DNA of 47,800 bases, from contig JAEUPH010000029.1 of assembly GCA_016790395.1 (NCBI GenBank), positions 1-47,800 of the forward strand, given 5' to 3'. Position numbers and translations under genes: made by a program. Origin of the DNA: Rubrivivax sp. Its GTDB lineage: Bacteria > Pseudomonadota > Gammaproteobacteria > Burkholderiales > Burkholderiaceae_C. The first letter of the stretch is position 1, and each line of letters begins with the position of its first letter. Under the pieces are notes generated by a model, which was given only the letters and a program-made list of their open reading frames with translations, did not search any database and was not told the DNA's origin. Positions 1 through 47,800 of this stretch are shown here, piece after piece.

Positions 1-306
1 GATGGCCAGCACGAACATCAGCACGGGCCCGACAACCCAGTTCTGCAGCAGCGACAGCCCCAGCACCTTGCGGTCGCGGAACACGTCGGCCAGCTCTTCG
101 TAGCGCACCTTGGCGAAGGGCGGATACATCATGAGCATCAGCCCGATCGCGATGGGCAGGTTCGTCGCACCCACATGGAAGCGGTTGATGAAGGCCTCGG
201 CGCCCGGCACGAGGCGGCCCAGCGCGATGCCCAGCGCCATGGCGGCAAAGATCCAGACCGTCAGGTAGCGGTCGAGGAAAGGGAGCTGCCGGGTCAGTGT
301 GGTCAT
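1..306 (-). CDS. acr3: Acr3-type arsenite efflux permease, N-terminal part (cut by window edge)
   Basis: This is the first 102 residues of an arsenite/H+ antiporter of the ACR3 (BASS-related) family, an inner-membrane protein that expels As(III) made by the arsenate reductase encoded just upstream. The visible part has a short cytoplasmic N-terminus ([20 protein letters not shown]), a first membrane segment ([17 protein letters not shown]), the loop with [21 protein letters not shown] typical of Acr3, and a further hydrophobic stretch ([19 protein letters not shown]). The [10 protein letters not shown] motif separates it from ArsB. ATG at 306 lies 15 bases after the arsC stop, so it is last in the GAPDH-arsJ-arsC-acr3 series. 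The C-terminal two thirds, including the Cys of the fourth membrane helix, lie outside the window. Confidence 0.88.
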
Positions 307-321
307 GGCGGCATGATGGAC

Positions 322-816
322 TCAGCGCGTGCCGATGTCCTTGATCTCGCGCTGTATGGCGATGCGATCCAGCGAAGCCAGCGGCAGGGCCAGCATGAGC
401 TCGAGACGCCGCTTCAGGATGACGGCGGTATCCCAGAAACGCTGCGCCTGCTCTTCGGCAGAGCCGTCGAACGCGGCCGGGTCCGCGACGCCCCAGTGCG
501 CCGTCATCGGCTGGCCCGGCCACACGGGGCACACCTCGCCGGCCGCCTTGTCGCAGACGGTGAAGGCGAAGTCGAGCGCCGGTGCGCCGGGCTGCGCGAA
601 CTCCGCCCAGTCCTTGCTGCGAAAGCCGTCGGTCGGCACGTGCAGCCGTTCCAGCGTCTTCAAGGCCATGGGGTGGACCCGGCCCTCGGGATGGCTGCCC
701 GCCGAATGGGCCACGAAGCGGCCGCGGCCCAGGCTGTTCAGCAGACCCTCGGCCAGGATGGAGCGGGCCGAGTTGTGCGTGCAGACGAAGAGGACGTGAT
801 AGACCTTGGCGGTCAT
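322..816 (-). CDS. arsC: Arsenate reductase, low-molecular-weight phosphatase fold
   Basis: A 164-residue protein predicted to reduce arsenate to arsenite in the cytoplasm for export by Acr3. It carries the LMW-PTP P-loop near the N-terminus (VLFVCTHNSARS, Cys12-X5-Arg18), the HSAGSHPEGRVHPMA segment and a DKAAGEVCPVWPG region with two further cysteines (about residues 89 and 96) that could shuttle the disulfide. The C-terminal half (HWGVADPAAFDG, then a helical tail) matches the bacterial arsenate-reductase/tyrosine-phosphatase family. The ATG at 816 overlaps the arsJ stop (ATGA), which indicates translational coupling. Whether it uses thioredoxin or glutaredoxin cannot be read from the sequence. 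A longer open frame runs through it upstream but only shadows arsJ. Confidence 0.9.
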   Translation of the reverse strand: MTAKVYHVLFVCTHNSARSILAEGLLNSLGRGRFVAHSAGSHPEGRVHPMALKTLERLHVPTDGFRSKDWAEFAQPGAPALDFAFTVCDKAAGEVCPVWPGQPMTAHWGVADPAAFDGSAEEQAQRFWDTAVILKRRLELMLALPLASLDRIAIQREIKDIGTR

Positions 817-2087
817 GGTGAGCTCCGGGGCGAGGGAAGGGCCTTGACGGTTGGCAGGGCCAGGGTGACCGCCCAGCAGGTGATCAGCAACACCGCCGAG
901 CCGCACAGTGCGAACAGCAGGCCGCCCCATTGGTACAGCAGCCCGGACAGCAAGGTGCCGAAGAAGCGCCCCAGGGCATTGGCGGCGTAGTAGAAGCCCA
1001 CGTCCTCGGCGGCCTTCTCGGAACCGGCGTAGGCCAGGATGAGGTAGGAGTGCACCGACGAGTTCACGGCGAAGGCGAAGCCGAAGACGCCCAGGCCGGC
1101 CACCACCACCCATTCCAGCTGCGGCACCTTCGCCGCCACCAGGGCGGCCAGCGCCACGGGCACGACGGCCAGCAGCGCCGACCACAGCCGTGCCGCGGGC
1201 ACCTCGCTGCTCAGGCCGTCGTCGCTGCGCCTGACCAGGGCCGGCGCCAGCGCCTGCACGAGGCCGTAGCCGATGGTCCAGGCCGCCAGGAAGCCGCCCA
1301 CCATCGTGAAGCTCCAGCCCGAGGCGTACAGGAACACCGGCACGCCGACCACGAACCACACGTCGCGCGCGCCGAACAGCGTCACGCGGGCGGCGGCCAG
1401 CAGGTTGATGCCGCGGTTCTTGGCGAACAGTTCCTTCGCCGACCTGGAGGCCTTGCTCTTGCCCATCAGCGGCGGCACGAAGAGCACCACGCCGGCCAGC
1501 ACCAGCGACAGCAGCGCGGCCATGGTCCACAGCGAGGCCTGGAAGCCCAGGCGGTCGAGCAGCAGGCCGCCCAGGAAGAAGCCCACGCCTTTCATCGCGT
1601 TCTTGCTGCCGGTGAACCAGGCCACCCACTTGAAGAGCTGGCCCGATGCGCTGCCGGCCGTCAGCTTGATGGCCGACTTGCTGGCCGTCTTGGTCAGGTC
1701 CTTGGCGATGCCGCACACGCCCTGCGACAGCACCACCCAGGCCACCGACAAGGCCACCGACCACTGCGGCGACAACTGCGACAGCAGCAGGAAGCCGCCG
1801 ATCTGCGTGCACAGGCCCACCGTCAGCATGCGCTGGATGCCGTAGCGCGTGGCCAGCCAGCCGCCGACGAGGTTGGCGACCACGCCCATGGCCTCGTACA
1901 GCAGGAAGAGGAAGGCCAGCGTGAACGGTGAGTAGCCCAGGCGGTAGAAGTGCAGCAGCACCAGCATGCGCAGGGCGCCGTCGGTGAGCGTGAAACCCCA
2001 GTAGGCGGCCGTGACGATGGCGTAGTTGCGCGCACCGTTGGCCGCCGCCACCGCGGGGGCGCCGGGGGTCGGAGTCACTGCACCCAT
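813..2087 (-). CDS. arsJ: ArsJ-type MFS exporter of arsenylated 3-phosphoglycerate
   Basis: A 424-residue major facilitator with about 12 hydrophobic segments. In characterised systems ArsJ exports 1-arseno-3-phosphoglycerate, the unstable product formed when GAPDH uses arsenate instead of phosphate, so arsenate leaves the cell without reduction. Supporting residues are the N-terminal NYAIVTAAYWGFTLTDGALR, the first-loop LATRYGIQRML and the segment DLTKTASKSAIKL, which I recognise from ArsJ proteins. The decisive context is the GAPDH gene five bases upstream and arsC/acr3 downstream. The start at 2087 gives a short Ala/Pro-rich cytoplasmic N-terminus; the next Met is too far in. The gene overlaps arsC by four bases. 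Confidence 0.9.
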   Translation of the reverse strand: MGAVTPTPGAPAVAAANGARNYAIVTAAYWGFTLTDGALRMLVLLHFYRLGYSPFTLAFLFLLYEAMGVVANLVGGWLATRYGIQRMLTVGLCTQIGGFLLLSQLSPQWSVALSVAWVVLSQGVCGIAKDLTKTASKSAIKLTAGSASGQLFKWVAWFTGSKNAMKGVGFFLGGLLLDRLGFQASLWTMAALLSLVLAGVVLFVPPLMGKSKASRSAKELFAKNRGINLLAAARVTLFGARDVWFVVGVPVFLYASGWSFTMVGGFLAAWTIGYGLVQALAPALVRRSDDGLSSEVPAARLWSALLAVVPVALAALVAAKVPQLEWVVVAGLGVFGFAFAVNSSVHSYLILAYAGSEKAAEDVGFYYAANALGRFFGTLLSGLLYQWGGLLFALCGSAVLLITCWAVTLALPTVKALPSPRSSP

Positions 2088-2092
2088 GCCCT

Positions 2093-3136
2093 TCAGAGGC
2101 CCTGGGCGCGCATGTGGCAGGCCAGGTCGACCATGCGGCAGGCGTAGCCCATCTCGTTGTCGTACCAGGCGTAGACCTTGAGCAGGGTGCCGTCGGTGAC
2201 CATCGTCGATAGCGCGTCGACGATGGACGAGCGCGTGTCGCGGGCGTAGTCGGCGCTGACGAGAGGGCGTTCTTCGTAGCCCAGGATGCCCGCCAGCGGC
2301 CCGCGCGCCGCTTCGGCGAAGAGCCGGTTGACCTCCTCGGCGCTGGTCTCGCGCTTCAATTCGAACACGCAGTCGGTGAGCGAGGCGTTGAGCACCGGGG
2401 CGCGCACGGCGTGGCCGTTGAGCTTGCCCTTGAGCTCGGGATAGATCAGCGCGATGGCCGTGGCACTGCCCGTGGTGGTGGGCGCCAGGCTCAGCATGGC
2501 GCTGCGGGCGCGCCGCAGGTCCTTGTGCGGCGCGTCGACCACCAGGTTGGTGTTGGTCGGGTCGTGGATGGTGGTGATCTGGCCGTGGCGGATGCCCAGG
2601 GCCTCGTGCACCACCTTGACCACCGGCGCCAGGCAGTTGGTGGTGCAGGAGGCGGCGGTGACGATGCGGTGCTTTGCCGGGTCGTACAGCGCGTGGTTGA
2701 TGCCCACCACGATGTTCAGCACCTCACCCACCTTCACGGGCGCGGCCACGATCACGCGCCTGGCGCCGCGGTCCAGGTGGCCCTGCAGGGTCTCAGGGGT
2801 GAGGAACTTGCCGGTGCACTCCAGCACGAGGTCCACGCCGAGATCGCCCCAGGGGATGGCGGACGCCGTGGCGTGCGACGAGAACGTGAGCCGGCGCTCG
2901 TCGATGCGGATCGCCTGCTCGCCTTCGGCCGCGATGTCGGCGCGCCAGCGGCCCTGCACGCTGTCGAAGGCCAGCAGGTGGGCCGTCGCGGCGGCGCCGC
3001 CCTTCAGTTCGTTCAGGTGCACGACGTCCAGGCGGTGGCCCGCCCTCGGATCGTCGGCCGGTCTTTCGGCAGCGCCCATCGCGGCGCGCAGGGCCAGGCG
3101 GCCGATGCGGCCCATTCCGTTGATGCCAACTCTCAT
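2093..3136 (-). CDS. Arsenic-operon glyceraldehyde-3-phosphate dehydrogenase (ArsJ partner)
   Basis: A 347-residue type I GAPDH. The N-terminal Rossmann motif [11 protein letters not shown] binds NAD; the catalytic Cys is in [12 protein letters not shown]; the substrate loop is seen in [24 protein letters not shown], and the C-terminus has the usual [15 protein letters not shown]. The family converts glyceraldehyde 3-phosphate to 1,3-bisphosphoglycerate; with arsenate it makes 1-arseno-3-phosphoglycerate, the ArsJ substrate. First place in an ars operon suggests a dedicated arsenic-detoxification role rather than central glycolysis. It has an insertion after strand 1 ([23 protein letters not shown]) relative to glycolytic GapA. 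ATG at 3136; a candidate promoter/operator lies about 35-75 bases upstream. Confidence 0.9.
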
Positions 3137-3168
3137 GGTGATGCGAGGCAGCCAGGGGCGGCCCAGTG

Positions 3169-3212
3169 ATCGATGTTTCTATTGTTATCGAATCGTAGGC
3201 CGGCTGTGTGAC
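3169..3212 (-). promoter_or_regulatory. Candidate promoter/operator of the ars operon
   Basis: An AT-rich pocket in otherwise GC-rich DNA ahead of the GAPDH gene. On the minus strand GTCACA (3212-3207) and GATAAC (3189-3184) are 17 bases apart, each 4/6 to the sigma-70 consensus. Overlapping the -10 is an imperfect inverted repeat, ATCGAT (3169-3174) with ATCGAAT (3188-3194), of a size an ArsR-family repressor could bind. No arsR gene lies in the window, so the regulator is unproven. Confidence 0.4.
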
Positions 3213-3239
3213 GGAACGGTGACACGCAGCGCCCGGCCC

Positions 3240-4154
3240 TCAGCGCGCCCGGCGCGTGCTCACCACGATGCCGCCGACGATGAGCACAAAGGCCAGCGCG
3301 TGGTACGGCTGCGGCGCCTGCCCCAGCACCAGGGCCGACAGCAGCCCCGCGAAGAGCGGCGTGAGGTTGTTGAAGAAGGCCGCCAGCGCCGGCCCGCCTT
3401 CGGCGACGCCCAGGCCCCAGGCCCTGTAGGCGACGATGGAGGCCGCCAGCGACACGTACAGCAGGGCACCGAACACCCCCCCGCTCCAGTGCACCTTGGC
3501 TTCTGTCAGCAGGTGCTCGCCGGCCGTGAAGGTGCTGGCGGCGACGAGGCCGAACAACACCTGCACCCACAGGAAGGCGGCCCAGTCCCAGGCCGGCCGC
3601 GCGCTGCCGCGCATGTGCGCCGGTGGGCGCGCCAGCAGCCAGCTGTAGCCGGCCCAGCCGACGGTGGCGGCCAGCGTGAACAGGTCGCCGGGCACGAAGT
3701 GCACGTTCAGCAGCGTGTGCAGCGACCCGCGGCCGATGACCACCAGCACGCCCAGCAGCCCCAGCGCTGCGCCGGCCCACTGCCGGCCGCTGGCGCGTTC
3801 GCCGAAGAACACGCGGCCCACGATGAGCATCCACACCGCCATGCTGCTGTTGACCAGCGTCACGTTCAGCGGCGTGGAGGTCACGAGCGCCAGGTACTGC
3901 AGCGAGTTGAAGAGGCCCACGCCCAGCACGCCGGTGGCCAGCAGGTAGGGCCAGCGCTCGCGCAGTTGCGACCAGGGCCCCAGGGTGCGTAGCGCCAGCG
4001 GCGCCAGCAATACGACCGTGACGCCCCAGCGCAGCAGGTTCAGCGTCATCGGGGGGACCTGGCCGACCATCAGCCGTCCGATCACGGCGTTGCCGGCCCA
4101 GAGCAGGGGCGGCAGGGTCAGCAGCAGGACGAGGCGCGGGTGCAGGGGGATCAC
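3240..4154 (-). CDS. EamA/DMT-family transporter
   Basis: A 304-residue integral membrane protein of the drug/metabolite transporter superfamily, with about ten hydrophobic helices in two EamA repeats. The first repeat shows PPLLWAGNAVIGRLMVGQVPP and NLLRWGVTVVLLAPLAL; the second shows GWAGYSWLLARP and LAASIVAYRAWGLGVAEGGPA, followed by FFNNLTPLFAGLLSALVLGQ, a typical EamA signature. The family exports amino acids, purines or other metabolites; the substrate here is unknown. I chose GTG at 4154, which overlaps the stop of the upstream gene (GTGA) and begins VIPLHPRLVLLL; an open frame extends to 4229 but adds only Arg-rich sequence antisense to nothing useful. The C-terminus ends in a short cytoplasmic STRRAR tail. 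Confidence 0.85.
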   Translation of the reverse strand: MIPLHPRLVLLLTLPPLLWAGNAVIGRLMVGQVPPMTLNLLRWGVTVVLLAPLALRTLGPWSQLRERWPYLLATGVLGVGLFNSLQYLALVTSTPLNVTLVNSSMAVWMLIVGRVFFGERASGRQWAGAALGLLGVLVVIGRGSLHTLLNVHFVPGDLFTLAATVGWAGYSWLLARPPAHMRGSARPAWDWAAFLWVQVLFGLVAASTFTAGEHLLTEAKVHWSGGVFGALLYVSLAASIVAYRAWGLGVAEGGPALAAFFNNLTPLFAGLLSALVLGQAPQPYHALAFVLIVGGIVVSTRRAR

Positions 4155-4459
4155 GGCGCCGGGCGCAGGGCGCCGCAGCGCCAGCATTGCTCGAAGGGGC
4201 CGTCGATGGCCTCGCCGCACTCCCGGCACAGCCAGTGCACGTGCGGCGGGTGGCGCAGCTCGCGCATCAGCAGCTCGGCGCGGCCGTGCTCGGCCTCGTC
4301 CAGCACCCAGACCTCGGGCAGGGCCTGGTCAGGCGGGATCTCCCCGGCGATGCCGCTGGCGTACAGGCGCTGGACGGTGGCCGCGATGCCCGCAGCGGAA
4401 AGCATGTCGGCCCAGAGCGTGGCCAGGGCGATGTTCGGGGCTTGCAGCAGGCGCTTCAT
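4151..4459 (-). CDS. DUF2007-like putative signal-transducing protein with zinc ribbon
   Basis: A 102-residue cytoplasmic protein. The N-terminal part (MKRLLQAPNIALATLWADML, then GIAATVQRLYASGIAGEIPP) matches the DUF2007 fold, a small ferredoxin-like domain of unknown function. The C-terminal part has two Cys pairs, CREC and CWRC, about 16 residues apart, a four-Cys zinc ribbon. I chose the Met at 4459 because recognisable family sequence begins there; longer in-frame starts (4480, 4543) add low-complexity Arg-rich sequence. No strong ribosome-binding site is visible for any candidate. It is coupled to the EamA gene by a 4-base overlap and is divergent from the oxidoreductase gene at 4558. 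Confidence 0.72.
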   Translation of the reverse strand: MKRLLQAPNIALATLWADMLSAAGIAATVQRLYASGIAGEIPPDQALPEVWVLDEAEHGRAELLMRELRHPPHVHWLCRECGEAIDGPFEQCWRCGALRPAP

Positions 4460-4557
4460 CGGGGAGCCCGATGGTGCCATGCGCCGCAGCTGCCGCGCGC
4501 CGCGCCGCGATGGCGTACGCTCGCGGCCGACGTTTCGAGCCACCCCGAGGAGACCCC

Positions 4558-5541
4558 GTGCCGCGCGCCATCCAGATCACCGCCTTCGGCGGCCCCGAAC
4601 AGCTGCAGCTCGTCGACCTGCCGGTCGGCGAGCCCGGCCCTGGCGAAGTCCGCATCCGCCACCACGCCAGCGGACTGAACTTCATCGACGTCTACCAGCG
4701 CACGGGGCTGTATCCCAACGCGCTGCCGCTCACGCTGGGTGCCGAGGGCGCAGGCATCGTGGAGGCGGTGGGCGAAGGCGTCGCGCACCTGGCCCCCGGC
4801 GACCGCGCGGCCTACGCCAGCAACGTGCCGGGCAGCTACTGCGAGAGCCGCGTCATGCCGGCCCGGCACGTGGTCAGGCTGCCCGAGACCATCGCCTTCG
4901 ACACCGCGGCGGCCATGATGCTCAAGGGCCTGACCGCGCAGTACCTGCTCAAGCGGGTGCGGCCGGTGGAAGGCCTGGAGGCCGGCGACTTCGTGCTTTT
5001 CCACGCCGCAGCCGGCGGCGTGGGCCTCATCGCCTGCCAGTGGGCCCGGGCGCTGGGCCTGCAACTCATCGGCACGGCCGGCAGCGCCGCCAAGTGCGAG
5101 CTGGCCAAGGCCCACGGTGCCGCGCACGTGATCGACTATGCGAAGGAGGACTTCGTCGCCCGCGTCAAGGACATCACCGGCGGCCAGGGCGTGAAGGTGG
5201 TCTACGACTCGGTGGGCAAGGACACCTGGGAGGGCAGCCTGAGCTGCCTGCGCCCCTTCGGCCTGATGGCCAGCTTCGGCAACGCCAGCGGCCCGGTGCC
5301 GCCCTTCGCGCCCGGCATCCTGGGCGCCAAGGGCTCGCTTTACGTCACCCGCCAGACGCTGTTCAGCCACATCGCCACGCGCGAAACGACGCAGGCCATG
5401 GCCGAGGACCTCTTCGACGTGGTGGCCGGCGGCACGGTGAAGATCCGCATCGACCAGCGCTACCCGCTGGAGCAGGTGGCCCAGGCCCACCGCGACCTGG
5501 AAGGCCGCAAGACCACCGGCAGCACGGTGCTGCTGCCCTGA
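4558..5541 (+). CDS. qor: Quinone oxidoreductase, zinc-free MDR family
   Basis: A 327-residue medium-chain dehydrogenase/reductase of the NADPH:quinone oxidoreductase type, expected to reduce quinones or enals in the cytosol. The N-terminal GroES-like domain has HHASGLNFIDVYQRTGLYP and LGAEGAGIVEAVGEGV; the nucleotide fold has LFHAAAGGVGLIACQWARALG (the family's AxxGGVG motif), and the tail has QRYPLEQVAQAHRDLEGRKT before a final STGS-like turn. The structural-zinc Cys cluster of alcohol dehydrogenases is absent, as expected. GTG at 4558 follows a GAGGAGA ribosome-binding site (about 4547-4552) at good spacing; an open frame extends far upstream but is antisense to other genes. It is monocistronic and convergent with the parvulin gene. 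Confidence 0.9.
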   Translation: MPRAIQITAFGGPEQLQLVDLPVGEPGPGEVRIRHHASGLNFIDVYQRTGLYPNALPLTLGAEGAGIVEAVGEGVAHLAPGDRAAYASNVPGSYCESRVMPARHVVRLPETIAFDTAAAMMLKGLTAQYLLKRVRPVEGLEAGDFVLFHAAAGGVGLIACQWARALGLQLIGTAGSAAKCELAKAHGAAHVIDYAKEDFVARVKDITGGQGVKVVYDSVGKDTWEGSLSCLRPFGLMASFGNASGPVPPFAPGILGAKGSLYVTRQTLFSHIATRETTQAMAEDLFDVVAGGTVKIRIDQRYPLEQVAQAHRDLEGRKTTGSTVLLP

Positions 5542-5549
5542 AAGGAAGA

Positions 5550-5569
5550 GGCGCCGCAGAAGCGGCGCC
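5550..5569. terminator. GC-rich hairpin between convergent genes
   Basis: A perfect 8-bp stem, GGCGCCGC (5550-5557) and GCGGCGCC (5562-5569), with an AGAA loop, eight bases after the qor stop. There is no T-tract on the plus side; on the minus side it is followed by a short pyrimidine run. It may help terminate both convergent units but is not a canonical intrinsic terminator. Confidence 0.45.
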
Positions 5570-5612
5570 GGGTGGATCAAGCAAGAGCGGAGGACGGGTT
5601 CACCCCGGCCTC

Positions 5613-5650
5613 ACGCGAGCATCCCCTCGGGGGACGCGAGCGCGAGCGAG
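5613..5650. repeat. Short palindromic/direct-repeat element beside the parvulin stop
   Basis: ACGCGAGC occurs at 5613-5620 and again at 5634-5641, flanking the inverted repeat TCCCC-TC-GGGGGA (5622-5634), with further GCGAGC/GAGC units up to the stop codon at 5651. This looks like one copy of a dispersed REP-like intergenic element. Only one copy is visible here, so the repeat-family status is an inference. Confidence 0.4.
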
Positions 5651-6463
5651 CTAGGGGCGGCTGAACTTGTAGTCGGTCTTCGCCTTGGTGCGCAGCTCTT
5701 CCTGGAACTGCTGCAGCTTCACCTGCTCCATGCGCTGCTTGATCTGGCCCTTGACGTCGTCGAAGGCCGGGAAGCTGGCCTCGCGCGTGTCGTCCAGGCG
5801 GATGATGTGCCAGCCGAACTGGCTCTTCACCGGGGCGTCGGTCATCTCGCCCTTCTTCAGCTTCTGCAGCGCGGCGGCGAACTCGGGCACGTAGCTGTCA
5901 GCCTTGGCGAAGTCGAGGTCGCCGCCGTTCGCGGCCGAGCCCGTGTCCTTGCTGTTGGCCTTGGCCAGGTCCTCGAACTTGTCGCCGGCCTTGATCTTGG
6001 CGATCAGCGCCTTGGCGTCCTCTTCCTTCTCCACCAGGATGTGGCGGGCACGGAACTCCTGGCCGGCGGACTGCTTCTTGAACTTGTCGTACTCCACCTG
6101 TGCATCGGCGTCGGTGACGGGGTTCTTCTTCTTGTAGTCCTCGAACAGTTCGCGGATCAGGATGCTCTCGCGCGCCAGCGTCATCTGCGCCGCGAAGTCG
6201 GGGCTGGCGGCGATGCCGCGCCGGGTGGCCTCCTGGGCGAAGATCTCGCGCAGCACGACCTGGTCACGCGCCTGCTGCTCCAGTTCGGGCGAGACCTGCT
6301 GGCCGGCGCGCTTGGCCTGCTGCAGCAGCACGTCCACGCGCGACTTCGGCACCGCCTTGTTGTTGACGGTGGTGATGTTCTGGGCGCCGGCCAGCAGCGG
6401 CGCGAGCAGGGCGGCCGTGGCCAGGGCAGTCGCCGCGCGCGCGGCAAGGGTCTTCGGCATCAT
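5651..6463 (-). CDS. Periplasmic parvulin-type peptidyl-prolyl isomerase (PpiC/SurA-like)
   Basis: A 270-residue exported foldase. An N-terminal signal peptide (basic MMPKTLAARAA, hydrophobic ALATAALLAPLLAGAQ, cleavage after about residue 27) leads to a SurA-N-like helical segment (residues 30-125) and a parvulin domain (about 130-225) with the RARHILVEKEEDAKALI strand-helix, GGDLDFAKADSYVPEF and the SQFGWHIIRLDD signature. It should act in the periplasm on proline-containing outer-membrane or secreted proteins. I set the start at 6463 because it gives a clean signal peptide; the frame stays open to 6520. It lies 71 bases after bolA on the same strand, probably in the msrB-bolA-parvulin unit. 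Confidence 0.9.
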   Translation of the reverse strand: MMPKTLAARAATALATAALLAPLLAGAQNITTVNNKAVPKSRVDVLLQQAKRAGQQVSPELEQQARDQVVLREIFAQEATRRGIAASPDFAAQMTLARESILIRELFEDYKKKNPVTDADAQVEYDKFKKQSAGQEFRARHILVEKEEDAKALIAKIKAGDKFEDLAKANSKDTGSAANGGDLDFAKADSYVPEFAAALQKLKKGEMTDAPVKSQFGWHIIRLDDTREASFPAFDDVKGQIKQRMEQVKLQQFQEELRTKAKTDYKFSRP

Positions 6464-6534
6464 GGACAGGGGGACCTTCAAGGACGTTGGGGCGGCGGCC
6501 AGCGAGGGCGGCCTGGACAAGCGCGCGGTGCGCG

Positions 6535-6813
6535 CTACTCGGGTTCGCCCGGAGCCCGGGCCACGATGGCCAGGGCATGAACGCCCTGGGCGCCCAGCGA
6601 ACCGAGGGCATCATACACAAGGCGATGCCGCGCCAGACGCGGCAGCCCGGCGAAGCGGACGCTCGTGACACGCACCGTGAAGTGGCCGCCCTCGCGCGCC
6701 CCGGCATGGCCGGCATGGTGGTGGCTGTCGTCTTCCACCGCCAGCGCTTCGGGCGCGAGCGCGCTGCGCAGCCGGGTCTCGATGTCCGCCGCCGACAGCC
6801 GAACGGCGCTCAT
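6535..6813 (-). CDS. bolA: BolA family protein
   Basis: A 92-residue BolA-like protein; the family binds [2Fe-2S] clusters with monothiol glutaredoxins and affects stress responses and cell shape. The helix-turn-strand core is clear: [29 protein letters not shown], then [29 protein letters not shown] and a C-terminal [10 protein letters not shown]. The conserved VxSxxFxGxxxxxRHRxVY signature is present, with both the HHHAGH loop and His of ARHR available as ligands. ATG at 6813 overlaps the msrB stop (ATGA). A 7-bp hairpin (6520-6526/6530-6536) straddles its stop codon. A longer frame passing through msrB is a shadow. Confidence 0.9.
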
Positions 6814-7241
6814 TCGGCCCCCTCGGGCTTGAACGAGATGGCGGCCGAGTTGATGCAGAAGCGTTCGCCGGTGGGCTCGGGGCCGTCGGGGAAGACGTGG
6901 CCCAGGTGCGTGCCGCAGTTCCGGCAGCGCACCTCCACCCGCACCATGCCGTGGGTGGTGTCGGTGACGCGTTCCACCACCTCGCTGTTCACCGGCTCCC
7001 AGTAGCTGGGCCAGCCGCAGCCGGCGTCGAACTTGGTGCGGCTCTCGAACAGCGGCGTGCCGCAGCCCACGCACAGGTAGCGGCCGTCGTCGAAGTGGTC
7101 CCAGTACTTGCCGGTGAAGGCGCGCTCGGTGGCGGCGTGGCGGGCCACCTGGTACTGCATCGGGTCGAGCTGGGCGCGCCACTCGGCGTCGGTCTTGCGC
7201 ACGGGGTAGCGGGGGTCGTCGTGGTCGTGGTTCGAGCTCAT
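6810..7241 (-). CDS. msrB: Peptide-methionine (R)-S-oxide reductase
   Basis: A 143-residue MsrB, which repairs methionine-R-sulfoxide in proteins using thioredoxin. Two CxxC zinc pairs are present, CVGC and CRNC. The substrate region [13 protein letters not shown], the [26 protein letters not shown] block and the catalytic Cys in RFCIN are all intact; the Cys in DAGCGWPS is the candidate resolving residue. I chose Met at 7241 ([14 protein letters not shown]); the frame is open to 7319 but the added residues do not match the family. No clear Shine-Dalgarno is visible. It leads the msrB-bolA-parvulin unit and is divergent from the ABC importer genes. In related genomes I recall a yciB-like gene between msrB and bolA; none is here. 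Confidence 0.92.
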
Positions 7242-7370
7242 GGCGTGATTGTGGCGGCAGGGCATTCCCTCTGTCGCCGCTGCGACATCTTCGGGGTAGT
7301 CCCTGAGCGCCAGGGCCATTGCGTTCCGCTACCTTCCCGCGACTCGAACACAACCCGACGGAGACAGACC

Positions 7371-8606
7371 ATGAAGCTTCCCACCACACGGGCCCAGGTC
7401 CCTGCCGCGGCGCTGGCGCTGATGCTCGCCGGCTCGGCCTGGGGCCAGGCCGGGCAGACGGTCAAGATCGGCTTCATCGACCCGCTGTCCGGTGCCTTCG
7501 CCAACGTCGGCCAGAACCAGCTCAAGAGCTGGCAGTTTGCCGCCGAGCAGTTCAGCAAGAAGAACGCCGCCGGCGTGAAGTTCGAGTTCGTCGCCTTCGA
7601 CAACAAGGGTTCGCCCCAGGAAAGCCTGAACGTGCTGAAGGCGGCCATCGACCAGGGCATCCGCTACGTGGTGCAGGGCAATGGCTCCGGCGCCGCGGCC
7701 GCCATCCAGGACGCCGTGAACAAGCACAACGAGCGCAACCCGGGCAAGGAGGTCGTCTACCTCAACTATGCCGCCGTGGACCCCGACCTCACCGGCAGCA
7801 AGTGCTCGTACTGGCACTTCCGCCTGGACGCCGACACCTCCATGAAGATGGAGGCGCTGACCAGCTTCATGAAGGACCAGGCCAAGGTCAAGAAGGTCTA
7901 CCTGATCAACCAGAACTACTCGCACGGCCAGCAGGTCTCGCGCTGGTTCAAGGACGTGATGGCGCGCAAGCGTCCGGACGTGCAGGTGGTGGGGGACGAC
8001 CTCCACCCGCTGGGCCAGGTGAAGGACTTCGCGCCCTTCGTGGCCAAGATCAAGGCCAGCGGCGCCGACAGCGTGGTCACCGGCAACTGGGGGCAGGACC
8101 TCACCCTGCTGGTGAAGGCCGCCAAGGACGCCGGCCTGAACGTCGACTTCTACACCTACTACGCCGTCACCAGCGGCGTGCCCACGGCCATGGCCGCGGG
8201 GGTGAGCGGCACGGTACGCGTGGTGGGCATCGGCCACACCAGCGTGCCCGGCGTGCAGAAGTGGATGAACGAGTACAAGGCCAAGTTCAACGACGACTGG
8301 TACACCTTCCAGACCTACAACGGCCTGGCCATGCTTTCCGAAGGCATGGCCAAGGCCAAGAGCATCGACCCCGTGAAGGTGGCCGCTGCCATGAGCGGCC
8401 TGCAGTTCAAGGGCTTCGCCGGCGACGTGGAGATGCGCAAGACCGACCACCAGCTGCAGCAGCCCATGTACATCAGCGAGTGGCGCAAGGCCGATCCGAA
8501 GAACCCGTACAGCGTCGAGAACACCGGCTTCAACTTCCAGGAAGTGCGCGCCATCCCGGCCTACGTGGCCAGCACGCCCACGTCCTGCCAGATGAAGAGG
8601 CCCTAG
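7371..8606 (+). CDS. ABC importer substrate-binding protein, branched-chain amino-acid type
   Basis: A 411-residue periplasmic binding protein (type I periplasmic-binding fold, Peripla_BP_6). An N-terminal signal peptide ends near AGSAWGQA (about residue 26). The mature protein starts VKIGFIDPLSGAFANVGQNQ, the usual ligand-proximal opening of LivJ/LivK relatives, and continues with GIRYVVQGNGSGAAAAIQDA, a NYAAVDPDLTGSKCSYWHFR hinge region, and GADSVVTGNWGQDLTLLVKAA. ATG at 7371 is preceded by GGAGAC (about 7360-7365). It is the first gene of a complete five-gene importer. Members of this family bind leucine/valine, but also amides, urea or aromatic acids, so the ligand cannot be assigned. Confidence 0.9.
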   Translation: MKLPTTRAQVPAAALALMLAGSAWGQAGQTVKIGFIDPLSGAFANVGQNQLKSWQFAAEQFSKKNAAGVKFEFVAFDNKGSPQESLNVLKAAIDQGIRYVVQGNGSGAAAAIQDAVNKHNERNPGKEVVYLNYAAVDPDLTGSKCSYWHFRLDADTSMKMEALTSFMKDQAKVKKVYLINQNYSHGQQVSRWFKDVMARKRPDVQVVGDDLHPLGQVKDFAPFVAKIKASGADSVVTGNWGQDLTLLVKAAKDAGLNVDFYTYYAVTSGVPTAMAAGVSGTVRVVGIGHTSVPGVQKWMNEYKAKFNDDWYTFQTYNGLAMLSEGMAKAKSIDPVKVAAAMSGLQFKGFAGDVEMRKTDHQLQQPMYISEWRKADPKNPYSVENTGFNFQEVRAIPAYVASTPTSCQMKRP

Positions 8607-8631
8607 CAGCGGCGGCGGCTAGAGTCTGCGG

Positions 8632-9660
8632 GTGGACACCGCCTACTTTCTCATCTCGCTGCTGAACGGCCTGTCGGTCGGCCTGCTGCTGTTCATGCTG
8701 GCCTCGGGCCTGACGCTCATCTTCAGCATGATGGGCGTGCTGAACTTCGCCCACGCCAGCTTCTACATGCTGGGGGCCTACGTGGCCTACAGCGTCACGC
8801 AGTGGGTGGGTTTCTGGTGGGCGCTCGTGCTGGCGCCGCCCATCGTGGGCCTGATGGGTGCGGCCTTCGAGCGTTTCGCTCTGCGGCGCGTGCACAAGTT
8901 CGGCCATGTGCCGGAACTGCTGATCACCTTCGGCCTGAGCTACCTGATCTTCGAGATGGTGAATCTCGTTTGGGGCCGGCAGGCGCTGAACTTCGTGCCG
9001 CCGGCGGGGTTGCGCGATGCGCTCTTCACCATCGTCCAGCTCCCCGGCAGCGGCGTCGGCCTGGCCTGGGGCATGCCACCGGCGGAGTGCGCCAGCGTGG
9101 CCGGCGCGGTGTGCACGCAGTTCCCGGCCTTCCGCGCTTTCGGCATGCTCGTGGCCGTGCTGATGCTGCTGGCCGTGTGGCTGCTGCTCACGCACACACG
9201 CATCGGTCTCGTCATCCAGGCCGCGCTGACGCACCCCGAGGCCGTGGAGGCGCTGGGCCACAACGTGCCGCGCGTGTTCATGCTGGTCTTCGGCGGCGGC
9301 TCGGCGCTGGCCGCCCTGGCGGGGGTCATCGGCGGCGTGCTGCGCGTCACCGAGCCATCGATGGCCGGTGCCGTCGGCGCCGTGGTGTTCGCCGTCATCG
9401 TCATCGGCGGCATGGGCTCGCTGGCCGGGGCCTTCGTCGCCTCGCTGGCGCTGGGCGTCATCGAGAGCTTCGCGGTGGGCAGCGACCATTCGCTGGCCGA
9501 CCTCTTCACCGGCATGGGCCTGGCCGTCACGCCGCAGACCTTCGGCTTTGCGGTGTGGAGCGTGAAGATGAGCCAGGTGGCGGCCATCCTGCCTTATCTG
9601 CTGCTGGTGCTGATCCTGATCTTCAGGCCCAAGGGCCTGTTCGGCACGCGCGAAGGCTGA
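8632..9660 (+). CDS. livH: Branched-chain amino-acid-type ABC permease, LivH family
   Basis: A 342-residue inner-membrane permease with about eight hydrophobic helices, forming the translocation channel with LivM. Recognisable parts are NGLSVGLLLFMLASGLTLIF, the GVLNFAHASFYMLGAYVAY motif, and RVTEPSMAGAVGAVVFAVIV followed by GGMGSLAGAFVASLALG, the cytoplasmic EAA-like coupling loop of this family. A hydrophilic insertion (about residues 125-165, AGLRDALFTIVQLPGSG and PAECASVAGAVCTQF) sits in a periplasmic loop and has two Cys. It starts at GTG 8632, 25 bases after the binding-protein stop, with no Shine-Dalgarno; a TAGAGT box ends six bases before the GTG. Confidence 0.92.
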   Translation: MDTAYFLISLLNGLSVGLLLFMLASGLTLIFSMMGVLNFAHASFYMLGAYVAYSVTQWVGFWWALVLAPPIVGLMGAAFERFALRRVHKFGHVPELLITFGLSYLIFEMVNLVWGRQALNFVPPAGLRDALFTIVQLPGSGVGLAWGMPPAECASVAGAVCTQFPAFRAFGMLVAVLMLLAVWLLLTHTRIGLVIQAALTHPEAVEALGHNVPRVFMLVFGGGSALAALAGVIGGVLRVTEPSMAGAVGAVVFAVIVIGGMGSLAGAFVASLALGVIESFAVGSDHSLADLFTGMGLAVTPQTFGFAVWSVKMSQVAAILPYLLLVLILIFRPKGLFGTREG

Positions 9661-9668
9661 AGCGGCCC

Positions 9669-10970
9669 ATGCACCACACCGGTCCGGTCTACCGCTTCAA
9701 GCCCTACAACGTCGGCCGCTGGCTCATCTGGGGCAGTTACGCCCTGGTGATGCTGGTGGCGCCGCTGCTCTTCACCAGCAGCCTGTCGCTGACCATGCTC
9801 ACGCAGATGGGCATCGCCATCATCGCCTGCCTGGCCTTCAACATGCTGCTGGGCCAGGGCGGCATGCTCAGCTTCGGCCACGCCGTGTACTCCGGGCTGG
9901 GCTCCTTCTTCGCCATCCACGTGCTGAACCTGGTGTCACAGGGCGCCTGGTCCCTGCCCGTGAGCCTGATCCCGCTGGTGGCCGGCGTGGCCGGCATGGC
10001 CATCGCGGTGCTGCTGGGCTACGTGACGACCCAGAAGGCCGGCACGCCCTTCGCCATGATTACCCTGGGCGTGGGCGAACTGGTGGCCGCCATGGCGCTG
10101 ATGTTTCCCGGCTTCTTCGGCGGCGAAGGCGGCATCAGCGGCAACCGCGTCGTCGGCCAGCCGGTGTTCGGCATCAGCTTCGGGCCGCAGGTCCAGCTGT
10201 ACTACCTGATCGCCATCTACACCCTGGTGTGCACGGCGCTGATGTTCGCCTTCACGCGCACGCCGCTGGGCCGCATGCTCAACGCCGTGCGCGACAACCC
10301 CGAACGCGTGGAGTTCATCGGCTACGACACGCAATGGGTGCGCTACATCGCCTTCGTGGCCAGCGGCTTCTTCATGGGCATCGCCGGCGGGCTGGCGGCG
10401 CTGAACTTCGAGATCGTCACCGCCGAGGTGGTGGGCGCCACGCGTTCGGGCGGCTACCTGCTGTTCACCTTCCTGGGCGGGGCGATGTTCTTCTTCGGGC
10501 CGATCGTCGGCGCCGTGCTGCTGGTGCTGGCCGGCGTGCTGCTTTCGGAACTGACCCTGGCCTGGCTGCTGTACCTGGGCATCGTCTTCACCTTCATGGT
10601 GATGTTCGCGCCCGGCGGCATCAGCAGCCTGATCATGATGAACCTGCGCGTGGCGGCCTTCGGCAAGCTGCGCCCGCTGCTGGCCAGCTACGTGGCGCTC
10701 GCGGGCACGGCGGCCACGGTGCTGGTGGGCGCGGCGGCGATGATCGAGATGGTCTACCACCTGCAGCTGAACCAGGCGCTGGGACCGGTGCTGAAGTTCA
10801 TGGGCGCGTCGCTCAACGCCACGTCGGTGGACACCTGGTTCGGTGCCGGCCTGCTGGTCGTCGTCGGCGCCGCCCTGTTCGAACTCGTGCGCCGGCACTT
10901 CGTCCGCCAGTGGGGCGAGACGCAGGAGGAGATCGAGCGCGAGATCAAGAAGCGGGAGGCGCTGGTGTGA
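9669..10970 (+). CDS. livM: Branched-chain amino-acid-type ABC permease, LivM family
   Basis: A 433-residue inner-membrane permease partnering LivH. The family core is clear: LAFNMLLGQGGMLSFGHAVYSGLGSF, AGTPFAMITLGVGELVAAMALMFPGFFGGEGGISG and GFFMGIAGGLAALNFEIVTAE. It is longer than typical LivM: after the core it has another pair of hydrophobic segments (about residues 330-405) and a charged, helical tail (WGETQEEIEREIKKREALV) likely to lie in the cytoplasm. ATG at 9669 is eight bases after livH; its stop overlaps the livG start (GTGTGA). The role of the C-terminal extension is unknown. Confidence 0.9.
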   Translation: MHHTGPVYRFKPYNVGRWLIWGSYALVMLVAPLLFTSSLSLTMLTQMGIAIIACLAFNMLLGQGGMLSFGHAVYSGLGSFFAIHVLNLVSQGAWSLPVSLIPLVAGVAGMAIAVLLGYVTTQKAGTPFAMITLGVGELVAAMALMFPGFFGGEGGISGNRVVGQPVFGISFGPQVQLYYLIAIYTLVCTALMFAFTRTPLGRMLNAVRDNPERVEFIGYDTQWVRYIAFVASGFFMGIAGGLAALNFEIVTAEVVGATRSGGYLLFTFLGGAMFFFGPIVGAVLLVLAGVLLSELTLAWLLYLGIVFTFMVMFAPGGISSLIMMNLRVAAFGKLRPLLASYVALAGTAATVLVGAAAMIEMVYHLQLNQALGPVLKFMGASLNATSVDTWFGAGLLVVVGAALFELVRRHFVRQWGETQEEIEREIKKREALV

Positions 10971-11752
10971 GCGCGGCGCCCTACGCCCTCGAACTGCGTG
11001 ACGTGCGCAAGGCCTTCGGCCGCACCGAGATCATCCGCGGCGCCAGCCTGGCGGTGAAGCCGGGCGAGCGCGTGGCGGTGATCGGCCCGAACGGCGCCGG
11101 CAAGAGCACGCTCTTCAACCTGATCAGCGGGCGCTTCGGCCTCAGCACCGGCGACATCCTGCTGCACGGCCAGAAGATCGATGGCCTCAAGCCGTACCAG
11201 ATCAACCGCCTGGGCCTGGCGCGCAGCTTCCAGGTGAGCAACCTGTTCACCCGCCTGTCGGTGTTCGAGAACCTGCGCTGCGCCGTGCTGTGGAGCCTGG
11301 GCTACAAGTATTCGTTCTGGCGCTTCCTGGCCGACCTGCGCGACGCCAACGAGCGCGCCGAGGAAGTGCTGGAGATGATCAAGCTGCACAAGCGGCGCGA
11401 CGTGCTGGCCATGAACCTCACCTATGCCGAGCAGCGCGCGCTGGAGATCGGCATCACCATCGCGGGCGGCGCCCAGGTCATCCTGCTGGACGAGCCCACG
11501 GCCGGCATGAGCCGCAGCGAGACGGCGCGCTTCGTCAACCTCATCCGCGAGGTGACCGTCGGCAAGACGCTGCTGACGGTGGAGCACGACATGGGCGTGG
11601 TCTTCGGGCTGGCCGACAAGATTGCCGTGCTGGTGTACGGTGAGGTCATCGCCTTCGACACGCCCGAAAAGGTGCGCGCCGACGAGCGCGTGAAGGAGGC
11701 CTACCTGGGCAGCGTGCTGGCCGAGGCGCAGGCCCAGGCGGCGGGGCGTTGA
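10967..11752 (+). CDS. livG: ABC importer ATPase, LivG family
   Basis: A 261-residue nucleotide-binding subunit. Walker A is GPNGAGKST with intact Lys; the Q-loop segment is ARSFQVSNLF; the signature region is degenerate LTYAEQRALEI, as usual for LivG (LSYGEQ in better-known members); Walker B is VILLDEPTAGMS, and the switch His is in LLTVEHDMGVVF. The C-terminus has the extended tail DTPEKVRADERVKEAYLGS that packs against the partner in this family. The start is GTG at 10967, sharing bases with the livM stop; the open frame reaching upstream is a shadow of livM. It probably pairs with LivF as a heterodimer. Confidence 0.93.
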   Translation: MSAAPYALELRDVRKAFGRTEIIRGASLAVKPGERVAVIGPNGAGKSTLFNLISGRFGLSTGDILLHGQKIDGLKPYQINRLGLARSFQVSNLFTRLSVFENLRCAVLWSLGYKYSFWRFLADLRDANERAEEVLEMIKLHKRRDVLAMNLTYAEQRALEIGITIAGGAQVILLDEPTAGMSRSETARFVNLIREVTVGKTLLTVEHDMGVVFGLADKIAVLVYGEVIAFDTPEKVRADERVKEAYLGSVLAEAQAQAAGR

Positions 11753-11753
11753 G

Positions 11754-12449
11754 ATGCTGAAGGTGAAGGACCTCCACGCCTTCTACGGCAAGAGCCACGT
11801 GCTGCACGGCGTGAACTTCGAGGTGCGCGAAGGCGAGATCGTGGCGCTGCTGGGGCGCAACGGTTCGGGCCGCAGCACCACGGTCAAGGCGGTCATGGGT
11901 CTGGTGGACACCACCGGCTCGGTGCAGTACGACGGCCGCGAACTGCGCGGCGCCAAGGCCTTCGAGGTGGCGCACGCCGGCATCGGCTACGTGCCTGAGA
12001 ACCGCGACATCTTCCCCACGCTCACCGTGCACCAGAACCTGATGCTGGGGCAGAAGTCGGGCGCGAAGCAGCCGAAGTGGGGCTTCGACGACATGTACAA
12101 GATGTTTCCCCGGCTGCGCGAGCGCCAGCACACCGAAGCCGGCGTGCTCAGCGGCGGCGAGCAGCAGATGCTCACGCTGTGCCGCACGCTGATGGGCGAC
12201 CCGCAGCTGATCATGATCGACGAGCCCACCGAGGGCCTGGCGCCCAAGATCGTGGAACTGGTGGCCGAGTACCTGCGCGAACTGAAGCGCCGCGGCATCG
12301 CCGTGCTGCTGGTGGAGCAGAAGCTCACCATCGCGCTGGAAGTGGCCGACCGCTGCCTGGTGATGGGGCACGGACAGATCGTGTTCGAAGGCACACCGGC
12401 CGCGCTGCGGGCGGATGCCTACGTGCGCAAGGAGTGGCTGGAGGTCTAG
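11754..12449 (+). CDS. livF: ABC importer ATPase, LivF family, with Arg in Walker A
   Basis: A 231-residue ATPase, second nucleotide-binding subunit of the importer. It has the LSGGEQQML signature, Walker B LIMIDEPTEGLAP and the switch-region VLLVEQKL. Walker A reads GRNGSGRSTT: the invariant Lys that contacts the ATP phosphates is Arg (codon CGC). The Q-loop region (YVPENRDIFPTLTV) is normal. LivG has an intact Walker A, so the transporter may be asymmetric with one degenerate site. I recall Arg at this position in other betaproteobacterial LivF proteins but cannot verify that here. ATG 11754 is one base after the livG stop; its TAG overlaps the convergent hydroxylase stop. Confidence 0.92.
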   Translation: MLKVKDLHAFYGKSHVLHGVNFEVREGEIVALLGRNGSGRSTTVKAVMGLVDTTGSVQYDGRELRGAKAFEVAHAGIGYVPENRDIFPTLTVHQNLMLGQKSGAKQPKWGFDDMYKMFPRLRERQHTEAGVLSGGEQQMLTLCRTLMGDPQLIMIDEPTEGLAPKIVELVAEYLRELKRRGIAVLLVEQKLTIALEVADRCLVMGHGQIVFEGTPAALRADAYVRKEWLEV

Positions 12450-13633
12450 GGAGTCTGCGTGGCTGCGGTTCTGTGCGGCGTCGTCAACTGGCGCGCCACC
12501 AGTTCGCGGACCGGCGGCAGCGCGCTGGCCACTCGCAGCACGGCGCCGCGCAGCAGCTTGGCCGGCAAGCGGTCGTCGGTGAAGAGGCGCACCACGGCGT
12601 TCGTGCCTTCGTAGATCGGCCAGGTGACGCGCCGGTGTTCGGCGGCGTAGCGGATCAGCGCCGGGTCGTCCGTGCCCTTGGCGAGTTCGCGCGCCAGCAC
12701 CTCCACGCTGTAAAGCCCGAAGTTGTAGCCATGGGCCGTGACCGGGTGCATGCCCACGGCGGCGTCCCCGGCCAGCGCGAAGCGCGAGGTCGCGAAGCGC
12801 TGTGCGTACACCGCCACCAGCGGGTAGTGGTGGCGACGGCCGGCCATGCGCACCTGGCCCAGGCGTCCACCCAACTGCGCCTGCAGCCGGGCGGCGAAGT
12901 CGGTGTCGCTGAGCGCCAGCCAGTGCGGCGCCTCGTCGGCCTTCAGCGTCACCACCGCGGAAGACAGCTGCCCCGGCAGCGGCAGCGTGGCCAGGGTGTT
13001 GCCGTAGCGGAAGCATTCGTGGGCGATGCCGCGGTGGTCATCGCCATGCTCGAAGCGCACGACGATGGCGGTGCGGCCGAAGTCCAGCATCTGCGCGCCG
13101 ATGCCGGCCATGCGCCGCACGGCCGAGAAGCGGCTGTCGGCGGCGACGACGATGGGGGCGCGCAGCTCGCCGCCGTCGGCCAGCTTCAGCGTGGCGCCCT
13201 GACCGTCGCGCAGCAGGCCGGTGACGCTGCGGCCGGTGTCCAGGGTGACGAGCGCCTCTGCCGCCGCCGCTTCGTAGGCCACCTGGCGCAGCTGCCAGTT
13301 CGGCACCAGCCAGCCCAGCGATTCCTGGCCGGCGCTGCGCGCGTCGAAGGGCAGGGCGAAGGGCGAGTCGCCGCTGCTCACGCGGGCCTCGCGCAGCAGC
13401 GAGATCTCGGCCGCAGGGATGCGCTCCCAGTGCCCCAGGTCCTGGAGGATGCGCCGGCCGCGGTGGGTGAGTGCGATCTCGCGGCCGTCTTCGGCGGGCT
13501 GGGCGATGGCGGCCAGCGGCTGCTGCTCCACCACGCGGCTGCGCAGGCCGGCGCGCGCCAGCGCTGTGGCCAGGGCCAAGCCGGCGGGGCCGGCGCCGAC
13601 GATGAGGACGTCCGGGGAGGCTTCAGGGTTCAT
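12446..13633 (-). CDS. FAD-dependent UbiH/UbiM-like monooxygenase
   Basis: A 395-residue class A flavoprotein hydroxylase. The N-terminal dinucleotide fold is VLIVGAGPAGLALATALARAG; the second FAD motif is FALAGDAAVGMHPVTAHGYN, the GD-motif region. The GMHPVTAHGxN wording resembles UbiM, an alternative ubiquinone-ring hydroxylase, more than UbiH/UbiF (HPxAGQGxN), so I favour ubiquinone biosynthesis but do not assign a position. A DG-type motif (VAADSRFSAVRRM) is present in the middle. ATG at 13633 gives MNPEASPDVL directly ahead of the FAD fold; a very long open frame upstream is antisense to the fad genes. It converges on livF, their stops sharing CTAG. Confidence 0.82.
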   Translation of the reverse strand: MNPEASPDVLIVGAGPAGLALATALARAGLRSRVVEQQPLAAIAQPAEDGREIALTHRGRRILQDLGHWERIPAAEISLLREARVSSGDSPFALPFDARSAGQESLGWLVPNWQLRQVAYEAAAAEALVTLDTGRSVTGLLRDGQGATLKLADGGELRAPIVVAADSRFSAVRRMAGIGAQMLDFGRTAIVVRFEHGDDHRGIAHECFRYGNTLATLPLPGQLSSAVVTLKADEAPHWLALSDTDFAARLQAQLGGRLGQVRMAGRRHHYPLVAVYAQRFATSRFALAGDAAVGMHPVTAHGYNFGLYSVEVLARELAKGTDDPALIRYAAEHRRVTWPIYEGTNAVVRLFTDDRLPAKLLRGAVLRVASALPPVRELVARQLTTPHRTAATQTP

Positions 13634-13768
13634 CGCGGGTTCGTCGCGTTGTGGGGCCAATCGGGGCGCGGCACGATAGGCGGCGCGGGGCCGGGGCGCC
13701 TTGATCCGGGTCAGCCCGGGGTTTGTCACCGCTGGGACACCGGCCACTCCGGGCCGGCTCCTAGAATC

Positions 13769-13780
13769 GAACGATCGTTC
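13769..13780. promoter_or_regulatory. Perfect palindrome GAACGATCGTTC upstream of the fatty-acid oxidation operon
   Basis: A 12-base perfect palindrome in the 171-base divergent gap between the hydroxylase gene and the fad operon. It begins two bases after TAGAAT (13762-13767), a plausible -10, and 25 bases before the first fad start. This placement fits a repressor operator. Length and symmetry suit a TetR-family regulator of fatty-acid degradation; I recall a similar motif for betaproteobacterial FadP but cannot check it. No regulator gene is adjacent. Confidence 0.55.
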
Positions 13781-13804
13781 ACTTTCGCTGTGCGAGGAGA
13801 TGCC

Positions 13805-15901
13805 ATGGGCACCCGCTACGAAGTCCGCGGCCGCGTGGCCGTGCTCACGCTGGACAACCCGCCCGTCAACGGCCTGGGCTACGAGACGCGGCGCGAACTG
13901 GCGGCCGGCGTGGAGCGTGCGGTGGCCGATGCGGCCATTGCCGCTCTCGTCGTCACCGGCGCCGGCAAGGCCTTCTCGGGTGGCGCGGACATCAAGGAGT
14001 TCGGCTCGCCGCGGGCGATCCAGGAGCCCAACCTGCTGAGCCTGATCAGGCTGCTCGAGGACTGCCCCAAGCCCGTGGTGGCGGCCATCCACACGGTCTG
14101 CATGGGCGGCGGGCTGGAGCTGTCGCTGGGCGCGCACCACCGCATTGCCGCGGTGGGCACGAACGTGGCGCTGCCAGAGGTGAAGATCGGCCTCATCCCC
14201 GGCGCCGGCGGCACGCAGCGCCTGCCGCGCGTCCTGGGCGTGGAGACGGCGCTGAACTTCATCGTCAGCGGCGAACCGGTGAAGGCGGAACTGCTGGCCG
14301 CGCTGCCGGGCCAGAAGCTCTTCGACAAGGTGACCGGCGGTGACCTGCTGGGCGAGGCCTGCGCGCTGGCCGAGGAAGCCGCCGCGAAGCCCGGGCCCTA
14401 TCCGCGCGTGCGCGACCTCAAGCTCAGCCACCCGAACCCCGATGCCTTCTTCGGCTTCGCGCGCAACATGGTCAAGGCCAAGGCGGGCCGCTTCCCGGCG
14501 CCGCTGAAGTGCGTGGACGCGGTGGAAGCCGCACTCAGGCGCAAGTTCGACGACGGCATGCTCTACGAGCGCGAGTTGTTCCTGGGCCTGATGCTGACGC
14601 CCGAGTGCAAGGCGCTGCGCCACGCCTTCTTCGGCGAGCGCGCGGCCAGCAAGATCCCCGACGTGCCCGAGGACACGCCGCAGCGCAAGATCGAGAAGAT
14701 TGCCGTCATCGGCGCCGGCACCATGGGTGGCGGCATCAGCATGAACTTCCTCAACGCCGGCATCCCGGTGACCATCCTGGAGATGAAGCAGGAGGCGCTG
14801 GACCGCGGCGTGGCCACCATCCGCAAGAACTACGAGGCGCAGGTTAAGAAGGGCAAGCTCAAGCAGGACAAGCTCGACGCGCGCATGGCGCTGCTGAGCA
14901 CCACGCTGAACTACGCCGACATCGCGCAGGCCGACATGGTGATCGAGGCCGTGTTCGAGGAGATGGGCGTGAAGGAAAAGGTCTTCCGCACGCTCGACGA
15001 GGTGATGAAGCCCGGTGCCATCCTCGCCAGCAACACCAGCACGCTGGACGTGAACGCCATCGCCGGTTTCACCAAGCGCCCGCAGGACGTCATCGGCACG
15101 CACTTCTTCAGCCCCGCCAACGTGATGAAGCTGCTGGAGGTGGTGCGCGGCGAGAAAACCGCCAAGGACGTGCTGGCCACCGTGATGGCGCTGGGGAAGA
15201 AGATCCGCAAGACCGCGGTGGTCTCCGGTGTCTGCGACGGCTTCATCGGCAACCGCATGATCGAGCAGTACAGCCGCCAGGCCGGCTTCCTGCTGGAAGA
15301 AGGCGCCACGCCCGAGCAGGTGGACAAGGCCGTGGAGAAGTGGGGCATGGCGATGGGCCCCTTCCGCATGGGCGACCTCGCGGGCAATGACATCGGCTGG
15401 GCCATCCGCAAGCGCCGCTACGTCGAGAAGCCGCACATGCGCTACAGCAAGACGGCCGACCTGCTGTGCGAACTGGGCCGCTTCGGCCAGAAGACGGGCG
15501 CCGGCTGGTACGACTACGTGCCGGGCAAGCGCGACGCCATCCCGTCGCAGCTGGTCGTCGACATGATCGCCAAGTACCGCGGTGAACTCGGCATCACGCC
15601 GCGCAAGATCAGCGACGAGGAGATCGTGCACCGGCTCGTCTACTCGCTGGTCAACGAGGCGGCCAAGATCCTGGAGGAGGGCATCGCCAGCAAGGCCAGC
15701 GACGTGGACATGGTCTACCTCACCGGCTACGGCTTCCCGCTCTTCCGCGGTGGCCCCATGTGCTACGCCGACAGCCAGGGCCTCTTCAACGTCGTGCAGG
15801 CGATGAAGAGGTTCGCCGCCAATCCTCTCGACGACGCCACGTTCTGGCAGCCCGCGCCCCTGCTGGCGAAGCTGGCGGCCGAAGGCAAGAGCTTTACCTG
15901 A
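13805..15901 (+). CDS. Bifunctional enoyl-CoA hydratase / 3-hydroxyacyl-CoA dehydrogenase
   Basis: A 698-residue FadB/FadJ-type beta-oxidation enzyme. Residues 1 to about 190 form a crotonase domain with GAGKAFSGGADIKEFGS, the oxyanion loop MGGGLELSLGAHHRIA and LPEVKIGLIPGAGGTQRLPR, supplying both conserved Glu residues. From about residue 297 comes the NAD fold (KIAVIGAGTMGGGISMNFL), then SNTSTLDVNAIA and GTHFFSPANVMKLLEVVRG, which carries the catalytic His, and GFIGNRM. The C-terminal dehydrogenase repeat follows (FGQKTGAGWYDY, and LTGYGFPLFRGGPM). ATG at 13805 is preceded by GAGGAGA. It heads an eight-gene operon; thiolase and acyl-CoA dehydrogenase genes follow. Confidence 0.93.
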   Translation: MGTRYEVRGRVAVLTLDNPPVNGLGYETRRELAAGVERAVADAAIAALVVTGAGKAFSGGADIKEFGSPRAIQEPNLLSLIRLLEDCPKPVVAAIHTVCMGGGLELSLGAHHRIAAVGTNVALPEVKIGLIPGAGGTQRLPRVLGVETALNFIVSGEPVKAELLAALPGQKLFDKVTGGDLLGEACALAEEAAAKPGPYPRVRDLKLSHPNPDAFFGFARNMVKAKAGRFPAPLKCVDAVEAALRRKFDDGMLYERELFLGLMLTPECKALRHAFFGERAASKIPDVPEDTPQRKIEKIAVIGAGTMGGGISMNFLNAGIPVTILEMKQEALDRGVATIRKNYEAQVKKGKLKQDKLDARMALLSTTLNYADIAQADMVIEAVFEEMGVKEKVFRTLDEVMKPGAILASNTSTLDVNAIAGFTKRPQDVIGTHFFSPANVMKLLEVVRGEKTAKDVLATVMALGKKIRKTAVVSGVCDGFIGNRMIEQYSRQAGFLLEEGATPEQVDKAVEKWGMAMGPFRMGDLAGNDIGWAIRKRRYVEKPHMRYSKTADLLCELGRFGQKTGAGWYDYVPGKRDAIPSQLVVDMIAKYRGELGITPRKISDEEIVHRLVYSLVNEAAKILEEGIASKASDVDMVYLTGYGFPLFRGGPMCYADSQGLFNVVQAMKRFAANPLDDATFWQPAPLLAKLAAEGKSFT

Positions 15902-15919
15902 GTTGAAGGACCACGCACC

Positions 15920-17095
15920 ATGACCCGAGCCGTCATCGTCTCCACCGCCCGCACGCCGCTCACCAAGAGCTGGAAGGGCGCCTTCAACATGACCCATGGC
16001 GCGACGCTGGGCGGCGTGGCCGTGCAGGCCGCCGTGCAGCGCGCGGGCATCGAGCCTGGCGCCGTCGAGGACGTGCTGATGGGCTGCGCCAACCCCGAGG
16101 GCGCCACCGGCTGGAACATCGCGCGCCAGGTGGCGCTCCGCGCCGGGCTGCCGGTCACCGTCTCTGGCATCACCGTCAACCGCTTCTGCAGCAGCGGGCT
16201 GCAGACCATCGCGATGGCGGCGCAGCGCATCATCGCCGGCGAGGGCGATGTCTATGTCGCCGGCGGCGTGGAGAGCATCTCCTGCGTGCAGCAGGAGATG
16301 AACATGCACATGTTCCAGGACCCGTGGCTGAAGGACAAGAAGCCCGAGATCTACTGGCCCATGCTGCAGACCGCCGAGATGGTGGCCAAGCGCTACAACA
16401 TGCCGAAAGAGCGCATGGACGAGTTCGGCGCCGCCAGCCAGCAGAAGGCCTGCGCCGCACAGGAGCAGGGCCTGTTCAACGACGAGATCGTGCCCGTCAC
16501 CACCATCGCCGGCGTGGTGGATCCGGTGATGGGGCTGCGCAGCCAGGAAGTCACCGTCAGTGCCGACGAAGGCCTGCGCCCCGGCACCACGGTGGAAAGC
16601 ATCCGCGGCATCCGCACCGCCACGCCGGGGGGCGTGGTGACGGCCGGCAACGCCAGCCAGTTCAGCGACGGCGCCGGCGCCTGCGCCGTGGTGAGCGAGG
16701 CCTACGCCGAGCGCCACGGCCTGAAGCCGCTGGGCCGCTTCCTCGGCTTCGCCGTGGCCGGCTGCGAGCCCGACGAGATGGGCATCGGCCCGGTCTTCGC
16801 CGTGCCCAAGGTGCTGCAGCGCCTGGGCCTGACGGTGGCCGACATCGACCTGTGGGAGCTGAACGAGGCCTTCGCCGTGCAGGTGCTGTACTGCGCCGAC
16901 CGCCTGGGGATCCCGATGGAGCGGCTGAACGTGAACGGTGGCGCCATCGCCGTCGGTCATCCCTACGGCATGAGCGGCCAGCGGCTCACGGGCCATGCGC
17001 TCATCGAAGGCCGGCGCCGCGGCGCGAAGAAGGTCTGCGTGACCATGTGCATCGGCGGCGGCATGGGGGCCGCCGGCATCTTCGAAGTGCTGTGA
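15920..17095 (+). CDS. Acetyl-CoA acyltransferase (beta-oxidation thiolase)
   Basis: A 391-residue type I thiolase that cleaves 3-ketoacyl-CoA with CoA to release acetyl-CoA. The nucleophilic Cys is in [11 protein letters not shown] (about residue 89); the catalytic His is in [14 protein letters not shown]; the second catalytic Cys is in [27 protein letters not shown] and the N-terminal [18 protein letters not shown] are also standard. It follows the hydratase/dehydrogenase by 18 bases and overlaps the acyl-CoA dehydrogenase start (GTGTGA-type overlap). Together the three enzymes cover the whole beta-oxidation cycle. FadA versus FadI assignment is not possible from sequence alone. Confidence 0.93.
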
Positions 17096-18912
17096 GCGGC
17101 TACCGCAGCACGCTCGATTTCCTGCTGCATGGCTGGCTGCGTGTCGGCGAACTGCTGGCACGGCCGCGCTTCGCCGAGCACACGCTGGACACCTTCACGC
17201 AGGTGCTGGACACCTGCGAGCGCATCGCACGCGACAAGTTCGTGCCGGCCAATCGGCAGGGCGATGTGCAGGAACCGCATTTCGACGGCGAGCGCGTGCA
17301 CCTGCCGGCGACCACGAAGGAAGCGCTGGCCGCCTATGTCGAATCGGGCATGCTGGCCGCAGCGCAGGACTTCGACGACGGCGGCATGCAGCTGCCCTGC
17401 GTCATCGAGATGGCGGCCAACGCCTTCTTCAGCAAGGCCAGCGTGGCGGTGGGTGCGTACAACATGCTCACGCGCGGCAACGCGGGCCTGCTGATGGCGC
17501 ACGGCACGCCGGTGCAGCGCGAGGTCTTCGCGAAGAACGAATTCTCCGGCCGCTGGTTCGGCACCATGTGCCTGAGCGAGCCGCAGGCGGGCTCGTCGCT
17601 GGCCGACATCGTCACGCGCGCGGTGCCGGATGGCGAAGGCTTCGAGGCCGATCCGCTGGGCCCGCGCTACCGGCTGCGCGGCAACAAGATGTGGATCAGC
17701 GCCGGCGAGCACGAGCTGGCCGAGAACATCGTGCACCTGGTGCTGGCCAAGATCCCGGGGCCCGACGGCCGGCTTCCGACAGGCGCCAAGGGCATCTCGC
17801 TGTTCATCGTGCCGCGCCAGCTGGCTGACGATCGAGGTGCGCTGACCGGCGAGCGAAACGATGTGGCGCTGGCCGGCCTGAACCACAAGCTGGGCTTCCG
17901 CGGCACCACGAACACGCTGCTGAACTTCGGCGAAGGGCGCTTCCCGGTTCGGGGCGAGGCCGGGGCCATCGGCTACCGGGTGGGCGAACCCGGCGACGGC
18001 CTGCGCTGCATGTTCCACATGATGAACGAGGCGCGCATCAGCGTCGGGCTGGGTGCGGCGATGCTGGGCATGGCGGGCTTCGAGGCCAGCCTGGACTACG
18101 CAAGGGGGCGGCCGCAGGGTCGCCCCGTCACCGGCGGCGGCAAGGACGCCACGCAGCCCCAGGTGCCCATCGTCCAGCACGCCGACGTGAAGCGCATGCT
18201 GCTGGCGCAGAAGGCCTATGCCGAAGGCAGCCTGGCGCTGGCGCTGTACTGCGCGCGGCTGGTGGACGAGCAGCACACCGCCGACGAGGCCGGCGCGGCC
18301 GAGGCCACGCTGCTGCTGGAAGTGCTGACGCCCATCGCCAAGAGCTGGCCCAGCGAATGGTGCCTGGAGGCGAACTCGCTGGCCATCCAGGTGCTGGGCG
18401 GCTATGGCTACACGCGGGACTACCCCGTGGAGCAGCACTGGCGCGACAACCGCCTCAACATGATCCACGAAGGCACGCACGGCATCCAGGCGCTGGACCT
18501 GCTGGGCCGCAAGGTGGTGATGCAGGGCGGCGCGGGGCTGAAGGCGCTGGCCGGGCGCATCAACGCCACCGTCGAGAGCGCGGGCCAGGCGCCGGGCTTC
18601 GTGGAGCACGCCAACGCCCTGGCTGGTGCGCTGCAGAAGCTGGGCGCGGCCACCAAGTCGGCCTGGGCCACCGGCGTGCCTGAAGAAGCCCTGGCCAATG
18701 CCACGCCCTACCTGCATGCCTTCGGCCACGTGGTGCTGGCCTGGCTGTGGCTGGACGTCTCGCTGGCCGCGCGCGGCCACGCCCTGGAGCCCGGGAAGCG
18801 GGCTGCCCAGCGCTACTTCTTCGCCTACGAGCTCCCCAAGGTCGATGCCTGGCTGGCGGTCGTGGCGCGGCGCGAGCCGCTGCTGCGCGAAGTCGACGAC
18901 GCCTGGCTCTGA
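17092..18912 (+). CDS. Acyl-CoA dehydrogenase, long (about 600 aa) form
   Basis: A 606-residue flavoprotein catalysing the first oxidation step of beta-oxidation. It shows the FAD-binding motif [16 protein letters not shown], the [16 protein letters not shown] strand, [20 protein letters not shown], the C-terminal helical-domain motif [23 protein letters not shown] and, just after, [20 protein letters not shown]. The Glu of HEGTHG is near the usual catalytic position for this long subfamily. A C-terminal extension (about residues 480-606, Ala-rich helical) is shared with DmdC/AidB-like long acyl-CoA dehydrogenases. GTG 17092 overlaps the thiolase stop. Chain-length preference cannot be read. 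Confidence 0.92.
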
Positions 18913-18935
18913 GCGCCATCAACAAGGAGACACCC

Positions 18936-19727
18936 ATGGGCACCCCCGTGCTGCAACTGTTCGACCTCACGGGCCAGGTGGCCCTCGTCACCGGCGGCTC
19001 TCGCGGCCTGGGCCTGCAGATGGCCGAGGCTCTGGGCGAAGCCGGCGCCAAGGTGATGCTCACCGCCCGCAAGGCGGCCGAGCTGGAAGAGGCCTGTGCC
19101 ACGTTGTCGCAGAAGGGCATCGACGCGCGCTGGATCGCCGCCGACGCCAGCCAGCCGGCCGACATCCAGCGTGTCGTCGACGAGACCCTGGCCCGCGTGG
19201 GCCGCATCGACATCCTCGTCAACAACGCCGGCGCCACCTGGGGCGCGCCGGCCGAGGACTACCCGCTGGAGGCCTGGGACAAGGTGATGAACCTGAACAT
19301 CCGCAGCCTGTTCCTCTTCGCACAGGCGGTGGGCAAGGCCTGGATGATCCCGAACCGGGCCGGCCGCGTGATCAACGTGGCCAGCATCGCGGGCCTGTCG
19401 GGCAGCATCGACGTGAAGTTCCTGGCCTACGGCACCAGCAAGGGCGCGGTGGTGAACTTCACGCGCACGCTGGCAGGCGAATGGGGTGCCTACGGCATCA
19501 CCGTCAATGCGCTGGCGCCCGGCTTCTTCCCCAGCAAGATGACGAAGGGCGTGATCGCCGCCTTCGGCACCGAGAAGCTGGCCGCCAGCGCGCCGCTCAA
19601 GCGCCTGGGCGACGACGATGACCTGAAGGGCGCCGTGCTGCTGCTGGCCAGCCGGGCGGGCAAGCACATCACGGGGCAGATCCTGGCGGTGGATGGCGGC
19701 GTCTCCGCCGTGCACGGCGGGGGTTGA
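18936..19727 (+). CDS. SDR-family oxidoreductase, first of two
   Basis: A 263-residue short-chain dehydrogenase. It has the NAD(P) motif TGGSRGLG, the structural NNAGATWGAPA motif, Ser in INVASIAG, and the catalytic YGTSKGAVV (YxxxK). The C-terminal LLASRAGKHITGQILAVDGGVS is the standard end of classical SDRs of the 3-ketoacyl reductase/gluconate-dehydrogenase type. Basic residues after strand 2 (TARKAAEL) suggest NADP(H). ATG at 18936 has AAGGAGA about 8 bases upstream. Position after the acyl-CoA dehydrogenase suggests 3-ketoacyl or hydroxyacyl substrates, but this is context only. Confidence 0.88.
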   Translation: MGTPVLQLFDLTGQVALVTGGSRGLGLQMAEALGEAGAKVMLTARKAAELEEACATLSQKGIDARWIAADASQPADIQRVVDETLARVGRIDILVNNAGATWGAPAEDYPLEAWDKVMNLNIRSLFLFAQAVGKAWMIPNRAGRVINVASIAGLSGSIDVKFLAYGTSKGAVVNFTRTLAGEWGAYGITVNALAPGFFPSKMTKGVIAAFGTEKLAASAPLKRLGDDDDLKGAVLLLASRAGKHITGQILAVDGGVSAVHGGG

Positions 19728-19730
19728 AGC

Positions 19731-20177
19731 GTGTCTCTCGAGTTCAAGGTCAACATTCCCTTCGTCCAGCTGCTGGGCATGACGCTGGAGAAGTTCGAGC
19801 CCGACATGGCCGAGATCCATCTCGAGCTGCGCGAGGAGCTCACCAATTCCTGGGGCGTGGCGCACGGCGGCGTGACCATGTCGCTGCTGGACGTGGTGAT
19901 GGCCCACGCCGCGCGCAGCCCCACGAAGCCGGGTGGCGAGGCCCAGCCCGGCGTGGTGACGGTGGAGATGAAGACCACCTTCCTGCGCCCCGGCCAGGGC
20001 CGGCTCTTCGCCACGGGCCGCCGCCTGCACCGCACGGCCACGCTGGCCTTCTGCGACGCCGAGGTGCGCGACGAAGCGGGCCGGCTGGTGGGCACGTCCA
20101 GCGGCACCTTCAAGTTCCTCGGCGGCCTGCCCGTGGGTGACGGCCGCCGCATCCAGAAGCTCAACGCCTCCGATTGA
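19731..20177 (+). CDS. PaaI-family hotdog acyl-CoA thioesterase
   Basis: A 148-residue hotdog-fold protein expected to hydrolyse acyl-CoA thioesters. The long-helix motif NSWGVAHGGVTMSLLDVVMAHAA contains the HGG and conserved Asp of PaaI-type thioesterases; VTVEMKTTFLRPGQGRL and the later ATLAFCDAEVRDEAGRLVG strands complete the fold. GTG at 19731 lies three bases after the SDR stop. Its own stop overlaps the next start (TGATG). It probably recycles CoA from dead-end acyl-CoAs made by the upstream enzymes. Confidence 0.87.
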   Translation: MSLEFKVNIPFVQLLGMTLEKFEPDMAEIHLELREELTNSWGVAHGGVTMSLLDVVMAHAARSPTKPGGEAQPGVVTVEMKTTFLRPGQGRLFATGRRLHRTATLAFCDAEVRDEAGRLVGTSSGTFKFLGGLPVGDGRRIQKLNASD

Positions 20178-20626
20178 TGACGCTGAACTGGCAATGGCTT
20201 CGCTTCGCCGAACTCGGCGTCGAGCATCTCTATGACGTGCTCGCGCTGCGCTGCCGCGTCTTCATCCTGGAGCAGGGGCCTTACCTCGATCCCGACGGCT
20301 TCGACCGCCAGAGCTGGCACCTGCTGGGCCTTGACGCTGCCGGCGTGCTGCAGGCCTACCTGCGCGTGGTGGACCCGGGCCTGAAGTACGACGAACCCTC
20401 GATCGGCCGCGTCATCACCTCGCCGGAAACGCGCGGTACCGGCCTCGGCGAGCGGCTGGTGGCCGAAGGCGTGGCGCGCTGCGTCGCGGCCTGGCCCGGA
20501 CGCGGTATCCGCATCAGCGCGCAGGCGCACCTGGAACGCTTCTACGCCCGCCATGGTTTCGTGCGCGTCGGCGAGAACTACGGCGAAGACAACATCCCGC
20601 ACTGCCAGATGTGGCGCGCCCCATGA
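20177..20626 (+). CDS. ElaA-like GNAT acetyltransferase
   Basis: A 149-residue N-acetyltransferase. The N-terminal part (FAELGVEHLYDVLALRCRVFILEQG) and LDAAGVLQAYLRVVDPG match ElaA; the acetyl-CoA-binding region is IGRVITSPETRGTGLGERLVAEG, containing the RxxGxG/A signature, and the end has HLERFYARHGFVRVGENYGEDNIPH. The substrate of ElaA is not established. ATG at 20177 is preferred over TTG 20174 since it gives the ordinary one-base overlap with the thioesterase stop. It overlaps the GST gene by four bases. Confidence 0.88.
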   Translation: MTLNWQWLRFAELGVEHLYDVLALRCRVFILEQGPYLDPDGFDRQSWHLLGLDAAGVLQAYLRVVDPGLKYDEPSIGRVITSPETRGTGLGERLVAEGVARCVAAWPGRGIRISAQAHLERFYARHGFVRVGENYGEDNIPHCQMWRAP

Positions 20627-21552
20627 CCGAACTCATCCTGCACCACTACCCCGCTTCGCCCTTCGCCGAGAAGGCCCGCCTGATGCTGGGCTTCAAGGGC
20701 CTGGCCTGGCGCTCGGTGTTCATTCCGCCGGTGATGCCCAAGCCCGACCTCACGGCGCTGACCGGCGGCTACCGCCGCACGCCAGTGCTGCAGAGGGGGG
20801 CCGACGTCTTCTGCGACACCGCGCTCATCGCCCGCGTGCTGGAGACGCAGGCTCCCACACCGACGCTGTTCCCGGCCTCGGCGCCGCTGGCGCCGCTGCT
20901 GGCGCAGTGGGCCGACTCCACGCTGTTCTGGACGGCCGTGCCCTACACCATGCAGCCCGCCGGCCTCGCGCATGTGTTCGCCGGTCTGCCGCCCGAGGCC
21001 GTGCAGGCCTTCGCGGCCGACCGCGCGCCCTTCTCGGCGGGCATCCGCCGCCAGACGGTGGCCGACGCCACGGTGAACCTGCGGCAGCAGCTGGCGGCCT
21101 TCGACGCCCAGCTCGCTGACGGCCGGCCCTTCCTCTTCGGCGCCGACGCCAGCATCGCCGACTTCGCCGTGGCGCACTGCGTCTGGTACGTGCACCGGGG
21201 CGGCCCGGTGGCGGCGATCGTCGAACCCTTCGCGCTGGTGCGAGCCTGGCTGCAACGCGTTGAAGCCTTCGGCCACGGCCGGCCGCGGAAGATGAGCAGC
21301 GCCGAAGCGCTGGCCGCGGCCAGCGGCGCAGGCGGCCATGCGGCCACGGCCGTGGAACCGGGACTGGGCTTCGAGCCCGGACAGCGCGTGAACGTGGCAC
21401 CCACCGACTACGGCATCGACCCAGTGGCCGGCGAACTGGTGGGACTCACGGCCGACGAGGTGGTGGTGCGCCGCACCGACGAGCGCGCGGGCACCGTGCA
21501 CGTGCACTTCCCGCGCGCCGGCTTCCAGCTCAAGAAGGAGAAGAGTTCGTGA
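20623..21552 (+). CDS. Glutathione S-transferase family protein
   Basis: A 309-residue GST-like protein, longer than the usual 200-230. The N-terminal thioredoxin-like domain starts ELILHHYPASPFAEKARLML and has the TPVLQRGADVFCDTALIARVLE segment where the cis-Pro and glutathione-contact residues sit (normally PxL...D/ES). The helical C-domain follows (FLFGADASIADFAVAHCVWY). A further 60-70 residues at the end (from NVAPTDYGIDPVAGELVGLTADEVVV) form a predicted beta-rich extension not typical of GSTs. ATG at 20623 overlaps the elaA-like stop (ATGA); a start 12 bases upstream is possible. Function in fatty-acid metabolism is unknown. Confidence 0.85.
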   Translation: MTELILHHYPASPFAEKARLMLGFKGLAWRSVFIPPVMPKPDLTALTGGYRRTPVLQRGADVFCDTALIARVLETQAPTPTLFPASAPLAPLLAQWADSTLFWTAVPYTMQPAGLAHVFAGLPPEAVQAFAADRAPFSAGIRRQTVADATVNLRQQLAAFDAQLADGRPFLFGADASIADFAVAHCVWYVHRGGPVAAIVEPFALVRAWLQRVEAFGHGRPRKMSSAEALAAASGAGGHAATAVEPGLGFEPGQRVNVAPTDYGIDPVAGELVGLTADEVVVRRTDERAGTVHVHFPRAGFQLKKEKSS

Positions 21553-22457
21553 GTCATCTGCAGGGCGGCGTGGCCGTCATCACCGGGGCGGCCTCGGGTT
21601 TCGGGCTCGAAGCCAGCCGCGTCGCGGCGCAGCGCGGCATGCGCGTGGTCATGGCCGATGTGCAGGCCGGCGCGCTGGACACGGCGGCCGCCGAGGTCGC
21701 GGCGCTGGGTGCCGAGGTGCTGCCGTTCACGCTGGACGTCAGCAAGGCCGAACAGGTGCAGGCCATGGCCGAGGCCACGCTGGCACGCTTCGGCACACCC
21801 AACTTCGTGTTCAACAACGCCGGCGTCGGTGCCGGCGGGCTCATCTGGGAGCACACGCAGAAGGACTGGGAGTGGGTGGTCGGCGTCAACCTGATGGGCG
21901 TGGCCCACGGCGTGCGCGTGTTCACGCCGCTGATGCTGGCCGCTGCGAAGGCCGACCCGGCCTTCCGCGGTCACGTCGTCAACACGGCCAGCATGGCGGG
22001 GCTGCTGAACGCGCCCAACATGGGCGCCTACAACGTCACCAAGCACGCGGTGGTGTCGCTCAGCGAGACCCTGTTCCATGACCTGTCGCTGGTCAGCGAG
22101 CAGGTGCAGGCCCATGTGCTGTGCCCCTACTTCGTGCCCACGGGCATCCACATGAGCCACCGCAACCGGCCGACCGAGATGAAGGACGGCGCGCGGCCCA
22201 CGAAGAGCCAGCTCGTTGCGCAAGCGATGAGCACGCAGGCCGTGACACGCGGCAAGGTCACGGCGGCCGAGGTGGCGCAGTGGGTCTTCGACGCCATGGA
22301 CGCCGGCCGCTTCTACGTCTTCAGCCACCCGCAGGCGCTGGCCGGCGTCCAGTTGCGGCTGGAGGACGTGGTGTCGGGGCGCAACCCCACCAGCCCCTTC
22401 GCCGGAAAGCCGGAGATCGGCGAGCAGCTCAGGCAGGCCTTGCGAGACGCCGGTTGA
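21549..22457 (+). CDS. SDR-family oxidoreductase, second of two
   Basis: A 302-residue short-chain dehydrogenase with TGAASGFG cofactor motif, an Asp after strand 2 (VMADVQAGAL) that favours NAD(H), FNNAGVGAGG, the catalytic Ser region NTASMAGLLNAP, and YNVTKHAVVSLSE (YxxxK). The substrate-facing C-terminal portion (CPYFVPTGIHMSHRNRP onward, residues 195-302) is longer than in minimal SDRs. GTG at 21549 overlaps the GST stop (GTGA). It closes the fad operon and converges on the DUF1223 gene four bases later, with no obvious terminator hairpin between them. Confidence 0.88.
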   Translation: MSHLQGGVAVITGAASGFGLEASRVAAQRGMRVVMADVQAGALDTAAAEVAALGAEVLPFTLDVSKAEQVQAMAEATLARFGTPNFVFNNAGVGAGGLIWEHTQKDWEWVVGVNLMGVAHGVRVFTPLMLAAAKADPAFRGHVVNTASMAGLLNAPNMGAYNVTKHAVVSLSETLFHDLSLVSEQVQAHVLCPYFVPTGIHMSHRNRPTEMKDGARPTKSQLVAQAMSTQAVTRGKVTAAEVAQWVFDAMDAGRFYVFSHPQALAGVQLRLEDVVSGRNPTSPFAGKPEIGEQLRQALRDAG

Positions 22458-22461
22458 GCCT

Positions 22462-23172
22462 TCAGCAGGCCAGCACCACGGCCTGCAGCGGCCGGTCGCT
22501 GGCGGCGTCGGTCAGGACGAAGGCGACGCGGCGCGGGTGGCCCGGCTGGCCGCGCAACACGTCCAGTTCGGCCTTCAGGCCGTCGCGGCCGGCCCAGGGC
22601 GACAGCGGACGGTACAAGCGCACCACGTGGTCGTGGCGCAGGGTAGCGCCGGCGTTTTCTCCGGCGGCCACACGGCTGGCATGGCCGTCTTCCAGCACGG
22701 CCCAGTAGCCGGCCAGGAGCCTGGCATCAGCGGCCCGGGCCACCTGCAGGGTGACTCGATCGCCCTCGCGCTGGAGGCTGAGCGGCGGCCCCCCGCCCGT
22801 GGCCGCCGGCAGGCGTGGCCATTCCGGCCAGTCTCGGCCACCGGCCAGCACCTGCGGGGTGTAGACACCGCTGCGGCCAGCACGCTGCGCCAGCAGCTTC
22901 TGGCGCGCCGTGGCTTCCGGTGTGGCGAAGCGGTCTGGCCAGCCCAGGCGGTCCCAGTAGTTGACGTGAAAGGCCAGTGCGAGGACGTCGCTGCGGCCCT
23001 TCAGCGTGGACAGCCAGCGGTCGGCGGGCGGGCAGGAACTGCAACCCTCGGACGTGTACAGCTCCACCACGAGGGTCGGCCGGTCGCCGCTGGTGGCCTG
23101 ACAGGTGTCGGCGGCTTGGGCAGGGCCGAAGGCCAGGAGGATGCTGGCGAGGGTGGCGGCAGGCAAGGGCAT
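22462..23172 (-). CDS. Secreted DUF1223 thioredoxin-like protein
   Basis: A 236-residue protein of the DUF1223 family, whose function is not established. A signal peptide (MPLPAATLASILLAFGPAQAA) precedes a thioredoxin-fold domain opening VVELYTSEGCSSCPPADRWL, with a CSSC motif in the active-site position. Further conserved parts are FHVNYWDRLGWPDRFA and SGVYTPQVLAGGRDW. A C-terminal beta-rich portion (from about residue 125) follows. I chose ATG 23172, which has GGAG eight bases upstream and gives a clean signal peptide; the 1451-codon open frame through it is a shadow of tex and its neighbours. It is divergent from the flavoprotein gene. Confidence 0.85.
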   Translation of the reverse strand: MPLPAATLASILLAFGPAQAADTCQATSGDRPTLVVELYTSEGCSSCPPADRWLSTLKGRSDVLALAFHVNYWDRLGWPDRFATPEATARQKLLAQRAGRSGVYTPQVLAGGRDWPEWPRLPAATGGGPPLSLQREGDRVTLQVARAADARLLAGYWAVLEDGHASRVAAGENAGATLRHDHVVRLYRPLSPWAGRDGLKAELDVLRGQPGHPRRVAFVLTDAASDRPLQAVVLAC

Positions 23173-23253
23173 GGCGATGACTCCAGGAGCGGTGGCACGG
23201 ACTTGGTCGTTCCTGCAGCCCGGACATTTCAGCGGGCCGCGTAGAGTCCCTGC

Positions 23254-24501
23254 ATGTCTGAGCGCTCTGAATTCCGGCCGGGTGCCGTGGCCGTCATCGG
23301 CGCCGGCCCGGCCGGCCTGATGGCGGCCGAGGTGCTGGCCGCGTCCCGCCACGAGGTGCATGTCTTCGACGCCATGCCCTCGGTCGGCCGCAAGTTCCTG
23401 CTCGCCGGCAAGGGCGGGCTGAACCTCACGCACGGCGAGCCCTTCGAGCCCTTCGTCGGGCGCTACGCCGAGCGCGCCGAGACCCTGCGGCCGCGGCTCG
23501 AAGCCTTCGGTGCCGAGGCGCTGCGCGCCTGGGCCGCGGGCCTGGGGGTGGAAACCTTCGTCGGCAGCTCGGGCCGGGTGTTCCCTCGCGACCTCAAGGC
23601 CGCGCCGCTGCTGCGCGCCTGGCTGCACCGGCTGCGCGAGCAGGGCGTGCACTTTCACATGCGGCACCGCTGGCTGGGCTTCGGCGAAGGGGCAAGCCTG
23701 CGCTTCGCGGCGCCGGAAGGCGAGGTCGACATCGAGCCGGCCGCGGCCGTGCTGGCGCTGGGCGGCGCCAGTTGGCCGCAGCTGGGCTCGGACGGCGCCT
23801 GGGTGCCGGCGCTGCAGGCCGTGGGTGCCGAGGTGGCGCCGCTGCGTCCGTCCAACTGCGGCTTCGACGTCGGCTGGAGCGAGCACCTGGCCACGCGCTT
23901 CGCCGGCGAGCCGCTCAAGGGCGTGGCCATCGAGTTCGAAGGCTGGCGCCAGGCGGGCGAGTGCGTGGTGACGGCCGGTGGCATCGAGGGCTCGCTCGTC
24001 TACGCCGCCAGCGCGCGGCTGCGCGAGCGCATCGCCTCCGCCGGTGAGGCCGTCTTCCATCTGGACCTGCTGCCTCAGCGTGAACTCGCCTGGGTGCAGC
24101 GCGAGCTGGCGCACCCGCGAGGCCCGCGCTCGCTGGGCACGCACCTGAAGACGCGCCTGGGACTGTCCGGCGTGAAGGCGGCGCTGCTGTGGGAGCGCGC
24201 GCCCAAGGCCGCACAGGCCGACCCCGCGGCCTTCGCGGGCGCCATCAAGGCCTTGCCGATCCGCGTGCAGGCGGCACGGCCGGTGGCCGAAGCCATCAGC
24301 ACCGCTGGCGGCGTGCGCTTCGAGTCCCTGGACGATCAACTCATGCTGAAGAGCCGCCCCGGCGTCTTCTGCGCCGGCGAGATGCTGGATTGGGAAGCCC
24401 CGACCGGCGGCTACCTGCTCACCGCCTGCTTCGCCACGGGCCATGCGGCGGGCACGGGGGCCTCGCGCTGGCTGGCCGGCCGTGCAGGAGCGGCCGCTTA
24501 A
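23254..24501 (+). CDS. BaiN/HI0933-like FAD-dependent oxidoreductase (TIGR03862-type)
   Basis: A 415-residue flavoprotein. The FAD-binding fold begins AVIGAGPAGLMAAEVLA; the family motif SVGRKFLLAGKGGLNLTHGEPF follows at about residue 45-65; GSSGRVFPRDLKAAPLLRAWL and VLALGGASWPQLGSDGAW lie in the middle, and the C-terminus has GVFCAGEMLDWEAPTGGYLL. The family contains BaiN (a bile-acid reductase) and uncharacterised HI0933; substrate is unknown. ATG at 23254 lies only six bases after TAGAGT, with no Shine-Dalgarno, so a leaderless transcript is possible. The gene is followed 21 bases later by tex. Confidence 0.87.
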   Translation: MSERSEFRPGAVAVIGAGPAGLMAAEVLAASRHEVHVFDAMPSVGRKFLLAGKGGLNLTHGEPFEPFVGRYAERAETLRPRLEAFGAEALRAWAAGLGVETFVGSSGRVFPRDLKAAPLLRAWLHRLREQGVHFHMRHRWLGFGEGASLRFAAPEGEVDIEPAAAVLALGGASWPQLGSDGAWVPALQAVGAEVAPLRPSNCGFDVGWSEHLATRFAGEPLKGVAIEFEGWRQAGECVVTAGGIEGSLVYAASARLRERIASAGEAVFHLDLLPQRELAWVQRELAHPRGPRSLGTHLKTRLGLSGVKAALLWERAPKAAQADPAAFAGAIKALPIRVQAARPVAEAISTAGGVRFESLDDQLMLKSRPGVFCAGEMLDWEAPTGGYLLTACFATGHAAGTGASRWLAGRAGAAA

Positions 24502-24522
24502 ACTGCTTGGCTTTTCCCTTGC

Positions 24523-26882
<2,360 letters not shown>

Positions 26883-26886
<4 letters not shown>

Positions 26887-29057
26887 GGCGGGCTGCGGCC
26901 GCGCTGGCGATCGCCTCGCAGGCTGGCGCCTGGGCGCAGGCGCCAGCCACGGCCGAGCCCCAGCGCATCGAGATCAAGGGCGGCACCGACACCGACACCG
27001 AGCAGCGCCGCCGCGAGCCCGTGGCCAAGACGATCGTCGGGCGCGAGGAACTGGACAAGTACGGCGACGTCAGCGTGACCGACGTGCTCAAGCGCCAGCC
27101 CGGCGTCAACCTCAGCGGCGGCAACCCGCGGCTGCGCGGGCTGGGCGCGGGCTACACGCTGATCCTCGTCAACGGCGAGCCCGCACCGCCGGGCTTCAGC
27201 CTGGAGAACCTGCCACCTTCGCAGGTGGAGCGCATCGAGATCACCAAAGGCCCGACGGCCGAACACAGCACGCAGGCGGTGGCCGGCACCATCAACATCA
27301 TCCTGCGCGCGGCGCCCAGGCAGCGCCAGCGCGAGCTCAACCTGCGTACGGGTTGGCAGGCCTACAAGCCGCTGGCCGGCCTGAACGCGATGTGGGCCGA
27401 TCGCGTGGGCGATCTGTCGTTCTCGCTGCCCTTCTCGGCCTTTCAATGGGCCGGTGATGCCGACTACCGCAACGAGCGCGTCACCCGCGACACGGCCGGC
27501 GCGCCGCAGCATCTGCTCGCCCTGGGTCACGACCGCTGGTGGGGCGGTGGCGTCAACGTCGGCCCGCGCCTGAACTGGAAGCTGGGCGAGAACGGCACGC
27601 TGGAGTGGCAGACCTTCGCGCACCGCAACGAGTACAACACCGACGGCCGTTCCTTCACGCAGGTGCTGGCCGGCAGCACGCCCACCAGCGTGGACGACAC
27701 CACCGCCGTGCGCGGCCGCTGGCAGCAGCTGCGCACGGGCCTGAACTGGGTGCAGCGCTTCGACGAAGGGCGGCGGCTGGACGCCCGCGTGGGCCTCCAG
27801 GGATCGGGCGGCAACAACCGCATCGTCAACCTGGGCCGGGACGGGCAGGGCACGCAGACCATCGACCGCAACAGCTGGAACGAGAACAGCGAGCAGGCGC
27901 GCACGGCGGCCGGCAAGTTCACGCTTCCCGTGGGCGAGGCGCACACCGTCGTGGCCGGCTGGGACCTGGAGTTCAAGCAGCGCCGCGAGGTGCGCGCGGT
28001 GATCGAGAACGGCCAGCCACTGCTGAAGGATTTCGAGGCCGAGCCTTTCCACGCCCGCATACGGCGACAGGCCGGCTTCGTGCAGGACGAGTGGGCCATC
28101 TCGCCGCAGTGGTCCACCTACCTCGGGCTGCGCATGGAGACGATCGCGGTGCGCAGCGCGTCGCGCGTGGACGACCTCGCGTCGCGCAGCGAGGTGGTGT
28201 CACCGCTGTTCCACCTGAACTACCGGCCGGACCCCAAGCGCCGGGATCTCGTGCGCGGCAGCCTCACGCGGGCCTACAAGGCGCCCGAGCTCTCTTCGCT
28301 GCTGGCGCGCCCGTCGCTCAACACCAGCTATCCCACCGACACCACCAACCCCGAGAGCGGCCCGGACCGCGTCGGCAACCCGGGCCTCAGGCCTGAGCTC
28401 TCGACCAACCTCGACCTCGCCTTCGAGCGCTACTTCGCCGGCAATGGGGTGCTCAGCGTGGGCGTGTTCCACCGTCGCGTCAGCGGCCTGGTGCGCAACG
28501 CCGTGACGCTGGAGCGGCCGGTGTGGGCGACCGCCGACCGCTGGGTGTCGCGCCCGGTGAATCTGGCCGGCGCGCGCAGCACGGGCTACGAGATCGAGCT
28601 GAAAGGCCCGGCGCGCGACCTGCTGCCCGCCTGGGGCCTGCCGCCTGAGTTGAGCCTGCGCGCTTCGTTCAGCCGCTACCGCTCCAGCGTGGACGGCATC
28701 CCCGGTCCCGACAACCGGCTGGAACAGCAGCAGCCCTGGCAGTTGGCGGCCGGCCTCGACCACCGGGTGACGGCGTCGCCGCTGGGCTTCGGTGCGAACC
28801 TGTCGTACACGCCGGCCTACACCACGCAGCAGACCGTGGCGCAAACCCAGACCCAAGGCCGCGTGCGCGGCGTCGATGCCTACGCCAGCTGGACGTTCAG
28901 CCGCGAGTCCGTGGCGCGCCTGTCGCTGAACAACGTCTCGCCGCTGGACTCGGTCAGCGCCACGCGCACGGTGGAGGCCGGCGGCTTCGAACTGGCGAGT
29001 CTGAACGAACGGCAGAACCGCATGAGCCTCAACCTGAGCCTCAGCTTGAAGCTGTGA
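26883..29057 (+). CDS. TonB-dependent outer-membrane receptor
   Basis: A 724-residue receptor. After a short signal peptide ([19 protein letters not shown]) is a TonB-box-like stretch (QRIEIKGG), then the plug ([20 protein letters not shown] through [24 protein letters not shown], residues about 45-150), then a beta-barrel of alternating aromatic strands with [17 protein letters not shown] and [20 protein letters not shown], the usual late-barrel motif. It should import a siderophore, cobalamin or other large ligand; nothing identifies which. The C-terminal residue is Leu, not the Phe usual for BamA recognition. Start is TTG 26883 within the tex stop, so expression probably depends on tex translation. 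Confidence 0.88.
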
Positions 29058-30127
29058 AGCCGGCGCTGCGCATCCTGGCCGGCCCGCGCGCCCGTGCCCT
29101 GCTGCTGGAGCGCGGCCTGCGCGCCGAAGACGTGCGGGCCGTGCCGGCGGCCGCGGGCGGCCCCAAGGGCCTGGTGCTGAACCCGCTGGACCGCTTTCTC
29201 TTCGGCCACTGGCTGACGACACCGCAGACGGTGCACCTGTTGGGCGCCTCCATCGGAGCGTGGCGCATGGCCTGTGCCTGCCTGGCGGACGCCGATGCGT
29301 CACTGGCGCAGATGGCCGAGGACTACGTCACCCAGCGCTACGAGCATGCGCCGGGCAAGCCGCCGACGGCCCGCACGGTGAGCGAAGCCTTCGGTCGCAA
29401 GCTGGACGAACGGCTGGCGTCGCGCGCGGCCGAGCTGCTGTCGCACCCGACGCGCCGCCTGCACGTGTTCACGAGCCGCGGCCGCCACCTGCTGCGCCGC
29501 GAGGCGCGCGGGCGCACGGCCTTGGGTTATGCCGGTGCCTTTGCCGCCAATGCCCTGAGCCGCCGGGCGCTGGGGGGCTGGCTGGAGCGCGTGGTGTTCA
29601 GCGACCCGCGCACGCCGCTGCCTTTCCCCCTGGACGACTTCCGCACGCGCAGCGTCGAACTGACCCCTGCCAACCTCGGCGCCGCCGTGCTGGCCAGCTG
29701 TTCCATCCCCTTCTGGCTGCAGGCCGTGCACGACATCCCCGGCGCGCCCGGCGGAGCCTACTGGGACGGCGGCATCACCGACTACCACCTGCACCTGCGC
29801 TACGCAGCCCTGGGCGAGGGGCTGGTGCTGTACCCGCACTTCCAGGCGCAGGTGGTGCCCGGGTGGCTGGACAAGGCCTGGAAGCGCCGCCATCGCGCCA
29901 CGCCGGCGCTGGACAACGTCGTGGTGCTGGCTCCCGGGGCCCAGTGGGTGAGCACCCTTCCAGGTGGCAAGCTACCGGACCGCAGCGACTTCACCGCCTT
30001 CGGCGACGACATCGACGCCCGCATGCGGGCTTGGCGCCTGGCCATCGCCGAGAGCCACCGTCTCGCCGACGAATTCGCGGAACTCGTGGCCCGCAGCGCA
30101 CCGGTAGAGGCCGAAGCGCTGCCCTGA
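29054..30127 (+). CDS. Patatin-like phospholipase family protein
   Basis: A 357-residue predicted acyl hydrolase. The oxyanion/glycine-rich stretch is AAAGGPKGLVLNPLDRFLFG, the nucleophile elbow is HLLGASIGAWRMAC (GxSxG), and the catalytic Asp is in GAYWDGGITDYHLHL (DGG motif), together the Ser-Asp dyad of patatins. There is no signal peptide, so it is likely cytoplasmic or membrane-associated. Length and the FTSRGRHLLRREARGRTALG insert resemble a patatin subgroup found beside TonB receptors, though I cannot confirm that. GTG at 29054 overlaps the receptor stop, completing a tex-receptor-patatin chain. Confidence 0.85.
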   Translation: MKPALRILAGPRARALLLERGLRAEDVRAVPAAAGGPKGLVLNPLDRFLFGHWLTTPQTVHLLGASIGAWRMACACLADADASLAQMAEDYVTQRYEHAPGKPPTARTVSEAFGRKLDERLASRAAELLSHPTRRLHVFTSRGRHLLRREARGRTALGYAGAFAANALSRRALGGWLERVVFSDPRTPLPFPLDDFRTRSVELTPANLGAAVLASCSIPFWLQAVHDIPGAPGGAYWDGGITDYHLHLRYAALGEGLVLYPHFQAQVVPGWLDKAWKRRHRATPALDNVVVLAPGAQWVSTLPGGKLPDRSDFTAFGDDIDARMRAWRLAIAESHRLADEFAELVARSAPVEAEALP

Positions 30128-30182
30128 CTCGGCTAGACTTCCCGCTTCTGCAACGCACAAGGACGAGAAAGGCAGCCTGGTT

Positions 30183-30233
30183 ATGACACCGCGGACTACG
30201 CCCTTTTCCTTTGCCGAGGTCACCCTGACCTGA
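30183..30233 (+). CDS. Threonine-rich leader peptide of the thrS attenuator (candidate)
   Basis: A 16-codon open frame reading M-T-P-R-T-T-P-F-S-F-A-E-V-T-L-T, with five Thr codons: one ACA, an adjacent ACT ACG pair, and two ACC near the end. GAAAGG (30167-30172) lies 10 bases before its ATG, a reasonable ribosome-binding site. Its stop (30231-30233) abuts the antiterminator strand at 30235. It has no likely function as a protein; the predicted role is to sense charged tRNA-Thr by ribosome stalling and control read-through into thrS. I recognise no published leader of this kind for thrS in betaproteobacteria. Confidence 0.72.
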   Translation: MTPRTTPFSFAEVTLT

Positions 30234-30300
30234 CGGCCGCGCTGTCATGCCTGCCAAGGCACCCTTTTTCCAGACAGAAGCGCGGCCACCCCCGCGCTTC
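30185..30300 (+). promoter_or_regulatory. Candidate ribosome-mediated transcription attenuator of thrS
   Basis: Four strands with mutually exclusive pairings. Strand 1 (30185-30194, GACACCGCGG, inside the leader peptide) pairs with strand 2 (30237-30246, CCGCGCTGTC) at 9 of 10 positions. Strand 2 (30235-30243, GGCCGCGCT) pairs perfectly with strand 3 (30279-30287, AGCGCGGCC), extended by 30244-30246 with 30273-30275 across a bulge. Strand 3 (30277-30285) pairs perfectly with strand 4 (30292-30300), the terminator. A ribosome stalled at the Thr pair (codons 5-6) would cover strand 1 and free strand 2 to block the terminator; one reaching the stop would cover strand 2 and allow termination. Confidence 0.72.
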
Positions 30301-30308
30301 TTTCGTTT
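30277..30308 (+). terminator. Attenuator terminator hairpin before thrS
   Basis: GAAGCGCGG (30277-30285) and CCGCGCTTC (30292-30300) form a perfect 9-bp stem with a 6-base loop, followed by TTTCGTTT (30301-30308), six T in eight. It lies immediately upstream of the thrS GGAGG (30310-30314), so it is placed to stop transcription before thrS rather than end the patatin transcript only. Confidence 0.8.
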
Positions 30309-30320
30309 CGGAGGTCCGAC

Positions 30321-32228
30321 ATGATCCACATCACGCTCCCCGACGGCTCGTGCCGTGAGTTCCCGGGTCCGGTCACGGTGGCCGAGGTGGCCGCCGGCAT
30401 CGGCGCCGGTCTGGCCAAGGCCGCGCTGGCCGGCAAGGTCGACGGCAAGCTCGTCGACACGAGTTTCTCCATCGCGCAGGACGCGCAACTGGCCATCGTC
30501 ACGGACAAGGACGCCGACGGGCTGGAGATCATCCGCCACAGCACGGCGCACCTGCTGGCCTACGCGGTCAAGGAGCTGTTCCCCGAGGCCCAGGTGACCA
30601 TCGGCCCGGTGGTGGAGAACGGCTTCTACTACGACTTCGCCTACAAGCGGCCCTTCACGCCGGAAGACCTGGCGGCCATCGAGAAGCGCATGGGCGAGCT
30701 GGCCGCGAAGAACGAGCCCGTGGTGCGCCGCGTGCTGCCGCGCGACGAGGCCGTGGCCTACTTCAAGGGCCTGGGCGAGCACTACAAGGCCGAGATCATC
30801 GGCAGCATCCCGCCCGGCGAGGACGTGAGCCTGTACCGCGAAGGCGGCTTCGAGGACCTCTGCCGCGGCCCCCACGTGCCCAGCACGGGGCGCCTGAAGC
30901 ACTTCAAGCTGATGAAGGTGGCCGGGGCCTACTGGCGCGGCGACCAGGCCAACGAGCAGCTGCAGCGCATCTACGGTACGGCCTGGGCTACGAAGGAGGC
31001 CCTGCAGCAGTACCTGACGATGCTGGAAGAGGCGGAGAAGCGCGACCACCGCAAGCTCGGCCGCGAACTCGACCTCTTCCACCTGGACGAGCACAGTCCC
31101 GGCACGGTGTTCTGGCACCCCAAGGGCTGGACGTTGTGGCAGGAGGTGGAGCAGTACATGCGCCGCGTCTACCGCGACAACGGCTACCAGGAGGTCAAGG
31201 GGCCGCAGATCCTGGACCAGGGTCTGTGGGAGAAGACGGGCCACTGGGACAAGTACCGCGAGAACATGTTCGTCACGGAGTCGGAAAAGCGCAGCTACGC
31301 GCTCAAGCCGATGAACTGTCCCGGCCACATCCTGATCTTCAAGCAGGGCATCAAGAGCTACCGTGACCTGCCGCTGCGCTACGGCGAGTTCGGCAACTGC
31401 CACCGCAACGAACCGACGGGAGGCCTGCACGGCATCATGCGCGTGCGCGCCTTCACGCAGGACGACGGCCACATCTTCTGCACGGAAGACCAGATCCAGG
31501 CCGAAGTCACGGCCTTCACGGCGCTGCTGCAGAAGGTCTACCAGGACTTCGGCTTCACGGACATCATCTACAAGCTCTCCACGCGGCCCGAGAAGCGCAT
31601 CGGCACGGACGAGAGCTGGGACAAGGCCGAGGCCGCCCTGGCCGAGGGTCTGCGCGCCTCGGGCTGCGACTTCGAGTACCTGCCTGGCGAGGGCGCCTTC
31701 TACGGCCCGAAGATCGAGTACACGCTCAAGGACGCACTCGGCCGCCCCTGGCAGTGCGGCACCATCCAGGTCGACCCCAACCTGCCCGAGCGTCTGGGCG
31801 CGGAGTACGTGGCCGAGGACAGCGCGCGCAAGCACCCGGTCATCCTGCACCGTGCCATCGTCGGCAGCCTGGAGCGCTTCATCGGCATCCTCATCGAGCA
31901 GCACGCCGGCGCGCTGCCCGTCTGGCTGGCGCCACAGCAGGTGGTGGTGGCCTCGATCACGGAATCGCAGGGCGACTACGCGACGGAGGTGGCGAAAACG
32001 CTGCAAAAACAAGGAGTTAGGGCGCAGGCGGATTTGCGGAACGAGAAAATCAGCTATAAAATCCGCGAGCATTCGTTGCAGAAGGTCCCGTTCATCCTGG
32101 TCGTCGGCGACAAGGAGAAGGCAGGCGGGGCCGTTGCCGTGCGCGCCCGCGGGGGCCAGGATCTCGGTGTCATGCCGCTCAGCAGCTTCCAGGCGAAGAT
32201 TGCCAGCGACATCGCCACCAGAACCTGA
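30321..32228 (+). CDS. thrS: Threonyl-tRNA synthetase
   Basis: A 635-residue class II synthetase charging tRNA-Thr. Domains: TGS (1-60, [20 protein letters not shown]), N2 editing domain with [10 protein letters not shown] and [10 protein letters not shown] supplying the HxxxH/CxxxH cluster that removes mischarged Ser, catalytic core with motif 1 region, the zinc Cys in PMNCPGHI, motif 2 ([23 protein letters not shown]), motif 3 ([17 protein letters not shown]), and the anticodon-binding domain ([35 protein letters not shown]). GGAGG is six bases before ATG 30321. The leader suggests control by threonyl-tRNA. Codons around 32000-32065 are unusually AT-rich, probably owing to an internal promoter for infC. 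Confidence 0.97.
32033..32062 (+). promoter_or_regulatory. Possible internal promoter for infC within thrS
   Basis: TATAAA (32055-32060) and TTTGCG (32033-32038) are separated by 16 bases, inside an AT-rich patch (about 31995-32065) of coding sequence with several AAA, GGA, GTT and AGG codons rare elsewhere in this window. In E. coli, infC-rplT promoters also lie within thrS, so the position is suggestive. The -35 match is weak. Confidence 0.4.
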
Positions 32229-32298
32229 GCGTCCGCAGGCGCGTTGTCGTCTTTATCGTGGCCCGATCTGCCTTCGGGTTGCATCAGGAGCTGGAACC

Positions 32299-32850
32299 AT
32301 CGCTACCTTCATGGACCGCCGCGTGCCCAACGCGGAGCGCAAACACCGGTTGAACCGGGAGATCATGGCACCGCAGGTGCGGCTCAACGGAGTCGAGAAC
32401 GAGCCCCTGGGCATCGTCTCCACGATGGAAGCGCTTCGCATGGCCGGGGAACTGGACGTCGATCTGGTCGAGATCGCAGCCACCGCAGACCCCCCCGTGT
32501 GCCGGCTCATGGACTACGGCAAGTTCAAGTACCAGGAGCAGAAGAAGGCGGCCGAGGCCAAGGCCAAGCAGAAGGTCATCGAGGTCAAGGAAGTGAAGTT
32601 CCGGCCTGGCACGGACGACGGCGACTACGCGATCAAGATGCGCAACCTGCGTCGATTCATCGCGGAAGACGGCGACAAGGGCAAGGTCACGCTGCGCTTC
32701 CGAGGCCGCGAGATCACGCACCAGGACATCGGAATGCGCATGCTGGAACGCATCCGCGATGAATTGGCCGATGTCGCGATGGTGGAACACATGCCCAAGC
32801 TCGAAGGGCGCCAGATGATCATGGTGCTGGCGCCCAAGCGGAAGCAGTAG
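32299..32850 (+). CDS. infC: Translation initiation factor IF-3, ATC start
   Basis: A 183-residue IF-3. The N-terminal domain begins [26 protein letters not shown], continues through [29 protein letters not shown], and the C-terminal domain spans [28 protein letters not shown] to [16 protein letters not shown]. The start is taken as ATC at 32299, because AGGAG (32286-32290) lies eight bases before it; the first in-frame ATG (32311) is 20 bases from that site. A rare start codon is expected: IF-3 discriminates against non-canonical starts and autoregulates its own translation (AUU in E. coli). It lies 70 bases after thrS. Confidence 0.93.
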
Positions 32851-32868
32851 TTTTTTCGGGGTTCGCGG

Positions 32869-32938
32869 CCACGGTCTGGTCACCGTGGCGGTGAAGAGAA
32901 GCGGCTTCAGGCCAGCAAGTGCACCGGTCTCCCGGTGC
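32869..32938 (+). promoter_or_regulatory. Two-hairpin leader ahead of rpmI-rplT
   Basis: The 120-base gap between infC and rpmI holds two perfect 7-bp stems: CCACGGT/ACCGTGG (32869-32875/32882-32888) and GCACCGG/CCGGTGC (32921-32927/32932-32938). The second ends about 20 bases before the AAGGAG of rpmI. In E. coli and Bacillus, L20 represses the rpmI-rplT mRNA by binding structured leader RNA; this gap is where such a leader would lie, but I did not find a recognisable L20 consensus. Confidence 0.45.
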
Positions 32939-32970
32939 CGCCTGCAGCAGCAATCAAAGAAGGAGCAGTC

Positions 32971-33174
32971 ATGCCCAAGATGAAGACCAAGAGCAGCGCC
33001 AAGAAGCGCTTCCGCGTGCGCCCGGGTGGCACCGTCAAGCGGGGTCAGGCGTACAAGCGCCACATCCTCACGAAGAAGAGCACCAGCCGCAAGCGCAACC
33101 TGCGCGGCGCCGTGAACGTGCACGAGACCAATCTCGGCCACATGGCCCAGATGCTGCCGTTCGCCGGTCTGTAA
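32971..33174 (+). CDS. rpmI: Ribosomal protein L35
   Basis: A 67-residue highly basic large-subunit protein: [19 protein letters not shown], then the [18 protein letters not shown] core and an acidic-free C-terminus ending MLPFAGL. The start at 32971 has AAGGAG at 32960-32965; an in-frame upstream start at 32935 only adds unrelated residues. It is 29 bases before rplT and part of the thrS-infC-rpmI-rplT block. Confidence 0.96.
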
Positions 33175-33203
33175 CCCACTGAACACGCAAGAAGGAACAA
33201 GAC

Positions 33204-33560
33204 ATGCCTCGCGTCAAACGTGGTGTTACCGCCCACGCCCGTCACAAGAAGATCCTGGCCCTGGCCAAGGGCTTCCGCGGCCGCCGCAAGAACGTCTTCC
33301 GCATCGCCAAACAAGCGGTGATGAAGGCCGGCCAGTATGCCTACCGTGACCGTCGCACCCGCAAGCGGGTGTTCCGCCAGCTCTGGATCGCGCGCATCAA
33401 CGCCGCGAGCCGCGAACTGGGTGTCACCTACAGCAAGTTCATGGCCGGCCTGAAGAAGGCCAACATCGAGATCGACCGCAAGGTCCTTTCCGACATGGCC
33501 ATTCACGACCCCGCTGCGTTCAGCAGCATCGTCGAGAAGGTGAAGGCTCAGTTGGCTTGA
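33204..33560 (+). CDS. rplT: Ribosomal protein L20
   Basis: A 118-residue L20 with the basic N-terminal extension ([40 protein letters not shown]) and the globular C-terminal part ([20 protein letters not shown] to [20 protein letters not shown]). L20 binds 23S rRNA early in assembly and in model bacteria represses its own operon. GAAGGA upstream of 33204 is a good ribosome-binding site. The stop overlaps an ATG (TGATG at 33558-33562) whose frame runs open into pheS. Confidence 0.97.
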
Positions 33561-33610
33561 TGATCCGCCGACGGTGGCCCTCGTGGGCAGCCGAAGGCTC
33601 AAGCCCTCGA

Positions 33611-33639
33611 AGGCCGTCACCTGAGGACGGCCTTTTTTT
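33611..33639 (+). terminator. Intrinsic terminator between rplT and pheS
   Basis: AGGCCGTC (33611-33618) and GACGGCCT (33626-33633) form a perfect 8-bp stem with a 7-base loop, running into seven T (33633-33639). It lies 17 bases before the pheS ATG. It may end the ribosomal-protein transcript or act as a partial read-through point; I found no Phe-rich leader before it as in E. coli pheM. Confidence 0.85.
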
Positions 33640-33655
33640 CGTCTTTTCTCCCGAC

Positions 33656-34699
33656 ATGAACGATCTCGATCTCCTCGTGCAAGCTGCCGAGGCCGACTTC
33701 GCCGCCGCCACCGGCGCCGCCGCGCTGGAAGACGCCAAGGCACGTTACCTCGGCAAGGCCGGCCGCGTGACCGAGCAACTCAAGGCCATGGCGGCGCTGC
33801 CGCATGAGCAGAAGAAGACGCGCGGTGCCGAGATCAACCAGGCCAAGGCCCGCATCGAATCGGCCTTGCAGGCTCGCCGCGAAGCCTTGGCGGCTGCCGA
33901 ACTCGAAGCGCAGTTGCGCGCCGAGGCGCTGGACGTCACGCTGCCGGGCCGCAGGCGCGGCAACGGTGGCCTGCACCCGGTGAGTCGCACCATCGAGCGC
34001 ATCGAGGCCATCTTCGGCTCCATGGGCTTCGATGTGGCCGACGGCCCTGAGATCGAGACCGACTGGATGAGCTTCACGGCGCTGAACAACCCCGAGAACC
34101 ATCCTGCGCGTTCGATGCAGGACACCTTCTACGTCGAGCTGAAGGACGCCGAAGGCCGCTGGCTCAACCTGCGCCCGCACACCAGCCCGATGCAGGTGCG
34201 CTATGCGCGCGCCCATGCGGCGAAGTACGCGAACCTGGACCCGATGCCCGAGATCCGCGTCATCGCTCCGGGCCGCGTGTACCGCGTCGACAGCGACGCC
34301 ACGCACTCACCCATGTTCCACCAGATCGAAGGCCTGTGGCTCGGCGAGAACGTCAGCTTCAAGGACCTGAAGGTGGTGTTTGCCGACTTCATCGGCCGGT
34401 TCTTCGAGACCGACGACTTCGACGTGCGCTTCCGGCCGTCCTACTTCCCGTTCACCGAGCCCAGCGCCGAGATCGACATCCGCTTCGGCAGCGGCCCGCT
34501 GGCTGGCAAGTGGCTGGAAGTGGCGGGCTCCGGCCAGGTGCATCCGAACGTGGTTCGCAACTTCGGCCTCGACCCCGAGAAGAACATCGGCTTCGCCTTC
34601 GGCATCGGCGCCGACCGCTTCGCGATGCTCCGCTACGGCATCGACGACCTGCGCCTGATGTTCGACGGCGACCTGCGTTTCCTGTCCCAGTTCAACTGA
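33656..34699 (+). CDS. pheS: Phenylalanyl-tRNA synthetase alpha subunit
   Basis: A 347-residue class II catalytic subunit. The N-terminal coiled coil ([16 protein letters not shown] to about residue 100) binds tRNA. The core has [19 protein letters not shown], motif 2 in [16 protein letters not shown] and [22 protein letters not shown], and motif 3 in [21 protein letters not shown]. The start MNDLDLLVQ fits the family; no Shine-Dalgarno precedes it (pyrimidine-rich CTTTTCTCCCGAC). The frame is open back to ATG 33560, which would give a 32-residue extension across the terminator hairpin; I regard that as unlikely but note it. pheT follows 23 bases later. Confidence 0.95.
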
Positions 34700-34722
34700 A
34701 CCGAAGCTTCCCCCAGAGCGCC

Positions 34723-37137
34723 ATGCAATTCCCGGAATCCTGGCTGCGCGAGTTCTGCGACCCGCCGCTGTCCACGCAAGAACTGGCCTCACTGCTGACC
34801 ATGTCCGGCATGGAGGTGGAGGACTGCCACCCCGTGGCGCCGCCCTTCAGCGGCGTGGTCGTGGCGAAGATCCTGAGCGCCGAGCCGCATCCGCAAGCCG
34901 ACCGTCTTCGCGTGTGCAGCGTCGATGCGGGCGGCCCCGGGCCGCTGCAGATCGTCTGCGGCGCGCCCAATGCGCGCGCGGGCATTCGAGTGCCGCTGGC
35001 CACGGTGGGGGCCGAACTGCCCCCGGGCGACGACGGCAAGCCCTTCAAGATCGGCGTCGGCAAGCTGCGCGGCGTGGAGAGTCGCGGCATGCTGTGCTCG
35101 GCGCGCGAACTGAAGATCGCCGACGATCACGGTGGCTTGCTGGAACTGGCCGATGACGCGCCAGTGGGCGCGAACATCCGCGATTGGCTGAAGCTCGACG
35201 ATCACGTCTTCACGCTCAAGCTCACCCCCAACCTGGCGCACGGCCTCAGCGTCTACGGCGTCGCCCGCGAGGTCTCCGCGCTCACGGGCACGCCGCTGAA
35301 GACGCCGACCTTTCCGCCGGTGAAGCCCGTGCACGACGAGAAGCTGCCCGTCGAAGTGCAGGCCACGGACCTCTGCGGTCGCTTCTCCGGCCGCATCGTG
35401 CGTGGCGTGAACACGAAGGCGAAGACGCCGGCCTGGATGGTGGACCGCCTGGCCCGCTGCGGCCAGCGCAGCGTCACGGCGCTGGTGGACATCAGCAACT
35501 ACGTGATGTTCGAGTACAGCCGGCCCTCGCACATCTTCGATCTCGACAAGATCCACGAGAAGCTGGTCGTGCGCTGGGGCCAGCCTGGCGAATCCCTCAA
35601 GCTGCTGAACGGCAACACCATCGAGGTGGACGGCCAGGTGGGCGTCATTGCCGATGCGCAGGCCGTGGAATCGCTGGCCGGCATCATGGGCGGTGACGCC
35701 ACGGCCGTGAGCGACGACACGCGGAACATCTACATCGAGGCCGCCTTCTGGTGGCCCGATGCCGTGGCCGGGCGCTCGCGGCGCTACAACTTCAGCACCG
35801 ATGCCGGCCATCGCTTCGAGCGCGGCGTCGACCCGGCCGGGACGGTGGCGCACATCGAGCGCATCACCCAGCTGGTGCTCGAGGTCTGCGGCGGCGAACC
35901 CGGTCCGATGGACGACCAGGTGCTGAACCTGCCGAAGTCGATGCCCGTGGCCATGCGTGTCGATCGAGCCGCCCGCGTCATCGGCATGCCGGTGACGCAG
36001 GCGCAGTGTGCCGACGTTTTCCGTCGCCTGGGCCTGCCGTTCACCGAGGAAGAAGGCCGCCTGACCGTCATGCCACCGTCATGGCGCTTCGATCTCAAGC
36101 TCGAGGAAGACCTGATCGAGGAGGTCGCGCGCGTCGTCGGCTACGAGAAGCTGCCGGTGACGCCGCCGCGCGCGCCGGTGACGGCCTGCGTGCGCAAGGA
36201 GGGTCGCCGCAGCAGCCACCAGTTGAGGCGCCTGCTCGCCGCTCAGGGCTATCAGGAAACCATCTCCTTCAGCTTCGTGGAAGAGCGCTGGGAGCGAGAA
36301 CTGGCCGGCTGCGCTGCGCCGATTCGCGTGCTGAACCCGATTGCAGCGCCGCTGTCCGTGATGCGCACCAGCTTGCTGGGCGGTCTGGTCCAGGTGCTGC
36401 GCAACAACCTGTCGCGCAAAGTCTCTCGCGTCAGGGTGTTCGAACTGGGGAGGGTGTACCTGCGCGATGCAGCGTCACCTGACGGCCCCCTGGAAGTGGC
36501 GGGGCTGCGCCAGCCGGCACGCGTGGCAGGCCTGGTCTACGGCGCCGTCGACGAACTGCAGTGGGGTGCCAGGGAGCGGGCACCCGAGTTCTTCGACGTC
36601 AAGGGCGATGTGGAAGCCCTGCTCGCGCCGCGCCAGGCGACCTTCGCGCCGTGCCCGCATCCCGCCCTGCACCCGGGGCGCAGTGCCAGCATCTCGTTGG
36701 ACGGCCGCCTTATCGGGCACGTCGGCGAATTGCACCCGAAGTGGCGGCAGGCGTATGAGCTGCCCCATGCGCCCGTCCTGTTCGAACTGGATCTGGATGC
36801 CGTCCTCGACGTGACCGTGCCCGAGTTCCGGAGCCTGCCGCGGCAGCAACCGGCACTTCGAGACGTGGCCCTGGTGGTGCGCGACGACGTGCCTCATGAC
36901 GGGCTGATGGCGCAACTGCGGGCGGACGCCAGCGGCCTGGTGCGGGGTGCCACGCTCTTCGATGTCTTCAAGCCTGCAGCCCCCGTGGCAGGCCTGGCCG
37001 CCGGCGAGAGGAGCTTGGCGGTGAGGTTGGAGTTGCGGGACGACGACCAGACCCTTACCGACGAGCGCATCGAGGCCGCCGTGGACGCCGCCGTGGCGCG
37101 CGCAAGGGCCGCCTACGGCGCCCGCCTCCGTGCCTGA
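34723..37137 (+). CDS. pheT: Phenylalanyl-tRNA synthetase beta subunit
   Basis: An 804-residue subunit completing the alpha2-beta2 enzyme. In order: tRNA-binding OB domain (VVVAKILSAEPHPQADRLRVC, residues 40-150), B3/B4 editing domain (LVDISNYVMFEYSRPSHIFD), B5 (PVAMRVDRAARVIGMPVTQAQ), the catalytic-like core without class II active residues (QLRRLLAAQGYQETISFSFVE), and the ferredoxin-like anticodon-binding domain at the end (LPRQQPALRDVALVVRDDVP, LELRDDDQTLTDERIEAAVD). ATG 34723 gives the standard MQFPESWLREF start. It ends nine bases before ihfA. Confidence 0.96.
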   Translation: MQFPESWLREFCDPPLSTQELASLLTMSGMEVEDCHPVAPPFSGVVVAKILSAEPHPQADRLRVCSVDAGGPGPLQIVCGAPNARAGIRVPLATVGAELPPGDDGKPFKIGVGKLRGVESRGMLCSARELKIADDHGGLLELADDAPVGANIRDWLKLDDHVFTLKLTPNLAHGLSVYGVAREVSALTGTPLKTPTFPPVKPVHDEKLPVEVQATDLCGRFSGRIVRGVNTKAKTPAWMVDRLARCGQRSVTALVDISNYVMFEYSRPSHIFDLDKIHEKLVVRWGQPGESLKLLNGNTIEVDGQVGVIADAQAVESLAGIMGGDATAVSDDTRNIYIEAAFWWPDAVAGRSRRYNFSTDAGHRFERGVDPAGTVAHIERITQLVLEVCGGEPGPMDDQVLNLPKSMPVAMRVDRAARVIGMPVTQAQCADVFRRLGLPFTEEEGRLTVMPPSWRFDLKLEEDLIEEVARVVGYEKLPVTPPRAPVTACVRKEGRRSSHQLRRLLAAQGYQETISFSFVEERWERELAGCAAPIRVLNPIAAPLSVMRTSLLGGLVQVLRNNLSRKVSRVRVFELGRVYLRDAASPDGPLEVAGLRQPARVAGLVYGAVDELQWGARERAPEFFDVKGDVEALLAPRQATFAPCPHPALHPGRSASISLDGRLIGHVGELHPKWRQAYELPHAPVLFELDLDAVLDVTVPEFRSLPRQQPALRDVALVVRDDVPHDGLMAQLRADASGLVRGATLFDVFKPAAPVAGLAAGERSLAVRLELRDDDQTLTDERIEAAVDAAVARARAAYGARLRA

Positions 37138-37146
37138 AGGGAAGCC

Positions 37147-37521
37147 ATGAGCGACAACGACGATACGTCAGAGAAATCCGAGGACAAGGTGTTCCTGTCT
37201 TCGCTGGAAACGCCCACGCTGACCAAGGCCGAACTGGCGGAGTTGCTGTTCGACCGCCTGGGCCTGAACAAGCGCGAGTCCAAGGACATGGTCGAGGCCT
37301 TCTTCGAGATCGTGCATGGCACGCTCGTCGAGGGCCGCGACGTCAAGCTCTCGGGCTTCGGGAACTTCAACATCCGGCGCAAGGCGCCCCGTCCCGGTCG
37401 GAACCCTCGGACGGGCGAGTCCATCCCGATCAAGGCCAGGAATGTCGTGACCTTTCACGCCAGTCACAAGCTGAAATCCCTCGTGCAGGGCGACACGCCG
37501 GTCGAAGGAGACTTCGAGTAG
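37147..37521 (+). CDS. ihfA: Integration host factor alpha subunit
   Basis: A 124-residue nucleoid DNA-bending protein, forming a heterodimer with IhfB. The HU/IHF fold is complete: [20 protein letters not shown], the [27 protein letters not shown] body, and the DNA-intercalating arm [21 protein letters not shown] with its Pro. It has an acidic N-terminal extension of about 23 residues ([16 protein letters not shown]) and a short acidic C-terminal tail, longer than the E. coli protein (99). GGGAAG is 5-10 bases before ATG 37147. Position after pheT matches E. coli order. Confidence 0.95.
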
Positions 37522-37555
37522 AGTCTAGCTTTCCCCATCGATCCCATTGATTTCA

Positions 37556-37960
37556 ATGGAGAAAGCTCTTCCCGCCATCCCAGCCAAGCGCTACTTCACC
37601 ATCGGTGAGGTGAGCGAGCTGTGCGCGGTGAAGCCCTACGTGCTGCGCTACTGGGAACAGGAGTTCACGCAGCTCAAGCCGATGAAGCGCCGGGGCAACC
37701 GGCGCTACTACCAGCACCACGAGGTGCTGCTGATCCGGCGCATCCGGGACCTGCTCTACGACCAGGGCTTCACCATCAGCGGCGCCCGCAACAGGCTGGC
37801 CGACGTGGTCGTGGGGCACGAACCGGCTCAGGCGGCTGACGACGTGGTGCTCGTCGTTGCCACTCCGGATCAAGAGATCCCGGCAGAGGCGGAGCCGTCT
37901 TTGGCGCCCGCCCGGTTGCGCGAAGAACTGCTTTCGATCCGCGAGTTGCTGACAGCGTGA
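37556..37960 (+). CDS. MerR-family regulator following ihfA
   Basis: A 134-residue one-component regulator. The winged-helix DNA-binding domain is clear: KRYFTIGEVSELCAVKPYVLRYWEQEF, RRGNRRYYQHHEVLLIRRIRDLLYDQGFTISGARNRL. After a short helix, the C-terminal 55 residues are Ala/Glu/Val-rich with no Cys, so no metal or redox effector site is visible; the end (PARLREELLSIRELLTA) may be the dimer coil. I chose ATG 37556; TTG 37547 would add three residues. This protein commonly follows ihfA in beta- and gammaproteobacteria, and its target is not established. Confidence 0.88.
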   Translation: MEKALPAIPAKRYFTIGEVSELCAVKPYVLRYWEQEFTQLKPMKRRGNRRYYQHHEVLLIRRIRDLLYDQGFTISGARNRLADVVVGHEPAQAADDVVLVVATPDQEIPAEAEPSLAPARLREELLSIRELLTA

Positions 37961-37990
37961 TCGCGTGGCGGAAAGCCGCTCCGGGCAGGC

Positions 37991-37996
37991 TATAAT
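37991..37996 (+). promoter_or_regulatory. Consensus -10 box of tRNA-Pro
   Basis: TATAAT, 12 bases before the tRNA 5' end and the only perfect -10 hexamer I noticed in the window. No good -35 lies 16-18 bases upstream (sequence there is TGGCGGAA). Confidence 0.65.
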
Positions 37997-38008
37997 GCGA
38001 GGCTCAGT

Positions 38009-38085
38009 CGGGGTGTAGCGCAGCCTGGTAGCGCACTTGCATGGGGTGCAAGGGGTCGCGAGTTCGAATCCCGCCACCCCGACCA
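38009..38085 (+). tRNA. tRNA-Pro (anticodon GGG), CCA encoded
   Basis: A 77-base cloverleaf. Acceptor CGGGGTG (38009-38015) pairs with CACCCCG (38075-38081), followed by discriminator A and encoded CCA (38083-38085). The anticodon stem is CTTGC/GCAAG with loop ATGGGGT, giving anticodon GGG (reads CCC/CCU) and G37 as expected for tRNA-Pro. The T-arm GTTCGAATC is standard. I see no integrase gene or repeated tRNA 3' end nearby. Confidence 0.97.
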
Positions 38086-38096
38086 AAGTTGACCTG

Positions 38097-38125
38097 GGGC
38101 AGATCGTGAAAGCGGTCTGCCCTTT
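38097..38125 (+). terminator. Terminator after tRNA-Pro
   Basis: GGGCAGATC (38097-38105) pairs with GGTCTGCCC (38114-38122; one G-T pair) around an 8-base loop, followed by TTT. It lies 11 bases after the tRNA CCA. Confidence 0.7.
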
Positions 38126-38155
38126 CGTCATTCTGGGGCTGCAAACGCATCCATG

Positions 38156-38187
38156 AAAAACCCCGGCGCAGCGTCGCTGGGCCGGGG
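38156..38187 (-). terminator. Terminator of hppA (minus strand)
   Basis: On the minus strand CCCCGGC (38187-38181) and GCCGGGG (38167-38161) enclose an inner CAGC/GCTG stem, followed by TTTTT (38160-38156). It lies 39 bases past the hppA stop and is a strong intrinsic terminator. Confidence 0.85.
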
Positions 38188-38226
38188 TTCGGGCGGCCTC
38201 CAGCAGAGGCCACGCGGATGCTCAGA

Positions 38227-40428
38227 TCACTGAGACGCGGCGGACGCGGGCGCCGGGGAGACTGCCGCGGGTTGGGTGTCGGCCGCCGGCATCGGGGTCG
38301 GGGCAGCGGGCGCCATGGCGGCCGGCGCGGCGTGTGAAGCCGCGGGCGCGCTGGCCCCCGTCATCGGCAGTAGCGGCACGATCAAGAGCGCCACGATGTT
38401 GATGATCTTGATCAGCGGGTTCACGGCCGGGCCGGCGGTGTCCTTGTAGGGGTCGCCCACGGTGTCGCCCGTGACGGCCGACTTGTGCGCATCGCCGCCC
38501 TTCTTGTGCAGCACGCCGGAGGAGTCGGTGAAGCCTTCTTCGATCAGCTTCTTGGCGTTGTCCCAGGCGCCACCGCCCGTGCACATCGAAATGGCAACGA
38601 AAAGGCCGGTCACGATGGTGCCCATCAGCAGGCCGCCCAGCGCAGCCGGCCCCAGCAGCATGCCCACCAGGATGGGCACCACCACCGGCAGCAGCGACGG
38701 GACGATCATCTCCTTGATCGCCGCCGTGGTGAGCATGTCCACCGCCGCGCTGTAGTCGGGCTTCTTCTTGCCGGCCATGATCTCGCCGCCCTGGAACTGG
38801 CGGCGCACTTCCACCACCACCGATCCGGCAGCGCGGCCCACGGCTTCCATGGCCATGGCGCCGAAGAGGTAAGGAATCAGGCCGCCGATGAACAGGCCCA
38901 CGATCACCATGTGGTTCGACAGGTCGAAGGTGACGTGCATGCCTCGCGCTTCGAGCGCATGCGTGTAGTCAGCGAAGAGCACCAGAGCCGCCAGACCGGC
39001 GGAGCCGATCGCGTAGCCCTTGGTCACGGCCTTCGTGGTGTTCCCCACGGCATCCAGCGGGTCCGTCACGTCGCGCACGCTGTCGGGCAGCTCGGCCATC
39101 TCCGCGATGCCGCCACCGTTGTCGGTGATCGGGCCGTAGGCGTCCAGCGCGACGACGATGCCGGCCATGCTCAGCATGGAGGTGGCGGCGATGGCGATGC
39201 CGTAGAGACCGGCCAGCCAGTGGGCCACCACGATGGCGATGCAGACCATGATCACCGGCCAGGCGGTGGACTTCATGCTGACGCCCAGGCCGGCGATGAC
39301 GTTCGTGCCGTGCCCGGTGGTGGAGGCCTGGGCCACGTGCTGCACCGGGCCGTACTGCGTGCCGGTGTAGTACTCGGTGATCCACACCAGGCCGGCGGTG
39401 AGCAGCAGGCCGATGGCGCAGGTGCCGAAGAGCGCCATGGCCGACACCTTGCCGCCAGCGGCCAGATCCAGGCCGGCAGGGAACATGGCCACGGTGACCC
39501 CGTAGAAGGCCACCAGCGAGATCACGCCGGCGATGATGAGGCCCTTGTAGAGCGCAGGCATCACGTTCTTCATGCCGGGGCTGGCCTTGACGAAGCTGCA
39601 GCCGATGATCGAGGCGATGATCGAGACGCCGCCCAGCAACAGCGGATACACCGCCGCCGTCATCGAACCCGCGGCCGTGACCATCAGGGCGCCCAGCGCC
39701 ATGGTCGCGATCAGGGTCACCGCGTAGGTCTCGAACAGGTCGGCCGCCATGCCCGCGCAGTCACCGACGTTGTCACCCACGTTGTCGGCGATCACCGCCG
39801 GGTTGCGCGGATCGTCCTCGGGAATGCCGGCTTCGACCTTGCCCACGAGGTCGGCGCCGACGTCGGCGCCCTTGGTGAAGATGCCGCCACCCAGTCGGGC
39901 GAAGATGGAAATGAGGCTGGAGCCGAAAGCCAGGCCCAGCAGCGGCTTGAGGGCCGCGGAATCCGCCTTGCCGCCGCTCGTGAGCAGCATGAAGAAGAGG
40001 CCCACCCCCAGCAGCCCCAGGCCGACCACCAGCATGCCGGTGATGGCGCCACCCTTGAAGGCGACGTCGAGCGCCGGGCCGATGCCCTTGGTGGCCGCCT
40101 GCGTGGTGCGCACGTTGGCGCGCACGGAGACGTTCATGCCGATGAAGCCGCAGGCGCCCGACAGCACGGCGCCCAGCACGAAGCCGGCGGCGGTCATGCC
40201 GCCGAGGAACACGAAGATGAGGACGGCCAGGACCACGCCGACGATGGCGATGGTCTTGTACTGGCGCGCCAGGTAGGCCGCAGCGCCTTGCTGGATCGCG
40301 CCGGCAATCTCCTGCATGCGGGCGTTGCCGGGGTCCTGGCTCAGGATCCAGCTGCGCTGCACGAAACCGTACGCGACCGCCGCCAGCCCGCAGGCCAGCG
40401 CGACGTACAGCGCCATGGTGGTGCTCAT
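38227..40428 (-). CDS. hppA: Membrane proton-translocating pyrophosphatase, K+-independent type
   Basis: A 733-residue inner-membrane pump with about 16 helices that couples pyrophosphate hydrolysis to ion export. The substrate loops are intact: [20 protein letters not shown] with [20 protein letters not shown], and [19 protein letters not shown]; a third Asp-rich loop is in [21 protein letters not shown]. The residue that sets K+ dependence is Lys in [10 protein letters not shown], which marks the K+-independent H+-pumping class. The C-terminus has a roughly 45-residue Ala/Pro-rich tail (from [15 protein letters not shown]) absent from most homologues. AAGGAG lies nine bases before ATG 40428. 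It is divergent from the soluble pyrophosphatase gene. Confidence 0.95.
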
Positions 40429-40614
40429 GAAAACACTCCTTCCTCGATCTCGATTGAGTTCTGTTGGGGTCGCCGTGACTGCCTGTGGCGACCGACTGCC
40501 GGTGCTGATTCTGGCGCGCGCGATGCTACGGCATGGGTTGAACAGGGCAGCGTGGGGTTTGCCAGCGGTGTCAGCGCGGGCTGATCTGCGTCAGGGCAGG
40601 GCAAGTTCGTTCCC

Positions 40615-40620
40615 TAGAAT
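40615..40620 (+). promoter_or_regulatory. Candidate -10 box (TAGAAT) of ppa
   Basis: TAGAAT lies 42 bases before the ppa start in the 234-base divergent gap with hppA. The same TAGA-N-T form recurs before several other genes here. No convincing -35 was found. The rest of the gap shows no clear operator or hairpin. Confidence 0.4.
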
Positions 40621-40662
40621 CCGCCTGACACCTGACGTGAAACCGACAAGAGAACCCATCCC

Positions 40663-41202
40663 ATGAGCCTGCACAACGTGACCCCCGGCGCCCAGGCGCC
40701 CGACGAGTTCAACGTGATCATCGAGATCCCGATGAATGCGGACCCGATCAAGTACGAGGTCGACGAGGAGAGCGGCGCGCTGTTCGTCGACCGCTTCATG
40801 GCCACGTCCATGCACTACCCCTGCAACTACGGCTACATCCCGCAGACGCTGGCTGACGATGGCGACCCGGTCGACGTGCTGGTGATGACGCCGGTGCCCC
40901 TGATCCCCGGCGTGGTGGTGACCTGCCGGCCGTTGGGCATGCTGCGCATGAACGACGAGGCTGGCGGCGACAACAAGCTCATCGCCGTGCCCATCGACAA
41001 GATCCTCTCGATCTACTCGGGCTGGAAGAAGCCCGAGGACCTGAACCCGATGCGGCTGAAGACCATCCAGCACTTCTTCGAGCACTACAAGGATCTCGAA
41101 GAGGGCAAGTGGGTCAAGGTGCTGGGCTGGGAAGGCCCGGAAGCTGCGCGCCAGGAAGTCACCACCGGCATGGCCGCCTGGCAGAAGAAGCACGCCGGCT
41201 GA
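40663..41202 (+). CDS. ppa: Soluble inorganic pyrophosphatase (family I)
   Basis: A 179-residue cytoplasmic enzyme hydrolysing pyrophosphate from biosynthesis. Family I features are all present: [20 protein letters not shown] (Lys and Glu ligands), [25 protein letters not shown] with the catalytic Asp cluster, and the later [30 protein letters not shown] lies 10-15 bases before ATG 40663. Its neighbour hppA recovers the energy of pyrophosphate as an ion gradient, so the pair competes for the same substrate. Confidence 0.95.
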
Positions 41203-42474
41203 TCAGCCGGCCTTGAACGGGCTGCGCTCGCGCAGCTCGTCGACGTACTCCGCCACGCCCTGGCCTTCGGCCGCGAGAAACTCGGCCACCGCGCCTGCGA
41301 ATCGTTCGTCGCGCAGCCAGTGCGCCGAGAAGGTGGTCACCGGCAGCAAGCCGCGCGCCATCTTGTGTTCACCCTGGGCGCCGCCCTCGAAGCGCTGGAT
41401 ACCGTTGGCCAGGCACCATGCCAGCGGCTGGTAGTAGCAGGCCTCGAAGTGCAGGCAGGGCAGGTGCTCGGTGCAGCCCCAGTAGCGGCCCCAGGCAGCG
41501 CGGCGCGGACGGTCCACCGCGATCAGCGACGCCGCGATCGGCACACCGGCACGACGCGCGACGAACATCGTCCAGTGTTCAGGCATGTGTTGCGCCATCG
41601 CGGCGAAGAACGCACGTGTCAGGTAGGGCGTGCTGTGATGGGCCTGGTAGTTGAGCGCGTAGCAGCGGTAGAAGAAGTCCCACAGCGTCTCGTCGATGGC
41701 CTCGGCCTCGTGCACGGCGAAGGTGATGCCCTGTTCGGCCACGCGCCGCCTCTCCTGCTGGATCTTCTTTCGTTTGTCGCGCTGCATGCGGGAGAGCAGA
41801 TCCACAAAGTCCACCACAGGCCGGGCCGGGTCCTGCTGCCAGTGGAATTGCACGCCCTCGCGGATCAGCCAGCCGGCCTGCGCAAAGGCCGCCCGGTCGG
41901 CTTCATCGCCGAACAGCAGGTGGGCGGAGGACACGCCGGCCTCGTGCGCCAGGTGGCCCAGGGCCCGCACGAGGCGCTGGCGCCAACCCGCGTCGCGCGC
42001 CAGCAGGCGCGAACCCGGCACGGGCGTGAAGGGCACAGCGCTCAACAGCTTGGGGTAGTAGCGCAGCCCGTGGCGCCGGTAGGCGTCAGCCCAGGCCCAG
42101 TCGAAGACGTACTCACCATACGAGTGGCTCTTCAGGTAGAGCGGCGTCGCCGCCAGCAGTTCGCCACCGGCCTGCAGCGTCAGAAACTCGGCGGCCCAGC
42201 CTGTCTCCGACACGGCGCTGGCGGATTGCTGCAGCGACGACAGGTAGGCGTGGCGCATGAACGGTGTCGGCTGCGCCTGTGCATCGAGCAGGGCATCCCA
42301 GGCCGCTGCGTCGATGCCGGACAGGTCCTTGTGGACCTCGATGTGATAATCCGCGTTGATGTCCTGCCCCTTCGGAACGTCCGCATGAAGGCGGCTCTCG
42401 TCCAGATCAATCCCACCGTCGGCGACCTCGCCGGCAATGCCCGTCTGCTGGCCGACGCGGCGCGCTCCGCTCAT
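41203..42474 (-). CDS. FemAB-like / DUF482 GNAT-superfamily protein
   Basis: Up to 423 residues of the PF04339-type family, thought to be GNAT-related peptidyltransferase-like proteins. Recognisable parts are PTPFMRHAYLSSLQQSASAV, LYLKSHSYGEYVFDWAWADA, MQRDKRKKIQQERRRVAEQG and GRYWGCTEHLPCLHFEACYY, then FEGGAQGEHKMARGLLPVTT, the strongest family signature. The start is uncertain: the only conventional start upstream of the conserved region is ATG 42474, giving a 90-base antisense overlap with nadE. Family sequence begins only around residue 43 (YHIEVHKDL); ATC at 42360 with AAGGGG six bases upstream could be used instead. It converges directly on ppa (adjacent stops). Confidence 0.82.
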   Translation of the reverse strand: MSGARRVGQQTGIAGEVADGGIDLDESRLHADVPKGQDINADYHIEVHKDLSGIDAAAWDALLDAQAQPTPFMRHAYLSSLQQSASAVSETGWAAEFLTLQAGGELLAATPLYLKSHSYGEYVFDWAWADAYRRHGLRYYPKLLSAVPFTPVPGSRLLARDAGWRQRLVRALGHLAHEAGVSSAHLLFGDEADRAAFAQAGWLIREGVQFHWQQDPARPVVDFVDLLSRMQRDKRKKIQQERRRVAEQGITFAVHEAEAIDETLWDFFYRCYALNYQAHHSTPYLTRAFFAAMAQHMPEHWTMFVARRAGVPIAASLIAVDRPRRAAWGRYWGCTEHLPCLHFEACYYQPLAWCLANGIQRFEGGAQGEHKMARGLLPVTTFSAHWLRDERFAGAVAEFLAAEGQGVAEYVDELRERSPFKAG

Positions 42475-44067
42475 GCCCAGGGCGCGACGCTGGTGGTCGC
42501 GCCCGAACTCGCGCTGACCGGCTATCCGCCCGAAGACCTCCTCCTGCGCCCCGCGTTCATGGCGGCCTGCGCGGAGACGCTATCGTCTTTGGCCGCCGAG
42601 CTGGCGGACCGCGACGGCCTGCACCTGGTCGTCGGCCACCCGCACCCGTTCGACGACTCGGGGGATGTTAGGTCGAAGTCCCTGGCCGTGCAGAGACGCT
42701 TCAACGCGGCCTCGGTGCTGGCAGGGGGGCGCATCGTGGGCACGTACTGCAAGCGCGAGTTGCCGAACTACCAGGTGTTCGACGAGCGGCGTTACTTTGC
42801 CTCCGGCCGGGATGCCGGGCTCGGCCCGCTGGTGGTGAACGTGTCGGGGCTGGCCGTGGGCCTGCTGATCTGCGAAGACGCCTGGTTCGACGAACCGGCC
42901 CGTGCGGCGGTGGAGGCCGGTGCGCAATTGCTGTGCGTGCTCAATGCATCGCCTTTCCATGTCGACAAGGCCGGCGAGCGCGAGCAACGCATGGCCGAGC
43001 GAGCTCGCGCGGTGCACCGACCCCTGCTCTATGCCCACCTCGTGGGCGGACAGGACGAGGTCGTTTTCGACGGCGCGTCGTTTGCTCTGGACGCGATGGG
43101 GCAGGTCACGGCCCGCGCGGCAGCCTTCGAGAGCCAGACGCTGATGCTGGAGATCAGCGAGGACGGCAGTCCGCGCGGCAGCATCGCCCCGGTTCCCGAA
43201 CCGGAGGCCCAGGTCTGGGCTGCGCTGGTCAGCGGGGTGCGGGACTATCTCGGCAAGAACGGCTTTCCCGGCGCCATCATCGGGCTGTCGGGCGGCATCG
43301 ACTCCGCCCTCGTGCTGGCCATCGCCGTCGACGCGCTTGGCGCCGACAAGGTTCGCGCCGTCATGATGCCTTCGCCCTACACGGCCGACATCTCCTGGCT
43401 CGATGCCCGCGACATGGCCGCACGCCTGGGTGTGCGCTATGACGAGATCGCCATCGAGCCCATGTTCGCCGCGTTTCGCGCCGCGTTGGCGTCGCAGTTC
43501 GCCGGCCTCCCGGAAGACACCACGGAGGAAAACCTGCAGGCCCGGATCCGCGGCACCTTGCTGATGGCGCTGTCGAACAAGACCGGAGCCATCGTGCTGA
43601 CCACGGGCAACAAGAGCGAGATGGCCACGGGATACTGCACGCTCTACGGTGACATGGCGGGCGGGTTCGCGGTGATCAAGGATGTGGCCAAGACGCTGGT
43701 CTACCGGCTGTCGGCCTGGAAGAACCGCCAGCCCGTGGTGCGTGCCGATGGCAGCGTCGGGCCGGTGATTCCGGAACGCATCATCACCCGGCCGCCTTCG
43801 GCTGAACTGCGGCCGGACCAGACCGACCAGGACAGCCTGCCTCCCTACGAAGTGCTGGATGCCATCCTCTCGATGTACATGGAGGAGGACCGGGGCATCG
43901 AAGAGATCGTCGCGGCGGGTTTCGGCCGCGCCGACGTCGAGCGCGTGACCCGGCTGATCAAGCTGAACGAGTACAAGCGGCGCCAGGCGCCGGTGGGCAT
44001 CCGCATCACCCACAGGGCTTTCGGGCGCGATTGGCGCTACCCCATCACCTCGAAGTTCCGTGCTTAA
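42385..44067 (+). CDS. nadE: Glutamine-dependent NAD+ synthetase
   Basis: A 560-residue enzyme that amidates nicotinic acid adenine dinucleotide using glutamine-derived ammonia. Residues 1 to about 260 are a nitrilase-type glutaminase with Glu (PELALTGYPPEDLLL), Lys (YCKRELPNYQVFDERRYF) and Cys (LICEDAWFDEPA). The synthetase domain has the PP-loop GLSGGIDSALVLAIAVDALG, TTGNKSEMATGYCTLYGDMAGG and the C-terminal RVTRLIKLNEYKRRQAPVGI. ATG 42385 starts MKAALVQINPTVGD, the family norm; the frame is open upstream, antisense to the FemAB-like gene. glnB lies 36 bases downstream, which fits reported PII control of NadE. Confidence 0.95.
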   Translation: MKAALVQINPTVGDLAGNARLLADAARSAHAQGATLVVAPELALTGYPPEDLLLRPAFMAACAETLSSLAAELADRDGLHLVVGHPHPFDDSGDVRSKSLAVQRRFNAASVLAGGRIVGTYCKRELPNYQVFDERRYFASGRDAGLGPLVVNVSGLAVGLLICEDAWFDEPARAAVEAGAQLLCVLNASPFHVDKAGEREQRMAERARAVHRPLLYAHLVGGQDEVVFDGASFALDAMGQVTARAAAFESQTLMLEISEDGSPRGSIAPVPEPEAQVWAALVSGVRDYLGKNGFPGAIIGLSGGIDSALVLAIAVDALGADKVRAVMMPSPYTADISWLDARDMAARLGVRYDEIAIEPMFAAFRAALASQFAGLPEDTTEENLQARIRGTLLMALSNKTGAIVLTTGNKSEMATGYCTLYGDMAGGFAVIKDVAKTLVYRLSAWKNRQPVVRADGSVGPVIPERIITRPPSAELRPDQTDQDSLPPYEVLDAILSMYMEEDRGIEEIVAAGFGRADVERVTRLIKLNEYKRRQAPVGIRITHRAFGRDWRYPITSKFRA

Positions 44068-44442
<375 letters not shown>

Positions 44443-44457
44443 ATCCGCCGCCGGCCC

Positions 44458-45048
44458 TCAGATCTTCGAGAAGTCGTCCGGCGCACTGGCGCCTCGGGCC
44501 TCAGCCGCGAGGACGTCGAGCAGGCGTTCGGGATCACCGGACACCTGCAGGTGGGCCAGTTGGCCCGCCGAGAGAAAGCCCTCGACCACGCTGGTCTGCA
44601 TGAACTGCAGCAGTGCGTCGTAGTAGCCCTCGACATTCAGCAGGCCGAACGGCTTGTCGTGGTATCCAAGTTGGCGCCAGGTCCACACCTCGTAGAGCTC
44701 TTCCAGTGTGCCGATGCCGCCAGGCAGCGCCATGAAGAGGTCGGCACTCTCGGCCATCATCTGCTTGCGAACGTGCATGGTCGGCACCACGTGCAGTTCG
44801 TGCAGGCCGGTATGTCCGACTTCCAGCTTCTTGAGTGACTCTGGAATCACACCGACCACCCTTCCGCCTGCGGCCAGCGTGGCGTCGGCGACTTCGCCCA
44901 TGAGACCAACCTTGCCGCCGCCGTAGACCAGCTGCCAGCCGCGGCGGCCGATGGCTGCGCCCAGAATGCGGGCGGCCGCGGCATAGGCCGCCTTGGCGCC
45001 GTGTCGCGAGCCGCAGTAGACGCAGACGGTCAGGGCAGGGTAGGACAT
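44458..45048 (-). CDS. LOG-family (TIGR00730) Rossmann-fold protein
   Basis: A 196-residue protein of the lysine-decarboxylase-like/LOG family; characterised members are cytokinin-type nucleoside 5'-monophosphate phosphoribohydrolases, others act on nucleotides of unknown identity. The signature PGGIGTLEELYEVWTW and GGGKVGLMGEVADATL are both present, with the N-terminal VCVYCGSRHG. The start is Met 45048 with AGAAGG five bases before it; the frame is open to 45102. It follows the RDD gene by 10 bases, at the end of the DUF3106-RDD-LOG unit, and converges on glnB. Confidence 0.88.
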   Translation of the reverse strand: MSYPALTVCVYCGSRHGAKAAYAAAARILGAAIGRRGWQLVYGGGKVGLMGEVADATLAAGGRVVGVIPESLKKLEVGHTGLHELHVVPTMHVRKQMMAESADLFMALPGGIGTLEELYEVWTWRQLGYHDKPFGLLNVEGYYDALLQFMQTSVVEGFLSAGQLAHLQVSGDPERLLDVLAAEARGASAPDDFSKI

Positions 45049-45058
45049 GAAGCCTTCT

Positions 45059-45580
45059 TCACTTGCGAGGGGGCGGTCGCCAGGTGACCAACCGGGTGCC
45101 ACAGATCACATCGTGCCAAAACTGGCGCTCGGGATGCAGGCGGGCCAAGGCGGCGTAGACCAGAACGCCGGACAGCAAAGCGCCGAAGGCCGGCAGCGAG
45201 CCCTTCAGCCCGCTGAGCGCCACGGCTCCCAAGGCAGGCAGGAACCACATCCAGGCCAGAACGTAGCGGAGTGCGGCGCGCCCGCGTCCCACCGGACCGC
45301 CCTCTGTTGTGATCAGGCGGATGTGCCAAGTCTGCATGGCCAGAGTCTGCCCGCTGCGCGTCCAGAAATGGACGAAGTAGAGGCCGATCACGATGAACAG
45401 GAAGGCTTGCAGGCCGTGCAGACCCACGAGCGCATGCCGCTGCTGCGTCACCAGCCCGTAGATCAGGCCGGCCACCGTGATGACGCCGAACAGGAGCACG
45501 CCCTCGTAGACGAAGCAGGCCAGCCGACGGGCGATCCCGGGGGCGGCAAAGCCTCCGGAAGGCGGCGCCTGCAAGTTCAC
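45059..45580 (-). CDS. RDD-family membrane protein
   Basis: A 173-residue integral membrane protein with three to four hydrophobic segments. The family name motif is seen early (GIARRLACFVYEGVLLFGVI), with a second charged motif near HFWTRSGQTLAMQTWHIRLI and the terminal FWHDVICGTRLVTWRPPP. RDD proteins are mostly of unknown function, some being Na+/H+ antiporters. GTG at 45580 overlaps the DUF3106 stop (GTGA), so it is translationally coupled. Confidence 0.87.
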   Translation of the reverse strand: MNLQAPPSGGFAAPGIARRLACFVYEGVLLFGVITVAGLIYGLVTQQRHALVGLHGLQAFLFIVIGLYFVHFWTRSGQTLAMQTWHIRLITTEGGPVGRGRAALRYVLAWMWFLPALGAVALSGLKGSLPAFGALLSGVLVYAALARLHPERQFWHDVICGTRLVTWRPPPRK

Positions 45581-46314
45581 GGTTGCGCTTCAGGGTCTGC
45601 CGAAGCAGCAGCGCGGACGGCCGCGCCCTGAGGGCCGCGGCGGGGCAGCAAGGTGTCGGGATTGACGTAGGCGGGCGTTGCCGCGATCTTGGGCAGTCCC
45701 GTCTGATGATGCAGCGGTGGTGCGGCGCGCTTGGCCATCGATGTCGTCGTCGCTCCGGGCTTGGCCTGGACCACCGTCGGCGCTACGACACGGGTGGGCG
45801 CCTGTTGTGTCGTCGCCACCAGATTGCGCTTGACCGACGGCGCGGGCTCCTTGATGGCCGTGCGGGCCTTGGCCGAGTCCGGCGGCGTCGCCGGCTTCTG
45901 GGGCGGTCGGGCGCGCTTGGCCAGGGCCTGGCGCTCCTCGGGCGTCAATGCCTGGTAGGCCTGCCACTTGGCTTGGCGCTCCTCGACGGGAAGTCTGCGC
46001 ACTTCCTGGAACTGCAGGCGGGCGCCAGCGCGTTCGGAAGGAGACAGGCGCGCCCATTCGGCCATCCGTGCCTGCACGCGCGTGCGCTCGTCGGCCGGCA
46101 TCGACGGAAACCTTGCCGCCACTTCCAGCCACTTCTGCTTGCGATTGGCGTCGATGCGGGCCCAGTCGCTCGCCAATGGCGCCAGCGCCGCCTTCTGCGC
46201 GCCCGAGAGCGACGCCCAAGCCAGACCGGGGTCGGCGATGGCCTGTGCCGCGGTGCCGGCGCTGAGGGCCAGCAGAAGTGCACCGGCCAGGAGGGGCAGG
46301 CGCGGGGGCTTCAC
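45577..46314 (-). CDS. DUF3106 protein, exported
   Basis: A 245-residue protein with a signal peptide (KPPRLPLLAGALLLALSAGTAAQA). The DUF3106 region (about residues 30-130) consists of repeated short helices with WASLSGAQKAALAPLASDW, RIDANRKQKWLEVAARF and WQAYQALTPEERQALAKRAR. The C-terminal half is Pro/Ala/Thr-rich, low complexity. Function is unknown; in Burkholderiales it usually sits with a DUF3619 gene and an ECF sigma factor. GTG at 46314 overlaps the stop of the frame upstream (GTGA), which shows the DUF3619-like tail upstream belongs to this unit. Confidence 0.82.
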   Translation of the reverse strand: MKPPRLPLLAGALLLALSAGTAAQAIADPGLAWASLSGAQKAALAPLASDWARIDANRKQKWLEVAARFPSMPADERTRVQARMAEWARLSPSERAGARLQFQEVRRLPVEERQAKWQAYQALTPEERQALAKRARPPQKPATPPDSAKARTAIKEPAPSVKRNLVATTQQAPTRVVAPTVVQAKPGATTTSMAKRAAPPLHHQTGLPKIAATPAYVNPDTLLPRRGPQGAAVRAAASADPEAQP

Positions 46315-46476
46315 GGGCTCGGGCCGGTGCGCAAGAACTCAGCGAAGCCGGGGTCGCTGTAGGCTGCCGGAGGCAGATCGTCGGAGAGCAGCTGGGCGTC
46401 GATGTCGGCGGCAGCCAGCACCTGCTCGCGCATCGACCAGTGGTCGATCGCAAGCATGCCCAGCACCAGCATCACG
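46311..46476 (-). pseudogene. C-terminal remnant of a DUF3619 protein
   Basis: The last 54 codons of the chimeric frame encode a membrane-like helix (VMLVLGMLAIDHW) followed by the acidic AADIDAQLLSDDLPP-AAYSDPGFAEFL motif that closes DUF3619 proteins. Its stop overlaps the DUF3106 GTG, the usual arrangement for this pair. The N-terminal part (roughly 80-90 residues) and the sigma-factor gene that usually precedes it are absent. Confidence 0.7.
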
Positions 46477-46811
46477 AGCGGCAGCTTTGCGACCTGCACG
46501 GTGGAGCGGGCCGGCGTGTGGCTGGCGAACGCGCGTTCGTAAACCGCGTTCATGACCTTGAAGTCCTCGAGATTCTGCAGGAACACGGTGGTCTTCAGCA
46601 CCTTCGAAAGATCGCTCCCGGCGGCCTTCAGCACGGCGCCGAGATTCTTCAGTACCTGTTCCGTCTGCGCCTCGATGCCGCTTGCCTCCACCTTCATCGT
46701 GTTCGGATCGAGGGGGATCTGGCCCGAACAAAAGACCATTCCGCCCTGCTTGATTGCCTGGCAGTAGGGTCCGATTGCCTTCGGCGCGCCGTCGGTTGCA
46801 ATGATGTCCAT
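46311..46811 (-). CDS. Chimeric frame: RidA N-terminal part fused to DUF3619-like tail
   Basis: A 166-residue frame in two unlike parts. Residues 1 to about 112 are RidA (enamine/imine deaminase): IATDGAPKAIGPYCQAIKQG, MVFCSGQIPLDPNTMK, VLKNLGAVLKAAGSDLSKVL, and SHTPARSTVQVAKLPL containing the substrate Arg. The last beta-strand with the conserved VEIEA Glu, normally next, is missing. From residue 113 the protein becomes VMLVLGMLAIDHWSMREQVL and then DIDAQLLSDDLPPAAYSDPG, the typical end of Burkholderiales DUF3619 proteins. RidA removes 2-aminoacrylate made by serine dehydratases, such as the upstream SdaA. As encoded, the protein probably lacks normal RidA activity. Confidence 0.85.
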   Translation of the reverse strand: MDIIATDGAPKAIGPYCQAIKQGGMVFCSGQIPLDPNTMKVEASGIEAQTEQVLKNLGAVLKAAGSDLSKVLKTTVFLQNLEDFKVMNAVYERAFASHTPARSTVQVAKLPLVMLVLGMLAIDHWSMREQVLAAADIDAQLLSDDLPPAAYSDPGFAEFLRTGPSP

Positions 46812-46845
46812 ACGATTGTTCCTTGTTCAGTTGAAGTGGCTGTTC

Positions 46846-47800
46846 TCAACAGTCGACCCACACCACCGCGAGCCCGCCCTGTGAGGTCTCCTTGTACTTG
46901 TCCGACATGTCCTTGCCCGTGAGGTAGAGCACTTCCACCACCTGGTCGAAGGTGGGCCGCGCCGGTTCCTCGCCGCGCAGCATCGTGAGCCGCACCGCAT
47001 TGACCGCTTTGTTCGCTGCGAGCGCATTGCGCTTAATGCACGGCACCTGGACCAGGCCGGCGACAGGATCACAGGTCAAACCGAGGTTGTGCTCGAGCGC
47101 CATCGCCCCGGCGTTCAGCACCTGATCCACCGTGCCGCCCAGCACCTGACAGAGGCCGGTCGCCGCCATCAGGCTCGCCGAGCCGACTTCGCCCTGGCAG
47201 CCGACTTCGGCGCCGGAGAACGACGCATTGATCTTGACCGGGATGGCACAGCCGGCGGAGGCGAGCAGGAAGTCACAGATCTTCTCGTCGGTGACGTCCT
47301 GGCCGAACTTCTTGTACGCCTGCAGCACTGCGGGAACGATGCCCGAGGCGCCCATCGTCGGAGCGGTGACCACCTGGCCGAGTGTCGCGTTCACCTCCAT
47401 CACGGCGAGCGCGTAGGCATTGACGTGGTCCTGCAGCTCGAAGAGCTGGGCGCCCCACGGCACTGCCTTCACCTTGTCCCAGATTTCCTTCGCGTGCCGC
47501 TTGAGTCCGAGCCCGGGGATTTCGCCCTCGGCTGCCAGGCCGATCTCGATGGACTTCTCCATCACCGCGGCGATCTCCATGAGCCCGTTCCTGATCTCCG
47601 GCGTCGTGCGCCACGTGTGCTCGTTCTTGAAGACGAGCTCCGCGATCGACTTGCCTTCCCGCTTGCACAGCTCGGCGAGCTGCGCGCCGGTGGTGTAGGG
47701 GAAGGGCTTCTTGACGTCGCCGACCGAATCCTTCGGGTTGAGCGATTCGCGCTCGCAGATCACGAAGCCGCCGCCGATGGAGAAGTACAGCGCGCGCTTG
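46846..47800 (-). CDS. sdaA: L-serine dehydratase, 5' end outside window
   Basis: At least 318 residues of the iron-sulfur single-chain L-serine dehydratase, which converts serine to pyruvate and ammonia through 2-aminoacrylate. Visible parts include YFSIGGGFV near the window edge, VTAPTMGASGIVPAVLQAYKK, ASFSGAEVGCQGEVGSASLMAA with a cluster-ligand Cys, EHNLGLTCDPVAGLVQVPCIKRNA with two more, and a C-terminal KDMSDKYKETSQGGLAV. The frame stays open beyond 47763, so the GTG there is internal, not the start. It is followed by the RidA-like frame after 34 bases, a sensible sdaA-ridA pair. Its GC (36-38 of 60 in lines sampled) is lower than most of the window. Confidence 0.92.
   Translation of the reverse strand, partial: KRALYFSIGGGFVICERESLNPKDSVGDVKKPFPYTTGAQLAELCKREGKSIAELVFKNEHTWRTTPEIRNGLMEIAAVMEKSIEIGLAAEGEIPGLGLKRHAKEIWDKVKAVPWGAQLFELQDHVNAYALAVMEVNATLGQVVTAPTMGASGIVPAVLQAYKKFGQDVTDEKICDFLLASAGCAIPVKINASFSGAEVGCQGEVGSASLMAATGLCQVLGGTVDQVLNAGAMALEHNLGLTCDPVAGLVQVPCIKRNALAANKAVNAVRLTMLRGEEPARPTFDQVVEVLYLTGKDMSDKYKETSQGGLAVVWVDC

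Follow-up and report, generated by a model that had tools for sequence, protein, structure and literature searches.

The enterobacterial attenuators of thr, his, leu, trp and pheST consist of a leader open reading frame (ORF) with codons for the cognate amino acid, alternative helices and an intrinsic terminator placed before the structural gene. Two unrelated RNA devices control thrS, the gene for threonyl-tRNA synthetase. In E. coli the synthetase binds an operator that acts on translation, with neither a leader ORF nor a terminator involved, and in Firmicutes control is exerted by the T-box, a terminator/antiterminator switch that senses tRNA charging by binding the tRNA directly, without translation. 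The thrS leaders of Firmicutes are described as T-boxes in PMC2494555, and share their target gene with the element considered here. The nearest likeness that we have found is the uORFC-8-2 motif located 5' of cysS in Rhodobacterales, a cognate-codon leader ORF preceding an aminoacyl-tRNA synthetase gene with a terminator at its 3' end; it differs in belonging to the alphaproteobacteria and in its tandem Cys codons, most often the 14th and 15th of the ORF, and the passages of PMC8632094 on this motif mention no start-codon box.

Here we analyze a 47,800-nucleotide stretch of Rubrivivax sp. DNA (the window) in which thrS (30321-32228, forward strand, 635 aa; NCBIfam TIGR00418, 726.5 bits with a cut-off of 383.65) follows a threonine-containing leader. 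As in the enterobacterial systems, codons for the cognate amino acid in a leader ORF are found together with predicted alternative helices and a predicted intrinsic terminator; unlike in those systems, the gene is thrS of Burkholderiales, the control codons 2 and 5 come right after the start, and an 18-nt box is nearly invariant. We give a probability of roughly 0.86 to the reading of the element as a transcription attenuator, mediated by the ribosome, that controls thrS and probably also the genes 3' of it, and a shortage of charged threonine tRNA would very likely be what switches thrS on. Rfam models at gathering scores (cmscan) matched only tRNAs, and no T-box, in the window and 15 related loci. 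We judge this probable threonine attenuator of thrS to be genuine and widely conserved, new as far as our searches show, and of a known attenuator class. A leader-peptide attenuator in Burkholderiales would be a third solution to the control of this gene, next to the T-box of Firmicutes and the operator of E. coli. An initial sequence-only reading of the window knew of no such attenuator for betaproteobacterial thrS, and the literature searched, including passages of PMC8632094, PMC2965389, PMC3766115, PMC4833913 and PMC2494555, likewise yielded none for this group; an earlier prediction is possible, for example in the 2010 survey by Lopatovskaya that is cited in PMC4833913.

Leader, helices and proposed mechanism in the window

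The leader ORF, MTPRTTPFSFAEVTLT, extends over 30183-30233 of the forward strand, on which all of the features below are located, and is made up of 16 sense codons and a TGA stop. Its five Thr codons, 2, 5, 6, 14 and 16, including the ACT ACG pair at codons 5 and 6 (30195-30200) to which we assign the control function, are read exactly where the sequence-only reading had placed them. The ribosome-binding site proposed for the leader is also found, GAGAAAGG at 30165-30172, the 125 leader-bearing loci being conserved at columns -15 to -12, and 30134, given initially as the start of the element, is where a -10-like promoter hexamer, TAGACT (30134-30139), begins. Comparable hexamers are found in 62 of 71 window-type loci (a set picked by locus number, for which the shuffled expectation is 4%), within -75 to -28 of the leader ATG and in most cases around -50. 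No -35 element was found, and a sigma-70 consensus scan of 601 bases of the region returned no promoter.

Strand 1 (30185-30194, GACACCGCGG) lies within the leader and ends directly before the Thr pair, and strand 2 (30235-30246) begins directly after the leader stop, which ends at 30233, confirming the spacing that had been pointed out from the letters. Both of the mutually exclusive pairings described at that time are present: an antiterminator of 9 perfect base pairs between 30235-30243 (GGCCGCGCT) and strand 3, 30279-30287 (AGCGCGGCC), that excludes the terminator, and a pairing of strand 1 with 30237-30246 (CCGCGCTGTC), the 1:2 helix, that matches at 9 of 10 positions with a single C-C mismatch and would exclude the antiterminator. 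Strands 3 and 4 form the predicted intrinsic terminator (30276-30301) between leader and structural gene, ending 20 nt 5' of the thrS ATG. Its stem was described as 9 bp and is in fact 10 bp (30276-30285 with 30292-30301), and the T-rich tail that had been claimed is weak in this species, with a longest run of 3; runs of at least 5 are seen in 108 of 122 leader-bearing loci. Two terminator-like sites were detected over 601 bases, where shuffled sequences average 0.4, and the fold of 30150-30320 has an energy of -68.4 kcal/mol as compared with -51.8 (sd 4.2) in 200 shuffles, z = -3.98.

In the mechanism that we infer, including its transcription start, stalling, termination and response to threonine, transcripts would begin near 30146 and the ribosome would meet Thr codons 2, 5 and 6 among the first codons of the leader. 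With charged threonine tRNA plentiful it would proceed to the leader stop and cover strand 2, the terminator would form, and transcription would end before thrS. With charged threonine tRNA scarce it would stall at the early Thr codons and mask strand 1, leaving strand 2 to pair with strand 3, so that no terminator would form and thrS would be transcribed. When the leader is not translated, strand 2 may be captured in the 1:2 helix, which would permit termination.

Threonine codons and leader frame among relatives

Two sets of thrS loci were compared: a genus set, for which the best 30 loci were used from 60 same-genus genomes including that of the window, and a named set, the best 80 of 585 thrS loci from a named collection. 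Given this selection the 109 loci in which the start of thrS could be read are close thrS relatives, and the two sets may share species. The 109 exclude L001, which duplicates L003, as well as L002 and L084, whose pieces contain no thrS start; L058 (decayed, ITPRI) and L064 (wrong register) were dropped afterwards, which left 75 loci. The 125 leader-bearing loci comprise 75 that were not picked by the start-codon box discussed below and 50 that were. L047, L072 and L101, which are without an ungapped terminator, are absent from the duplex, position, 1:2-energy and folding analyses (n = 122) and also from the +11 A/G and cross-clade tests, and L026 and L077 were left out of alignment A3.

A short Thr-rich ORF precedes thrS in 72 of the 109 loci, as against 1 on the opposite strand. 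Counted from codon 6 on over the 125 leaders, which vary between 10 and 22 codons in length, Thr makes up 237 of 1055 codons in frame, as against 10 and 30, each out of 930, off frame. By this comparison the leader is probably read as protein, and the short ORF with cognate codons that characterizes attenuators is found here as a conserved ORF with frame-specific Thr codons. The positional frequencies refine the sequence-only reading as to which codons could act as the recurring sensor, namely 2 and 5 and often 6: Thr is present at codon 2 in 124, at codon 5 in 125 and at codon 6 in 84 of the 125 leaders, and the late codons are rare in relatives, with Thr at codon 14 in 3 of the 35 leaders that long and at codon 16 in 2 of 19. 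The recurrence of both leader and Thr codons leaves the proposal of an attenuator standing. No codon-position bias of substitutions was detected in the variable part of the leader among close pairs (79, 61, 72), a result that sits poorly with a simple picture, as do the leaders with only two Thr codons described below.

Diverged leaders are found in Ralstonia (MIQAPRTTTASERQ), Achromobacter (MFFPPARTTTRNFRPMSR), Bordetella (MISRPTRTTTGNFRPMSR and MSPNYARTTTSSPR) and Pandoraea (MIARTFTVVKVRR). Among 60 more regions 5' of thrS, drawn from 48 families, 12 contain a Thr-rich ORF, where the opposite strand yields 0 and shuffles predict 0.7, with MFKRTTTTRISR, MAVRTTTTHP and MQLNRTTTTS as examples; one of the 12 (f33) is a reading frame of a tRNA. 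No such leader was found by the Thr-rich-ORF criterion in the other 48 regions.

Loci in which only a hairpin is visible raise the question of whether the element is an ordinary terminator of an upstream transcript, from tRNA-Val or some other gene, next to a chance ORF, with thrS expressed by read-through. Several families do show tRNA-Val, a short hairpin and thrS without a visible leader, an arrangement that such a terminator would account for. We consider it very improbable nonetheless, as box, Thr codons and ORF are all conserved and as the -10-like element of window-type loci is a conserved feature between the upstream gene and the leader. Upstream of the leader in the window itself, the ORF at 29054-30127 matches no NCBIfam family.

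Several observations on these upstream regions deserve mention in their own right. In seven loci (L021, L033, L036, L037, L065, L073 and L103) a GC-rich terminator-like hairpin lies directly 5' of thrS with no box and, by eye, no visible Thr leader; these may have lost the leader and retained the terminator. Nine of 12 scanned loci (L144, L155, L159, L131, L112, L115, L176, L188 and L211) have a tRNA-Val (GAC) gene a short distance 5' of the leader or hairpin of thrS, and in L188 and L211 tRNA-Val, short hairpin and thrS follow in close succession, with the leader not visible. The terminator of the attenuator may have descended from a tRNA terminator.

Base pairing and modeled folding

An ungapped terminator hairpin is present in 122 of the 125 leader-bearing loci. 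Over an alignment of 32 relatives 93.1% of its cells are paired, with 12 two-sided changes, a number reached in 0 of 500 shuffles, a control that ignores relatedness. For the antiterminator the corresponding value is 84.4% paired, with slid controls at 27-47%, and for the 1:2 helix 85.4%, with slid controls at 13-60%; in these 32 relatives the antiterminator shows 2 two-sided changes, no better than shuffles, and the 1:2 helix shows 0. Covarying stems in relatives had been proposed as a check, and by these alignments covariation supports the terminator only, and neither the antiterminator nor the 1:2 helix. The terminator itself and the position of the antiterminator do recur, as the attenuator proposal requires of its pairings.

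The prevalence of this hairpin also bears on the suggestion that thrS is controlled translationally as in E. coli, by a synthetase-bound operator near the start codon. The regulated gene is the same, feedback control of thrS would be common to both, and an autogenous loop would suit it; there, control is protein-bound and translational. With a terminator hairpin ahead of thrS in nearly every leader-bearing locus, and a Thr leader before it, we find such an explanation scarcely credible, the least probable of those weighed here.

In transcription attenuation the antiterminator must preclude the terminator and strand 2 must lie at the leader stop, an arrangement that complementarity and position bear out here and covariation does not support. 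The midpoint of the best partner for strand 3 falls between -5 and +15 of the leader stop in 79.5% of loci, compared with 36% in shuffles. After dereplication by shared 6-mers, the partner is at -10 to +20 in 85.5% of the 55 leaders retained versus 52%, and 43 of the 55 beat more than half of their own shuffles (sign test, p = 3e-5). Ranked among dinucleotide shuffles, the 2:3 duplex has a median rank of 11/100, with 33% of loci within the best 5, and the 1:2 duplex a median rank of 24/100, with 14% within the best 5. Pairing between strands 1 and 2 uses differing parts of the box in different groups, which were set by hand, and is weaker in some of them, with 1:2 energies of -17.2 for the group of the window, -11.3 for Oxalobacteraceae-like loci and -9.9 for CGTT-type loci. 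A comparison across clades of self and swapped antiterminator energies (p = 0.0016) was rejected as compositional, since a reversed-sequence control gave p = 0.002, and an A/G switch at +11 showed a tendency only when set against strand-2 5-mers. Separately, the terminator loop of L128, L129 and L135 repeats the CTAG of strand 2, so that in Oxalobacteraceae-like loci the antiterminator is able to reach into that loop.

In order to model the ribosome-dependent choice of helices we folded each RNA as it stands ahead of strand 4 synthesis and scored how much of strand 3 the antiterminator occupies (n = 122), with a 5' end upstream of the likely start and then with three 5' ends and a second footprint. 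With the 5' end at ATG-37 the mean antiterminator share is 0.59 with the ribosome at Thr5, 0.18 with the ribosome at the stop and 0.35 with none, and the difference exceeds 0.3 in the expected direction in 78 of the 122 loci and in the opposite direction in none. Stalling at the early Thr codons, as modeled, favors the antiterminator. Placing the ribosome at random from codon 9 up to strand 3 was as effective a block as placing it at the stop (means of 0.178 and 0.154); the share was lower for the stop in 59 of 122 loci (p = 0.50). For the window at ATG-37 the shares are 0.78 (Thr5), 0.14 (stop) and 0.75 (no ribosome), this last value leaving the state without translation not clearly repressed. 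With the 5' end at ATG-42 the window share is at most 0.09 in every state, and with ATG-24 the stop state still has 0.56, so that the outcome for the window depends on the assumed 5' end.

The start-codon box and the genes behind thrS

A near-invariant box, GGTTATGACACCGCGGAC (30179-30196), spans the start codon of the leader. Allowing at most one mismatch to GGTTATGACACCGCG[A/G]AC, it is found 5' of thrS in 75 of the 109 loci including the window (29 of 30 genus and 46 of 79 named loci), 73 of them with zero mismatches, and loci outside the 75 have at least 3. Named carriers include Acidovorax, Comamonas, Rhodoferax, Roseateles and Piscinibacter, as well as Methylibium, Massilia, Janthinobacterium, Undibacterium and Paraburkholderia. 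Order-wide, matches with at most one mismatch occur in 53 of 399 genomes, as against 5 for a reversed control pattern; 50 of the 52 box loci besides the window lie 113-280 nt 5' of thrS and span nine of 51 labelled families, and in the other two (L149 and L163) the box is present with no thrS seen within the piece examined. In the wider class outside the order 6 of 365 genomes match, all with one mismatch, fewer than the 16 obtained with the control pattern, so that the box is, as sampled, confined to Burkholderiales. Judged by these counts, the same box and architecture recur 5' of thrS across the order above chance. The exact box occurs once in the genome of the window (an assembly of 353 contigs, 75% complete).

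The box is constant base for base around the start codon and the rest of the leader varies: positions -3 to +9, +12 and +13, three of them outside the coding sequence and two of them third positions, in ACA and CCG, are identical in 124 or 125 of the 125 loci, the conservation in the 50 picked by the box not being independent. This invariance is left unexplained by the classical attenuation model. A small hairpin, UGGU[UAUGAC]ACCG (30178-30191), could speculatively form with the leader AUG in its loop; its outer pair is possible in 97 of 111 GG-type boxes, G is found at -5 in 14 of 14 CG-type boxes, and it is weak, approximately -1.8 kcal/mol. By eye, a role of the box as promoter and of GGU/CGU as anticodon mimic were both considered and dropped.

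The box could be a recognition element, bound by threonyl-tRNA synthetase or by another protein or RNA, that gates translation of the leader, with the Thr codons as a secondary input. Invariance that extends to the three bases before the ATG and to synonymous third positions would be expected of such an element, the possible hairpin around the AUG could serve it, and the use of strand 1 varies by group and the box does not, the 1:2 energies being weaker outside the group of the window. In addition, only two Thr codons are present in 22 of the 125 leaders, including 13 of 18 from families f35, f39 and f47. We regard this reading as unlikely, however, as the Thr codons past the box keep strongly to the leader frame, as the diverged leaders MFKRTTTTRISR and MQLNRTTTTS retain Thr codons without it, and as the start-codon hairpin is very weak. 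Attenuation by stalling at the Thr codons is the reading that we prefer, and within it a tentative and rather doubtful extension, somewhat less improbable than the recognition element just described, is that the box GTTATGACACCGCGAAC is a sensor in its own right, either a fixed element for stalling at initiation or early elongation or a site to which the synthetase or some other factor binds, with the attenuator reading two inputs. If so, attenuation here would take a variant form anchored at the start codon, with each base of the box maintained through much of the order Burkholderiales.

In the window thrS is followed 3' by infC, rplT, pheS and pheT (NCBIfam), with an ORF between infC and rplT that we take to be an rpmI-like sequence. 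If these genes are co-transcribed with thrS, initiation factor 3 and ribosomal proteins could be adjusted to the supply of threonine. Between rplT and pheS there is a terminator-like hairpin, AAGGCCGTC..GACGGCCTTTTTTTT (33609-33646), before which no Phe-rich leader was seen by eye. At infC (32286-32313) the spacing of an AGGAG site fits an ATC codon at 32299 and not the ATG at 32311, which suggests a non-canonical start; infC of E. coli has a non-canonical start.
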